The translations under genes were made by a program, and so were the position numbers. Of a stretch of DNA of 54,311 nt, positions 1 through 54,311 are shown in pieces. The notes beneath the pieces are model-generated. The model ran no database searches, was not told the origin of the DNA, and worked only from the letters and a program-made list of their open reading frames with translations. This DNA comes from Candidatus Nitrosopumilus sp. (GTDB lineage: Archaea; Thermoproteota; Nitrososphaeria; Nitrososphaerales; Nitrosopumilaceae): assembly GCA_029250275.1 (NCBI GenBank), contig JAPFBP010000004.1, forward strand, positions 1 through 54,311, read 5' to 3'. Numbering within the stretch: the first letter of the stretch is position 1; each line of letters starts with the position of its first letter.

Positions 1-144
1 CAAATCAAACAACACTAATCAAACCAAATCAAACAACACTAATCAAACCAAATCAAACAACACTAATCAAACCAAATCAAACAACACTAATCAAACCAAA
101 TCAAACAACACTAATCAAACCAAATCAAAGAACAAACCAAATTC
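1..144. repeat. 24-bp direct tandem repeat, about 5.5 copies
   Basis: Five exact copies of a 24-base unit that begins CAAATCAAACAACACTAATC start at 1, 25, 49, 73 and 97. A sixth copy diverges after about nine bases, at 129. The window opens inside the array, so the true copy number is unknown. The plus strand of the array has almost no G. It lies just past the 3' end of the minus-strand gene at 182-595. The units are contiguous, with no unique spacers, so this is a minisatellite and not CRISPR. Confidence 0.95.
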
Positions 145-181
145 TCCAAAATCTAATATTCTAAATCCTGCTAAAAAATAA

Positions 182-595
182 TCACACATCAATTTTTGAT
201 AGATGAATATGTGCAATTTTCCATGTTGGCTGTTTCACTAGTACAAATGTTGCACGTCCAGTAATTACAATATGTTCTCCAGTGTATGCTTTGTTATCTA
301 CTAACATCCCTTTCTGAATTAATTCTAAAGCAACTACTGCAGTTTCTCCATACAAGCTGATTTTTGGCTTTTTAATTTCATATGAATAATCTGAGATACT
401 TATGAATCGTAATTCTTCTAGTTCTATTGTGGTTTGGTAATTTTTAAGATCATATGGTGGTAAATCACTAAAACTAGAAAATTTAGAATCGTTCAAATGT
501 ATATCCCTAAGTTTTGATAGATCTTTTGTTATTCCAGATTGGAATAATGTTTCAATGACATTGATAATTTCTTCGTTATCGCTCAAAATAATCAA
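182..595 (-). CDS. SnoaL-like/DUF4440-type small protein, 137 aa
   Basis: The predicted protein has the length and shape of the SnoaL/NTF2-like superfamily. It has an N-terminal helix (EEIINVIETLFQSGI), a hydrophobic middle, and a C-terminal strand pair ending WKIAHIHLS. That ending is the usual signature of SnoaL_3/DUF4440 proteins (W-K-I-x-H-x-H-x-S). No signal peptide or membrane segment is seen, so it should be cytoplasmic. The family binds small hydrophobic ligands or acts as an isomerase, but no substrate can be named here. It is transcribed divergently from ilvB with about 200 nt between them, and its 3' end points at the tandem repeat. Family assignment is moderate and function unknown. 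Confidence 0.6.
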   Translation of the reverse strand: MIILSDNEEIINVIETLFQSGITKDLSKLRDIHLNDSKFSSFSDLPPYDLKNYQTTIELEELRFISISDYSYEIKKPKISLYGETAVVALELIQKGMLVDNKAYTGEHIVITGRATFVLVKQPTWKIAHIHLSKIDV

Positions 596-793
596 TTCTA
601 TATGTAATTTTTTTAGTTTAAGTCTTCTGTATGATTATGACTAAAATCACGATTATTTTTCAGAGAATCTTTATTAATTATCAATTGATTATTTTTATGA
701 TTTCAATGGGCATAAAATTAACTGGACCATTTGACAAAGAATTGTCTGTTGTAATTCTACTATAGTGCACCAAAAATTTACTAACTTAAAATT

Positions 794-2506
794 ATGGAAA
801 GAAATTTGATGAATAAAATGGAAATTATGAGTGGTGCAAAGGCCTTGATGGTGGCTATGGAAAAAGAAGGCGTTAAGCAAGTATTTGGATTACCTGGAGG
901 TGCAAATCTCCCAATATATGATGAATTTGCTAGATGTGACATTAGACACATCTTGGCAAGACATGAACAATCAGCATCTCATATGGCTGATGGTTTTGGT
1001 AGGGTTAGTAGAAAACCAGGTGTTTGCTTTGCGACATCCGGACCCGGTGCTACTAACATTTTAACTGGACTTGCAACCGCACAAGCTGATTCCTCACCCA
1101 TGATTGCAGTAACAGGACAAGTCCCTGTTGCAATGATTGGTAGAGATGCATTTCAAGAAAGTGATATTATTGGAATGTCTAATCCTGTAGTAAAATATGC
1201 TTTTCAACCAAGAACTGCTGGTGAAATTCCAGAAGCTGTAAAGAAAGGATTCTTTATTGCGGAATCTGGAAGACCTGGACCTGTGTTAATTGACATTCCA
1301 AAAGATGTACAAACAAACAAAGAACCTATGGATTTTCCAGACGAATTTAAAATTCGAGGATATCATCCTTGGGCAGATCCTGATATTGTTAATGTTGAAA
1401 GAGCAATTGAAATGTTATTGCATGCTGAAAAACCAATCATCTTAGCTGGTGGTGGAACTATTATCTCATCAGCATTTGCTGAATTACAATCTATTGCTGA
1501 AACTCTCATGCTTCCTGTAGTAACTACTTTCAAAGGTAAAGGTTCATTTCCTGAAAATCATCCTTTGTCATTAGGTCCAATTGGAATGCATGGACATGCA
1601 GAGGCAAACAAAATGATGACAGAAGCTGACTGCGTATTGGCAATTGGAACTCGATTCTCTGATAGGTCTGTTGGAACGTTTGAGGCATTTGAGAAGAGAT
1701 TGAAAATTATTCACATGGATGTTGATCCTGCAGAAATTGGTAAGAATCAAACTGCACAAATTGCTGTGATTGGAGATGTTAAAGTAAATCTTAGAGTGAT
1801 GGTAAAATTACTTTTACAGCGTGCTATTAAAAAAACAGACGAGTCTCCTTGGGTTAAACATGTCAAAGAGACCAAAGCTTACTGGAAAGAAAACTTGAAG
1901 ATTCATCCAGGTGAAATGGGTGCTGCTAAAATTTTACGTAAACTTCGTGAAGTGTTACCAAAAGAATCTATTATAACTACAGAGGTAGGACAACACCAAA
2001 TGTGGGCATCATTATTTTACGATGTAATTCAACCTGGTACTTTTTTTAGTTCAACTGGACTTGGTACTATGGGTTGGGGATTTCCTGCAGCAATTGGTGC
2101 CAAAGTTGCAAGACCTGATGTTCCAGTTGTAGATATTGCCGGTGATGGAAGTTTTGCAATGACTGAAAATTCTCTTGCAACTGCAGTGTTGGAAGATATT
2201 CCTGTAATTGTATTTATTTTAAATAATTCTACATTGGGCATGGTAGCTCAATGGCAGAGAACTTTCTATGATAGAAGAATGATTGGTGTGGACCAAAAAA
2301 GTTGTCCTGATTATGTTAAACTCGCAGAGTCTTATGGTGCTCAGGGAATTAGAGCACAATCGATGGATGAACTTGACAAGGCAATTAAAACTGCATTAAG
2401 TAGTGATGTTGCAACAGTAATTGATATTCCAATTGATCCTGAAGAAGATGTATTGCCATTTGTGGCTCCTGGAACTTCACTTGCGGATATGGTTTTACCA
2501 TCTTAG
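794..2506 (+). CDS. ilvB: acetolactate synthase large subunit
   Basis: This is the catalytic, thiamine-diphosphate-dependent subunit that condenses two pyruvates (or pyruvate and 2-oxobutyrate) in valine, leucine and isoleucine synthesis. At 570 aa it has the expected length and three-domain layout. The N-terminal pyrimidine-binding domain carries VFGLPGGANLPIYD and the catalytic Glu region (LARHEQSASHMADG). The ThDP/Mg motif starts near residue 450 (GDGSFAMTEN and then NN). The next gene is the regulatory subunit, 9 nt downstream of the stop if its ATG is used. Start codons at 794, 809 and 818 are all possible; 794 gives the longest form and is kept. The gene heads a four-gene operon. No transcription-attenuation structure was recognised upstream. 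Confidence 0.96.
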   Translation: MERNLMNKMEIMSGAKALMVAMEKEGVKQVFGLPGGANLPIYDEFARCDIRHILARHEQSASHMADGFGRVSRKPGVCFATSGPGATNILTGLATAQADSSPMIAVTGQVPVAMIGRDAFQESDIIGMSNPVVKYAFQPRTAGEIPEAVKKGFFIAESGRPGPVLIDIPKDVQTNKEPMDFPDEFKIRGYHPWADPDIVNVERAIEMLLHAEKPIILAGGGTIISSAFAELQSIAETLMLPVVTTFKGKGSFPENHPLSLGPIGMHGHAEANKMMTEADCVLAIGTRFSDRSVGTFEAFEKRLKIIHMDVDPAEIGKNQTAQIAVIGDVKVNLRVMVKLLLQRAIKKTDESPWVKHVKETKAYWKENLKIHPGEMGAAKILRKLREVLPKESIITTEVGQHQMWASLFYDVIQPGTFFSSTGLGTMGWGFPAAIGAKVARPDVPVVDIAGDGSFAMTENSLATAVLEDIPVIVFILNNSTLGMVAQWQRTFYDRRMIGVDQKSCPDYVKLAESYGAQGIRAQSMDELDKAIKTALSSDVATVIDIPIDPEEDVLPFVAPGTSLADMVLPS

Positions 2507-2515
2507 TGATTGAAC

Positions 2516-2998
2516 ATGTGGGCAATACTTTCTATTTTAGTTGAAAACAAACCGGGAATTTTATTCAAGGTAACTCATCTTTTTAGATCTAGAAATTTCA
2601 ATATTGATAGTATTTCAGTAGGGGTAACTGATAATCCAGACTATTCTAAAATGACTATTACAACATATGGAGATGAAAAACGAATCGAGCAAATTGTAAA
2701 GCAGCTTGATAAAATGATTGATACTATCAAAGTTGAGCGTTTAGATGAGCACAAGACAGTTTATCGTGAACTTAGTCTTTTTAAGATTAAACTCAGTAAT
2801 GCTAATGATAGTATGGAAGTCAACAAATTGGTAAATGCATATGGTGGCAAAGTCCATGATGTGAAAAAAGATTCACTTATGGTGGAATTGACTGCAACTC
2901 CTGATCAAATTAAAGCATTTGAGGAATTGGCAAAACCATTTGGAATACTTGATGTTGCACGAACTGGTGTTGCTGCTTTGCAAAGGAGTAGTACATGA
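2516..2998 (+). CDS. ilvN: acetolactate synthase small (regulatory) subunit
   Basis: The protein begins MWAILSILVENKPGILFKV, the classic ACT-domain opening of IlvN/IlvH. A second regulatory domain follows, giving 160 aa, the usual length. It should bind IlvB and confer valine feedback control. An in-frame TTG at 2510 would add two residues; the ATG at 2516 is preferred because the homologous sequence begins MWAIL. The stop codon overlaps the start of the next gene (ATGA, 2995-2998), which implies translational coupling. No ketol-acid reductoisomerase gene lies between ilvN and the leuA-like gene. Confidence 0.93.
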   Translation: MWAILSILVENKPGILFKVTHLFRSRNFNIDSISVGVTDNPDYSKMTITTYGDEKRIEQIVKQLDKMIDTIKVERLDEHKTVYRELSLFKIKLSNANDSMEVNKLVNAYGGKVHDVKKDSLMVELTATPDQIKAFEELAKPFGILDVARTGVAALQRSST

Positions 2999-4509
2999 AA
3001 GTTAGAATATTTGATACAACATTGAGGGATGGAGAACAAACTATTGGTGTTTCCTTATCTCCAGATCAAAAATTATCAATTGCTAAAAAACTTGATGCGC
3101 TTGGAGTTGATGTAATCGAAGCTGGCTTTCCTGTAATTTCTGAAGGTGAATTCAAAGCTGTTAAAATGATTACTAGTGAAGGATTATCTTGTGAGATTGT
3201 AGGATTAACGAGAACTATAAAAAAAGATATTGATACAGCAGTTGATGCTGGTTTAAAGTACATTCACACATTCATTGCAACTTCTGATATTCACTTGGAA
3301 TACAAGCTCAAAATGACTAGAGAACAAGCACTTGAAAAAGCAATTGAAGCAGTAGAATATGGAAAGTCTCGTGGATTACAAGTGGAATTCTCAGCTGAGG
3401 ATGCTACAAGAACTGACCGAGAATTTTTAAAAAAAGTATTTGCTGATGTTGCAAAAGCAGGAGCTGATAGAGTTAACATTCCTGACACTGTAGGGTATTC
3501 AACTCCTGAATATATGGCAGAATTAACTCGTGATACAGTTAAGGTAACAAAACTTCCAGTTAGTGTTCACTGTCATAATGATTTTGGATTAGCAGTTGCA
3601 AACGCTTTATCTGGAATTAATGCAGGAGCATCATGTGCACATGTTACAATTAATGGAATTGGTGAGAGAGCAGGAAATGCCTCATTAGAAGAACTTTCCA
3701 TGGCATTACAATGCTTACCACATCAGCAAAAATATGAAACTAATATCAAATCTCAATTAATTTATGATACTTCTAGGTATATTTCAAAAATTATGGGCAT
3801 TAAAGTTCAGCCAAACAAGGCAATAGTTGGAGATAATGCATTTGGACACGAGTCTGGAATTCACACTCACGGCGTATTGAATAATCCTCTAACATACGAG
3901 CCAATCAGTCCTGAATTAGTTGGAAGAAAGAGGCGACTTTATGTTGGAAAACATGCAGGAATCCATGGAATGAATGCAATGCTTGAAGAATTTGGAGTCA
4001 AAACAACAGAAGAGCAATCACAACAGATTCTTGATAAAATCAAAGTGTTAGGTGACCAAGGAAAACAAATCACAGATGTAGAGTTGTTATCTATTGCAAG
4101 TGATGTGTTGGGAGAAAAAGGAATAAAAAGAATTGTTCAATTGACTGGATTTTCAGTATCTACAGGAATTGGAACAATGCCTTATGCATTTGTAAAATTA
4201 AACATTGATGGAAAAGAGTTTATCGGAACTGATCACGGTGTTGGTCCAGTTGATGCAGCATTAAATGCAATTCAAAAGATTACAGGAAAAATCTCAGAAT
4301 TAAGAATCAAAGACTATGGTTTGGCATCAATTAGTGGTGGCTCTACTGCTCTTTGTGAAGTGACAATTAGTGTAGAGGATGCTCAAGGGAATATCGTTTC
4401 ATCAAAAGCAGTTGGTGAGGATATTGTAACTACTAGTGTTCAAGCAGTAATTGATGGAATTAACAGAATTATGCTCAAAAAAATGCTCAAAGAAAAACAG
4501 GTCAACTAA
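2995..4509 (+). CDS. leuA: 2-isopropylmalate synthase family (LeuA/citramalate/homocitrate synthase)
   Basis: The 504-aa protein is an acyl-CoA-dependent Claisen-condensing TIM-barrel enzyme. TLRDGEQ lies near residues 8-14, HCHNDFG near 198 supplies metal ligands, and GIGERAGNASLEE near 222 is the family signature. A C-terminal LeuA allosteric domain occupies roughly residues 370-500. It should convert 2-oxoisovalerate plus acetyl-CoA to 2-isopropylmalate, the first step of leucine synthesis. Citramalate or homocitrate synthase paralogues look alike, and sequence reading alone cannot fix the substrate. Its place directly after ilvBN and before a LeuB-type dehydrogenase favours leucine/isoleucine synthesis. 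The ATGA overlap with ilvN indicates an operon. Confidence 0.88.
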   Translation: MKVRIFDTTLRDGEQTIGVSLSPDQKLSIAKKLDALGVDVIEAGFPVISEGEFKAVKMITSEGLSCEIVGLTRTIKKDIDTAVDAGLKYIHTFIATSDIHLEYKLKMTREQALEKAIEAVEYGKSRGLQVEFSAEDATRTDREFLKKVFADVAKAGADRVNIPDTVGYSTPEYMAELTRDTVKVTKLPVSVHCHNDFGLAVANALSGINAGASCAHVTINGIGERAGNASLEELSMALQCLPHQQKYETNIKSQLIYDTSRYISKIMGIKVQPNKAIVGDNAFGHESGIHTHGVLNNPLTYEPISPELVGRKRRLYVGKHAGIHGMNAMLEEFGVKTTEEQSQQILDKIKVLGDQGKQITDVELLSIASDVLGEKGIKRIVQLTGFSVSTGIGTMPYAFVKLNIDGKEFIGTDHGVGPVDAALNAIQKITGKISELRIKDYGLASISGGSTALCEVTISVEDAQGNIVSSKAVGEDIVTTSVQAVIDGINRIMLKKMLKEKQVN

Positions 4510-4542
4510 ATCCTAAAATCTCCCCTGATTTGATGTGTAATT

Positions 4543-5556
4543 ATGTATAAAATATCATTAATTACTGGTGATGGCATAGGTCCTGAATTATCAGAATCTG
4601 CAGTTTCTGTTTTAAATATAATTCATGATAAACTTGATTTGAAATTTGACATTACAAAATTATCTGCCGGTGACAAGGCGTTATCTGAAACTGGAAAGGC
4701 ACTTCCTGATGAAACAGTTAGCGCGATAAAAAATTCTGATGTATGTTTGAAAGCACCTGTTGGTGAGAGTGCAGCTGATGTTATTGTGGTATTGAGGAGA
4801 ATGCTTGATTTGTATGCTAACGTTAGACCTGCAAAATCATATCCGCACATGCCTGCATTACGTGATGATATTGACATGGTAATAGTTCGGGAAAATACTG
4901 AGGATCTTTACACTGGACACGAATTTAGTTTGGGGGACGCTGCAGTCGCATTAAGAATAATTTCTAAAAAAGCTTCTACACGAATTGCAAAATATGCGTT
5001 TGAAACTGCAAAGCAACGTGATTCTATGAGAAAAGTAACATGTGTTCACAAATCAAATGTTATGAGACTTACTGATGGGTTGTTTGCAAAATCATGCGCT
5101 GATGTAGCAAAAGAATACCCTGATGTTATCTTTGAGGAGATGTATGTTGATGCATGTGCAATGAATCTAATTCGTCAACCCGAACAGTTTGATGTGATAG
5201 TAACTACCAACTTGTTTGGTGATATTTTATCTGATGAATCCTCTCAAGTAGTTGGAGGTTTAGGAATGGCACCTGCTGCTAACATTGGAGATAATTTTGC
5301 ATTGTTTGAACCAGTTCATGGTGCAGCATTTGATATTGCAGGACAAAATATTGCAAACCCTTCATCCTTCTTACTGTCTATCAAAATGATGCTTGATTGG
5401 TTAGGAAACAAACACAATGATTCTAAATGTATTGAAGTTGGCCAAAAATTAGAATCAACTATTTTTAATTTGGTAAAAACTGGTGTTAAAACCAAAGATA
5501 TTGGTGGAGACATGGGTACTGTAGAATTTACAAAACAGATTACAAATAATCTCTAA
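4543..5556 (+). CDS. leuB: 3-isopropylmalate dehydrogenase (isocitrate/isopropylmalate dehydrogenase family)
   Basis: The 337-aa protein has the NAD-linked beta-decarboxylating dehydrogenase pattern. GDGIGPEL is at the N terminus, the substrate-binding YANVRPAKS comes next, then VIVRENTEDLYTG. The C-terminal dinucleotide-binding segment contains NLFGDILSDE and EPVHGAAFDIAG. In context it oxidises 3-isopropylmalate for leucine synthesis. The archaeal family also includes homoisocitrate and isocitrate dehydrogenases, so specificity is inferred from the neighbours. It follows the leuA-like gene by 33 nt and is the last gene of the ilvBN-leuAB unit. Confidence 0.87.
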   Translation: MYKISLITGDGIGPELSESAVSVLNIIHDKLDLKFDITKLSAGDKALSETGKALPDETVSAIKNSDVCLKAPVGESAADVIVVLRRMLDLYANVRPAKSYPHMPALRDDIDMVIVRENTEDLYTGHEFSLGDAAVALRIISKKASTRIAKYAFETAKQRDSMRKVTCVHKSNVMRLTDGLFAKSCADVAKEYPDVIFEEMYVDACAMNLIRQPEQFDVIVTTNLFGDILSDESSQVVGGLGMAPAANIGDNFALFEPVHGAAFDIAGQNIANPSSFLLSIKMMLDWLGNKHNDSKCIEVGQKLESTIFNLVKTGVKTKDIGGDMGTVEFTKQITNNL

Positions 5557-5628
5557 AAAGGGAATCCCCCCTCTTTGTGTGTAATTAGTTGGTAATGACT
5601 AGAATCATAACATGATTTTGTTAGAACA

Positions 5629-5742
5629 TCATAATTCAGGACTGGGGATTTTACTATTTTCTCTATCTCGTTTACAGAAACTACAGTACTCTTCTGCTGA
5701 ATTTCGGTTTATGGGAGTCAAGCAATCATGGCAATACTTCAT
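5629..5742 (-). CDS. 37-aa zinc-ribbon microprotein
   Basis: A complete small reading frame runs from ATG at 5742 to TGA at 5629. It encodes a protein starting MKYCHDCLTPINRN, with a second knuckle EEYCSFCKRD. The spacing is CxxC-x12-CxxC, enough for one zinc site, and the tail is charged (RENSKIPSPEL). It resembles the other tiny CxxC proteins of this window. Partner and role are unknown. It lies opposite to and downstream of leuB. Support is the motif and the clean start and stop; no homologue could be searched. Confidence 0.5.
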   Translation of the reverse strand: MKYCHDCLTPINRNSAEEYCSFCKRDRENSKIPSPEL

Positions 5743-5767
5743 ATCGGCAGTAGGTGAACCTAGTATA

Positions 5768-5862
5768 TTAGGAAATTAACTTGAGCTTATTAATAGAATC
5801 TATTTTTTCTTTAGATTCTTTACTTGTTTTTCTAAAGCATTACGACAACCGTCGTATTCTCA
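5768..5862 (-). pseudogene. fragment of a coiled-coil small protein, frameshifted
   Basis: Reading the minus strand from about 5862 gives EYDGCRNALEKQVKNLKK. After a one-base shift it continues KIDSINKLKLIS and stops at 5768-5770. An in-frame stop lies just before it and no start codon is available. The heptad-like composition suggests the C-terminal part of a small coiled-coil protein. It belongs to the cluster of gene debris between leuB and the TFB-like gene. Confidence 0.3.
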
Positions 5863-5956
5863 CGACTAAATCGGGGGCATTCTATTTTTAGAGATAATCT
5901 GTAAAAATAGAATTAGATACACCACAGTATCAAATTGTAGAGGATTTGAATAATTT

Positions 5957-6023
5957 TTAATCATCTTTCCAACCATTTTCTAAATATTGTGGAGCCCTTT
6001 GATCTATCTCTTTTGGTTTGATA
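5957..6023 (-). pseudogene. C-terminal remnant of an unknown protein
   Basis: The minus strand ends in a protein-like tail, KPKEIDQRAPQYLENGWKDD, with its stop at 5957-5959. The residues before it (further right on the plus strand, beyond about 6024) are low-complexity Phe/Leu/Tyr-rich, typical of antisense translation of the opposing fragment at 6025-6213. The tail therefore looks like the surviving 3' end of a gene whose 5' part is gone. Confidence 0.3.
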
Positions 6024-6024
6024 A

Positions 6025-6213
6025 TGGAAAGGAACAGTAGATACTTTTGATAAAGTACGTGAACATGAAAAAGATTATTTAGAAAAAAATAAAACATTAG
6101 AGTTGATGAAAAAGATATCAATTCGTTGTAAAATTTGTAACACATCAAAAGTTACAATTGATCAAACAAAATCTAATTGTACATGGGAATGTAAAATATG
6201 TGGCAACATTTGA
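6025..6213 (+). pseudogene. zinc-ribbon protein fragment without its N terminus
   Basis: An open plus-strand frame follows a stop at 6022-6024 and ends at TGA 6211-6213. It carries TFDKVREHEKDYLEKNKTLE and then two knuckles, RCKICNTS and ECKICGNI (CxxC-x17-CxxC). The first ATG in frame is at 6106, giving a possible 35-aa zinc ribbon (MKKISIRCKICN...). The helical part before it reads as coding but has no start, so most likely the gene lost its 5' end. Expression from 6106 as a microprotein cannot be excluded. Confidence 0.35.
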
Positions 6214-6338
6214 TGCACAAGGTTATGTATTTGTATCATAATTAATTCATCATGTAGATTTATTCTAAAAAATGAGAATAATGTTAATACACACTAACTT
6301 TACGCGACTTTAATACAAATGACGACATAATCTAATTG

Positions 6339-6686
6339 ATGAATTCTTGTAGAAATTACGGTTACGGGATGGAAGTATATTCAAATTATCACGTTTGCAA
6401 AAAGCCAATTAAATTAATTAGTAAAATTGCAAGTAAAATTAGCATATCTGAAAAAACAGTTCGTAAAGCCATACAAATTTTAGATACAACCCAAGATGCA
6501 GGAATTACAGCAGGTAAAAATCCAGAAATCATTACGGCAACTGCAATTTACACTGCATGTGTAATAACAGGCGAATTAAAATCTCAAATCATGATTGCAG
6601 AATCTGCAGGAACCAGCACCGTTTCAATAAGAAATAGAATACAGGAAATTAAAACAAAATTGGATTTGTTTTCTATATTAATTTAA
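6339..6686 (+). CDS. truncated transcription initiation factor B (TFB) - second cyclin repeat only
   Basis: The 115-aa product matches the C-terminal cyclin fold of archaeal TFB/TFIIB. ISEKTVRKAIQIL and GKNPEIITATAIYTACVITG correspond to the standard helices of the second repeat. STVSIRNRIQEIKTKL is the recognition helix that contacts the BRE. The N-terminal zinc ribbon, B-reader/linker and first cyclin repeat are missing (full TFBs have about 300 aa), and the first 30 residues do not look like TFB. ATG 6339 is chosen over TTG 6336, and TTTAATACAAAT about 20 nt upstream could be a TATA box. It is either a BRE-binding fragment that cannot recruit polymerase in the normal way, or a decaying paralogue; these archaea usually carry several TFBs. 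Confidence 0.65.
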   Translation: MNSCRNYGYGMEVYSNYHVCKKPIKLISKIASKISISEKTVRKAIQILDTTQDAGITAGKNPEIITATAIYTACVITGELKSQIMIAESAGTSTVSIRNRIQEIKTKLDLFSILI

Positions 6687-6702
6687 TTTGGATTTGAAAT
6701 AA

Positions 6703-7002
6703 ATGGAGAATATTAGAAATAATGAATCAAACATGTCAAGAGATGACGAATTCAAGATACAACTATCAACAGAAGATATTAACAAAATAGATGAAGAGAT
6801 TAGAGAAATGAGTAATGGGTCAAAACCTATTGAAAAATCAAATGAGGTTAAAAACAAAGTTAAAATGATCAACATAGAAAAGAATCAAAATATTACCAAA
6901 GGACTAAGATTACTTAATGTATGTACAAATTGTAAAAATGAGTTCATACCAAAAAATAGCATGATTAATGAAAAATTATGTAAATCATGTTTAGAAAAAT
7001 AA
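6703..7002 (+). CDS. 99-aa protein with C-terminal zinc ribbon, unknown function
   Basis: The first 65 residues are highly charged and probably helical (EDINKIDEEIREM). The C terminus has CTNCKNEF and, about 15 residues later, LCKSCLEK, a CxxC-x15-CxxC zinc ribbon. No membrane segment is seen. It follows the TFB-like gene by 16 nt on the same strand, so co-transcription is plausible. An association with transcription is only a guess from that position. Confidence 0.6.
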   Translation: MENIRNNESNMSRDDEFKIQLSTEDINKIDEEIREMSNGSKPIEKSNEVKNKVKMINIEKNQNITKGLRLLNVCTNCKNEFIPKNSMINEKLCKSCLEK

Positions 7003-7034
7003 TATTCAAAATTTTAGTTATTTAATTCTAAAAC

Positions 7035-7134
7035 AACGAGATGCAAGGAAAACACGCTAAATCAAGGACGTATTCCTAACATGATGTGTTTTCCAGACCT
7101 ATCATTCTACGACGCAGAACAACGGTTTCTCGTT
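7035..7134. ncRNA. nested inverted repeat, possible structured RNA
   Basis: An outer 7-base arm AACGAGA at 7035-7041 is complementary to TCTCGTT at 7128-7134. Inside it GGAAAACAC at 7047-7055 is complementary to GTGTTTTCC at 7086-7094. A 4-bp hairpin sits within that (AGGA at 7065-7068 with TCCT at 7074-7077). The 100-nt element lies in a 277-nt gap between two small genes and has no convincing reading frame. It could be a small structured RNA or the remains of a small inverted-repeat element. It lacks the T-arm motif of a tRNA. Confidence 0.35.
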
Positions 7135-7279
7135 ATACCTAATACGTTAAAATCATATTTAACAATGATCTAGATTGTCCACTAGTGATTATTGTGATTT
7201 GAGGATCTAAATTTTCCCAGAAATTCACCTTTTCTCAAAAATTACCAATTTTTATTAAATGCGATATTTCACTAACCTC

Positions 7280-7411
7280 ATGGCAGAGTGTTGTATATGC
7301 AAACTTGTTCCTGGTACACTGAAAATTTCTGATGGAAATCCAAAATACAAAGGAAGACCAATTTGTGAAGAATGTCAGGGGTATCGTAAATTACTCAAAG
7401 AAACTAAGTAG
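7280..7411 (+). CDS. 43-aa zinc-ribbon microprotein
   Basis: A short frame from ATG 7280 to TAG 7409-7411 encodes MAECCICKLVPG, a basic loop (NPKYKGRP), then ICEECQGYRKLLKE. The two CxxC pairs form a likely single zinc site. TTTTATTAAA about 22-32 nt upstream is a good archaeal TATA box for a leaderless start. The last 8 nt overlap the 3' end of the convergent gene at 7404-7655. Function is unknown. Confidence 0.6.
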   Translation: MAECCICKLVPGTLKISDGNPKYKGRPICEECQGYRKLLKETK

Positions 7412-7655
7412 ATTCTGATTTTGTTTTGTTTTTTGTAGCCCAATCTTCATACATTTTGATTAATTCATCTACATCTTTGCCTTCTTCTGAATAAGTTACT
7501 ATGACTCCAAATGTCCCTTTAGTATCATGACCTCTTGCAAAGTATCCCCAAAATGAGTCAGGCAATTTAGCAAAACTACTAGAATCATGTGATACCCCGA
7601 TCAAATTGTTTCCAATTACTTCTACAACTTTTTTTGCATCGATTTGTTCAATCAT
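7404..7655 (-). CDS. 83-aa conserved-looking protein of unknown function
   Basis: I do not recognise a family. It is a soluble protein with alternating strands and helices: a hydrophobic core region (FWGYFARG), a beta segment TFGVIVTYSEEG, and a C-terminal amphipathic helix (VDELIKMYEDWATKN). There is no Cys cluster and no membrane segment. It is the last gene of the minus-strand unit running from the NusA-like gene through aspS, separated from the zinc-ribbon gene by only 2 nt. This suggests co-expression with translation genes. Confidence 0.65.
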   Translation of the reverse strand: MIEQIDAKKVVEVIGNNLIGVSHDSSSFAKLPDSFWGYFARGHDTKGTFGVIVTYSEEGKDVDELIKMYEDWATKNKTKSEST

Positions 7656-7657
7656 GA

Positions 7658-7891
7658 TTAATTAACGCCTTTTCTTCTATGTATTTTTTCTCCAGTTAAT
7701 TCAGTAATATTTTTAAAATCTTCTAGTTTTTTATTAATATTATCTTTTTCATCTTTAGTTATTTCTCGAATAATTACATCCTCACCATCTGCAAAATTTT
7801 CACATTTTTCACATAACCATAGTGAAGGTTTGTCTTTTGCAAAGACTATTGGCAATCTTCTCTCGTTACATTGTTTACAGAATAATGTCAT
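7658..7891 (-). CDS. 77-aa zinc-ribbon protein
   Basis: The N terminus MTLFCKQCNERR and a second knuckle LWLCEKCENF give CxxC-x20-CxxC, followed by a charged helical tail (DEKDNINKKLEDFKNI). It is cytoplasmic by composition. It lies 17 nt downstream of aspS and 2 nt upstream of the next gene on the same strand, so it belongs to the AspRS operon. The specific role is unknown; nucleic-acid binding is a common role of such ribbons but is only inferred. Confidence 0.65.
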   Translation of the reverse strand: MTLFCKQCNERRLPIVFAKDKPSLWLCEKCENFADGEDVIIREITKDEKDNINKKLEDFKNITELTGEKIHRRKGVN

Positions 7892-7908
7892 GTTTTCAAT
7901 ACCTCTCT

Positions 7909-9195
7909 CTATGGACTAAGCCTATCTGGGTCTCGTGGATACAAAACCACTTCACGAACATTATCAATTCCCATTAGTGTAGTCAATAATCTATCCAATC
8001 CCATTCCCCATCCTGAATGTGGTGGCATTCCCCAATCAAATGTTTTGAGATGGTCTGCAAATTGAGCAGGATCTAATCCTTGCTCTTTTAATCTTGCTTT
8101 GAGCATTTCTGAGTTGTGAAGTCTAGTTCCTCCTGAAGATAATTCTAAAAATCCATACTGCAAATCAAATGAGCGTGAAAGTGTTGAATCTTCATCTTTT
8201 TCTCTAATGTAAAATGGTTTTAATTTCATAGGCCAGTCAATTAAAAAGAAAAATCCTGGATGATTTTTACCTATAATTCGCAAATGTGAATCCAATAAAT
8301 CATCTCCAAATTCTATTTTTTCTCCTTCTTTTTTCAATTCTTCAATACATTGAGTGTATGTTATTCTTTCAAATGGTGCTGAAGGTACTTCGATGGTATG
8401 CTCAATTACTTTTTGTTCTGCTTTACAATTTTCTGAAACATCTTTGTAAACTGTTAAGACTAGTGATTCTAAAACATTCATGACATCTTCGTAATCCATG
8501 AATGCAGCTTCAATGTCTATGCTGGTAAATTCTGCCAAATGTCTTCCTGTGTGAGAATTTTCTGCTCTGTAAAAGTTTGCAATCTCAAAGACTCGTTCTA
8601 ATCCTATAGTCATTTGCTCTTTGTATAATTGTGGACTTTGAGCAAGATATGCTGTTTTTCCAAAATAATCTAATGAAAATAAATCTGCACCTCCTTCACT
8701 TGCACTGCCGATAATTTTTGGAGTTGTAATTTCTAAGAATTTTTTATTTGTCAAAGTTTTTCTTAATGATTGCAATACATAATGACGTAATTTGAAAATT
8801 GAAGCTGTTCTTTGATTTCTCATATCTAATGCACGATGATTCAACCGAGTATCGATATTACTTTCTAGTCTGCCAATTGGATCCACTGGTAATGGGTGAA
8901 TTGCTTTTCCTAAAACTTCAATTTCATCTGCTTTGATTTCAAATGCAAAGTCGCGAGCTTTAGTTTCTTGTACAATTCCCTTGATGCTAACTACACTCTG
9001 ACGATTAATTTCTCCAAGGTTGTCATTTAGTTCTCCTTTTACTATAACTTGGGATATTCCTGAGACGTCACGAAGAGTAATGAATGACATTTTTCCTAAT
9101 TTTCTAAGATCTTCAATCCATCCTCCCAACACAACTTGTTTTCCGATTAATTCTTGATTTAATTCAGAAATATCGTGAGTTTTCACAAAAACCAT
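7909..9195 (-). CDS. aspS: aspartyl-tRNA synthetase (archaeal type, probably Asp/Asn non-discriminating)
   Basis: The 428-aa protein is a class IIb synthetase. The N-terminal OB-fold anticodon domain carries GGWIEDLRKLGKMSFITLRD. The catalytic core has motif 2 (FRAENSHTGRH) and motif 3 (GWGMGLDRLL). It lacks the bacterial GAD insertion and has the length of archaeal AspRS. It charges tRNA-Asp, and in many archaea also tRNA-Asn for later transamidation; whether this enzyme discriminates cannot be read here. It follows the NusA-like gene by 2 nt and precedes two small genes in the same operon. Confidence 0.95.
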   Translation of the reverse strand: MVFVKTHDISELNQELIGKQVVLGGWIEDLRKLGKMSFITLRDVSGISQVIVKGELNDNLGEINRQSVVSIKGIVQETKARDFAFEIKADEIEVLGKAIHPLPVDPIGRLESNIDTRLNHRALDMRNQRTASIFKLRHYVLQSLRKTLTNKKFLEITTPKIIGSASEGGADLFSLDYFGKTAYLAQSPQLYKEQMTIGLERVFEIANFYRAENSHTGRHLAEFTSIDIEAAFMDYEDVMNVLESLVLTVYKDVSENCKAEQKVIEHTIEVPSAPFERITYTQCIEELKKEGEKIEFGDDLLDSHLRIIGKNHPGFFFLIDWPMKLKPFYIREKDEDSTLSRSFDLQYGFLELSSGGTRLHNSEMLKARLKEQGLDPAQFADHLKTFDWGMPPHSGWGMGLDRLLTTLMGIDNVREVVLYPRDPDRLSP

Positions 9196-9197
9196 GT

Positions 9198-9710
9198 CTA
9201 TCTTTTATCCTCAAATTCTATCTCAATGTCAAGGTTTCGGGCGTTTCTGACTATCTGTACTACTTTTTCAGTATCTATTGGAAATTTACTAGTCCATTTG
9301 CCTGAAACTATTGCTTTAGTTTTTTGAACTCCTCCTGGAGCCCAAACTTCATTAATTGATAGAATTTTAGTTGGAAAGAACAAATCTTCTATGAATCGTT
9401 TATCTGTCTCATCTGCTTCTACCAGCCAAATTTTTCCTTTGAATTGTTCTTGCAATATTCGATATAATGTGCGACTTTGTCTGATTACCATGATATCCTT
9501 TTTTGCTAAAGATAGAACAAAATTTCCATCAAATTCTTTGCAGGAATATAGTGTAAAATTTTCAATTTCTTTATTTGACTTTGCAATTTTTGCAAGATTC
9601 ATTGATGCGTCAATGTCAGCTTTTGTCAATTCTCCTGATTCAACTTTACTATCACACTGAGGACAAAGAACTGCATTTTTTGCATCAAAGCCACAAATTG
9701 GTAATTTCAT
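9198..9710 (-). CDS. NusA-like KH-domain protein with N-terminal zinc-binding segment
   Basis: The 170-aa product starts with a Cys cluster (LPICGFDAKNAVLCPQCDSK: C6, C16, C19), then a helical linker. The domain from about residue 68 (FVLSLAKKDIMVIRQSRTLY) has the fold pattern of the degenerate KH domains in archaeal NusA-like proteins. It continues through INEVWAPGGVQKTKAIV to the end. An RNA-binding role in transcription or translation is inferred. It is the promoter-proximal gene of the aspS operon, and its start lies 82 nt from the divergent ABC ATPase gene. Family call moderate. Confidence 0.6.
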   Translation of the reverse strand: MKLPICGFDAKNAVLCPQCDSKVESGELTKADIDASMNLAKIAKSNKEIENFTLYSCKEFDGNFVLSLAKKDIMVIRQSRTLYRILQEQFKGKIWLVEADETDKRFIEDLFFPTKILSINEVWAPGGVQKTKAIVSGKWTSKFPIDTEKVVQIVRNARNLDIEIEFEDKR

Positions 9711-9792
9711 TTAAATCGACTTTTTCATTCTGATAATGTTGTTTATATCCCTTAGTGAAAAACAAAAATCATAGTTTGGATCTAAGAGAATA

Positions 9793-10731
9793 ATGCCATT
9801 TCTAAGAGTTGAGGGATTATCCTCCACGTATTCGTCATCAAAAGGACCTGTTTATGCAGTTGATGATGTTGATTTTAAATTAGACAGTGGTGAATCAATA
9901 GGGATAGCAGGTGAGAGTGCATCTGGAAAAAGCACATTAGGTTTATCGTTGATTCGAATGCTTTTAGGAGGAACTACAAAGGGCAATGTCGATTTTGATG
10001 GTGATTCTATTTTAGATATGGACGAGTCAAAATTTGACGATGAATATAGATGGAAAAAAATTTCTATGGTATTTCAAGGTGCAATGAATTCTTTGGATCC
10101 TGTATTTACAATTAATGAACAATTTACAGAGATTTTAAAACAACATAACTATCATGGCGATTTTAAAAAAATAATTTTAGATGCCATGAAATCCGTAAGT
10201 CTTGATGAAAATGTTCTAAAAAAATATCCTCATGAACTAAGTGGAGGAATGAAACAAAGAGTTATCATTGCTATGGCGTTATTACTTAAACCAAAATTTG
10301 TCATTGCAGATGAACCTACTACAGCTTTAGATGTTTTGATGCAATCTCAAATCATCAATTTATTAAAATCCCTAAAAAAAGATGGCATGTCTCTGATGTT
10401 AATCACACACGATTTATCCGTTTTATCTGAAATTGCTGATAGAATTGGTATAATGTATGGGGGACAAATGGTAGAATTTGGTTCTTCAGAACAAATTTAC
10501 AAAAATCCAAAACATCCTTACACTCAAGGTCTTTTAGAATCTATTCCAACTTTGAAAGGGAATCCTCCAAAATATATCAAAGGAGTCTCTCCAAGTTTAT
10601 TTGATGCACCAACACAATGCAGATTTCTTGAACGATGTCCGTTGGCTATAGAAAAATGCAAAGAACTTCCTCCTAAATTTAAAACTGCTACTGGTTATGT
10701 TAGATGTTGGTTATATGAAGATGAAAAATGA
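9793..10731 (+). CDS. oligopeptide/dipeptide-type ABC transporter ATP-binding protein (DppD/OppD-like)
   Basis: The 312-aa protein has all ABC ATPase motifs: Walker A GESASGKST at about residues 40-48, Q-loop VFQGAMNSLDP, signature LSGGMKQR, Walker B VIADEPT and a switch His (LITHDLS). The C-terminal oligopeptide-transporter extension ends with a Cys-rich segment (CRFLERCPLAIEKC ... RCW), like the region that binds an iron-sulfur cluster in some DppD proteins. No permease, binding protein or partner ATPase is nearby, so the rest of the transporter must be elsewhere or this ATPase works alone. It converges on the pseudogene at 10734-11026. Confidence 0.9.
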   Translation: MPFLRVEGLSSTYSSSKGPVYAVDDVDFKLDSGESIGIAGESASGKSTLGLSLIRMLLGGTTKGNVDFDGDSILDMDESKFDDEYRWKKISMVFQGAMNSLDPVFTINEQFTEILKQHNYHGDFKKIILDAMKSVSLDENVLKKYPHELSGGMKQRVIIAMALLLKPKFVIADEPTTALDVLMQSQIINLLKSLKKDGMSLMLITHDLSVLSEIADRIGIMYGGQMVEFGSSEQIYKNPKHPYTQGLLESIPTLKGNPPKYIKGVSPSLFDAPTQCRFLERCPLAIEKCKELPPKFKTATGYVRCWLYEDEK

Positions 10732-10733
10732 AA

Positions 10734-11026
10734 TTATTTTTTATTGAGAAATTCTTCATCAATTTTTTTCAAATATGTCTCTTGTAACTGTACAATTTCT
10801 CTTCCAGTAGTGTTGCTGCTAATCATTTTTGCATATTGAATTAAATCTTGATTTTTCTGAGTTTTTCAAATTCCTATATCTTCTTAAATGATTATTGTTC
10901 GAATTTCATAATTTCTCTTAGTTCTTTACTGAGTTATTTGGCTTTCATTTCTTCATAATTTTTAAGATTCGATTTTCTAAAATTGATCTCATCAATTATC
11001 TTTTGAACTTCATCTGGTTTTTTCAT
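10734..11026 (-). pseudogene. broken gene for a small helical protein
   Basis: From ATG 11026 the minus strand reads MKKPDEVQKIIDEINFRKSN and continues to a TAA at 10934-10936 (30 aa). The same frame goes on in coding-like style (LSKELREIMKFEQ) to a second TAA. After a one-base shift the adjacent frame gives QKNQDLIQYAKMISSNTTGR ... KKIDEEFLNKK and ends at 10734. Together these would be a charged helical protein of about 95 aa interrupted by two or three stops and one frameshift. The 30-aa first piece might still be translated. Confidence 0.5.
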
Positions 11027-11052
11027 ATTTTTTTAGAAATTATTCAAATATT

Positions 11053-11148
11053 TTAATTTTGTATTTTATTTTTATGTTCTAGTATGTGTTTTAATCCATC
11101 AGTCATACAAAGTGAATCTAAACCAATTTCACAGTATGTGCATTTCAT
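11053..11148 (-). CDS. 31-aa zinc-finger microprotein
   Basis: ATG 11148 to TAA 11053-11055 encodes a protein beginning MKCTYCEIGLDSLCMTDG and ending LKHILEHKNKIQN. CxxC followed about 17 residues later by HxxxH has the spacing of a minimal C2H2 finger. It begins 3 nt after the stop of the upstream same-strand gene (11152-11526), which suggests a two-gene transcript. Function is unknown. The tight spacing and finger pattern support it despite its length. Confidence 0.5.
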   Translation of the reverse strand: MKCTYCEIGLDSLCMTDGLKHILEHKNKIQN

Positions 11149-11151
11149 GTG

Positions 11152-11526
11152 CTAAGAATATTTTTTTACAATTGGTAAACACCAATCGATGATTCTTAAC
11201 ACTTCTGATCTAATGACTTTTTTATCAATTGATATCCACACTCTTGATTTTTTAATTGCAAATGAAATGGTTTGCACCTTTTTCCTTTCTTCCCAGACAA
11301 ATTCAATCTCTCCTAGATTTTTATCAAAAAATCCTTCCAAATCTGTTTTCATTGCAATGTGTGAAAATTGATACTGGGTATTTTTTTCATTTAATAATGG
11401 AATTAAATCTGGTCTTCGTTTGTATGCTAACAGGTTTCCACTTTCACCAATTACGCCTACAAATCTGATAAATGGACTAATTGTTGCAATCGTATCACAA
11501 ATAGTTTCAAAATCTTTTTTTGACAT
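11152..11526 (-). CDS. roadblock-like/DUF6659-type protein, 124 aa
   Basis: The sequence has a sensor-like alpha/beta pattern. An N-terminal helix is followed by IRFVGVIGESGNLLAYKRRP, a central hydrophobic segment, and paired strands IEFVWEERKKVQTISFAIKK leading to VWISIDKK. The second half of the window holds a similar protein (53302-53673: IRFAGIVDKDGKLIAGGFK ... AVLISFPF), so both appear to be members of one thaumarchaeal family. I recall DUF6659 as the label but could not check. It is soluble. Roadblock-type domains often regulate small GTPases, but no GTPase lies here. It is upstream of the zinc-finger microprotein. Confidence 0.55.
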   Translation of the reverse strand: MSKKDFETICDTIATISPFIRFVGVIGESGNLLAYKRRPDLIPLLNEKNTQYQFSHIAMKTDLEGFFDKNLGEIEFVWEERKKVQTISFAIKKSRVWISIDKKVIRSEVLRIIDWCLPIVKKYS

Positions 11527-11583
11527 CTGATAGAGTTCTAAAAAGATGATATTTTAATGAATTGTACATTTCTTCGTTCTAGA

Positions 11584-11595
11584 TTTAATTAAATA
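11584..11595 (+). promoter_or_regulatory. TATA box for the DedA-family gene
   Basis: TTTAATTAAATA ends 22 nt before the ATG at 11618. This is the spacing expected for archaeal transcription starting at or a few bases before the start codon, giving a leaderless or near-leaderless mRNA. Confidence 0.55.
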
Positions 11596-11617
11596 CGGCC
11601 CAAAAAAAGGTTGATTT

Positions 11618-12259
11618 ATGGAATTTATTGATATTTTTCCGTTTGCACCTGATGTGGGGTATTATCTTCTAGCTTTAGTTAATTTCTTTGGTTCTCTAGT
11701 ACCTTTTGTCCCATTGCCCGGATTTTTACTTCTTGCTACAATGTCTGTAGGAGACCAATACGATCTACATATTTTGGCATTAGTCTCTGCAGTTACTGCA
11801 ACTGTTGCAAAACAAATTATTTTCTATCTTAGTTATGGTGGCAGAAGAATGATCAATGAAAAGACTCGAAAGAGAATGCGTCCATTTGAAAGATTAATCA
11901 AAAGATATGGTGCAGGAGCTGCTTTCTTTGCTGCTGCAACTCCAATTCCTGATGATTTGGTGTATATTCCATTGGGATTGGCAAAATACAATCCTAAAAG
12001 ATTCTTTATTGCAACTCTTACTGGAAAAATCGTTCTAAGTTATTCTATTATATTTATTTCACATCATTTAGGATTGTCATTAGTAGAACCCTTCCTTGAA
12101 AATATAGATGATGCAACTCCAATATACGTTGGAATTATTATTTTCGGTGTGATGATGACTGCTGTTATCGTGTTACTGTTGAGATTAGATTGGGCAAGAA
12201 TTCTTGGAAAGTTTGCACCATGGACTTTGGATGAAAATAATGTAGATAATAAAGATTAG
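11618..12259 (+). CDS. DedA/VTT-family membrane protein
   Basis: The 213-aa protein has several hydrophobic segments. It shows the DedA (SNARE-associated/VTT) pattern: an N-terminal membrane stretch with VPFVPLPGFLLLA, a central cytoplasmic basic region (RRMINEKTRKRMRPFERLIK), then the re-entrant motif GAGAAFFAAATPIPDDLVYIPLG and a final transmembrane helix near residues 168-190. Family members are implicated in lipid scrambling or undecaprenyl/polyprenyl phosphate handling; the substrate here is unknown. Its last 4 nt overlap the convergent AAG gene. Confidence 0.82.
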   Translation: MEFIDIFPFAPDVGYYLLALVNFFGSLVPFVPLPGFLLLATMSVGDQYDLHILALVSAVTATVAKQIIFYLSYGGRRMINEKTRKRMRPFERLIKRYGAGAAFFAAATPIPDDLVYIPLGLAKYNPKRFFIATLTGKIVLSYSIIFISHHLGLSLVEPFLENIDDATPIYVGIIIFGVMMTAVIVLLLRLDWARILGKFAPWTLDENNVDNKD

Positions 12260-12813
12260 ATTTCAATTTTAAAATTCCATAACTTGTCGACAGCTTTTGT
12301 GATTCCTATCCTTGGTGATGAGATAATTTTTTTAAATTTTATTCCTTCTGTAATGTATAATTCTGATTTTTTTGTCAAATCAATACCGTATTGCTCTTTG
12401 GTTATGTCTAGGGCTTGCGCTAATTTTGCTGGTCCATTTGTGAGATTTTTCAAATTAGAATTTCCTCTATTTTTTTGCATGATTTTGATTCCATTTTCTG
12501 GTTTAATTGCACGGATAAGGACTGCTCCTGCTACTGATTTAGGATTTTTTGCCACTATATTAAAACAAAAATACATTCCATATGTAAAATAGACATAGGC
12601 AAAACCCACTTCTTCAAACATTACCTTGTTTCTATCTGTAATTTTTCTAAATGCATGACTTGCAGGGTCGTCATTATGTCTATATGCCTCAGTTTCTGTA
12701 ATTATACCTGATATTTCATTTTGACCTATCATTCGAATTATCTTTTTTCCTAAAAGATTCTTTGCTACTGTTACAGTATCTTTTGAATAAAATTCTCTAG
12801 GCAGTATAGTCAA
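12256..12813 (-). CDS. 3-methyladenine DNA glycosylase (AAG/MPG family)
   Basis: The 185-aa product matches AAG-type glycosylases. LPREFYSKDTVTVAKNLLGK is at the N terminus, then IITETEAYRHNDDPASHAF with the catalytic Glu, and FAYVYFTYGMYFCFNIVA supplying the intercalating Tyr. It removes alkylated and deaminated purines in base-excision repair. It overlaps the upstream uracil-DNA glycosylase gene by 17 nt, so the two repair enzymes are probably translated from one mRNA. This family is uncommon in archaea compared with AlkA types, so lateral origin is possible. Confidence 0.9.
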   Translation of the reverse strand: MTILPREFYSKDTVTVAKNLLGKKIIRMIGQNEISGIITETEAYRHNDDPASHAFRKITDRNKVMFEEVGFAYVYFTYGMYFCFNIVAKNPKSVAGAVLIRAIKPENGIKIMQKNRGNSNLKNLTNGPAKLAQALDITKEQYGIDLTKKSELYITEGIKFKKIISSPRIGITKAVDKLWNFKIEI

Positions 12814-13390
12814 TATCTATTTTCACTTTTTTATTATTTTTTAACTTTACAATTAAATTAAATAATTTTACAATATCTTTTTTTAACACTCTGATTAATT
12901 CTTGATTATAAATTGTGGCTGCAGGATGAACAGTCAAGAAATACAATTGATTATCTTTTTTGACTAGTTTACCTCTGAATTTTGTTATCTCTGAACCTCC
13001 TAAAATAGAATTAAATGCAGTATTTCCTAAAATGCAGATTATTTTTGGTTTAATAATTGTTATTTCTTGTTTTAAATATTCTTTACATGTCTCTCTTTCA
13101 ATTGCAGTTGGCACTCTATTTTTTGGCGGTCTACATTTTACAATGTTTGTAATGTATACCTCATCTCTTGAAATCCCTGCTTCTTCTAGAGCCATTGAAA
13201 GTCTTTTTCCTGCAATTCCGATAAATGGCTCTCCATTTTTATCTTCATTTTTTCCTGGCGCTTCCCCTACAAAGATTACGTTTGAGTGAAAATTTCCTTT
13301 ACCTGGAACTGAATTGGTTCTAGTTTTACAAAGTTCACAATTTGTACATATGATTACTTTTTGTTTAATGATTTCTAATTTTTTATTCAT
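12797..13390 (-). CDS. uracil-DNA glycosylase, family 4 (iron-sulfur UDG)
   Basis: The 197-aa protein has the family-4 layout. N-terminal cysteines (CTNCELC) and the pair in KCRPPKNR and ETCKEYL provide ligands for a 4Fe-4S cluster. Motif A is GEAPGKNEDKNGEPFIG and the C-terminal motif is VHPAA. It excises uracil from DNA. The gene starts 3 nt after the tldD stop and overlaps the AAG gene, so a tldD-UDG-AAG unit is likely on the minus strand. Confidence 0.93.
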   Translation of the reverse strand: MNKKLEIIKQKVIICTNCELCKTRTNSVPGKGNFHSNVIFVGEAPGKNEDKNGEPFIGIAGKRLSMALEEAGISRDEVYITNIVKCRPPKNRVPTAIERETCKEYLKQEITIIKPKIICILGNTAFNSILGGSEITKFRGKLVKKDNQLYFLTVHPAATIYNQELIRVLKKDIVKLFNLIVKLKNNKKVKIDIDYTA

Positions 13391-13393
13391 TTT

Positions 13394-14806
13394 CTAATTT
13401 ACACTCTTTACTGTTGCAATTCCTCTTATTGTGGGACCTCCATTACCCATTATCATTGATTGCATTGGATCTCCTTTACCACAATTAGTTATTGGCCTCA
13501 CTGTAAAATCATTACCACACGCATCAATTGACTCAAAGAATTTGGGTGCGGTATCCATTACTATTACATCTCTTAACAAATCTGTAATTTCACCATTTTC
13601 AATTTTTTGTGCATATTGACAAGAAATACTCCAATTGTATCGGTTCATGTCAATTGAGGGAATTTTCATATTTGAAATTAGGTACCCATGTTTGACATCT
13701 TTTATCATCTCAGGCACATTCCAATCACCATTACCAATACATGTACATGCCATACGTATCAACGGCATAAATCGATAATTTGTTGCTCTCATATTTCCTG
13801 TAGGTGCAGAATTGAATATTTGTGCTGTTTCTCTATTTTGCATATGATTTTTTAAAACTCCTTTTTCTACAAGGGTTGTTTTTTTAGTCTCAATACCCTC
13901 ATCATCAAATTGATACCAGCCTAAACTTTCTTTTATTGTAGGATCATCAAATACGTTTAGATTTTTTGAACCAATTCTTTCTCCAAGTTTATTTTTCCAC
14001 CATGCCCCTCCTGCCCATGCCATCTCTTTTCCTAATACTCTGTCAGCTTCTGATGGATGTCCAAGTATTTCATGTGCTAGTAATGCTACAAAATCTGGGT
14101 TCATTACTACGGTTGCCTTTTCTTCTTTAGCTGGTTTTGCAAGTGTTAACTGTGATGCTTTTAATGCAATTTCTTTTGCACTTTGCTGAATTTTATTTTC
14201 ATTGATTATTTGTTCTAATCCGCCTCTTCCTCCTTCTGTAATGTTTACTGATTGAGTTATTCCAGATTCATAAGCAATAGCTATAATGTCTACCACAGTA
14301 TCTGTAAAATTTTGTAAAATCTCTGAACCTTCAGAATTTACAAAATATTTTGAATTTAATGTATACCATGGATTGACAATTGATTTTTTTATTTTTGGTG
14401 TCTCCAAAATAATTTTACTACATTCAAATCCAATTTTTATTATCTCTTCTAATTCTGGTTTTTTTACTACTTTATAATCAATCCTAGTTTTTTTTAAATT
14501 ATTTGGATATAGATTAATTTTATTTTTTTTATTGTTTATGGTACTTTTTATTGAATTATCAATTGCGTCTTTGATTTGTTCATAAGATTTTGGATTTGTT
14601 ATTGAACAAAAATTCCATACGTTGTTTTTAATTATTCTAATTCCTATGCCTCTATCATCATTTGTTCTAACATATTCTATCTCATTATTTTCTAACAGAG
14701 CTGATTTTCGTTCTTGTTGTTCTGCTCTAACATCACAGTATTCAGCTCCTGATTTTTCAGCATAACTAATTGCTTTATTTGCAAAATCTTGTAATTCTGT
14801 GTCCAT
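13394..14806 (-). CDS. tldD: TldD/PmbA-family metalloprotease
   Basis: The 470-aa protein carries the TldD zinc motif HEILGHPSEADRV (HExxxH) near residue 242 and the glycine-rich C-terminal segment with GNGGPTIRGIATVKSVN. N-terminal residues (YAEKSGAEYCDVRAEQQERK) match the PmbA_TldD first domain. In bacteria TldD/TldE heterodimers degrade unfolded peptides. The usual TldE/PmbA partner is not in this window. It is the first gene of a compact three-gene minus-strand unit with UDG and AAG. Confidence 0.88.
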   Translation of the reverse strand: MDTELQDFANKAISYAEKSGAEYCDVRAEQQERKSALLENNEIEYVRTNDDRGIGIRIIKNNVWNFCSITNPKSYEQIKDAIDNSIKSTINNKKNKINLYPNNLKKTRIDYKVVKKPELEEIIKIGFECSKIILETPKIKKSIVNPWYTLNSKYFVNSEGSEILQNFTDTVVDIIAIAYESGITQSVNITEGGRGGLEQIINENKIQQSAKEIALKASQLTLAKPAKEEKATVVMNPDFVALLAHEILGHPSEADRVLGKEMAWAGGAWWKNKLGERIGSKNLNVFDDPTIKESLGWYQFDDEGIETKKTTLVEKGVLKNHMQNRETAQIFNSAPTGNMRATNYRFMPLIRMACTCIGNGDWNVPEMIKDVKHGYLISNMKIPSIDMNRYNWSISCQYAQKIENGEITDLLRDVIVMDTAPKFFESIDACGNDFTVRPITNCGKGDPMQSMIMGNGGPTIRGIATVKSVN

Positions 14807-14846
14807 AACATATGCGATTATGTGTAGTTCGTAAATCTTCTGTTAT

Positions 14847-14987
14847 CTAATGACTTGATATTGCAGGCATGGTGAAATAGTATTCATCTTCAAAACCATA
14901 GTCTGTCATGCCTTTTTTGCGTAAAAATTCAAAATATTGAGTACAATTTGTATAAAATTTGTCATTTTTTGTACTGTTCGCATTCAT
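14847..14987 (-). CDS. 46-aa small protein of unknown function
   Basis: ATG 14987 to TAG 14847-14849 encodes a soluble protein (NDKFYTNCTQYFEFLRKKGM then DYGFEDEYYFTMPAISSH). The composition is aromatic-rich and plausible for a folded small protein, and the frame is clean. No domain is recognised. It lies upstream of tldD on the same strand, with 40 nt between them, and just downstream of the histidine-kinase remnant. Confidence 0.45.
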   Translation of the reverse strand: MNANSTKNDKFYTNCTQYFEFLRKKGMTDYGFEDEYYFTMPAISSH

Positions 14988-14997
14988 GCTATTACTA

Positions 14998-15198
14998 TCA
15001 ATATCTCCATTTTGTCAAGAGGGTGAGTGATTTTAGTTCTGAAAGTTTGTTTTCTTTAAGTAGACTATAGTGGGTTTTGTTCTGATTTGATTGATTCTTT
15101 GGAATTTTAAATGAAAATGTATCTCCTTGATTGATTTCACTATCTATTCATATTTTTCCTAGATGATTTTCAATAATCCCTTTACATATGGCAAGGCC
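14998..15198 (-). pseudogene. histidine-kinase remnant (end of HATPase domain)
   Basis: On the minus strand from 15198 the sequence reads GLAICKGIIENHLGKI, then TGA, then IDSEINQGDTFSFKIPKN and a tail to a stop at 14998-15000. This is the G2 box and final strand of a two-component histidine-kinase ATPase domain. The TGA stands where kinases have Trp (GKIW). Everything upstream (sensor, His-box, N and G1 boxes) is absent. The remnant abuts the truncated receiver domain on the other strand. Confidence 0.7.
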
Positions 15199-15391
15199 AA
15201 AGAAAGATGGCTTGACTGTCGTACAAGAAATTATTCAATTTGATCCTAATTCTAAAATTATTTTAATCACTGCCAGTGATGATCAAAAAATAATACGATC
15301 GTGTTTGGACTCTGGTGCCTCTTCATATGTTTCAAAACCATTTGATTTTAACACTATCTTAAAAGGAATTTCAGATCTTTTAGCAAAGTAA
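15188..15391 (+). pseudogene. response-regulator remnant (C-terminal half of receiver domain)
   Basis: From about 15197 the plus strand encodes PKKDGLTVVQEIIQFDPNSK, IILITASDD and SGASSYVSKPFD, the alpha3-beta5 half of a CheY-like receiver with its conserved Thr/Ser and Lys. The first half, including the acidic pocket and the phospho-acceptor Asp that normally precedes MPKKDG, is missing. The apparent start (ATG 15188) and the residues Ala-Arg are the reverse strand of the kinase fragment. A functional phospho-receiver is therefore impossible. Confidence 0.75.
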
Positions 15392-15416
15392 TTTTAGTGT
15401 GTTATTATAATTTATA

Positions 15417-17249
15417 ATGATTAACGTAATGTCCAAAATTATTGCTGATACCAGTGTTATAATTAATGGTCAATTAATTGCTCAAATTGAATCTGGAAAT
15501 GTCAAGAATTTTGAAATTATAATACCTCAATCTGTTATTGATGAATTACAATCTCAAGCATCAAAGAAAAAGGAACAAGGATTTGTAGGTCTTGAAAAAA
15601 TTAAGCGACTTAAATTATTATCTGGCAGTTATGGATTAAATATTGTTGTAAGCGGTTCCCACACTACTTCTGATGATGTAAAGCTTGCATCTAGTGGTAG
15701 GATAGATGCTCTAATTGTTGACATGGCCAAACAAAATAATGCTATACTATACACTTCTGATAAAGTTCAACATTTAGTGGCTCAGGCTGAAGGTGTTGAA
15801 ACAGTATTTCTTAAATCTGAAATTAAAACTCAATCATTAGAGTTTCTCAAGTATTTTGATTCTGAAACTATGAGTGTACATCTCAAAGAAAATCAATATC
15901 CGTTGGCTAAAAAAGGCAAACCTGGAGCATTTGAATTGACGAAGCTTAATGATGAACTCCTTTCTAAAAATTATTTAGAATTTATCACTTCTCAAATTTT
16001 AGATATTGTAAACATCTGTGATTCTAGTACGTTGGAGATATCAAAAACTGGTGCATATGTGGTTCAACACGAAGATTACCGAATAGCTATCACATACCCT
16101 CCTTTCTCTGAGGCTTTTGAAATTACAATAGTCCATCCTATTGTGAAATTAACCCTTGATGATTATACAATTTCTGAAAAATTAATGAAGCGTTTTACTG
16201 ATAGTGCAGAAGGAATTGTTATCTCTGGTGCTCCTGGTTCTGGAAAAAGTACTCTTGCATCTAGTCTTGCAAATTTTTATCATAAAAAAGGAAAGATTGT
16301 AAAAACATTTGAATCTCCACGTGACTTACAAGTTGATTCGGGAGTAACTCAATACAGTAAACTTGATGGAAGTTTTGACAATTCTGCCGATATTCTGTTA
16401 CTTGTAAGACCTGATTATACTATTTTTGATGAAGTGCGACGACGAGAAGATTTTGTAACATTTGCTGATTTAAGATTAACTGGTGTTGGCATGGTTGGAG
16501 TTGTCCATGCAAATTCACCATTAGATGCAATTCAACGCTTTATTGGAAAAATTGAACTTGGAATTATTCCAAATGTGTTAGATACTGTAGTTTTTGTTAA
16601 AGATGGTGGAATTCAAAAAGTCTATGATTTAGAATTAATGGTAAAAGTTCCTACTGGAATGACTGAATCTGATTTGGCTAGACCTGTAATTGAAATTAGA
16701 AATTTTGAAGATGATGTCTTAGAACATGAAATCTATACTTTTGGAGAAGAAAACGTCATTGTCCCTGTTGGAAAAAAAGCAGATAAGGTTGGAATTGAAA
16801 AATTAGCTGAAGATAAAATTAAAGAAACATTTAGACGATATGATCCTAGAGTTGAAGTCGAAATTTTATCTGATAATCGTGTTAAAGTCATGGTTGATGA
16901 ACAATGTATTGCATCAATAATTGGTAGAGGAGGTTCAAACATTAAAGAAATTGAAAAATTACTTAGAGTACACATTGATGTTGTTGAGAAAACGTCTGAT
17001 GATGTATCATTAACATCTAGTGATGTACCATTTAGTTTTTCAGAATCAAAAACTTCTTTAATACTTACAGTGAATAGAGATTTCACTTCAATGCATGCTG
17101 ATATTTATGGTAATAAAAAATTCATTGCATCAGTTAGAATTGGTAAAAAAGGGCAAATCACAATTCCAAAACGTTCTGATGTTTCAAGAAAATTAATAGA
17201 TTTTACATCTTCACAAAACGATATTAAGATTTATCTTAAAGATCTTTAA
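15417..17249 (+). CDS. PINA-type protein: PIN domain, PilT/VirB11-like ATPase and KH domain
   Basis: The 610-aa protein has three parts. A PIN nuclease-like domain starts IIADTSVIINGQ and continues with acidic residues (IDALIVDMA, LYTSDK). A hexameric secretion-type ATPase follows (Walker A GAPGSGKST near residues 271-279, Walker B-like TIFDEVRR). A KH domain is near residue 500 (IASIIGRGGSNIKEIE). The architecture matches archaeal PINA, reported in Sulfolobus as an ATPase acting on Holliday junctions. ATG 15429 (MSKIIADTS) is also possible and fits better the TATA-like TTATTATAATTTATA just upstream. Its 3' end overlaps the convergent DtxR gene by 14 nt. Confidence 0.9.
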   Translation: MINVMSKIIADTSVIINGQLIAQIESGNVKNFEIIIPQSVIDELQSQASKKKEQGFVGLEKIKRLKLLSGSYGLNIVVSGSHTTSDDVKLASSGRIDALIVDMAKQNNAILYTSDKVQHLVAQAEGVETVFLKSEIKTQSLEFLKYFDSETMSVHLKENQYPLAKKGKPGAFELTKLNDELLSKNYLEFITSQILDIVNICDSSTLEISKTGAYVVQHEDYRIAITYPPFSEAFEITIVHPIVKLTLDDYTISEKLMKRFTDSAEGIVISGAPGSGKSTLASSLANFYHKKGKIVKTFESPRDLQVDSGVTQYSKLDGSFDNSADILLLVRPDYTIFDEVRRREDFVTFADLRLTGVGMVGVVHANSPLDAIQRFIGKIELGIIPNVLDTVVFVKDGGIQKVYDLELMVKVPTGMTESDLARPVIEIRNFEDDVLEHEIYTFGEENVIVPVGKKADKVGIEKLAEDKIKETFRRYDPRVEVEILSDNRVKVMVDEQCIASIIGRGGSNIKEIEKLLRVHIDVVEKTSDDVSLTSSDVPFSFSESKTSLILTVNRDFTSMHADIYGNKKFIASVRIGKKGQITIPKRSDVSRKLIDFTSSQNDIKIYLKDL

Positions 17250-17700
17250 AATTATCAATGATTTTGGGATTTGCTTTTAAAAAAGTAACAAATTTTCTTA
17301 ACTGCTTAATTGTTTTTTGATTTAGATGGTGCTCAATTCCTTCTGTATCTTGATTGGCTGTATCATAACCTACTCCTAAAATTTCAAAAAACTCCAATAA
17401 TATTCCATGTTTTTGTCTTATTCCTTCTGCAATTTTTATTCCTTTGTCAGTAAGATTAATTCCATGATATTTCTCATATTCTAAAAATCCCTTTTCATCT
17501 AGTTTTTGCAGCATTTTGGTGACACTGGGTGCACTTACATTCATGTATCTTGAAATATCCAATGTTGTTGCATATCCTTTTAATTCTACCAATTCTGCAA
17601 TAATTTCTAAATAGTCCTCCATTCTTGTACTGGAGCGACTTTTTTCTAATTCATGTGCTGCCTTGATTGAATCCAATCTTTTAGAATTTTTAATTTTCAC
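17236..17700 (-). CDS. DtxR/MntR-family metal-dependent transcriptional regulator
   Basis: The 154-aa protein has a winged helix: EDYLEIIAELVELKG, then SRYMNVSAPSVTKMLQKLDE as recognition helix, then NLTDKGIKIAE. The dimerisation/metal-binding helices contain LEFFEILGVG and the ligand-type motif EGIEHHL. It should repress or activate metal-uptake genes in response to Mn or Fe. No metal transporter is adjacent, so its targets are elsewhere. The first 20 residues are basic and may extend the DNA contact. No separate SH3-like third domain is present. Confidence 0.88.
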   Translation of the reverse strand: MKIKNSKRLDSIKAAHELEKSRSSTRMEDYLEIIAELVELKGYATTLDISRYMNVSAPSVTKMLQKLDEKGFLEYEKYHGINLTDKGIKIAEGIRQKHGILLEFFEILGVGYDTANQDTEGIEHHLNQKTIKQLRKFVTFLKANPKIIDNFKDL

Positions 17701-17833
17701 TTTGTATTTTTTCTAAATAAAATCTAGTATAATTGGATGTCTTTTGAGTTGATTTTAGCTATTCTTTGTTGACTTGAATGTGATGGGAGTTGATCTCTAT
17801 TTCTTAACTAATTTTTTCTAAATCTATGTTGGA

Positions 17834-18184
17834 ATGGTTGATCCGCTAAAGGAACGTCTAGATAAATTGAGAAAATTCTCTGATTCTGCTAAACGTAGAG
17901 CAAATTTGTATGCTGAAGTTTCTGGTATTGACGATAAACCTGTTGCCAGTTCATTAAGATCTCTTCAAAAAGTTCCAGCTCCAGGTAAAAAACTCCAAAA
18001 AATTGGAATTTTGCTGATATTGATCCCTGAACCTACTGGTATTACTGTTGCAATTGGAGGGCCAATGGTAATTGCAGGGAGATATCTTGATAAAAAATAC
18101 AATCCTTCCACTATTCATGACATTGGACATCATACAAAAAAATCAATGTCTACAATTAGTGACTTTAAGAATTCTATAATGTAA
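17834..18184 (+). CDS. 116-aa protein of unknown function with one hydrophobic segment
   Basis: The N-terminal half is basic and helical (DPLKERLDKLRKFSDSAKRR). A Gly/Pro/Ile-rich hydrophobic stretch (GILLILIPEPTGITVAIGGP) follows around residues 55-76, then a polar tail with HDIGHHTKK. The stretch may insert in the membrane once or form a hairpin. No family is recognised. A TATA-like TTAACTAATTTT lies about 20-30 nt upstream. It stands alone between the divergent DtxR gene and the next small gene. Confidence 0.6.
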   Translation: MVDPLKERLDKLRKFSDSAKRRANLYAEVSGIDDKPVASSLRSLQKVPAPGKKLQKIGILLILIPEPTGITVAIGGPMVIAGRYLDKKYNPSTIHDIGHHTKKSMSTISDFKNSIM

Positions 18185-18212
18185 TTTTTCTTAGTTTTTG
18201 AAACGTTCTAAA

Positions 18213-18258
18213 ATCTAAACTTCAATACATTAAAGTTCATAATTCTTACACAAAATTT
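18213..18258 (+). promoter_or_regulatory. promoter copy A upstream of the 87-aa zinc protein
   Basis: The 46 nt before ATG 18259 contain a TATA-like TTAAAGTT about 22-29 nt from the start. This stretch, together with the ATG, is about 80% identical to 18742-18790. Both share ATCTAAAC, CAATAC, ATTCTT and AAAATTTATG in the same order. It appears to be a duplicated promoter block for a leaderless gene. Confidence 0.6.
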
Positions 18259-18522
18259 ATGGCAGATTATGACGAAGCAGGTAGACTAATCATTTCTAGA
18301 GCCCGACAGTTAGAACAAATTCCTGAAATCTGTTATAGTTGTAATAGTGATGATCTTCAAATGATTATGACTCTTGTGGATGGAGGTAGTTGGATATGCT
18401 TGGACTGTAATGCTCTAAATTGTTATGAGCCATCTATGAGGTTGACAAAGAACATGCCATATTCAATGTTAAATTTAGGTGCAGATGAGATTGTTTTTGT
18501 TCCTGAATGGGATTTTGAGTGA
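18259..18522 (+). CDS. 87-aa zinc-binding protein of unknown function
   Basis: ADYDEAGRLIISRARQLEQI forms an N-terminal helix. ICYSCNSDDLQM and, about 20 residues later, WICLDCNALNCYEP form a CxxC-x23-CxxC zinc ribbon. The tail ends in acidic FVPEWDFE. No membrane segment is seen. It has a well-placed TATA region and probably a leaderless start. The role is unknown. Confidence 0.65.
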   Translation: MADYDEAGRLIISRARQLEQIPEICYSCNSDDLQMIMTLVDGGSWICLDCNALNCYEPSMRLTKNMPYSMLNLGADEIVFVPEWDFE

Positions 18523-18741
18523 ATTAGATTCTAACTCTTTGTTTTTCTAATCGTTTAAGTTTTGTATAAAAAATAAACAAATGTTAATAATTTACTGAAC
18601 AGTGTTTTTATTTCATTACCGCTCAGTGTATCTAGGCAATAATCAAATAATCCCAAACACCAATGGATATAACAAGAGAATTGATGCTCAGTTGTCAATG
18701 GATAACTGATTGGTTTTGATTATTATCTATTTTTAAATAAT

Positions 18742-18787
18742 ATCTAAACTCCAATACGCTTAAGTTTACTATTCTTGCAGAAAATTT
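18742..18787 (+). promoter_or_regulatory. promoter copy B, near-duplicate of 18213-18258
   Basis: This stretch repeats copy A up to and including the ATG (18788-18790), but the frame behind it ends after nine codons (MNTLDYLIK). The next real gene starts at 18890, about 100 nt further. The promoter could still drive the 100-aa gene with a leader of about 100 nt, or it may be the relic of a lost gene. The remaining gap, 18523-18889, holds nothing else that I can identify. Confidence 0.5.
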
Positions 18788-18889
18788 ATGAATACATTGG
18801 ATTATTTGATAAAATAAAATGATCAAATTTCAATGTCAATGCCTGAATGTGATAACATCGATACTGATGTATAAGATGAAGAGTAAGAT

Positions 18890-19192
18890 ATGATAGAAAC
18901 TTCATTGTCCAAACTAGATGATAAGGGTGTTTTCACTATTGTAAAAGTTGAGAGTGTTGAGAAAAAAGTTGGCAAAGAGACTATTATTGAAGTTAATATT
19001 GAAACTGAAGAAGAGTTTGATGGTTTAAAGAAATTTTATACTTCAAGAAAGATGATTGTAGCAAAATTTTATGATAATGGCAAACCCACTCAGAATACTC
19101 TGGATATTCAAAGAGGGAAAAAATACAGAGTAAAAATTATCACACAAAAATTTGGTAATGGCAAAGAAGATTATAATATTGTAAAGTCCTGA
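18890..19192 (+). CDS. 100-aa OB-like protein of unknown function
   Basis: The sequence alternates beta strands and turns typical of a small barrel: GVFTIVKVESVEKKVGKETI, IEVNIETEEEF, and a C-terminal KKYRVKIITQKFGNGKEDY. The content is rich in Lys and Val and there is no Cys cluster or membrane segment. A single-domain OB fold that binds nucleic acid is possible, but this is a structural impression and not a recognised family. The start follows AAGATATG, and promoter copy B lies 100 nt upstream. Confidence 0.55.
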   Translation: MIETSLSKLDDKGVFTIVKVESVEKKVGKETIIEVNIETEEEFDGLKKFYTSRKMIVAKFYDNGKPTQNTLDIQRGKKYRVKIITQKFGNGKEDYNIVKS

Positions 19193-19336
19193 CTTTGTTC
19201 CTGAATTTGGGGTTATCTCGTCAAATTTTATACATTTCTAAGTTTGCAGGAATTATTGGGATAGTGAGAATAGATGATATATACAAAACAAGTGCCCTTC
19301 AAACAGTATTTTAAAAGGATTAGAAGAAATTAATTC

Positions 19337-19828
19337 ATGACCACTCGTGCTCAAGCATTAATTCCAATTACAATTGCTGCTGTGATCATTGGCGTTATTG
19401 GAATGTTGACTCTCCCAAGTGATAGTAAACTAGAATCAGTTGAATTTCCAAGGGGTACTATTTTGATAGATGATGTTCCTCTTGAAGTACAAATTGCAGA
19501 TTCCGAATCCAGACGTCTTAGAGGATTGATGTTTCAAGAACAACTTCCTTATGATGAGGGAATGATTTTTGTATTTACTGAACCCGGTCTGTATTCTTTG
19601 TGGATGCTCAACATGCAATTCCCATTAGATATGATTTGGTTTGATCACGATGGAAATATTGTACATATTGAAAAAAATATACCTCCTTGTAAAACTGTGG
19701 TTGAAATAACAACTTGTCAAAGTGTGGTTCCTGACAATTATGCATCATATGTTCTTGAGGTCACTGCTGGATTTATTGATCAAAATAATATAACTAGAGA
19801 TTCAAAATTAACCATAATCTCAATCTAA
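19337..19828 (+). CDS. DUF192-family protein, membrane-anchored
   Basis: The 163-aa protein has an N-terminal transmembrane/signal-anchor helix (IPITIAAVIIGVIGML) and then an extracytoplasmic DUF192 domain: LEVQIADSESRRLRGLMFQE, GMIFVFTEPGLYSLWMLNM, PLDMIWFDHDG and a final strand. The two Cys residues near 115-124 (PPCKT, TTCQS) may form a disulfide. The family has no firm biochemical role. A TATA-like TATTTTAAAA lies upstream at about 19306-19315, and the gene is followed by another anchored protein after 40 nt. Confidence 0.85.
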   Translation: MTTRAQALIPITIAAVIIGVIGMLTLPSDSKLESVEFPRGTILIDDVPLEVQIADSESRRLRGLMFQEQLPYDEGMIFVFTEPGLYSLWMLNMQFPLDMIWFDHDGNIVHIEKNIPPCKTVVEITTCQSVVPDNYASYVLEVTAGFIDQNNITRDSKLTIISI

Positions 19829-19868
19829 TATTGCAAAGCCTTATCTTTGAATTAAAATTTTATAGGTT

Positions 19869-20495
19869 ATGAATAAATTAATTATATTTCCAGTTATAGT
19901 TGGGATTGCAATAGTTGTTTCTACATCTTTTCTATTTGTAGATGATGACACTACTGAATTTTCATCAATTTATGAAACAGGTTTTACTTATTATGACATT
20001 GAGATAATTCAAAATATTTTGGCAGAACAAAATATTCTTGTTTCTAAACCCACTGCAATTACTGATCATACCATTAGTGAATATTGTACGTTCTATGAGA
20101 ATGGACTTTTAAAAACTGTAAAATATTGCACTACTACTGCAGTGTTGGATTCTCAAGGAAATCCATTGGGAAATATCAATATTGGTGGTGATATTCAATC
20201 CCCTGTTATGGCAGTAGCTAATCTTGAAACTTCTACTTTGGAATCTAACCAAAATGATGTTTTTACAGTATTTGAAACGATGATTGAAACACTTGTTTGT
20301 GACTGTTGGGACACAAAACAGTCTGAAGACTATGAATCAATTTCTTCGTGGTTAGAGGCCACTCATACATTTTACTCTGATTCAGGTAAACAAAATATTA
20401 AATCAAAAATTGATAATTTAGGTGATTCTGAAATATTTTTAGAAATTACATCAAAGGATAATTCTATTTTACAGACGCTGATTATTCTAAAATAG
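19869..20495 (+). CDS. 208-aa secreted or membrane-anchored protein, unknown function
   Basis: Residues 1-26 form a hydrophobic signal anchor (IIFPVIVGIAIVVSTSFLFV). The remainder is an acidic, Thr/Ser-rich exported domain with cysteines at EYCTFYE, VKYCTTTAV and VCDCWDTKQ. No catalytic motif is recognised. It follows the DUF192 gene on the same strand and both products face outward, so they may share a transcript or location. Confidence 0.65.
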   Translation: MNKLIIFPVIVGIAIVVSTSFLFVDDDTTEFSSIYETGFTYYDIEIIQNILAEQNILVSKPTAITDHTISEYCTFYENGLLKTVKYCTTTAVLDSQGNPLGNINIGGDIQSPVMAVANLETSTLESNQNDVFTVFETMIETLVCDCWDTKQSEDYESISSWLEATHTFYSDSGKQNIKSKIDNLGDSEIFLEITSKDNSILQTLIILK

Positions 20496-20534
20496 TTTAA
20501 TTATATAATAGAAAATTCTTTAATCGGCATTATC

Positions 20535-21305
20535 ATGATTGATCAACTATGGCTAATCCCTTTAGGGTTTACAGCAGGAATTTTAGGTTCTATGATTGGT
20601 ATTGGTGGCGGAATTATTGTTGTTCCCGTGTTAACCTTTTTAGGGTTTCCTCCTACAGTTGCAGCAAGTAACAGTCTATTTGCTGCATTAAGTAATGCTA
20701 CTGCATCCACAATTTCTTATTCCAAACAAAAACGCATTGAATATCATCTGGGTCTTAAACTTGCTTTGTTTTCAATTCCTGGAACTGTTTTGGGTGCAAT
20801 AATATCTACCGATGTCGCACCAGATATTTTTAAAATTTTATTTGGATTTGTATTAATTGCATCTACAATTTACATATTTTTAAGAAAAAAAATTGAGAGC
20901 AAAGAGAAAACAATCTCAAAACAGATGATTATTTTTGCAATCGGTGCAAGCTTTTTTGCAGGAATAATTTCTTCTTTTTTTGGTATTGGTGGCGGAATTA
21001 TCTTTGTACCACTAATGGTTGTGGGAATGGGAATGAGAATGAAAAAAGCTGCACCTACATCTCAAATGGTACTCTTGTTTGCATCTTTGTCTGGTGTAAT
21101 TGTACATAGTTTGTTAGGACATCCAGATTTTCTTCAAGCTGGTATGCTATCTATTGGTTCTTTTATTGGTGGATTAGTTGGAGCACGATTATCAATTGAT
21201 ATCAAAGAACGGTATTTGCAAATTTTGGTGACCATCGTGATTCTAATTGCAGCTACAAAATTATTCTTTGACTCTGTATCTGAAAATATTCCTTTAGGAT
21301 TTTAG
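20535..21305 (+). CDS. TauE/SafE-family permease
   Basis: The 256-aa membrane protein has the internal duplication of the TauE/SafE (formerly DUF81) family. GIGGGIIVVPVLTFLG lies near residue 23 and GIGGGIIFVPLMVVG near 150, each at the start of a four-helix repeat. The family exports sulfite, sulfoacetate or other organosulfur/anionic compounds; the substrate here is unknown. About 40 nt separate it from the preceding exported protein. A hairpin about 75 nt after the stop may terminate it. Confidence 0.88.
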   Translation: MIDQLWLIPLGFTAGILGSMIGIGGGIIVVPVLTFLGFPPTVAASNSLFAALSNATASTISYSKQKRIEYHLGLKLALFSIPGTVLGAIISTDVAPDIFKILFGFVLIASTIYIFLRKKIESKEKTISKQMIIFAIGASFFAGIISSFFGIGGGIIFVPLMVVGMGMRMKKAAPTSQMVLLFASLSGVIVHSLLGHPDFLQAGMLSIGSFIGGLVGARLSIDIKERYLQILVTIVILIAATKLFFDSVSENIPLGF

Positions 21306-21379
21306 CCTCGATATTTTATTTTGTATTTTTATACTTATTTTGTAATGCATATTGTTCATTATGTCTTATGACCTAGGGT

Positions 21380-21398
21380 GGAGAGACGCCTGCTCTCC
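21380..21398. terminator. GC-rich hairpin between convergent units
   Basis: GGAGAG at 21380-21385 pairs with CTCTCC at 21393-21398 around a 7-nt loop, in an otherwise AT-rich gap. The plus-strand sequence after it is ATTATTTATTT. It lies between the permease gene and the oppositely oriented MaoC remnant, a natural place for termination or mRNA 3'-end protection. Confidence 0.35.
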
Positions 21399-21484
21399 TA
21401 TTATTTATTTACTAATTTAGCCATTTTTCATTAAATTTCATTCTAGATTATTTTTAATTTTATCTCGGTGGTTCTTTTTTAATT

Positions 21485-21571
21485 CTATAGATATTCTTCT
21501 AATTCTTTATCTGAAATACTGCATGTGGAATAAAATACATTTCCCACCTTAAATTCTGAAAATATTTTCAT
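21485..21571 (-). pseudogene. N-terminal stub of a MaoC-like hydratase
   Basis: ATG 21571 begins only 3 nt after the reductase stop and encodes 28 aa, including KIFSEFKVGNVFYST and ISDKELEEYL, before TAG at 21485-21487. This matches the opening of MaoC/hot-dog enoyl hydratases (FSEFKVGD, then an SGD.NPIH active site that is missing here). Downstream frames contain no further MaoC sequence. The gene probably lost most of its coding part, leaving the operon position next to the tandem-SDR gene. Confidence 0.55.
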
Positions 21572-21573
21572 TC

Positions 21574-23346
21574 TTATCTTGATTCATCAATACAGAAAAT
21601 TACTTCTGATGATGAAGCAGAACTATCTGAAACAAGGAAATTAAATGCCTCTGCAATTTTTTGATTGTTTGGTTCTGAACCTGTTACTGAACCTGGCAAA
21701 ATTGTAAACATTCTAATTTTTGAATTCAACACATCACTTAATTCTTGATTAACTGTAGTTGTAAATGGTCTTAATGCTCCTCTAAACACTTCTACTTGTG
21801 CTCTTTGGGTTCCAGTTATTTTCTTACCTGTTGGTAAGTCTGGTCCAATAATCATAATTGCGCCCTTGGCATCTTTGTATAGGCGAGGGTCTTTACTTCC
21901 ACCTGGAACAAATTGCTCTAGTGCTCTTTGTGCTACGTTTGCAGGAGTTGAAATGAATTTCTCAGTCAATGCTTCCCATTGACTACGTGATGATTCAGTT
22001 AATTTGATACCTTCTGTTAATTTTCCTGTAACATGAATAACTCCTAGAATTTCTCCGATGTTTGTTTTAGCAGTGTTTAGCCATTTTTCAACTTCTTCAG
22101 AATTTTTAATATCTATAATGTGAGAATGGAATTTACTGCTAATGTATTCTTGAAGGTTAGTTGGGGTTGACTGTGAAATGAAACATGCTACTTTACCTCC
22201 ATTCTTTTCTACATGTTGTGCCAAAAATTCTACTCTTTCAGCATCTGTTTTGTCCGTTGCATCTATTGTAAACACGACAGCTTTTCCAGTAAAGTTTGGC
22301 TGGTGAACTCCTGGGGTTGTAGTTCCAACATGTGGTTTTACAGGATAAAATACTCTATCTCCTGGAATAACTTTACCGTTTAGTATTTTTGCTATTTCAT
22401 CATCACACAAATTAAGAACTGATTCTGAAACTTGTCCTTGTGATAGAAATTCTTGATTTGCAATCATATGTGATGTGTTGTTTTGAACTTTTTCTGCAAT
22501 AGTTTGAATTTTATTTAATAGATTTGTTAATGTCACTGTAAGTTTAGATACATCTTTTCCGTTAGCTAATTTTTCTGCTGCTTTAGAAATTCCTTCTTTG
22601 ATAATAGGTTCATCTTCTCCTAATAATGGTAATAGTTCTTTGTTAGCCGCATCTACTTCTATTGGAACTAAGTCTTCAAAGCCACTAACTCTCATAAATT
22701 CTGCAGCAGCTTTAGGATACACTGTTTTGTAAATTCTATCAGAGTGTACAGGACCTGGGTTTGTTGCTATTGAAATAATTCCTTTATCTGTTAATTCCCA
22801 TGACATTAGTTCTGCTAGTCTATTTTTAGCTCCTTGAGCTGCAGTATATGGACTTCTAAATCTGTATGGTCTTTGTTCTAATGGTCTTTCTTCTGTAAAG
22901 AATGTTGAAATTGTAATTATTTTTCCACCTAACTTCATTACTTTTAGCGCTTGAACCGATCCCCAAAATGTACCTGTCAGATGAATTGCAATTGTGCTTT
23001 TGAATTCATCCATTGGTGCATTTGCAAAACATGTTACGGGACCTGAAACTCCTGCGTTGTTAATTACGTAATCCACTGTAACATTATCTTTACTTAGTGA
23101 TTCAAACATATCATTCATTGGTGCTTCATCTGCAACATCAACTCCTGCAAAAATTCTAACTGATGCTCCACTGTTTTTTTCAGAAATGATTTGTTTTAAC
23201 ATTTTTGATGTTTCATCTAATGGTTCTCTTCTTCTACCAAGAATGATTACACTGGCACCATTTTCTACAAATCTTTTAGCGATTGCTTGACCTATGCCTG
23301 TACCGCTGCCAGTAATTAGTGCAAGTTTACCTTGAAATTTCAGCAT
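21574..23346 (-). CDS. tandem short-chain dehydrogenase/reductase protein, 590 aa
   Basis: Residues 1-240 form an SDR Rossmann domain with TGSGTGIG at 13-20, an Arg-rich NADP-type turn (LGRRREP) and NNAG. The expected YxxxK site reads SPYTAAQGAKNR, so the Lys is displaced by three positions. Residues about 350-590 form a second, degenerate SDR-like domain (GKAVVFTIDATD ... VIHVTGKL). This double-SDR layout resembles the N-terminal half of the Chloroflexus malonyl-CoA reductase, which also has a divergent second domain. A role in reducing malonyl-CoA or malonate semialdehyde in carbon fixation is my inference. It is followed by a MaoC stub. A plain oxidoreductase of another pathway is equally possible. 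Confidence 0.7.
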   Translation of the reverse strand: MLKFQGKLALITGSGTGIGQAIAKRFVENGASVIILGRRREPLDETSKMLKQIISEKNSGASVRIFAGVDVADEAPMNDMFESLSKDNVTVDYVINNAGVSGPVTCFANAPMDEFKSTIAIHLTGTFWGSVQALKVMKLGGKIITISTFFTEERPLEQRPYRFRSPYTAAQGAKNRLAELMSWELTDKGIISIATNPGPVHSDRIYKTVYPKAAAEFMRVSGFEDLVPIEVDAANKELLPLLGEDEPIIKEGISKAAEKLANGKDVSKLTVTLTNLLNKIQTIAEKVQNNTSHMIANQEFLSQGQVSESVLNLCDDEIAKILNGKVIPGDRVFYPVKPHVGTTTPGVHQPNFTGKAVVFTIDATDKTDAERVEFLAQHVEKNGGKVACFISQSTPTNLQEYISSKFHSHIIDIKNSEEVEKWLNTAKTNIGEILGVIHVTGKLTEGIKLTESSRSQWEALTEKFISTPANVAQRALEQFVPGGSKDPRLYKDAKGAIMIIGPDLPTGKKITGTQRAQVEVFRGALRPFTTTVNQELSDVLNSKIRMFTILPGSVTGSEPNNQKIAEAFNFLVSDSSASSSEVIFCIDESR

Positions 23347-23444
23347 AGATAATTTGCCAAAACTTTTGTGATATTTATTTTGATTGATCCAAAATCCAAT
23401 TAATTCTTGATATCTTTATTTGTGGGTATGATTCATGATTTTTA

Positions 23445-23681
23445 ATGCATGATAGCGAGTCAGACACATTTGTCTACCAATCATGGCCTGAAAAATTTTC
23501 TGATATGTTAAAAGAGATCGGTATAGATTCCAAAGCTAAAGAAATCGGAACTGATGAAATAGAAACAGATGATTACTATAGTAGATATTTTGCTCAAACA
23601 CCTAGAATGGTAACTAACAAGGGATGTATTGATGTTAAGAATTCAAACATTGATGCAATACAAATAATTCAAAAGGGATAA
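23445..23681 (+). CDS. 78-aa protein of unknown function
   Basis: This is an acidic soluble protein (SWPEKFSDMLKEIGIDS, then EIETDDYYSRYF) with a mixed C-terminal part (NKGCIDVKNSNIDAIQIIQK). It has no recognisable domain. It precedes the next gene by 2 nt on the same strand, so the two are almost certainly co-transcribed and may function together. A TATA-like TTGATATCTTTATTT lies upstream. Confidence 0.6.
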   Translation: MHDSESDTFVYQSWPEKFSDMLKEIGIDSKAKEIGTDEIETDDYYSRYFAQTPRMVTNKGCIDVKNSNIDAIQIIQKG

Positions 23682-23683
23682 TC

Positions 23684-24061
23684 ATGCAAGATCCAAATCC
23701 ACTCCCATGGGGCGCATTAGATAGATTTCAAGCCCAGTTCATAGTTAGAAAAAGTATTGGTTCTAGTTATGGTAATTATCTTGCAACAACCAAACTAACT
23801 ACAAAGGGTCACTTTGCATCAAAAACTGTAACTAAAGTAGAATGGATTGGTATAGGTAGTTTAGCATCAAAATTAAATGCTGATACTGATCTTAATGAAA
23901 TGATAGCAAAACAATCTGTTAAAGATGCTATAATCTATGTTGAACCTACTGAAGTAGCAGTAAGAATTAGAGGTAAATGGGACAATCATATTGCTTTTGG
24001 AATTACAAAAGAACTTTTTGAAATTTATGACCGAATTGCTGGTCACATAAAATCTATCTAA
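23684..24061 (+). CDS. 125-aa protein of unknown function
   Basis: The product looks like a compact alpha/beta protein: QDPNPLPWGALDRFQAQFI, then a strand-rich centre (VTKVEWIGIGSLASKL), then IIYVEPTEVAVRIRGKWDN and a C-terminal helix (ELFEIYDRIAGHIKSI). There are no cysteines and no membrane helix. It forms a two-gene unit with the preceding 78-aa gene and overlaps the convergent tRNA endonuclease gene by 4 nt. Confidence 0.6.
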   Translation: MQDPNPLPWGALDRFQAQFIVRKSIGSSYGNYLATTKLTTKGHFASKTVTKVEWIGIGSLASKLNADTDLNEMIAKQSVKDAIIYVEPTEVAVRIRGKWDNHIAFGITKELFEIYDRIAGHIKSI

Positions 24062-24594
24062 GCTTTCCACCATTCTAATGCCAAAAAGTCTACCTTGTCC
24101 TTGCCTTTTGGAATTGCTAAAATGAATTGTTTTTTAACTGAAGTTGCTAGTCTTCCTGCTAGAACAATACTTGTAGATGTTATTGATTCGCTTCTAGTGT
24201 ACACTTGAATCAAAAATGGTGCATGATCAATACCTGGACCTTTTTCATAAACTGCAAAGTCACATCCAAATTTAATTCCAGGGTTAACGATGTATCCGTT
24301 ATTTCTAAAGTTTTTGTATACAATGTATTTTTTATCAAATTCAAGAACTTCTTTCTTACAAATTTCAATCAATGCCTCTACAGTAATTTTTTGTTTAGAT
24401 TTTGTAATTGTAATTTTTTTATTTTCTAATAGGTATAATCCTTCAATCAAATCTAAAATTAACGGTGCATCTATTTCTTCAATTTTTGGTTTTGGAATTC
24501 CAATTGGTTTTCCATAATATCCATGACTGAAAAGTTTCTTTGAATCTTCAATGTTCCATACTATAATTTTATTTTCAATTAATTCGCTTTTCAT
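24058..24594 (-). CDS. endA: tRNA-intron endonuclease
   Basis: The 178-aa protein has the EndA catalytic domain. YIVNPGIKFGCDFAVYEKGP carries the active-site Tyr (about residue 116), DHAPFLIQV the His (about 124) and RLATSVKKQF the Lys (about 154). The N-terminal domain is short, as in the homotetrameric archaeal type. It cuts introns from pre-tRNAs and can process bulge-helix-bulge sites such as those in pre-rRNA stems. The rRNA operon in this window carries long terminal stems of that kind. Confidence 0.93.
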   Translation of the reverse strand: MKSELIENKIIVWNIEDSKKLFSHGYYGKPIGIPKPKIEEIDAPLILDLIEGLYLLENKKITITKSKQKITVEALIEICKKEVLEFDKKYIVYKNFRNNGYIVNPGIKFGCDFAVYEKGPGIDHAPFLIQVYTRSESITSTSIVLAGRLATSVKKQFILAIPKGKDKVDFLALEWWKA

Positions 24595-24689
24595 AAATTT
24601 GTAGACTCTTATCTGTATATGAATTCTCTAGTAAAATAGGATATTATTCTAAATTAAAAATAAAGTAAAAGTGTAGGGATTTTAATTGG

Positions 24690-25346
24690 TTATAGGCTCA
24701 ATGCTAACAATATGAAAGAATCTGAAACCTTTTGACATTTGTCTGACATTTCTTCAATTCCCTCAATAACATCTTTGATCAACAACAATTCTTTTGTATC
24801 TGTGATTGATGATGCTAAGAGTTTCATTGTAGCTTGTCTATATTTTATGTCAATTTCTCTTTCAATTGTTTGTGTTTCCTGTGCCAATTCAATAGCATTA
24901 GCAGTGTTTGTATTAAGACTACGAATGATTTCATTTAGTTTGTAAACTTCGTCTACTACTAATTCAATCAGTTTTGCAATATCTGTATCCAGTTTTGCAC
25001 TTTTCAATGTTGTAATTTTTACATTTGATAGTTTGAATGCAATGCCTGTGATGTAACCTGCAATCTCATCCATTGTATATGCTGTATTCAAAAGATTTTC
25101 TCTATTCATGATCAATCCTCCAACATCTGCAACTTCGCGTGTAATTTTTCTTCTCAAGTTTTCTACTTCTTCTTCAATTGTTGAAATTTGTTCTAGTGCA
25201 TTTTTTATTCCTGTTTTGTCTTTTTTTATCATTAATTCAGGAAGTGTTCCAAGTGTTCTGGATGCATTTAAAATTCTATTGATTTCGTCTTGTAAAACTG
25301 CTATAGCCTTTCTTTTTGCTTGAACTTCAAGCTCTCCGCTATACAT
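24690..25346 (-). CDS. DUF47/PhoU-like helical protein
   Basis: The 218-aa all-helical protein matches the DUF47 (PhoU-like) pattern: long helices with ENLRRKITREVADVGG in the middle and repeated acidic clusters, ending IEGIEEMSDKCQKVSDSFIL. In other organisms DUF47 proteins accompany Pit-type phosphate permeases or act as chaperones of phosphate uptake. No permease gene is adjacent here. A good TATA (ATTTAAATT) lies about 25 nt upstream of the start on the minus strand. Confidence 0.8.
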   Translation of the reverse strand: MYSGELEVQAKRKAIAVLQDEINRILNASRTLGTLPELMIKKDKTGIKNALEQISTIEEEVENLRRKITREVADVGGLIMNRENLLNTAYTMDEIAGYITGIAFKLSNVKITTLKSAKLDTDIAKLIELVVDEVYKLNEIIRSLNTNTANAIELAQETQTIEREIDIKYRQATMKLLASSITDTKELLLIKDVIEGIEEMSDKCQKVSDSFILLALSL

Positions 25347-25414
25347 AACAAAAGTGAAAAAACCTTGAGGTAATTTAAATCCTTTATGACTTTACAATTT
25401 TTTTTGAGCACAAA

Positions 25415-27181
25415 CTACATCAAATTTTTATCATGTGCTATTTTTTTCTGTCCTTTGTACAATGTGATGACTTCTTCATTTGTAGATGCATCTTCTACTG
25501 CTTTATCGACTCTGATTTTTCCAGTAAATTTAGGAAATCTCAAAGCTAATCCTGTATCTTTTCGTATCACATTCAAAGCTGCTTTGTGAATTGGACTGAG
25601 AGTTATTTCTGATGCTACAACTTCGATGAGTAATTCAGGTTCGAACCATACATCTGCTTCCATCTCACTTATGATGCGCGGATTTTTTTTAATCGAAACT
25701 TTTAGATTTAGAATTTGGTATAGTTGATCTAATGACTCATCTGTAAAGCCTGTTCCTACTTTACAAATACTTGGAAATGTATCTTCATCCTCATCATAAG
25801 TTGCTAAGAGTAATGTTCCATAATTTCCAGTTCTTCTACCTTTTCCAAAATATCCCCCTATTACTACAAGATCTAAACTATCTCCTAACTCATTTCTATA
25901 TTCTCGTTTTAGTTTTAACCAATGACTTCCTCTAGAACCAGCTTGGTATGGCTTATCTAACATTTTTAGCATTAATCCTTCACTACCTGCGTTGATACTG
26001 TTTTCCATAAAGTCTTCAATTTCACTTTCATTTTTTACTACACTCATGGGAATATATTTTGCAAATTCATCTTCTTTTACGTGCTTTTCTAATTTCTCTC
26101 TTCTTTCTTTGTAACTTAATTCCATACAATTTTTTCCATTACAATACAATACATCAAAAAAATTCACTGTAATTGGATATTTTATAATTGCTTTTTCTAT
26201 TTTGTATTTTCTTCGTCTATGCATTAATTCTTGAAAAGGTAAAAAATCTCCTGTGTTTTCATTTATTGCTACTACTTCAGCTTCTAAAATGATATTGTCT
26301 GCTTGAATATTTTTAGGAATTTTTTCTATGATATCTGGATAATAACTTTCAATATTTTCCAAACTTCTAGAAAACAATACTACTTTGTCCCCTTCTATGT
26401 GGAGTTGGACTCTTTCCCCATCTAGTTTGTATTCTGCTGCAAATTCATTCCCCATTTTTTCAATTGCTTCAGCTTCACTTTTTACTCTATCAGCTAACAT
26501 TGGTCTGATGGGATTGAATAATGTTATTTCAAATTTTTCAATTCCTTCTAGACCTTTTGTTGCAACTGTTTCTGCAACTTTTCCTAGATCACTAGATACA
26601 TTGTATGCATATTGTAATTTTTTCCTATTCTCTTTATCTCCTGTAAATGTTATTGCTAAAGCATCCATAACTGTATTTTCAGCAATTCCTAATCTTAGAG
26701 TTCCAAGCAAAATTTTCAAAATGAAACTTGCTTCTAATGGAGTTGCATCATTAAGTAAACTTGAAATGTATTTCATTTTCATGTCTTGAGATCTAGCTCC
26801 GCCTAGTTTTGCAATTTTGAATAATGTCTCATAGACTCTTTCAACTGTTATATCTTCAACGAGAAATGTGGTCTGAGTTTTTTGTTCTAAAATTATTGAT
26901 GATGCATGACCCAAGTCTCCTCCTTTTCTATATTCGTCTTCAATTTTTTTAATTGGAATTCCTGACGATTTTGAAATAGCCCTTATTGTAAGTTTTTCAG
27001 CAACACCTAGTTCAATTCCTTCAAAGTCTGGTCTTAATTTTCCTTGAATGAGATATACGATTTTTGAAATTACATCATGAGGAGTTTTTTTAAATAATTC
27101 TACTAAAAATTGTGTTAATTCTAATCTTTTTCTGGTAGATTCCATTTTGTTAAAAGATTCAGATAAAATTGAAAACTCCAT
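25415..27181 (-). CDS. lig: ATP-dependent DNA ligase (archaeal LigI type)
   Basis: The 588-aa protein has the three domains of archaeal replicative ligases. An N-terminal DNA-binding domain is followed by the nucleotidyltransferase domain with the adenylated Lys in AEYKLDGERVQLH near residue 250. Motifs EAEVVAINENTGDFLPFQ, SEGLMLK and SHWLKLKREY follow, then an OB-fold domain ending near RFPKFTGKIRVDK. It seals Okazaki fragments and repair nicks. The nearby uracil and alkyladenine glycosylase genes fit the same repair pathway but are not in its operon. Confidence 0.95.
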   Translation of the reverse strand: MEFSILSESFNKMESTRKRLELTQFLVELFKKTPHDVISKIVYLIQGKLRPDFEGIELGVAEKLTIRAISKSSGIPIKKIEDEYRKGGDLGHASSIILEQKTQTTFLVEDITVERVYETLFKIAKLGGARSQDMKMKYISSLLNDATPLEASFILKILLGTLRLGIAENTVMDALAITFTGDKENRKKLQYAYNVSSDLGKVAETVATKGLEGIEKFEITLFNPIRPMLADRVKSEAEAIEKMGNEFAAEYKLDGERVQLHIEGDKVVLFSRSLENIESYYPDIIEKIPKNIQADNIILEAEVVAINENTGDFLPFQELMHRRRKYKIEKAIIKYPITVNFFDVLYCNGKNCMELSYKERREKLEKHVKEDEFAKYIPMSVVKNESEIEDFMENSINAGSEGLMLKMLDKPYQAGSRGSHWLKLKREYRNELGDSLDLVVIGGYFGKGRRTGNYGTLLLATYDEDEDTFPSICKVGTGFTDESLDQLYQILNLKVSIKKNPRIISEMEADVWFEPELLIEVVASEITLSPIHKAALNVIRKDTGLALRFPKFTGKIRVDKAVEDASTNEEVITLYKGQKKIAHDKNLM

Positions 27182-27217
27182 TTCACTTCTCTATCTAATC
27201 TTGAATAAAAGTCTGAA

Positions 27218-27628
27218 TTAGATGTATCTGAAGATTGTTGGTTTGTCAGAATTTTGAAGATCTGAAACTAGTGCAAAGTTGTAAAATGGGTATGATTCTT
27301 TGTATTGTTTCATAAAACTCCATGCAACATCATGTGTTTTGAAATTTATTCTAATTCCATCTATCCTACTTTTTTTACCATACACATCAAATGGTACAAT
27401 GGAGTATTCTTTGGGGCGATTGTGAGGTCTTGCTTTAAGAAACCACGCAAGTGCAAAAATAAAGACTGTTCCTAAAATTACATATTCTCCTGCAATTTTG
27501 AAAAATGCAATAATTATTCCTGGGATGGTTTGCCCAAATAATACTGCTACAAAACTTGAAAAAGATATGACTGCTATTGCTGTGAAAATATACGTCTTCC
27601 AATCAAACACCTTTTGAAAAGCATTCAT
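27218..27628 (-). CDS. 136-aa membrane protein of unknown function
   Basis: Two transmembrane helices are visible (FTAIAVISFSSFVAVLFG and VILGTVFIFALAWFLKA), followed by a soluble C-terminal domain (KSRIDGIRINFKTHDVAWSF ... FYNFALVSDLQ). The loop RPHNRPKEYSIVPFD is basic and probably cytoplasmic. No family is recognised. It is upstream of the ligase gene on the same strand with 36 nt between them and could share its transcript. Confidence 0.65.
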   Translation of the reverse strand: MNAFQKVFDWKTYIFTAIAVISFSSFVAVLFGQTIPGIIIAFFKIAGEYVILGTVFIFALAWFLKARPHNRPKEYSIVPFDVYGKKSRIDGIRINFKTHDVAWSFMKQYKESYPFYNFALVSDLQNSDKPTIFRYI

Positions 27629-27693
27629 AACCTATGGTAAATAGTATCTTTTTTGATTTAACTATTTCCTATGATTAACAAGATCTAACTTTA

Positions 27694-28827
27694 CTAATCT
27701 GGATCTTCATAATTTTCTTTCTTTTCACCTGATGAACCCTTTTCCATTGGTTTCATCTTGCTTTCAAGAATATTCATTCTTGCTCTATATCCTTCAGCAT
27801 ATTCTAACTCTGATGGTACTAGTGTTGCTGGATGAATGAATCCTTGACTTCTAATTGCAATTGCTTTCTTTGTTGCAATTTCTCGTATGTAATCCCAATC
27901 TGGTGTTGAAAATCCATCAAACGGTCCTACCAATTTACCATTGTGCATGCTGAATACTAGTGCTTCTACAATTGGAATACAAAAGTTGATTGATGCTGCC
28001 GAGTTTAATTTTACTGGCATTAATGGCATGTTGTGGCTACCTCTTGTATTTCCTGCAACATAATGTGGATTGTTAAACATACTTCCAACTTCTTCTGTTG
28101 CTGGAAAATTCTTTTGTGTTCTTACTAACATGATTGGATCATCTTTTCCAACATATGTTCCTGCAATGTTATGTAGTCTATCTGTAGATGCATCGAGAAT
28201 TGGTTCACCTTCTTTTGTGTATACTGAATCTACAACATACCTTCCTGGGTACATTAATGCTGCTTCAATAGTTGGCTTGTCTTCCCATAAATGTAATTCT
28301 GCAATTTGTGCTTTTTCAACATCCATGATATTCATTACTACTCCACTAGCAAGAGTTTTGTTTACAATTAGTGCTGTGTTACTCAATGCATCTACAAACA
28401 TTCTGTATATTGGATAGTTGAATGCACCTGGTTCTGTTTTATCTGCTGCAAAAACAGTAAATGCTTCATTAGGTCTTTCTTCGAATTCTAATTCTGCAAC
28501 TCCTGGACCCATTCCTTTTACGTTTCCTGAAAATGAATCTTTTAACAAATCTTGACCCGCACCATACAATCCCTCTTCTTTTGCTACTTGAGTTCCTGCC
28601 ATGAATGCATCCCATGCTAATTTATGGACTTTTTCACTATCTACACCATGGGTGTGAGTCATTACGATATGAGTATCATCTCCACAATATCCAATGTAAT
28701 GATCGATAAGTAAATCTCCTGAATTTTCAACGGTATTTCTAATTGCTTTGATTAGACCGTCACTGGGTTTTGTATGTCCGCCAATTCCGCCGACATCTGC
28801 TTTGATAACTGAAACTGTAATTTTCAT
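27694..28827 (-). CDS. fbp: fructose-1,6-bisphosphate aldolase/phosphatase
   Basis: The 377-aa protein begins ITVSVIKADVGGIGGHTKPS, the metal-binding N terminus of the archaeal bifunctional FBP aldolase/phosphatase (type V FBPase). It continues with CGDDTHIVMTHTHG and GMGPGVAELEFEERP. The enzyme makes fructose-6-phosphate from triose phosphates in one active site, so it is unidirectionally gluconeogenic. That suits an autotroph making sugars from fixed carbon. It is transcribed divergently from EF-1alpha. The last 20 residues are charged and variable. Confidence 0.95.
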   Translation of the reverse strand: MKITVSVIKADVGGIGGHTKPSDGLIKAIRNTVENSGDLLIDHYIGYCGDDTHIVMTHTHGVDSEKVHKLAWDAFMAGTQVAKEEGLYGAGQDLLKDSFSGNVKGMGPGVAELEFEERPNEAFTVFAADKTEPGAFNYPIYRMFVDALSNTALIVNKTLASGVVMNIMDVEKAQIAELHLWEDKPTIEAALMYPGRYVVDSVYTKEGEPILDASTDRLHNIAGTYVGKDDPIMLVRTQKNFPATEEVGSMFNNPHYVAGNTRGSHNMPLMPVKLNSAASINFCIPIVEALVFSMHNGKLVGPFDGFSTPDWDYIREIATKKAIAIRSQGFIHPATLVPSELEYAEGYRARMNILESKMKPMEKGSSGEKKENYEDPD

Positions 28828-28957
28828 AAATGTGATTTTTATCTCTTTGATTTATGTGCTTTTAGCTAAGTTTTGTGATCTGTAATTAATTGAAGATTCT
28901 TTATTTTTTATTCAAAAATTCATAACAGTAATAAATGCCCTCAGCAAGGTAATCCAT

Positions 28958-30256
28958 ATGGCAGTTAAACCACACTTGAACCTGATTGTTACAGGACATA
29001 TTGATAACGGAAAATCAACTACTATGGGTCATTTTTTGATGGATCTTGGAGTTGTAGATGAAAGAACTATTGCAGCTCACGGTGTAGAATCTGAAAAGAC
29101 CGGAAAAGGTGATACTTTCAAGTATGCATGGGTTATGGATAACATTAAAGACGAAAGAGAGAGAGGTATTACAATCGATCTTGCTTTCCAAAAATTTGAG
29201 TCAGCAAAGTTCTTCTTTACTTTGATTGACGCTCCTGGTCACAGGGACTTTATTAAAAATATGATTACTGGTGCTTCTGAAGCAGATGCTGCCATTCTAG
29301 TACTTTCAGCAAAAGAAGGTGAAACCGATACTGCAATTGCAGCAGGTGGACAAGCAAGAGAACATGCATTCTTACTCAAAACACTCGGTGTAGGCCAACT
29401 AATTATTGCAATCAATAAAATGGATTCAGTAGAATACAAAGAAGCTGCATTCCTTGCAGCCAAAGCAAAAGGTGAAGCACTAGCAAAATCTGTTGGTTAT
29501 AAATTAGAAAATGTACCTTGCATTCCAGTTTCTGGATGGAAAGGCGATAATTTAGTCAAAAGATCTGAGAATATGGCTTGGTACAAAGGTAAAACATTGC
29601 TTGAATCATTTGATGACTTTAAAGTAATTGAAAAACCAATTGGTAAGCCACTACGTGTACCAATTCAAGACGTTTACACTATTACAGGTGTAGGTACTGT
29701 ACCTGTAGGTCGAGTTGAAACAGGTATCATGAAAGCAGGTCAAAAAATCATTGTCATGCCTTCAGGTGCACTAGGTGAAATCAAATCTATTGAAACACAC
29801 CACACTGAAATGCCAACTGCAGAAGCAGGTGACAACATTGGTTTCAACCTTAGAGGTATTGAAAAGAAAGACATCAAGAGAGGAGATGTTCTTGGTACTC
29901 CTGATGCACCACCAAACGTTGCAAAAGAATTCAAAGCCCAAATTATTGTTATTCACCACCCAACAGCAATTGCTCCTGGATACACACCAGTAATGCATGC
30001 ACACACTACACAAGTTGCAGCAACTATTACTCAGTTCCTCCAAAAGATCAACCCCGCATCTGGTGCAGTCGAAGAAGAAAATCCAAAGTTCCTTAAAGTA
30101 GGAGATTCTGCAATTGTAATAATCAGACCGGTGAGACCAACATGTATCGAAACTTTTGCAGATTTTCCTGAAATGGGTAGATTTGCCCTTAGAGATATGG
30201 GTGCAACTATCGCAGCAGGAATTGTCAAGGAAATTACCGAGAAGTACGCACCGTAG
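28958..30256 (+). CDS. tuf: translation elongation factor EF-1alpha
   Basis: The 432-aa GTPase has all G motifs (GHIDNGKST, DAPGHRDFI, INKMDS) and the archaeal/eukaryotic EF-1A domains 2 and 3 (GTVPVGRVETG, GYTPVMHAHT, PVRPTCIETF). It brings aminoacyl-tRNA to the ribosome. It is 8 nt upstream of rps10, the common archaeal order. A TATA-like TTTATTTTTTATTC lies about 50-60 nt upstream of the start, so a short leader may exist. Confidence 0.98.
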   Translation: MAVKPHLNLIVTGHIDNGKSTTMGHFLMDLGVVDERTIAAHGVESEKTGKGDTFKYAWVMDNIKDERERGITIDLAFQKFESAKFFFTLIDAPGHRDFIKNMITGASEADAAILVLSAKEGETDTAIAAGGQAREHAFLLKTLGVGQLIIAINKMDSVEYKEAAFLAAKAKGEALAKSVGYKLENVPCIPVSGWKGDNLVKRSENMAWYKGKTLLESFDDFKVIEKPIGKPLRVPIQDVYTITGVGTVPVGRVETGIMKAGQKIIVMPSGALGEIKSIETHHTEMPTAEAGDNIGFNLRGIEKKDIKRGDVLGTPDAPPNVAKEFKAQIIVIHHPTAIAPGYTPVMHAHTTQVAATITQFLQKINPASGAVEEENPKFLKVGDSAIVIIRPVRPTCIETFADFPEMGRFALRDMGATIAAGIVKEITEKYAP

Positions 30257-30264
30257 GCTGATTT

Positions 30265-30573
30265 ATGACCCAATCTGCTCGTGTTAAACTCACTTCTGTC
30301 AGTCTACCAAAACTAGATGACGTATGTAGTGAGATAATGGGTATCGGTAAAAAAACTGGTGTTAAAGTTAAAGGTCCTACCCCACTCCCTGTAAAAAGAT
30401 TACATGTTGCAACTAGAAAATCACCCTGTGGTAGTGGTACTGAAACATATGAAAAATGGGAAATGAAAATGCATAGAAGAATAATCAATATCAATGCTGA
30501 TGATAAAGCAATCAGACAATTAATGAGACTAAAAATCCCTGATGATGTCTATATTGAATTATCTCTAACATAA
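30265..30573 (+). CDS. rps10: 30S ribosomal protein S10
   Basis: The 102-aa protein matches archaeal uS10: ARVKLTSVSLPKLDDVCSEI, GPTPLPVKRLHVATRKSPCG, then KMHRRIININADDKAIRQL and VYIELSL. It belongs to the small-subunit head. It follows the EF-1alpha stop by 8 nt and is almost certainly co-transcribed with it. Confidence 0.97.
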   Translation: MTQSARVKLTSVSLPKLDDVCSEIMGIGKKTGVKVKGPTPLPVKRLHVATRKSPCGSGTETYEKWEMKMHRRIININADDKAIRQLMRLKIPDDVYIELSLT

Positions 30574-30602
30574 TCTGGTATCCTTAAATTATAGAAATTC
30601 TG

Positions 30603-30806
30603 ATGATAAATATGGTTCAAGAAGAAATTGATGAAGTAGAAGAAACACATATTGAAACTTTTGAGGTACATTATTCTTGCTTAAGATGTGGTACCAGTGT
30701 TTTAAATTCTGAATTATCTAGATTACCTGAAATCAAATGTATTTGTGGATTCAGAGTATTTACTAAAGATAGACCTCCAGTTGTTAAAACAGTAAAAGCA
30801 ATTTAG
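30603..30806 (+). CDS. rpoP: DNA-directed RNA polymerase subunit P
   Basis: The C-terminal 45 residues match archaeal RpoP/Rpb12. A CxxC knuckle (YSCLRCGTS) is followed by IKCICGFRVF and the conserved RPPVVKTVKA tail. The N-terminal 22 residues are an acidic extension (EEIDEVEETHIETFE). ATG 30612 (MVQEE) is an alternative start that better fits the TATA-like CTTAAATTATA at about 30583-30593. Its stop is directly adjacent to the 3' end of the convergent C2H2 gene. Confidence 0.88.
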   Translation: MINMVQEEIDEVEETHIETFEVHYSCLRCGTSVLNSELSRLPEIKCICGFRVFTKDRPPVVKTVKAI

Positions 30807-31004
30807 CTATCTATCTTTTTTGTAACTATGCTCTCTTTGTAAATGAGTTCTCATATCCTCCATGTTTAAAAAATATTTGTTACACTCTTTACAATCATAC
30901 TGCAAGTCTTTACCATGAACAATTTGTTTATGATTCATAATCTCTTCTATTTTAGAAAATTTTTTATCGCAAATTTCACATTTGATTTTTTTAAAGAATT
31001 CCAT
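30807..31004 (-). CDS. tandem C2H2 zinc-finger protein, 65 aa
   Basis: Two C2H2 units are visible: KCEICDKKFSKIEEIMNHKQ ending IVHG, and DCKECNKYFLNMEDMRTHLQ ending REH. Both have CxxC, a central aromatic, and paired His. Tandem classical fingers are rare in prokaryotes, and DNA or RNA binding is likely. The gene starts 2 nt after the upstream three-unit zinc protein ends, so the two form an operon. Confidence 0.8.
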   Translation of the reverse strand: MEFFKKIKCEICDKKFSKIEEIMNHKQIVHGKDLQYDCKECNKYFLNMEDMRTHLQREHSYKKDR

Positions 31005-31006
31005 TT

Positions 31007-31417
31007 TTATCCAAACTCTACTTTCTTTTCATCCCAACACTTTCTGCAAAGCTGACCTTCTATTTTCCAATTCCCCTTTGGATTGTATCTTAATAATGGC
31101 ATTTTCACACCACACAATGAACAAAAATTCTTTTTCTTACTATGGTCTTCTTCTTTATTATCAAAGCATTTTTTGCATAACAAACCTTCCATGTCCCATT
31201 GCCATCTAGGTTCCCATAAATCAGTAATTTTCTGTGTTTCTCCACATACTACACATGGTTGTCTAACTTTGCCTTCATAGTATTCTTTTGATTTATCAAA
31301 ATGACAATTTCCACATAGTGGCCCTTTGATGTTCCACTCTCTTTTTGGTTTATGTTTGTGAGTTAGTTCTTTACTACAAACACTGCAAAATGTTGGTTTT
31401 TTACTGAATAATCCCAT
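31007..31417 (-). CDS. protein with three tandem CxxC-W-G-LCxxC zinc units, 136 aa
   Basis: After MGLFSKKP the protein repeats one motif three times. Each unit begins with CxxC (FCSVCSKEL, PCVVCGETQ, FCSLCGVKM). After about 17-20 residues a Trp-centred strand follows (REWNIKGPL, WQWDMEGLL, GNWKIEGQL), then CxxC (CGNC, CKKC, CRKC). Four cysteines per unit give three probable zinc sites. The consensus W-x-(I/M)-x-G-x-L-C-x2-C is not a family I can name. It is co-transcribed with the C2H2 protein downstream. Function is unknown; scaffolding or nucleic-acid binding is possible. Confidence 0.75.
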   Translation of the reverse strand: MGLFSKKPTFCSVCSKELTHKHKPKREWNIKGPLCGNCHFDKSKEYYEGKVRQPCVVCGETQKITDLWEPRWQWDMEGLLCKKCFDNKEEDHSKKKNFCSLCGVKMPLLRYNPKGNWKIEGQLCRKCWDEKKVEFG

Positions 31418-31483
31418 TTTCTTTGATCCTCATGATATGATATATTCTATAAATGTAAACAAAATAAAAATAACAAAAAATGT

Positions 31484-31606
31484 TTATTCGCTTAAGATTT
31501 TTTCAAGAGCCTGACTTGCATTAAGCATACCGTTTCTCTTGGCAAATTCTTCGATCATTTTGTATTGTTTTTCAGTAAAACATACTGGCATTGAACGATT
31601 TTCCAT
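31484..31606 (-). CDS. 40-aa ribbon-helix-helix-like protein
   Basis: ATG 31606 to TAA 31484-31486 encodes a protein starting MENRSMPVCFTEKQYKMIEE. A short strand (MPVCF) is followed by two helices (TEKQYKMIEEFAKRNG and NASQALEKILSE), the size and shape of a CopG/Arc-type DNA-binding monomer. It would act as a dimer. It is monocistronic, and its start lies 75 nt from the divergent LOG-like gene at 31682. Confidence 0.55.
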   Translation of the reverse strand: MENRSMPVCFTEKQYKMIEEFAKRNGMLNASQALEKILSE

Positions 31607-31681
31607 AATTATAGTCGATATTTTTACCTAATATCTTTTTCTCTTGGAAAGATATTTGAAACCATTTTTTCAATATTTAAT

Positions 31682-32113
31682 ATGGCAAAGAAACGACAAA
31701 TTTTGGTAATTGGAAATGACACTAATGGGTGTACTCCAAAACATGAAAAAATTGCATATGATATTGGGTTTGAAATTGCAAAATCTGGCTCTGTTTTAGT
31801 TAATGGTGGTTTGGGAGGTGTTATGGAAGCTGCCTCTCATGGAGCACATGATGCAAAAGGACTGACCGTTGGAATAATTCCTCAAGATGATGCCTCTCTG
31901 GCAAATAAATTCTGTGACATTGTAATTCCTACTGGAATGGGTGTTATCATGAAGGTCCACATCTGCCAAGATTTTTGGGCTTTCAATTATTATTTTATTT
32001 TCTTTAATGTAAATTTGAAATTCAACATTTTTTGTTCCAAACAATTTTTCACTGTCTGCCTTTATGGGAATGAGAAAATTACTTCCTACTGGAATTATTA
32101 CTACACTATCTAA
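31682..32113 (+). pseudogene. LOG/TIGR00725-like nucleotide-binding protein, C-terminally truncated
   Basis: The first 88 residues match the Rossmann-like LOG/lysine-decarboxylase-related family: QILVIGNDTNG, SGSVLVNGGLGGVMEAASHG, GIIPQDDAS and CDIVIPTGMG. In relatives the sequence continues with a Gly-rich GG.GT.SE segment. Here, after about 31945, the frame turns into low-complexity Phe/Tyr/Asn sequence that is the reverse complement of the minus-strand gene at 31960-32140. Half of the domain, including the catalytic-type PGGxGTxxE motif, is lost. Confidence 0.65.
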
Positions 32114-32140
32114 TTTAGTCAAAATCAAAATCCTCTTCAT
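31796..32140 (-). CDS. AbrB-like or beta-rich small protein running into LOG antisense sequence
   Basis: The first 60 residues look like a real protein: KRILILTKLDSVVIIPVGSN, then KLFGTKNVEFQIYIKENKII and ESPKIL. They are strand-rich and reminiscent of MazE/AbrB-type swapped-hairpin domains. From about residue 65 the frame reads through the antisense of the truncated LOG-like gene to a stop at 31796. The native C terminus is therefore probably missing. It is the third gene of a minus-strand set with the two small genes at 32195-32520. Confidence 0.4.
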   Translation of the reverse strand: MKRILILTKLDSVVIIPVGSNFLIPIKADSEKLFGTKNVEFQIYIKENKIIIESPKILADVDLHDNTHSSRNYNVTEFICQRGIILRNYSNGQSFCIMCSMRGSFHNTSQTTIN

Positions 32141-32194
32141 TATCTGGGTAAGGTCTTGATATGTCTGGAAAATCTGGGAAAGTAAAAAATTGAA

Positions 32195-32332
32195 TCATTC
32201 TTGTTCTGACTCCGGCTGCTCTTGTAGGATTTCTTTGTTGAATGACTCAACAGTGGTCTTTATTCTTGAATTGAGTTCTTTTCTTTGGTCTTTGTCTAAA
32301 TCATCCATTCTGATGCAAGAACGTTTTTTCAT
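32195..32332 (-). CDS. 45-aa small helical protein
   Basis: ATG 32332 to TGA 32195-32197 encodes KKRSCIRMDDLDKDQRKELN, then RIKTTVESFNKEILQEQP and an acidic tail. Its start overlaps the stop of the upstream gene by 4 nt (ATGA at 32332-32329 on the minus strand), a strong sign that it is translated and coupled. No family is recognised. The pair resembles the small two-gene layout of antitoxin-like modules, but no toxin fold is visible. Confidence 0.6.
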   Translation of the reverse strand: MKKRSCIRMDDLDKDQRKELNSRIKTTVESFNKEILQEQPESEQE

Positions 32333-32520
32333 TGGACTGTTACCTCTTCTTCGTCTTGTTCAGAGCAGTTTGATTCCATCCAACATGCTGCATCAGGCTT
32401 TTGGTTTGATTCGGCCATCTCAATAACTTCGGCAATTATCTCATTACCATTTTTTGAGATATTTTTCCCTGTTAATTCTTGTAACGAATTAACAACATTT
32501 TCGTCTAATGAAACTCGCAT
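32329..32520 (-). CDS. 63-aa ribbon-helix-helix-like protein
   Basis: The N terminus MRVSLDENVVNSLQELTG and the next helix (KNGNEIIAEVIEMAE) have the strand-helix-helix form of CopG-like regulators. The C-terminal part is polar, acidic and contains two Cys (AACWMESNCSEQ). It is coupled to the 45-aa gene by an ATGA overlap. A DNA-binding, possibly autoregulatory role is inferred from shape only. Confidence 0.55.
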   Translation of the reverse strand: MRVSLDENVVNSLQELTGKNISKNGNEIIAEVIEMAESNQKPDAACWMESNCSEQDEEEVTVQ

Positions 32521-32560
32521 GACTTAATATCCATAAAACCATTAAATAAGAAGAATCCTT

Positions 32561-33457
32561 ATGGATTATGTGTATTTATCAGAGAATCCCTTATCTAAAC
32601 GTCAAAAAGCCTTCTTAGAATCAGAAAAAGCGATAGGATTCAATAAATCTCAATTTCAAGAAGATATTTTGGAGCATGTTGATAAATCCATGCGTTATCT
32701 ATACCACATTTTAGAACATCCACATAATCTCAAAACAGATGAACTTTATGATAAATTCAATGCTTTGACCCTTGTCGATATTCTCAAAAATATGTTAATG
32801 GATTTAGAACAAAAAACCAGTTACAAAAACCAAAAATATGATTTTCGAACAGTAGAACTTGCAAGAGTTATGTTTCACATCTCTACAAATTATCTTCTTA
32901 ATAGTCCTCTTTGGAATAATAAGGAATTTGTAAAAACAGACATTGATAGATTGTCATATTATTATCAAGCCCTTGCAGATGGTCAATTAGACAAAGTATC
33001 TCATGAGTTGGTTAATGAAGTAGAAGAACGAAAGATGAATGAAGATTTAGTGAAAATTAAACAGGAAGATGATAAAATTAGATATGATCCAGATGGAGAT
33101 TGGTATATTTTTAATAAACAATATGAAGATTGTAATAAAAAACAAAACGATTGGATTAATAAAATAGCGATTTTAAAATCACAAAAGACACAAACAAAGA
33201 AAATCAAAGATGAGATTAAACTTTTAGAAAGTTTGTTAGAAGAAAGATTAAGAGCAATCTACAAAATTCAAGAGAATAGAGAATCTAGCCTAAAAGATGT
33301 TAAAGAAAAACGTAATGAAATTATAGATAAATTATCTCACAAATATGATCATCTTTCAAATGTTTATTGTGAATATGATAGATTATCTCCATTTAATTAC
33401 AAATCTAATCCTCATTTTCCAGAGGGCCATTCAAAGAATCAGTATAGAGGGTTTTGA
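32561..33457 (+). CDS. 298-aa coiled-coil protein of unknown function
   Basis: It is a soluble, highly charged, mostly helical protein. The N-terminal 150 residues form a helical domain (QEDILEHVDKSMRYLYHILE, VELARVMFHISTNYLL). About 165-265 is a Lys/Glu-rich coiled coil (LLESLLEERLRAIYKIQENR). The tail has aromatic and Pro residues (YDRLSPFNYKSNPHFPEGHS). No enzymatic motif or family is recognised. It stands alone, divergent from the ribbon-helix-helix pair with 40 nt between starts, so they may share control. Confidence 0.65.
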   Translation: MDYVYLSENPLSKRQKAFLESEKAIGFNKSQFQEDILEHVDKSMRYLYHILEHPHNLKTDELYDKFNALTLVDILKNMLMDLEQKTSYKNQKYDFRTVELARVMFHISTNYLLNSPLWNNKEFVKTDIDRLSYYYQALADGQLDKVSHELVNEVEERKMNEDLVKIKQEDDKIRYDPDGDWYIFNKQYEDCNKKQNDWINKIAILKSQKTQTKKIKDEIKLLESLLEERLRAIYKIQENRESSLKDVKEKRNEIIDKLSHKYDHLSNVYCEYDRLSPFNYKSNPHFPEGHSKNQYRGF

Positions 33458-33943
33458 TTTGTGATTTATTATAATAGAAAAAAGATTAAAATTCTTTCTT
33501 AATTATTTTAAAACAATTTTTTATAATGTTTAATTTTTGTCGAATAAACTTTGTGTAAATTTACTCGTAAATCTATTGCAAATTATACAACTCTATTGCA
33601 ATTTTCATCAAAAAACAAAGTTGCCATTTTGCGTGAGTAATAATTTATGATGATTTTTGCCACACTGCAATTTTTGATATTCAACAAACATTTTTTCCAA
33701 TGAGTAAACTCACTGCAATTTTTCAAAAAACATTATGTCACTATTTTTTTATGCATAAATTACCAAATCGGAACATTTTATGCCTATTTTCTTCATTATC
33801 ACATATTCCAGAAGAACTGTTTAGACCTTTAATAATTCAGACTTGTATCTTTTTTATCAATACAAAATACATCTTATCCATTCTGATCTAGATAGTTTTT
33901 TTATGTTTATGTCACTAATTCCAAAATTTGGGTCATTTGGGAA
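33458..33943. other. long AT-rich intergenic region with repeated TGCAATTTTT-like motifs
   Basis: No convincing gene lies between the coiled-coil gene and the surface-protein promoter; the longest frame (33700-33891) is low-complexity. Four related short motifs occur: CTATTGCAAATT at 33573, CTATTGCAATTTT at 33593, CACTGCAATTTTTGAT at 33663 and CACTGCAATTTTTCAA at 33711. Two are followed by CAAAAAAC. They may be binding sites for a regulator of the downstream surface-protein gene or a degenerate repeat. Confidence 0.4.
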
Positions 33944-33953
33944 TTTTTATATA
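33944..33953 (+). promoter_or_regulatory. TATA box of the surface-protein gene
   Basis: TTTTTATATA ends 22 nt before ATG 33976, optimal for an archaeal leaderless transcript. It is preceded by the long motif-rich region, consistent with a regulated, strongly expressed secreted protein. Confidence 0.6.
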
Positions 33954-33975
33954 TGCATAAATCTGCGCACTGATA

Positions 33976-36339
33976 ATGAAATTAAAATTATTATTAATTC
34001 CATTCATTTTTAGTGTTTTACTTTTAGGATTTTCATTTAATCAAGATGCATATGCTACAACAAATCTTGTAGCTAATGGAAGCTTTGAAGACAGTCTCAC
34101 TAGTTGGACAGTTGGAGGCGGCGGAGTAGATCGGTTATCTACTGGATGGCAAGCATCAGATGGTGTCTGGACTATTGATGTAAGTGCTTTTGGTGCAGGT
34201 TCTGTCAGTCAAAATATTGCTACTGTTGTAGGTACAACTTATGACGTAACTTTTGACATGTCAGGAAATCCAACTGATGCACCTGACACCAAATCATTGA
34301 CAGTTAGTGCAGCTGGTAATTCACAAACATATACCTATACTACACCTATTGGTTCCACCACTTCAACTTTGGTTTATGTACCAAATACATTTTCCTTTAC
34401 TGCAACAAGTACAACTACTACACTTACATTCACAAGTAACAACAATCAAGCCAATGGTCCAATGCTAGACAATGTAGCAATTCTAGCAGATTTGGAATCT
34501 CCAGTGATTTCAACACCAGGCAACATTACAGTATCCACTGATTCAGGAGTGGCAACTGCAGTCGTATCATATTCTGCACCAACTGCAACTGATAATGTTG
34601 GAGTTATATCTCTAGTACAAACAGCAGGTTTACCTTCAGGTTCTGCATTCCCACTGGGCACTACAACTAACACATTTACTGCAACTGATGCAGCAGGAAA
34701 TTCTGCAAATGCATCATTTACAGTTACAGTTAACGATAATGAAGATCCAATGTTTGCAGCAGGACCACTAAACCTCGTAGCTAATGGAAGCTTTGAAGAA
34801 CCAGCCAATTTCTGTACCGATAATCCTCCTTGGACAATCGTACTTGGTGGCAATATCCAATCAGGTTGGACTGTTACCGGAGATAGTGTAGAATGGGTAT
34901 GTCCTTCAAGTTTCTGGACGATACCTGATGGTGTACAAGCCATTGATCTAGATGGTAATGCACCAGGTGGACTAGGACAAGTACTTCAAACTGTTCCAGG
35001 TGTAACTTATGATGTTTCATTTCAAATGGCAGGAAACATTTATTGTGGTGACACAATCAAAGACATAGAATTTATCATAGGCGGTCAAAGTCAAACATAT
35101 TCTTGGGATTCAACGGGTGAAGTTGCAACATCTTTGAACTGGGAAACACACACACTTTCCTATTCTGCAACAGGTTCATCAACTCAAATACAGTTCAACA
35201 GTCTAGATAACAATCAATCCTGTGGACCAATGATTGATGATGTAGTAGTTCAAGTAGGTTCAGGACTAGATATCACAGTATCCACTGATTCAGGAGTGGC
35301 AACTGCAGTCGTATCATATTCTGCACCAACTGCAACTGATAATGTTGGAGTTATATCTCTAGTACAAACAGCAGGTTTACCTTCAGGTTCTGCATTCCCA
35401 CTGGGCACTACAACTAACACATTTACTGCAACTGATGCAGCAGGAAATTCTGCAAATGCATCATTTACAGTTACAGTGATAGATACAGAATCCCCAGTAG
35501 TATCCGTTTCAAGTGAAACTGAAGAAGCTACTGGACCAAGTGGTGCAGCAGTAACATTTAGCTCATCTGCAACTGATAACGTTGATGGAGCAGTTTCAAC
35601 AACATGTGATGCAACATCTGGTGATGTCTTTGAAATTACTACAACTACAGTAACATGTACTGCAACTGATGCAGCAGGAAATACTGGTTCTGGTACAGGA
35701 ACAATTATTGTACAAGACACAACAGCACCTGATGTTACAGTACCATCTGATATTACATTACATGCAACTAGCCCTGCAGGAGCTGAGGTAACATTTAGCT
35801 CATCTGCAACTGATATTGTTGATGGAGCAGTTTCAACAACTTGTACTCCTACATCTGGTGATACTTTTGCAATTGATACAACTGAAGTAATATGTGAAGC
35901 AACTGATGTATCTAGCAATACAGGTTCTGCAACATTTAATGTAACTATATTCAACACAGCACCAGTTTGTTCTGATGTTACTCCAAGTAATGATTCAGTA
36001 TGGCCACCAAATCACAAGTACAAATCAATTTCAATTGATGGTGTAACTGATGCTGATGGAGATGAAACAATCATAACAATTGATTCAATTCAACAAGATG
36101 AAGCAGTTGATGCCAAAGGAAGTGGTAAAACTGCACCTGATGGAGAAATCGATGGAGATACTGCAAATATCAGAGCAGAAAGAACAGGTAATGGTGATGG
36201 AAGAATATATGAGATTTCATTTACTGCTGATGATGGACTTGGAGGAGTATGTTCAGGTTCTGTAACTGTTGGTGTACCACACGATAAAAAATCTACAGCC
36301 GTAGATAGTGTTGTTAGATTTGATTCTACACTACCATAG
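33976..36339 (+). CDS. large secreted surface protein with paired carbohydrate-binding-like and HYR domains, 787 aa
   Basis: A signal peptide (LLLIPFIFSVLLLGFSF, cleavage near DAYATTN) leads to a domain starting NLVANGSFEDSLTSWTVGG, a DUF642/choice-of-anchor-type galactose-binding fold. A HYR-like beta domain follows (about 180-255), then a second NLVANGSFEE domain. A second copy of the same HYR domain, from a 203-bp identical repeat, starts near residue 434. Two further HYR repeats (VTFSSSATDNVDGAVSTTC, VTFSSSATDIVDGAVSTTC) precede a C-terminal domain ending DSTLP. No transmembrane anchor or cell-wall signal is seen at the C terminus. A role in adhesion or the cell envelope is inferred. Confidence 0.85.
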   Translation: MKLKLLLIPFIFSVLLLGFSFNQDAYATTNLVANGSFEDSLTSWTVGGGGVDRLSTGWQASDGVWTIDVSAFGAGSVSQNIATVVGTTYDVTFDMSGNPTDAPDTKSLTVSAAGNSQTYTYTTPIGSTTSTLVYVPNTFSFTATSTTTTLTFTSNNNQANGPMLDNVAILADLESPVISTPGNITVSTDSGVATAVVSYSAPTATDNVGVISLVQTAGLPSGSAFPLGTTTNTFTATDAAGNSANASFTVTVNDNEDPMFAAGPLNLVANGSFEEPANFCTDNPPWTIVLGGNIQSGWTVTGDSVEWVCPSSFWTIPDGVQAIDLDGNAPGGLGQVLQTVPGVTYDVSFQMAGNIYCGDTIKDIEFIIGGQSQTYSWDSTGEVATSLNWETHTLSYSATGSSTQIQFNSLDNNQSCGPMIDDVVVQVGSGLDITVSTDSGVATAVVSYSAPTATDNVGVISLVQTAGLPSGSAFPLGTTTNTFTATDAAGNSANASFTVTVIDTESPVVSVSSETEEATGPSGAAVTFSSSATDNVDGAVSTTCDATSGDVFEITTTTVTCTATDAAGNTGSGTGTIIVQDTTAPDVTVPSDITLHATSPAGAEVTFSSSATDIVDGAVSTTCTPTSGDTFAIDTTEVICEATDVSSNTGSATFNVTIFNTAPVCSDVTPSNDSVWPPNHKYKSISIDGVTDADGDETIITIDSIQQDEAVDAKGSGKTAPDGEIDGDTANIRAERTGNGDGRIYEISFTADDGLGGVCSGSVTVGVPHDKKSTAVDSVVRFDSTLP
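34528..34730 (+). repeat. 203-bp direct repeat, copy 1
   Basis: This stretch is identical, base for base as read, to 35275-35477. It encodes an entire HYR-like domain core (STDSGVATAVVSYSAPTATD to SFTVTV). The spacing between copies is 747 bp, a multiple of three, so the frame is kept. Confidence 0.93.
35275..35477 (+). repeat. 203-bp direct repeat, copy 2
   Basis: Perfect second copy of 34528-34730. Identity at silent sites implies very recent duplication or gene conversion. Recombination between the copies would delete or add 249 codons in frame and so change the domain number of the surface protein. Confidence 0.93.
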
Positions 36340-36390
36340 ATATTTTATAAAATAATTTAATTTTCACATTTATCTGTGTCTCAGCTCATC

Positions 36391-36424
36391 TTCAATTTGG
36401 TAGGTGAATCCCCGTAAAGTTGAA
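36391..36424 (+). other. stem-loop after the surface-protein gene
   Basis: TTCAATTT at 36391-36398 can pair (one G-U) with AAAGTTGAA at 36416-36424, enclosing GGTAGGTGAATCCCCGT. It lies about 50 nt past the stop codon. It could stabilise the 3' end of the mRNA. No poly-T tract follows, so it is not a typical terminator. Confidence 0.25.
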
Positions 36425-36494
36425 CCTTGAATAATTTTCAGATATGCTAGATTAACTAAACTCTAAGATTAAACAGAAATATTTTTTCCTAAAA

Positions 36495-36635
36495 ATGGAG
36501 CCGTTTTTGACAATTTCAGACTTTACTAAAGTAGAGAAAACTATGGATGAATTACAAGACCAAGTTCAATCACTTTCTATGGAACTTGAAAAAGTAAAAC
36601 AATGGAGAGAGGTTGAGATAAAATATTCAAAATGA
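36495..36635 (+). CDS. 46-aa coiled-coil microprotein
   Basis: ATG 36495 to TGA 36633-36635 encodes EPFLTISDFTKVEKTMDEL, then QDQVQSLSMELEKVKQWREV. The heptad pattern of the second half predicts a short coiled coil. No membrane segment is seen. It stands alone between two secreted-protein genes. Function is unknown, and a start at the internal ATG (residue 17) is possible. Confidence 0.45.
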   Translation: MEPFLTISDFTKVEKTMDELQDQVQSLSMELEKVKQWREVEIKYSK

Positions 36636-36877
36636 TTTGTATTTTGATAAAAATATGATCTAAAGTTATTTCTAAAACATGGATTTTAAACCTGAAATAA
36701 TATATCCATCTTTCAAATATTAAAAATTCCTGGAAAATACTCTAATTCTTACATGCCACTTGGAATAAAATACTTTTAAAAATTTAATTGAAAATCCAAA
36801 AAATAATAATAAAAAAAATACAAGTACTAAAAAAGATACTAACGCAGTTAAATAATTATCAGATTTTGATGATTTTA

Positions 36878-37363
36878 ATGACAAACAAAATACTTTTCAC
36901 AATACTGATGGTCATGTTTATTCCAGTTATATCTGGAAGTGCACAAGAAGCACATGCTGCTTCTTTGCTAATTAATGATTCAGTTGAAGGTGAAATAACA
37001 ATTAACCATGGCAGATTTTTTGAATTTGGAGTGGTAAATAATGGTGTACCTTATGCAGGTTATGTTGCTGGTTCAGAAACAGTCTCTGGTGAAACAGGTG
37101 ACTTTACTGCAACATGTATAGTAACTGATGCTGATGATGATTTTGATTCTGCATCAATTGTAATCTCTACAACTACAACACCTACAGAAGAACCTGATAA
37201 AGTAGAAATTTGTCACAAACCAGGAACTAAAGCTGAAAAAACTATGACTATTCCAGAATGGATTAAAAATAATGCTGCTTGGTGGGCATCAGGAGAAATA
37301 GATGATGAAGCATTTGTTGCAGGAATTCAGTACTTGATTAAAAAAGGCGTAATCACAGTTTAG
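36878..37363 (+). CDS. secreted protein with C-terminal PEWIKNNA-type module, 161 aa
   Basis: ATG 36878 is preferred over the upstream TTG 36788. It gives a proper signal peptide (MTNKILFTILMVMFIPVISG, then AHAAS), and a TATA-like TTAAATAATT lies about 20-30 nt upstream. The middle is a small exported domain (NHGRFFEFGVVNNGVPYAGY ... TGDFTATCIVTD). A Thr/Pro linker leads to the C-terminal module IPEWIKNNAAWWASGEID followed by AFVAGIQYLIKKGVITV. That module is, to my knowledge, very common at the ends of thaumarchaeal extracellular proteins. It recurs in the pseudogene at 52061-53154. Confidence 0.75.
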   Translation: MTNKILFTILMVMFIPVISGSAQEAHAASLLINDSVEGEITINHGRFFEFGVVNNGVPYAGYVAGSETVSGETGDFTATCIVTDADDDFDSASIVISTTTTPTEEPDKVEICHKPGTKAEKTMTIPEWIKNNAAWWASGEIDDEAFVAGIQYLIKKGVITV

Positions 37364-37479
37364 ATTCTAAACCCTTATTCAATAAATAATTCTAGCATTT
37401 TTTATATCGTCATTACTAATTTCAAAGTAAATATTCAATCTATTATTCTAGTCACAATAACTAGGTCAAAGTAAACTAA

Positions 37480-38619
37480 CTACTGCATAGATATTAACAG
37501 TGGGTCTGGTCTGTAAAATTCACCGTGTTCATCTGCAAGTTTGTTTAGTTCATCTACAATTTTTTTAATTCCAATCTCTTTTGCTGTTTCAAATAATGGT
37601 TTTTTGAGACCTAATCCTAATTGGGCAGCTTTTTCAATTTCTTCAATGTCACTTGCACCATTTGTAATTAACCATGCTGCATTGTTTATGATATTTGCAA
37701 CAATTTGGATGGGATCACATTTTTTTGCTAGTTCTTCTGAAAGTGCAACACGCTCATATTTATCATCAGAATATTTGTAATAACCTTCACCAGATTTTTG
37801 TCCAAGTTTTTTATCATCAAACATTTTCTCAACAAGTGGATGTGGATTGATCACTTTTTTGTCACGTAAATGCATTTCAACAGTTGCTTTGTGAATAACA
37901 TCCATTCCAGTAAAATCTGCTAATTCAAATATTCCCATTGGAAATCCAAGTTTGAATTTAACTGCTGAATCAATTTCTTCAAGTGTGGCTCCTGTTCTGT
38001 CTTTAACAAAACATGCTTCGTGAACCATGGGAATGAATAATCTATTGATTATGAATCCTGGGACATCTTTTCTACATAACACAGCTACTTTGTTCACTGA
38101 TTTTACGTATTCTTGTGTTAAATCGGTAATCTCTTGGGATGTTTTTTCGCCTGGAATTATTTCTACTAGTTTCATTAGTTGTGGAGGATTGAAAAAATGA
38201 ATTCCTATAAATTTTTCAGGACGTGATGTTGTATTTGCAATTTCTGTAATTGGTAACGTACTTGTATTTGATGCAAAGACTACTTCTGGTCCTGCAACTT
38301 TATCTAATTCTGCATACACTGATTTTTTTAACTCCATTATTTCGGGAACTACTTCAATAATTAATTCAGCATTTTTTACTGCGTCTGCTAAATCAACCAT
38401 TGGTGTAATTCTTGCAAAAATTGCATCACCTTCTTCTCTACTAATTTTTTCTTTTGAAACTAGTTTATCTAAACTCCATTTTATTTTCTCCATGGCTTTA
38501 TCTAAAAATTCGCGTTTGATATCTCGTAATACTACATTATATCCTGCAGTTGCTGAAACTTGAGCAATTCCATGTCCCATGACACCCGAACCTAAAACTG
38601 TAATATTTTTCACTGTCAC
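37480..38619 (-). CDS. 3-hydroxyacyl-CoA dehydrogenase
   Basis: The 379-aa protein has an N-terminal NAD-binding fold (VLGSGVMGHGIAQVSATAGY) with the substrate loop SNTSTLPITEIA and HFFNPPQLMKLVEII. C-terminal dimerisation domains follow (GFIINRLFIPMVHEA, GKKIGEGYY-like GQKSGEGYYKYSDD). It oxidises (S)-3-hydroxybutyryl-CoA or related 3-hydroxyacyl-CoAs. In ammonia-oxidising archaea such an enzyme serves the 4-hydroxybutyrate half of the carbon-fixation cycle, where crotonyl-CoA is converted to acetoacetyl-CoA. No hydratase domain is fused to it. It is monocistronic. Confidence 0.9.
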   Translation of the reverse strand: MTVKNITVLGSGVMGHGIAQVSATAGYNVVLRDIKREFLDKAMEKIKWSLDKLVSKEKISREEGDAIFARITPMVDLADAVKNAELIIEVVPEIMELKKSVYAELDKVAGPEVVFASNTSTLPITEIANTTSRPEKFIGIHFFNPPQLMKLVEIIPGEKTSQEITDLTQEYVKSVNKVAVLCRKDVPGFIINRLFIPMVHEACFVKDRTGATLEEIDSAVKFKLGFPMGIFELADFTGMDVIHKATVEMHLRDKKVINPHPLVEKMFDDKKLGQKSGEGYYKYSDDKYERVALSEELAKKCDPIQIVANIINNAAWLITNGASDIEEIEKAAQLGLGLKKPLFETAKEIGIKKIVDELNKLADEHGEFYRPDPLLISMQ

Positions 38620-38673
38620 AATTTAACAAAAGTCAAGTATCCTTTATAATGTATTTCAAAACTTTATCATTTA

Positions 38674-38841
38674 ATGGGCTTGTTTAATCGTAAAAATGAA
38701 GATGAGAATAAAACCAAATGTGATGTTTGTGGAACCGATTTACATGACCCTGAACGATTAAAAAAACACATGAAAAAAGCTCATGGAAACGTCCCTGCTA
38801 AGAAATTAGATCCTAGTGGTGGCGATGGCGGTACTTGGTAA
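38674..38841 (+). CDS. 55-aa C2H2 zinc-finger protein
   Basis: ATG 38674 to TAA 38839-38841 encodes MGLFNRKNEDENKTK, then the finger KCDVCGTDLHDPERLKKHMK with its second His in KKAHG. A flexible Gly-rich tail follows (DPSGGDGGTW). One classical C2H2 finger is present. The next gene's ATG follows the stop with no gap, so both are on one mRNA. TTTATAAT 24-31 nt upstream is a good TATA box. The opening MGLF is shared with the three-unit zinc protein at 31007-31417. Confidence 0.75.
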   Translation: MGLFNRKNEDENKTKCDVCGTDLHDPERLKKHMKKAHGNVPAKKLDPSGGDGGTW

Positions 38842-39120
38842 ATGGAACTTAGTTCCAGTCAAAAAACTAGTCTTGTATTTGTTGGTGCTTTTGTTGTTGG
38901 AGGAATTGTGTTATCTACCATGGTTTTTCCATTTTGGAATTTAATTCGTGAAGATGTATTTGAAGAAGTCACTATCTTGACAAATGATGATGGTATTTGT
39001 TATGTGGAGACTGCTGATATGATTCCAAAAATCATTGAGGATTGCACATTAAAATCTGGTGATGTTACCACTATCAAATTTGGAGAAGGCCTTGCATGGG
39101 CAACCATAGTTGGACCATGA
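38842..39120 (+). CDS. 92-aa single-pass membrane protein
   Basis: A transmembrane helix covers about residues 10-32 (LVFVGAFVVGGIVLSTMVFP), followed by a short domain with two Cys (DDGICYVETAD, IIEDCTLKSG) that may form a disulfide outside the cell. No family is recognised. The start abuts the stop of the C2H2 gene, so translation is coupled. Confidence 0.65.
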   Translation: MELSSSQKTSLVFVGAFVVGGIVLSTMVFPFWNLIREDVFEEVTILTNDDGICYVETADMIPKIIEDCTLKSGDVTTIKFGEGLAWATIVGP

Positions 39121-39157
39121 TAGATGATTTAATATTTTAAAACATTTGTAAAATATC

Positions 39158-39565
39158 ATGGATTGTATTTTTTGTAAAATTATTTCGGGTGAAATAAAAT
39201 CAAAATTTCTTAAAGAAACTGCACATTCTGTTTCTTTTTTAGATGCATTTCCTCTTGCAACAGGACACGTATTGGTTATTCCAAAAAATCACCATCAAAA
39301 AATTCAAGATATTAGTATTGAAGAAAACACTGACTTATTTTCACTAGTTCATGAAATGGTTTCAAATGTCGATAAAATTAGTGGTTCTACTCTGATTGCA
39401 ATACATAATGGAAAAGATGCCGGTCAGGAAATTCCCCATGTTCATGTACATCTAGTTCCTAGAAGTAAGGGTGATTCTGCAGGCCCAATTCATAGCATGT
39501 TTAGTTCTACAGTGGATCTATCTGAATCTGAAATGGATGAACTATTCAATAAATTGAAAATCTAA
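39158..39565 (+). CDS. HIT-family nucleotide hydrolase/transferase
   Basis: The 135-aa protein opens CIFCKIISGEIKSKFL and has the triad motif HVHVHLVPR (H-x-H-x-H) near residue 100. It hydrolyses or transfers nucleotide-linked substrates such as AMP-lysine or dinucleoside polyphosphates. The Cys pair near the N terminus (CIFC) could help bind zinc together with a His. It is the third gene of a plus-strand run and overlaps the convergent DnaJ-ferredoxin gene by 4 nt. Confidence 0.92.
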   Translation: MDCIFCKIISGEIKSKFLKETAHSVSFLDAFPLATGHVLVIPKNHHQKIQDISIEENTDLFSLVHEMVSNVDKISGSTLIAIHNGKDAGQEIPHVHVHLVPRSKGDSAGPIHSMFSSTVDLSESEMDELFNKLKI

Positions 39566-40242
39566 TATGGATACAATCTTTCTTTAGTATCTATATTTTC
39601 TACACTAATTGCTTTAGTTGGACATGTTTCTGCAGCATTCATTATTTTGTTGATCCCTGCACCTTTTTGATTTATCACTGATGATTTAGGGTTTGATCTA
39701 GTTTCTTTGTTAATTGAAAATACATCTGGTGCAATAGTTTCACAACTACTACAACCAATGCACAAACTTTCGTCTACGCTAACAAACAGATCTGGCTGTT
39801 TTTTTGGCTCTTGTGCTTTTTCATACTCTCCATTTCTACCATCTGATCGTATACGTGCATTATATTCCTCCCAAAATTTCCTTTCATACTCTTTCCAAAA
39901 ATCTGGGTCTCCTTCTTCAAATTCTCTAGTATATTTACTCCAATCCTGTTCTGGAATCCTACCATCATCTGGTGCCGCCCCCCATTGTGGTTTTCGTTTT
40001 AAATTATTTTTTGATTTACTTTTAGTTACATCTTGATATGGTGAAAAATGTTGATTGTGATTTTTCTTTAGATAATTGTATGCTTCTGTAATTTTCTTAA
40101 ATTCACTATCTTCTGTTTTACCTTGATTTTTATCTGGATGAAATTCTAATGCCATTTTTCTATAAGATGACTTTATCTCATCTTGAGATGAACTTGAATC
40201 AACATTAAGTACTCTGAGTGCTTGATATGTATTCACTAACAT
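39562..40242 (-). CDS. DnaJ-ferredoxin fusion protein
   Basis: The N-terminal J domain (TYQALRVLNVDSSSSQDEIK, HPD in LEFHPDKNQG) is joined by a basic/acidic linker to a C-terminal ferredoxin domain. That domain has CIGCSSCETIAPDVF and a final Cys in AAETCPTKAISVEN, the ligand pattern of a single-cluster ferredoxin. The HPD motif means it should stimulate a DnaK ATPase. The same fusion is known from chloroplasts of plants and green algae and from Thaumarchaeota, and a plant-to-archaea transfer has been proposed in the literature. ATG 40242 is chosen because TTTTTAACATA sits about 20 nt upstream; ATG 40275 would add 11 residues. Confidence 0.9.
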   Translation of the reverse strand: MLVNTYQALRVLNVDSSSSQDEIKSSYRKMALEFHPDKNQGKTEDSEFKKITEAYNYLKKNHNQHFSPYQDVTKSKSKNNLKRKPQWGAAPDDGRIPEQDWSKYTREFEEGDPDFWKEYERKFWEEYNARIRSDGRNGEYEKAQEPKKQPDLFVSVDESLCIGCSSCETIAPDVFSINKETRSNPKSSVINQKGAGINKIMNAAETCPTKAISVENIDTKERLYPY

Positions 40243-40295
40243 TAGAGATTTGTTATATGTTAAAAATAATTGCATATACTTTGGGCTTTATTTGA

Positions 40296-40658
40296 TTATT
40301 CTAACAATATTTCATCATTTGCTTTCCATGCAGGTTCAACAATACATAAAAATTTCAGATTTTCTTTTCCTGAATTTTCAATAAATTGCTTGGAATTTGG
40401 TGGGACGTATGCTGAATCGTCTTTTTGTAGAAAATATAATTCTCCATCAATCATTAAATTTCCTGAACCTTCTAAAATATAGTAAATTTCTGAAGACTTT
40501 ATTTTATGAAGTTTGGATTTTTTTCCAGGCTCTAATGTGAATTGTGCTAAACTATAATTGATTCCATTTAATGTATTATGTGGATGAAAATATTGCTTTA
40601 TCTTTGTTCCTTCATTTCCATCCCTAGAATCTATTTCTGAATTTTTACGTAATGACAT
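40296..40658 (-). CDS. single-domain cupin, 120 aa
   Basis: This is a beta-barrel pattern of the cupin_2 family. KIKQYFHPHNTLNGINYSLA is followed by motif 1 LEPGKKSKLHKIKSSEIYYI with metal-type His/Glu, and motif 2 DDSAYVPPNSKQFIEN. The second motif lacks the usual His, so metal binding may be partial. It sits 5 nt after a longer cupin gene on the same strand. The pair may form a hetero-oligomer or act on a related small molecule. The substrate is unknown. Confidence 0.75.
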   Translation of the reverse strand: MSLRKNSEIDSRDGNEGTKIKQYFHPHNTLNGINYSLAQFTLEPGKKSKLHKIKSSEIYYILEGSGNLMIDGELYFLQKDDSAYVPPNSKQFIENSGKENLKFLCIVEPAWKANDEILLE

Positions 40659-40663
40659 TCCAT

Positions 40664-41119
40664 CTAAATAATCTTTGAAACTTTGGTTTTAAAATCAGAC
40701 TCATACCAATCTGTTTTGTATATTGTATTTTTCTTTGGTAAAATATTAATTGCAATATGGGAAAATTCTTTTTCCTTATCCATTGAGCCATGTGTGTGCA
40801 GAGTTTTTGCTGGAATGTGTACAATATCTCCTTCATTGAGACTAATCTTTTCAATTTTCTTAATTTTAAAATTATTTTTGCTTGTACTATATTTTCTAAA
40901 AATTTCTAAACTCCCTTTCCCTTTCACTCCGATTAGAATTTGATTCCCGTTATGTTGGTGTAGTTTAGTTCTTGATCCTTTTTCAAAATGAACATGATAG
41001 ATGTCTTGATCTTTTGCTTTGATTTTCTCAGATAATACTTTCATCCATGTTTTGCCTGTAAACCAATTTGGATTTACATTTCTTTTATCACCTGTACCTG
41101 AAATATTTGTTTTTTCCAT
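40664..41119 (-). CDS. cupin-family protein, 151 aa
   Basis: Cupin motif 1 is EKGSRTKLHQHNGNQILIGV and motif 2 is NEGDIVHIPAKTLHTHGSMD, both with His residues suited to binding a metal. The centre contains a Lys-rich loop (KYSTSKNNFKIKKIEKISL). It is cytoplasmic. It starts 1 nt after the stop of the SHOCT gene and precedes the second cupin gene by 5 nt, so all three are co-transcribed. Function is unknown. Confidence 0.75.
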   Translation of the reverse strand: MEKTNISGTGDKRNVNPNWFTGKTWMKVLSEKIKAKDQDIYHVHFEKGSRTKLHQHNGNQILIGVKGKGSLEIFRKYSTSKNNFKIKKIEKISLNEGDIVHIPAKTLHTHGSMDKEKEFSHIAINILPKKNTIYKTDWYESDFKTKVSKII

Positions 41120-41120
41120 T

Positions 41121-41486
41121 TTATATTCTATCCAGAATTTTTTTCTTTTTTGTTTGAAATTCTTTTTCTGTGAGTATTCCAGACTCTCTTAACTTTCCAA
41201 GTTTTTCTAACATCTTCAAATCCTCTTGTGAATTAGATGTTGCCTTTTTTGCAGCAGCAATCCCTTCGTTAATCTTTTTAATTCCTTTTAATTTTATCTG
41301 CTCTTTTTCTTTTAGTGCTTTTTTAGTTAATTCATTGCTGGCCTTTTTTGCTTGAGATACAGCCATTTCACCAAACTCTACTGCATCCTCTAATGCCTCG
41401 TCTGCTCGCTTGATCCCTTCATCAATTGCCTTGTCTGCTTTTTTTAGAAATCTCTCAATGTATCCTGTTTTCTTTTTTGCTATCAT
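41121..41486 (-). CDS. coiled-coil protein with C-terminal SHOCT domain, 121 aa
   Basis: The first 85 residues are an uninterrupted Lys/Ala/Glu helix (KADKAIDEGIKRADEALEDA and onward). The last 30 residues match the SHOCT motif (LEKLGKLRESGILTEKEFQT, KKKKIL). SHOCT domains often end secreted or membrane-associated helical proteins and may mediate oligomerisation. No signal peptide is visible. Its start codon overlaps the start of the divergent gene (CATG at 41484-41487). Confidence 0.75.
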   Translation of the reverse strand: MIAKKKTGYIERFLKKADKAIDEGIKRADEALEDAVEFGEMAVSQAKKASNELTKKALKEKEQIKLKGIKKINEGIAAAKKATSNSQEDLKMLEKLGKLRESGILTEKEFQTKKKKILDRI

Positions 41487-42273
41487 GGCATCTAGTTACA
41501 AATTCTATTATTTAATTCCTAGTAGAATTGGTTTAATAGGTACAAATCAGTACATTGCTGTATCATTGTCTAAATCAAATTATGATGTAAAAACTATAGT
41601 TTTACGAAAAAACATTGATGAAACTGAAGCCATGGATATTGTTGAACAAAAGAAAACAACTCCTTTCAAATCATTACTTTCTCGTCCAAAAAAAGAAGAT
41701 GTACATGTACACTCTTTGAAATTATATTATGAATGCATTCTAATGGTTTCTGGAAAATACATTGCAGATTATTTTAGAAAATCAACTCATTCTATTTCTG
41801 TAGATTCTAATGTCAATGAAGTCTCTTTTGGAGATGGCCTTTTTCCAGTACGTTCAAAATCTAGTATTACAAAAGCATTTGTTGGAACACGTGGTAAAAA
41901 TAAGATTGATTTAAAATTGGAAGAACATGTGTTTGTTGAAGAAGAAGATGATTTAATCTTTGATCATCATGGCCGAGATGTTAAATACCAATTTAAAATT
42001 AATTCAAAAACCGTTGAAAATTACCCTCGAAAAATATTGGAACAAAATGCTCATAATGTCAAAAAATCAGAAATGACTCATGATACAGCAGTTGATAAAC
42101 TTCAAACACAATTAAAAAAACCCCTTGAGACTGATGTAAGAAATTTAAATGAAGAATTTATTTTACATGGGATTTCAGAAATCTACGTTCCTATTTTTGA
42201 GGCTAGATTGGTTGGTCCAAAAAAGAAAGTTGGAATAATTAGAATCGATGCAGTACAAAAAAAGATTTTTTGA
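41485..42273 (+). CDS. 262-aa protein of unknown function
   Basis: ATG 41485 (MASSYKFYYLIPSRIGLIGT) is preferred over upstream starts that would lie inside the divergent gene. The protein is soluble, with a Rossmann-like opening (YYLIPSRIGLIGTNQYIAVS), a basic middle, a strand-rich domain (GLFPVRSKSSITKAFVGTRG) and a C-terminal segment ending KKVGIIRIDAVQKKIF. I do not recognise the family. It converges on the TPR gene with 6 nt between stops. Confidence 0.6.
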   Translation: MASSYKFYYLIPSRIGLIGTNQYIAVSLSKSNYDVKTIVLRKNIDETEAMDIVEQKKTTPFKSLLSRPKKEDVHVHSLKLYYECILMVSGKYIADYFRKSTHSISVDSNVNEVSFGDGLFPVRSKSSITKAFVGTRGKNKIDLKLEEHVFVEEEDDLIFDHHGRDVKYQFKINSKTVENYPRKILEQNAHNVKKSEMTHDTAVDKLQTQLKKPLETDVRNLNEEFILHGISEIYVPIFEARLVGPKKKVGIIRIDAVQKKIF

Positions 42274-42279
42274 CCTAAT

Positions 42280-43101
42280 TCAGAGTTTCACCAGTTTTCT
42301 AAATTGATCATTGGTGTGTAATTTTTTAAATATTGGTTCTTCTTTTGCCCAACTTCTAATTATTTTAGGATTTTTAGAAATTGATTGCTTTAGTAATTCT
42401 AGTGATTCAGGATAATTACCTAATGCAGCTTTACTTCTTGATTTGGCATAAATAATATTCACATTATCTTTATGTTTTGATAATATTTTGTCAAAAATCT
42501 CAATTGCTTTTTCGTGTTTGCCTAATTCTGCTAATTCAATTCCAATGTGAAAAAATGCATCCATGTGACTTGGATTATTTTTGTACACTGTATCAAAACA
42601 ATTTAAAGATTCTTCATGCTTTTTCATTTTGCCTAAGATTATTCCTTTGTAAAACAACGCATTTGGTTTTCTTGGCTCTATTGTAATTGCTTTATCTAGA
42701 ACTTGTAATGCTTCTTCTTTTTCTTGCAACTTGTCAAGTAAGACACCTTTGTTAAAATAGGATGAAGCATTTTTTGGGTCTGACTCTATTGCTTTGTCAT
42801 AACATTCTGCAGCTGCTTGGATATTGCCGTTTTCTGCCATTGCAATTCCTCTATTATTCCAAGCTTGAGCATCATTTGGATTAATCTCTAACAAAATATC
42901 AAAACACGTTATTGCATCACTGTATTTTTTTATCTGGTTTAATGATATACCTTTGTTAAATAATGCTGATGTATTTTTAGCATCTTGTTTTAGTATTTTG
43001 TTAAAGAGTGAGATGGCTCCTTTTGGTTGATTTTTTTCCATTAGGGACATTGCATTATACAGCAAATCTTCAACGTTATCTTTTGATCCAAATAGATCCA
43101 T
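42280..43101 (-). CDS. tetratricopeptide-repeat protein, 273 aa
   Basis: About seven TPR units of 34 residues are visible: SALFNKGISLNQIKKYSDAI, QAWNNRGIAMAENGNIQAAA, SSYFNKGVLLDKLQEKEEAL and similar. Each has the W/A-G-Y/F-A-P consensus spacing. The start MDLFGSKDNVEDLLYNAMSL precedes the array. TPR arrays scaffold protein complexes; the partner is unknown. There is no signal peptide. Confidence 0.88.
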   Translation of the reverse strand: MDLFGSKDNVEDLLYNAMSLMEKNQPKGAISLFNKILKQDAKNTSALFNKGISLNQIKKYSDAITCFDILLEINPNDAQAWNNRGIAMAENGNIQAAAECYDKAIESDPKNASSYFNKGVLLDKLQEKEEALQVLDKAITIEPRKPNALFYKGIILGKMKKHEESLNCFDTVYKNNPSHMDAFFHIGIELAELGKHEKAIEIFDKILSKHKDNVNIIYAKSRSKAALGNYPESLELLKQSISKNPKIIRSWAKEEPIFKKLHTNDQFRKLVKL

Positions 43102-43327
43102 AATTCCTCAAAAATGATATTGGTAATGAAAGTTTGGTTTATCCTAGTGATTTGAATTTCTTTATTGCTTTTTTTGCCATGTTTTTTTGCTCTTCTACAA
43201 TAGTATATGTAGTGTCGTTGCTAGCATGTCAACTCTTTTTTCTTTTTTATGTTATATTAGAATACTAATTTTTAAAAAATTAATCAATTAGGATACGCTT
43301 AATTTGCATTTAATACTGATTTGAGCG

Positions 43328-43690
43328 TTGTCTAATTCTGAAATTCAATACCTTTGTGAGAAAATTCACGTTCATAGATGGCCTAAGGATGGCGCAATTT
43401 GGGATGATTCAACCCAAACTGAATTAGATGACTCTATTAACAAAAATCCTAACAAAAAACAAGTCACAATAAAAGAAAACACAATTCAAATTGAAAATTT
43501 TAAATTCACTTCTCTTAAAAAAATTGGAATTACAGTACCATTTTTTAAAAAAGAATGCACTATGATATTTGAGGCACAGTTTGGTATTCTTTTAGCACAT
43601 GTTCATGTTACTATAAAATCTAAAAATTATGTTGATATCTTTACAGAACTAACCACGTGGAAAAACAGAGTTTTCCCAAACGATTCTTGA
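43328..43690 (+). CDS. 120-aa protein of unknown function, TTG start
   Basis: The frame opens with TTG 43328 (SNSEIQYLCEKIHVHRWPKD) and has no nearby ATG. GCTTAATTT about 23-31 nt upstream is a TATA box well placed for a leaderless TTG. The rest is a beta-rich soluble domain (KQVTIKENTIQIENFKFTSL, FGILLAHVHVTIKSK) ending TTWKNRVFPND. No family is recognised. It converges on the aminotransferase gene with 3 nt between. The 226-nt gap before it holds only AT-rich promoter sequence. Confidence 0.6.
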   Translation: MSNSEIQYLCEKIHVHRWPKDGAIWDDSTQTELDDSINKNPNKKQVTIKENTIQIENFKFTSLKKIGITVPFFKKECTMIFEAQFGILLAHVHVTIKSKNYVDIFTELTTWKNRVFPNDS

Positions 43691-43693
43691 AAT

Positions 43694-44995
43694 TTAAAAA
43701 TTTTCAGATGCTTTGACTATCTTTTTGATGTCTTCTTTAGAATGCATATCAGAAATTGCACCTAGTTTTCCTGGCAAAAAGAAGATTCCGTCATGTGCAA
43801 TCATCTTAAAATGATATTTTGCAAGCATTTGTGAATCACATTTTGCAACATGTGTTGAATTTGTTATTTCTGTCACACCTTCTTTTAGAAAATGGGTCAT
43901 GAATAATGAGCCCTTACCTGTAATTGCCACTTTTCCATCAAATGCCTTACCAATTTCTTTTCTAGCATATTCTCCAAGTGAGTTTATTTTTGTATATGTG
44001 GATTTTTTTGATTTTAAAAGACTCAGTGTTGCAAAACCTGTAGTCATTGATACTGGATTTGCAGAAAATGTGCCTCCCCCTATATAGGAGCGTTCTGATT
44101 TCTTTTTCCCTGTTGTATCTGCTTGCTCCATTATTTCCTTTTTACCACACATTACTCCGATAGACATTCCTCCACCAACAATTTTTCCTAATGTGACAAT
44201 ATCTGGATTTAGTTTCATTGTTGGGTAAAGACATCCATATCTGAATCTAAACCCTGTTACAATTTCATCCAAAATAAACAATGAATTATTTTTGTGAATA
44301 AATTCTTGAATTCCTTTAAGATATTCTGGAGTAGCTGGAATGCATCCACCACCGCCTAGCACTGGTTCAATTATCACTCCTGCTAAATTTTTTGAATGTT
44401 TTTTCAGAATTTTTAAAGATCCTTCTAAATCATTATATGGAATTGAGATAATTTTTTCTTCATTCACTACTCCACTACTTTCTGATTCTGAAAATGGCCA
44501 ACTAACACTTTTCAATAAATCTGATGTGTATCCGTGCCATCCACCATCAATTTTGGCAATTATTTTTCTACCTGTTACAGAGCGAGCTAATCTAACTGCA
44601 TACATTGTAGCTTCAGTACCTGATGTTACATAACGAATTTTTTCAGCTACTGGAACTGCTTTTGAAATTAATTCTGATAATAAAATAGTCTGCTCATTTA
44701 CTGTGCCATACATCCACCCTTTCTCAATTTGTTTTTTCAAAGATTCTTTTACTTTTTTTTGTCCATGTCCTAAAATGAGACTCCAATGACCCATCCAATA
44801 ATCTGTATACTTGTTTGAATCTGCATCGACTAAATTTTTTCCTGCAGATGATTTTACAATAAATGGATATGGTTCATAATATCGTATATTATGAGAAACT
44901 CCATTTACGTGAAATTTCAAAGATTTAGCAAATATTTTTGCAGAATTTTTTGTTTTCTTTTTGTATTCAGAAATATAGCTCAAAATCAAATTCAC
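43694..44995 (-). CDS. class-III PLP aminotransferase, glutamate-1-semialdehyde aminomutase-like
   Basis: The 433-aa protein shares the HemL pattern: [70 protein letters not shown] and the PLP-binding Lys in [13 protein letters not shown]. It may convert glutamate-1-semialdehyde to 5-aminolevulinate for haem, cobalamin or siroheme, but a paralogous aminomutase/transaminase role is possible because the N terminus ([15 protein letters not shown]) departs from canonical HemL. No other tetrapyrrole genes are near. It is divergent from the rRNA operon, with 378 nt between them. Confidence 0.8.
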
Positions 44996-45139
44996 AAATC
45001 AATGCTGCCATTTTAACTATCAAAATATCTTTGTTCATTTTGTTTTTTATCATTTACTTGGGTCTTTGGGTTGATCTAAAAAATAAAATGTGTAATTTTT
45101 TTAATTTTTGTGGCCGATCAGGCATAATTTCACGGTTGG

Positions 45140-45150
45140 TTTATATGTAT
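45140..45150 (+). promoter_or_regulatory. candidate rRNA operon promoter (TATA box)
   Basis: TTTATATGTAT lies 234 nt before the 16S gene in the only part of the upstream gap with a strong TATA-like element. A transcript starting near 45175 would include the 5' arm of the 16S processing stem. The rest of 44996-45373 is leader sequence; small frames there (for example up to 45228) are not convincing. Confidence 0.4.
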
Positions 45151-45288
45151 TCTGACTTTGATGGCTTCTGCATACGTAACGCAATAGGCGGCGCTCGTGA
45201 TGAAGTATGGCAAGATGCCACTTTATGATTCATGGGCCTCCAGTTACGCATACAAGAATGAGGATTTGATTGCAAGATCAATATCTGA

Positions 45289-45312
45289 AATGTGAAGATT
45301 ATGTGCATCCGT
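45289..45312 (+). other. 5' arm of the pre-16S processing stem
   Basis: The 24 nt pair continuously with 46861-46884 (16 Watson-Crick pairs and then 8 more including two G-U). The stem encloses the whole 16S rRNA and is the usual substrate for bulge-helix-bulge cleavage by the tRNA-intron endonuclease. Confidence 0.8.
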
Positions 45313-45373
45313 CAATTCCAAATTAAAGTACATGATGTGTACTTCAGTAATCAAAATACAAAATATATTTCAG

Positions 45374-46846
<1,473 letters not shown>

Positions 46847-46860
46847 GATATGGAAAGTGT

Positions 46861-46884
46861 ACGGGTGTACATAATCTTCACATT
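46861..46884 (+). other. 3' arm of the pre-16S processing stem
   Basis: Complement of 45289-45312, beginning 14 nt after the 16S 3' end. The 16S-23S spacer (46847-46993) contains no tRNA-Ala gene, as is usual for Thaumarchaeota and unlike Euryarchaeota. Confidence 0.8.
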
Positions 46885-46963
46885 GAAATCATCGATGCAA
46901 TGCATCACGAAAGTGGTGTATGAAGGATGTAGTGGGTCACTTACCGGTGGCTTGCAATGATCG

Positions 46964-46993
46964 TCGTGCATAGTCGTGTAATATGTGGCTGAA
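46964..46993 (+). other. 5' arm of the pre-23S processing stem
   Basis: The segment from TCGTGCATAGTC to GTGGCTGAA pairs with 49988-50017 (TTCAGCCAC ... GACTATGCGCGA). The two strong helices of 9-12 bp have a few mismatches between them. It brackets the mature 23S rRNA. Confidence 0.75.
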
Positions 46994-46996
46994 TAT

Positions 46997-49985
<2,989 letters not shown>

Positions 49986-49987
49986 GG

Positions 49988-50017
49988 TTCAGCCACTTAC
50001 ATAGAGACTATGCGCGA
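49988..50017 (+). other. 3' arm of the pre-23S processing stem
   Basis: Complementary to 46964-46993. It begins with TTCAGCCAC directly after the mature 23S end. Confidence 0.75.
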
Positions 50018-50090
50018 TGAATCATTTTCAATTCATCAAGTGGAATATAACATATACACGACTTGTACGATGATTTCATTTTTAATCATT

Positions 50091-50190
50091 CATAGCGTAA
50101 GCTATGCATTTTTAATTAGATAATTATTTTTCCTAGTGTAATCTATGATTTTTAATTATTTGAAATCCACCTTAGTGGAAACTATGCACG
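50091..50190 (+). terminator. rRNA operon terminator region with repeated hairpin/T-tract units
   Basis: CATAGC-GTAA-GCTATG at 50091-50106 is a perfect 6-bp hairpin followed by CATTTTTAATTA. A second similar unit (GTGTAATCTATGATTTTTAATTA) follows. Then comes TCCAC-CTTA-GTGGA at 50166-50179 with ACTATGCACGATTATTTATT. Archaeal termination relies on T-tracts, so these repeated units are a plausible termination zone. The stretch from 50018 to 50266 contains no gene. Confidence 0.5.
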
Positions 50191-50266
50191 ATTATTTATT
50201 CTATTATTGAAAATAACATACAACTGCTTGTATTATATTAAAATGGATTTCAATTTTTGTACAATT

Positions 50267-50455
50267 TCAGTAAGCAACAAGCCTACCACCTTTACTGTCA
50301 TCCTGTCTCTTTAGATACTTCTTTTTTAATTCAATATCTTTTTGAAATTCTTTTGGTAAGCCGACCTATCATTTGTTTTGGTTTTCAGATATTGATCGAA
50401 AAGATCTAAAGTTGCTAATAGTCTGTTGGTTAATTCTTCACAGTAACTATTCAAG
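50267..50455 (-). pseudogene. frameshifted remnant of a small helical protein
   Basis: The minus strand reads YCEELTNRLLATLDLFDQYL, KTKTNDRSAY, and then the coding pattern moves to the next frame as PKEFQKDIELKKKYLKRQDD, SKGGRLVAY and a stop at 50267-50269. The shift is near 50366. No ATG opens the first part (only TTG near 50455). It follows the RDD pseudogene on the same strand. A helical, partly BAG-like protein seems to have been lost. Confidence 0.5.
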
Positions 50456-50470
50456 AAAATCTGACAAAAT

Positions 50471-50955
50471 TTAGTCTTTCAAATATTTGGCACCTAAATC
50501 ATTCTCTGATTCTTTAATTTTGATAACTATGGTGTCTCCAATTTTATTAAAAATTCTTTGGCGTTTTTCATTTGTCAAAATCCATCCTATTATTACATCA
50601 AGTGGAAGTAGAAATGATTTCCCAAAATTACATAGTAAAATTCCTTTAAAAGTTGGTTTTTCTTCACTCAACGATGTCACCTGCAAATTCAGAATTTTTT
50701 TTCCAATACTTTTACCTGTTTTATATTCTAAAACTGTCCAATAAACAAAAAACAATATGCTTGCAATAATGAATTGTATATTTTCTGTCCAAAGACCATT
50801 TTCATCAAGTTCATAGTAAATTGTTCCAAATGAGATAAAAATTATGATTGTTGATATGGTTAAATAATTATAAAATCAATTACCCCTGCAAGAAACCTGT
50901 CTATCAATTTTGCTAAAATTATGTTTGAATTAATTTTAGAATCTGGTTTATCCAT
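50471..50955 (-). pseudogene. RDD-family membrane protein with one frameshift
   Basis: ATG 50955 starts a protein reading KLIDRFLAGVIDFIII, the Arg-Asp-Asp-type first helix of RDD proteins, before TAA near 50862-50864. Moving one base back, the other frame continues LTISTIIIFISFGTIYYELD and then KTGKSIGKKILNLQV, the second conserved RDD helix region. It ends GAKYLKD at 50471. Joined, it is a complete RDD protein of about 160 aa. A single missing T in a short T-run explains the break, so either a real mutation or a sequencing error is possible. The downstream 94-aa part alone lacks the first helix. Confidence 0.75.
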
Positions 50956-51052
50956 GACTCGACTAATAATTATGAATTAATAAAATGTATTAATCATTAG
51001 CTAACATCTATTACAACACAGTAAATTTATCATTAAATATTCATGATAACAT

Positions 51053-51184
51053 ATGAAAGCAAAATTTGCAACATCTTGTATCTCATGTGGTGATAAAATT
51101 CAACCTGGGAAAGAGATTTCAAAAAATAAAGATGAGAATTGGGTTCATAAACACTGTGTTGATGACTCTGAAGGTTTACCTTAG
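51053..51184 (+). CDS. 43-aa zinc-binding microprotein
   Basis: ATG 51053 to TAG 51182-51184 encodes KAKFATSCISCGDKIQPGKE, then NKDENWVHKHCVDD. CxxC followed by HxHC gives a LIM/PARP-like zinc knuckle (C-x2-C-x19-H-x1-H-C). The PGKEI...WVHKHC arrangement resembles the small poly-ADP-ribose-polymerase-type zinc finger. No neighbours are co-directional within 40 nt except the methyltransferase downstream. Confidence 0.6.
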   Translation: MKAKFATSCISCGDKIQPGKEISKNKDENWVHKHCVDDSEGLP

Positions 51185-51224
51185 GAATTAATAGCCTGAT
51201 CATTAAACAATCATAGAATTATTT

Positions 51225-52064
51225 TTGGTGACGATAAACCCTCTTGAATTATTTTTATGGACTTTTAGAAGAAATGAAAAAGATGTAGTTAATCTTTACA
51301 CCGCTCTATCCCCTGTTATGCAATTAGCCACGGGTGGGTCAATGCTGAATTTCGGATTTTGGTCAAAAAATCACCCTGATCCTATATCTGCTCAAAATAA
51401 TCTATGTATGTTTTTTGCAAATATGGCAGAATTGGCTTCTACACTAAAGGTTGTTGACGTAGGTAGTGGTTTGTCTGCTCCATCCAAACTTTGGAGAGAT
51501 ACATATCCTGATATCAACTTGTATGATGTTAATATTAATTTCAAGCAATTAATTGATTCTGGTTTTGAAAAAAATATAGAGTTTTTAAATTCTACATCTA
51601 CAAAATTACCATTTGCAGATGATTCAGTTGATCGTGTTTTAGCATTAGAATCTGCTCAACATTTCAACCCTTTGATTAGTTTTATTTCTGAATCTAAAAG
51701 AATATTGAAAAAATCTGGATTACTTGTTATTGCAATTCCTGTATCTCTTGAAAATCCATCTTTTAGAAAATTAGGTCTCTTAAAATTTACTTGGTCTTCT
51801 GAACACTATTTACTGGACACTGTTAAACAATTTATCGAGTCTGGTGGATTTGTTATTTCTGAAGAAAAATTAATTGGTGAATTTGTTTATGGACCTTTGG
51901 CAGACTATTATATAGAAAACAGAATGACTTTAAAAAAATCTATTTTGGAAAAATATCCAAACTATGTTGAAAAAATTCTTTACAAATCTCTTCTATCCAT
52001 GAAAAAAGCATCAGAAAAAAAATATATCGATTATGTTCTTTTGAAGTGTACTTTAAAGTCTTAA
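51225..52064 (+). CDS. SAM-dependent methyltransferase (class I, Methyltransf_11-like)
   Basis: Motif I is LKVVDVGSGLSAPSKLW, motif II includes LYDVNINFKQL, and motif III/IV is LPFADDSVDRVLALESAQHF, giving the class-I fold. The C-terminal part (SESKRILKKSGLLVIAIP) completes the core, followed by a variable substrate region. The start is GTG 51228 or TTG 51225; CATTAAACAA about 20 nt upstream fits a leaderless start at either. The substrate is unknown, and lipid or small-molecule methylation is possible (sterol/phospholipid methyltransferase-like). It overlaps the convergent pseudogene by 4 nt. Confidence 0.82.
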   Translation: MVTINPLELFLWTFRRNEKDVVNLYTALSPVMQLATGGSMLNFGFWSKNHPDPISAQNNLCMFFANMAELASTLKVVDVGSGLSAPSKLWRDTYPDINLYDVNINFKQLIDSGFEKNIEFLNSTSTKLPFADDSVDRVLALESAQHFNPLISFISESKRILKKSGLLVIAIPVSLENPSFRKLGLLKFTWSSEHYLLDTVKQFIESGGFVISEEKLIGEFVYGPLADYYIENRMTLKKSILEKYPNYVEKILYKSLLSMKKASEKKYIDYVLLKCTLKS

Positions 52065-53154
52065 ACTATGAGTATTTTTTTACCAATAAGATACTCCATT
52101 ACTTGAATGTATTCAGATTCTAAAATCAACCCGTCTAGAAACCACATTGTATTTGTTTTAAACCATTTTAGAATATTCATATCGTGTAATTGAATTCATG
52201 CGGAATCTTGAAACATATTAGTTTCAATTAATGATAATTTTTCCCACACTGTAACAGGTTTTGTAATTTCAAACTTTTCTGAAAGTAAAATCCCTGGTTC
52301 TTTATCAATAATCAATAATTTACTTTGATCATTATTTTGGGCAAACAATCCTACTCTTGTTATAGTTCATATATCGTAATTTGTTGTTCCAGTTACCCTG
52401 TAATCACCAATTATTTGCACTATGTTTATTGGAATTTTATATAGAAACTTGGTAGTTATACAACATTTTTCTTCTATGGGGATTTTATTATTTTCATTCA
52501 GATGAAATTGATTCATCTCTACTTTTTCTTCTGAAATTTTTTTACTGTTAACTAAAATTCAATCTGAATCTATTTTATCAATTTCAAACTTTTCTGTAGT
52601 GGTATTCTTGTACTTACTTGTATGTGAATAAATTACATAATCTGTTCTTTTACACATAATCCGTCTTCATTACAAACTCTATTACTGATATTATCCATAA
52701 TTGGTGGGGATATCACATTATTTTCTATCAATGATCTTATTGCATATGCAAATGTGCTGTCTTTTAATTCTCCATTTACCAATAACCTTGCATCTTTTTT
52801 AATCCAATCTGGAAATATTGTAAATTCACTGTGTCTTTGTCGTATAAAATCTGCGCTTCCTAAGTATTTTTTAATTTCTGCAATTAATACAATATCTCTT
52901 AATTGGTGTTGACTATTCCATGCAATATGGTCGTATAGAGTACTACATGCCATCAGATTTGGAAACTGTAGATGTTGAATGGATAAAATATTTAATCCTA
53001 ACAGTAGCTATTCTTCATAATAAAATTCACAAAATTCTAAAATATCTTTTACTGTCTTAACTTCAAAATCTGGTTGGTATCCTAAAACACTTTGAGTATT
53101 AAAACTTCAAACCAGTACCATTACAATAATTCCAATTAATAATAATCTCAACAA
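52061..53154 (-). pseudogene. membrane-anchored exported protein gene with five Trp-position stops and a frameshift
   Basis: From TTG 53154 the minus strand reads as one gene of about 365 codons: a signal/anchor helix (LLLIGIIVMVL), an extracytoplasmic domain with a PEWIK-like module (FPDWIKKDARLLVNGELKDS), a beta-rich middle, and a second such module at the end (ILKWFKTNTMWFLDGLILES). It is broken by TGA at 53107, TAG at 53008, TGA at 52559, 52367 and 52196, and by a one-base shift near 52645-52651. Every TGA stands where Trp fits the sequence. The longest intact piece (52633-52953, 106 aa) starts inside the gene. Confidence 0.75.
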
Positions 53155-53301
53155 TATTTTATCTGTACTTTTAACTTATTAATTTCATGTAAAATTTTCT
53201 TTAACTTGATGACCGTTCTGGTATCTTTTTTTGTAATTAATACTATTTTTGGTCTTTTGAGATTGATTAGGTTTTTATTTTTGATATTTTATCTTAAAAT
53301 T

Positions 53302-53673
53302 ATGGTTGATACCACTTTGTATGCTAAAAAATGTGCTAAATTGTTAGAAGAATCTGAAATCCGTTTTGCAGGAATAGTAGACAAAGATGGTAAACTAATT
53401 GCAGGTGGTTTTAAGGAAGGACTTGTTCCTTATGAAGGCGATGAGACAAAATTACAGTCATTTTTTGATTTTGTTTCAAAAGCATCTATACGAAAAGAGT
53501 TTGATGAAAGCCTAGGACCGATAAATTACATTGCTGCAAGACGTGACAAGGCAGTTTTAATTAGTTTCCCATTCCCGATTACCAACATCTTACTTTTAAT
53601 TTCTGCAGAACCTTCTGTCAATATTGAAAATTTGGCAAAGAAAGTTGTAGAGATATTCACTGATGTTAATTAG
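53302..53673 (+). CDS. roadblock-like/DUF6659-type protein, 123 aa
   Basis: ATG 53302 (MVDTTLYAKKCAKLLEESEI) is preferred; the upstream extension is hydrophobic low-complexity sequence that includes the TATA-like TTTTTATTTTTGAT. The core IRFAGIVDKDGKLIAGGFKE, a central helix (LQSFFDFVSKASIRKEF) and AVLISFPFPITNILLLISAE have the alpha/beta pattern of roadblock/profilin-like sensor domains. It resembles 11152-11526. Function is unknown; it may regulate a small GTPase. Confidence 0.65.
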   Translation: MVDTTLYAKKCAKLLEESEIRFAGIVDKDGKLIAGGFKEGLVPYEGDETKLQSFFDFVSKASIRKEFDESLGPINYIAARRDKAVLISFPFPITNILLLISAEPSVNIENLAKKVVEIFTDVN

Positions 53674-53733
53674 ACATATTTTCACAAACTTACGTATTCT
53701 TTAATTATGTGTGATGAAATTTAGTTTTTGAAT

Positions 53734-54311
53734 ATGCGTTTATTTTGTGTGTTTTTCTTATTGTCAATTTTTACATTATCTAGTTTTACATATGGTTTTG
53801 CGACTGTTGATAATTTTACTACTGACAAATCATCATACTATACTGATGATTTTATTATAATTTACGGAACTGTGGATTATGATCCGACTCTTTTTTCAAT
53901 AATTATTCAGATTATTACTCCTAGTGGAAATGGTCTATCTCATGTTGATAGTGTCATTCCCAAAAGTGATGGAACATTTACAAAAACTATCCGTGCTGGA
54001 GGTCCAACTTGGAATGAAAATGGTCAATATACAATAAAGATTTCCTATGGTGGAAATCTTGAAAAATTAATTGATTATGAAAAAATATCTGATTATACTC
54101 TTCCTCAATCCAATACGCCAACAACATCTCAACCAACAACATCTCAACCAACAACATCTAACATCGTTCCTAAAAATTTGGATATTTCTTTTCTAGAAAA
54201 TCCAAAAATGCGAATTTTGGGATTCCCTTCCTTTGACAAATCCCCACAATACTATATTGACAGATATAACACTGAACCTGAATACCAATCTTGGTTTGAT
54301 TTTCAATTTCC
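53734..54311 (+). CDS. secreted protein, 3' end outside the window
   Basis: ATG 53734 opens a signal peptide (LFCVFFLLSIFTLSSFTYGF) followed by an exported beta domain (TTDKSSYYTDDFIIIYGTVD, GTFTKTIRAGGPTW). A Thr/Ser/Pro/Gln linker built of TTSQP repeats comes next, then a further domain still open at 54311. This is typical of thaumarchaeal cell-surface proteins (beta-sandwich plus flexible linker). The gene is cut by the window end, so length and C-terminal anchor are unknown. Confidence 0.75.
   Translation, partial: MRLFCVFFLLSIFTLSSFTYGFATVDNFTTDKSSYYTDDFIIIYGTVDYDPTLFSIIIQIITPSGNGLSHVDSVIPKSDGTFTKTIRAGGPTWNENGQYTIKISYGGNLEKLIDYEKISDYTLPQSNTPTTSQPTTSQPTTSNIVPKNLDISFLENPKMRILGFPSFDKSPQYYIDRYNTEPEYQSWFDFQF
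54118..54159 (+). repeat. 15-bp in-frame tandem repeat in the linker
   Basis: CCAACAACATCTCAA is present at 54118 and 54133, with a third partial copy at 54148. It encodes the repeated PTTSQ linker of the partial secreted protein. Such repeats vary in copy number by slippage. Confidence 0.85.

Follow-up and report, generated by a model that had tools for sequence, protein, structure and literature searches.

The reading frame on the minus strand at positions 52061–53154 is, with little room for doubt, a recent and ordinary pseudogene of an exported PxWIK-motif protein. The window, that is, the whole stretch of DNA analysed, is one entire contig of 54,311 nucleotides and belongs to a draft genome of 1.48 Mb (96 contigs, 99% complete). 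The frame starts with TTG at 53154 and ends with TAA at 52063–52061, where it runs into the final bases of the methyltransferase-like gene that converges on it. When the sequence was re-read, the four TGA codons, the single TAG and the one-base frameshift of the original prediction were all found in place, and TGG was kept at each of the five positions that it had named (HIAW, PDW, TVW, LKW, and TMW). Where a TGA is cited by one number (53107, 52559, 52367, or 52196), the lowest base of the codon is meant. The features of the site are as follows:

51225–52064, plus strand: intact, convergent methyltransferase-like gene (279 aa; named from sequence), a fixed neighbour across the genus
52061–53154, minus strand: pseudogene for an exported protein (about 365 residues), whose read-through matches 19 intact syntenic orthologues over its whole length
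52196–52198, minus strand: in-frame TGA; Gly (GGA) in 10/10 closer orthologues
52367–52369, minus strand: in-frame TGA; Gly in 8/10 and Glu in 2/10 closer orthologues
52559–52561, minus strand: in-frame TGA; Gly (GGA/GGG) in 10/10 closer orthologues
52644–52645, minus strand: one-base deletion seen in the alignment (GAAACAGAT to GAACAGAT), by which the frame is shifted
53008–53010, minus strand: in-frame TAG; Tyr in 23/24 relatives, TAC in the nearest relative
53107–53109, minus strand: in-frame TGA; Gly in the nearest relative and in most others
53206–53673, plus strand: intact gene for a small roadblock-like protein (named from sequence), 96% identical to that of the nearest relative

Orthologues were collected with the read-through protein, carrying X at the stops, as the query of a six-frame search that covered 95 genomes of the genus. 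The 19 full-length open orthologues obtained in this way share 37–62% identity with it, and their end-to-end alignment bears out the coherent protein that had been predicted. The nearest relative (G087) has, at a contig end, the 5′ half alone, open over 161 codons and 79% identical. Nearly all orthologous loci have the same roadblock-like and methyltransferase-like neighbours, followed by an RDD-like gene; all three names were given from the sequences and not from a database. The records of the named relatives belong to Nitrosopumilus, Nitrosarchaeum and other Nitrosopumilales, and are mostly metagenome assemblies, with some from single cells or other sources. Three of the loci, JACZTB010000005.1 (L033/L005), LFEY01000009.1 (L034/L003), and CALFHG010000045.1 (L053/L015), resemble the broken copy in their neighbours and domain order at 60–79% identity; unlike it, all three are open, although CALFHG010000045.1 holds just a 5′ half at a contig end.

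The intact members begin with a hydrophobic helix, a putative anchor or signal, at the N-terminus. The helical domain that comes next is conserved (FCEFFYEEY...PNLRAC...HxAWNSTH...EIEKYLG); it is followed by a PxWIK helix pair, a beta-rich middle part containing a CC pair and, at the C-terminus, a PxWWK helix pair. Judged from its N-terminus, the protein would lie at the cell surface, exported or anchored in the membrane. Neither the read-through nor the intact proteins matched a Pfam or NCBIfam family above cut-off, no solved structure matched the family profile, and AlphaFold gave a poor model (pLDDT 64, pTM 0.30) for an intact orthologue. When the literature was searched for Nitrosopumilus pseudogenes, no paper that deals with this gene came up; the limnia genome is the subject of PMC3043068. 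The same genome carries an intact distant paralogue of 188 aa on another contig (C8; L002, positions 1087–1653), about 34% identical to the N-terminal part, in which the N-terminal domain is joined to the C-terminal module without the beta-rich middle; a piece of 56 bp is 82% identical in DNA.

The residues replaced by the stops were read from a codon alignment of the broken copy with 24 relatives. Opposite the TGA at 53107, Gly is present in 14 of the 23 relatives aligned there, including the nearest one, and Ser, Ala, Phe, or Leu in the rest; the Gly codons are GGA, GGG, GGC, or GGT (GGC in the nearest relative). The one relative without Tyr opposite the TAG at 53008 has Phe. At 52559 the Gly of the closer orthologues is replaced by Glu or Lys in the distant group, and at both 52559 and 52196 the Gly codon of the closer orthologues is nearly always GGA. 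At the frameshift site GAA is followed by CAGATTATG in the broken copy and the relatives read GAA-ACN-GAT-TAT; that is, one A has been lost. None of the stops, nor the deletion, was found in any aligned relative. The simplest events that would account for the lesions are four GGA-to-TGA changes (G to T), one transversion from TAC or TAT to TAG, and one deletion. Other conserved residues have changed as well: a Trp codon (TGG), for example, is now TTG for Leu, and an Arg codon (AGG) is now ATG for Met.

These alignments, which the original prediction had itself proposed as a check, run against its claim that the stops stand at or near Trp positions: Trp is opposite none of the five in any of the 24 aligned relatives, the residues replaced in the closest clade being Gly (or Glu at one site) and Tyr. 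The further claim that all five stops arose by G-to-A change of TGG falls with it, since no TGG became a stop; of the seven Trp columns of the closer clade, TGG is kept in five and has become TTG (Leu) and TTT (Phe) in the other two. A biased G-to-A process that breaks Trp codons in decaying genes has in its favour that on the branch of this genome no class of change is commoner than G to A plus C to T (42/95), and that the one stop of the histidine-kinase remnant elsewhere in the window aligns, as had been suggested, with Trp in the two nearest relatives (G032 and G066; Ser or Thr in the others). A single such case is no evidence of bias, and with none of five stops derived from Trp the probability left to this process is vanishingly small. 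The example may serve as a caution that a guess at the residues behind stop codons may fail at each of them when no orthologues are consulted: a plausible account based on Trp gave way to Gly and Tyr once the relatives had been aligned.

With Gly opposite all four TGA codons in the closest clade, a pattern unlikely under simple neutral mutation, it was also considered whether this gene or organism might read TGA as Gly or as some other residue, so that the frame would still be translated. Known recoding of TGA includes selenocysteine and the glycine of the SR1/Gracilibacteria code, and the broken copy resembles these in having TGA inside a frame and, in the case of SR1/Gracilibacteria, in the residue concerned. 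It differs from them in that its TGA codons are unconserved, being common to no relative, and occur together with a one-base deletion and a TAG that replaces Tyr, both of which argue against any recoding confined to TGA. Recoding would be expected to affect one type of residue and to keep its stops across relatives; here two types (Gly and Tyr) are affected and no stop is kept. Gly is otherwise encoded by GGA, GGG, or GGT within the same gene. TGA is moreover a genuine terminator in this window: eight of the 38 longest stop-to-stop frames end in it, among them the ORF at 9775–10731, whose orthologue in G032 aligns over all 318 residues and has TAA at the same codon. A search for tRNA-Sec returned nothing over the cut-off, the six sub-threshold matches being ordinary Lys, Ser, Gly, Cys, Ser, and Leu tRNAs, so that a normal Gly tRNA is among them. 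There is thus hardly any probability that the frame is still translated by recoding. Of the readings offered in the original prediction, the decaying gene has stood, supported by the intact orthologues, the TAG and the indel, the unshared stops, and repeated loss in the genus; readthrough has gone the same way as the TGG-to-TGA bias.

The number of stops was compared with that expected for a gene decaying neutrally. The broken copy differs from the nearest relative at 59 of 483 nucleotides over the first 161 codons; half of this divergence, scaled to the whole gene, gives 67 substitutions, which were applied at random to an intact orthologue. Because the simulated mean was 3.7–4.2 stops and five or more arose in 30–41% of runs (P=0.30–0.41), the number observed agrees with neutral decay since the split from the nearest relative. 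Changes polarised with outgroups gave 16 nonsynonymous to 8 synonymous on this branch versus 10 to 8 on that of the nearest relative. Pairwise dN/dS of the broken copy is 0.2–0.4, not clearly above the values between intact orthologues; decay must therefore be recent, and the values would suit a loss preceded by a long constrained history.

The course of events favoured here would start from a dispensable, fast-evolving exported PxWIK-motif gene with a fixed place between the methyltransferase-like and roadblock-like genes in archaea of the Nitrosopumilus group. Its function would have been lost in this lineage at about the time of the split from the nearest relative, and five nonsense mutations (four from Gly GGA to TGA, one from Tyr to TAG), the loss of one base and missense changes at conserved positions would then have gathered under little or no selection. 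On this account, functional protein would no longer be made from the locus.

Two other origins of the interrupted frame were weighed. The draft consists of 96 contigs, and about 1.2 kb separates the gene from the contig end, as would suit stops made by errors of sequencing or assembly. Such errors are very unlikely, because the genes to either side, even that at the contig end, have open frames; only one gene is damaged, conserved sites carry missense changes too, and the same gene has decayed in relatives. It is still less probable that the broken frame now serves as separate short functional proteins. The best candidate, a piece of 106 aa at 52633–52953, is open and contains one PxWIK module; it lacks an exported start, its second conserved Trp has become Leu, and no relative was seen to carry this piece alone as a gene at the site.

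Decay of the gene at this site is widespread. It has been broken independently in at least five other genomes, and these copies (G008, L084; G093, L062; G024, L079; G048, L004; G040, L009) lie between the same neighbours as the present one and, like it, have lost the open frame, whether to stops, frameshifts, or truncation. Their lesions differ from those described above: a single TAG that replaces Trp in G048, a single TAA in G040, and long deletions in G093 and G024. The frame is disrupted in G001, and a C-terminal piece with stops and shifts is present in G076. The stretch adjoining the methyltransferase-like gene was read in 48 further genomes. The gene is absent from 38 of these, with the neighbours 37–214 bp apart; five (G093, G073, G075, G024, and G008) contain homologous pieces, and in five the far neighbour falls outside the stretch read. 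The piece in G075 is probably an N-terminal remnant; that in G073 has the reverse of the expected orientation and perhaps does not derive from the exported-protein gene. Since loss or breakage of the gene is common in the genus, no special process is needed to account for the broken copy, and the site, with its exported-protein gene repeatedly broken or missing in the Nitrosopumilus group, provides an example of surface-protein turnover.

One feature of the decay is odd, namely that all four TGA codons arose at Gly and that no TAA arose. Four or more TGA codons at Gly were obtained in none of 4000 neutral simulations under either mutation model, a count made post hoc. By analytic estimate, four of four TGA codons would derive from Gly with a probability of 0.0006–0.0056 depending on the mutation model, and both this and the simulated figure are to be read with the reservations that the pattern was noticed post hoc, that one site may have been Glu, and that ancestral codons in the second half of the gene were inferred from proxy relatives differing at about 20% of nonsynonymous sites. 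No genome-wide excess of G to T was found over 3268 bases aligned with G087 and G032, in which G to T plus C to A made up 12 of the 95 changes on this branch. Within the second half of the gene, G to T occurred at 6 of 49 sites versus C to A at 1 of 34; the stops account for three of these six. The pattern is regarded as coincidence or a weak local bias. That it has a cause other than chance, either a local strand-specific G-to-T process or an occasional reading of TGA as Gly in this lineage, tolerated in a gene of low importance, is highly improbable.

The ancestry of the region was compared over 51225–54309 and loci L015 and L016. At 15417–17249 this genome shares 95% identity with G087 and 93% with G032; at the pseudogene the G032 allele is distant (41%) versus 79% for G087, and in the next exported gene (53728–54309) it is G032 that is the closer, at 69% versus 34%. 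This mosaic ancestry suggests recombination around the pseudogene site.

The histidine-kinase remnant lies at 15016–15204 on the minus strand, where relatives have a kinase of about 630 aa, and contains one in-frame TGA (15150). It abuts a response-regulator-like fragment at 15188–15391 on the plus strand, with an overlap near 15190–15204, and the junction (15016–15391) has the look of a deletion or inversion that fused two genes. Immediately beyond the stop codon of the kinase (15016–15060, minus strand; loci L106–L115), conservation across relatives extends to the stretch LLKENKLSELKSLTLL, whose frame varies by genome and which is possibly the end of an opposite-strand gene or an untranslated element.
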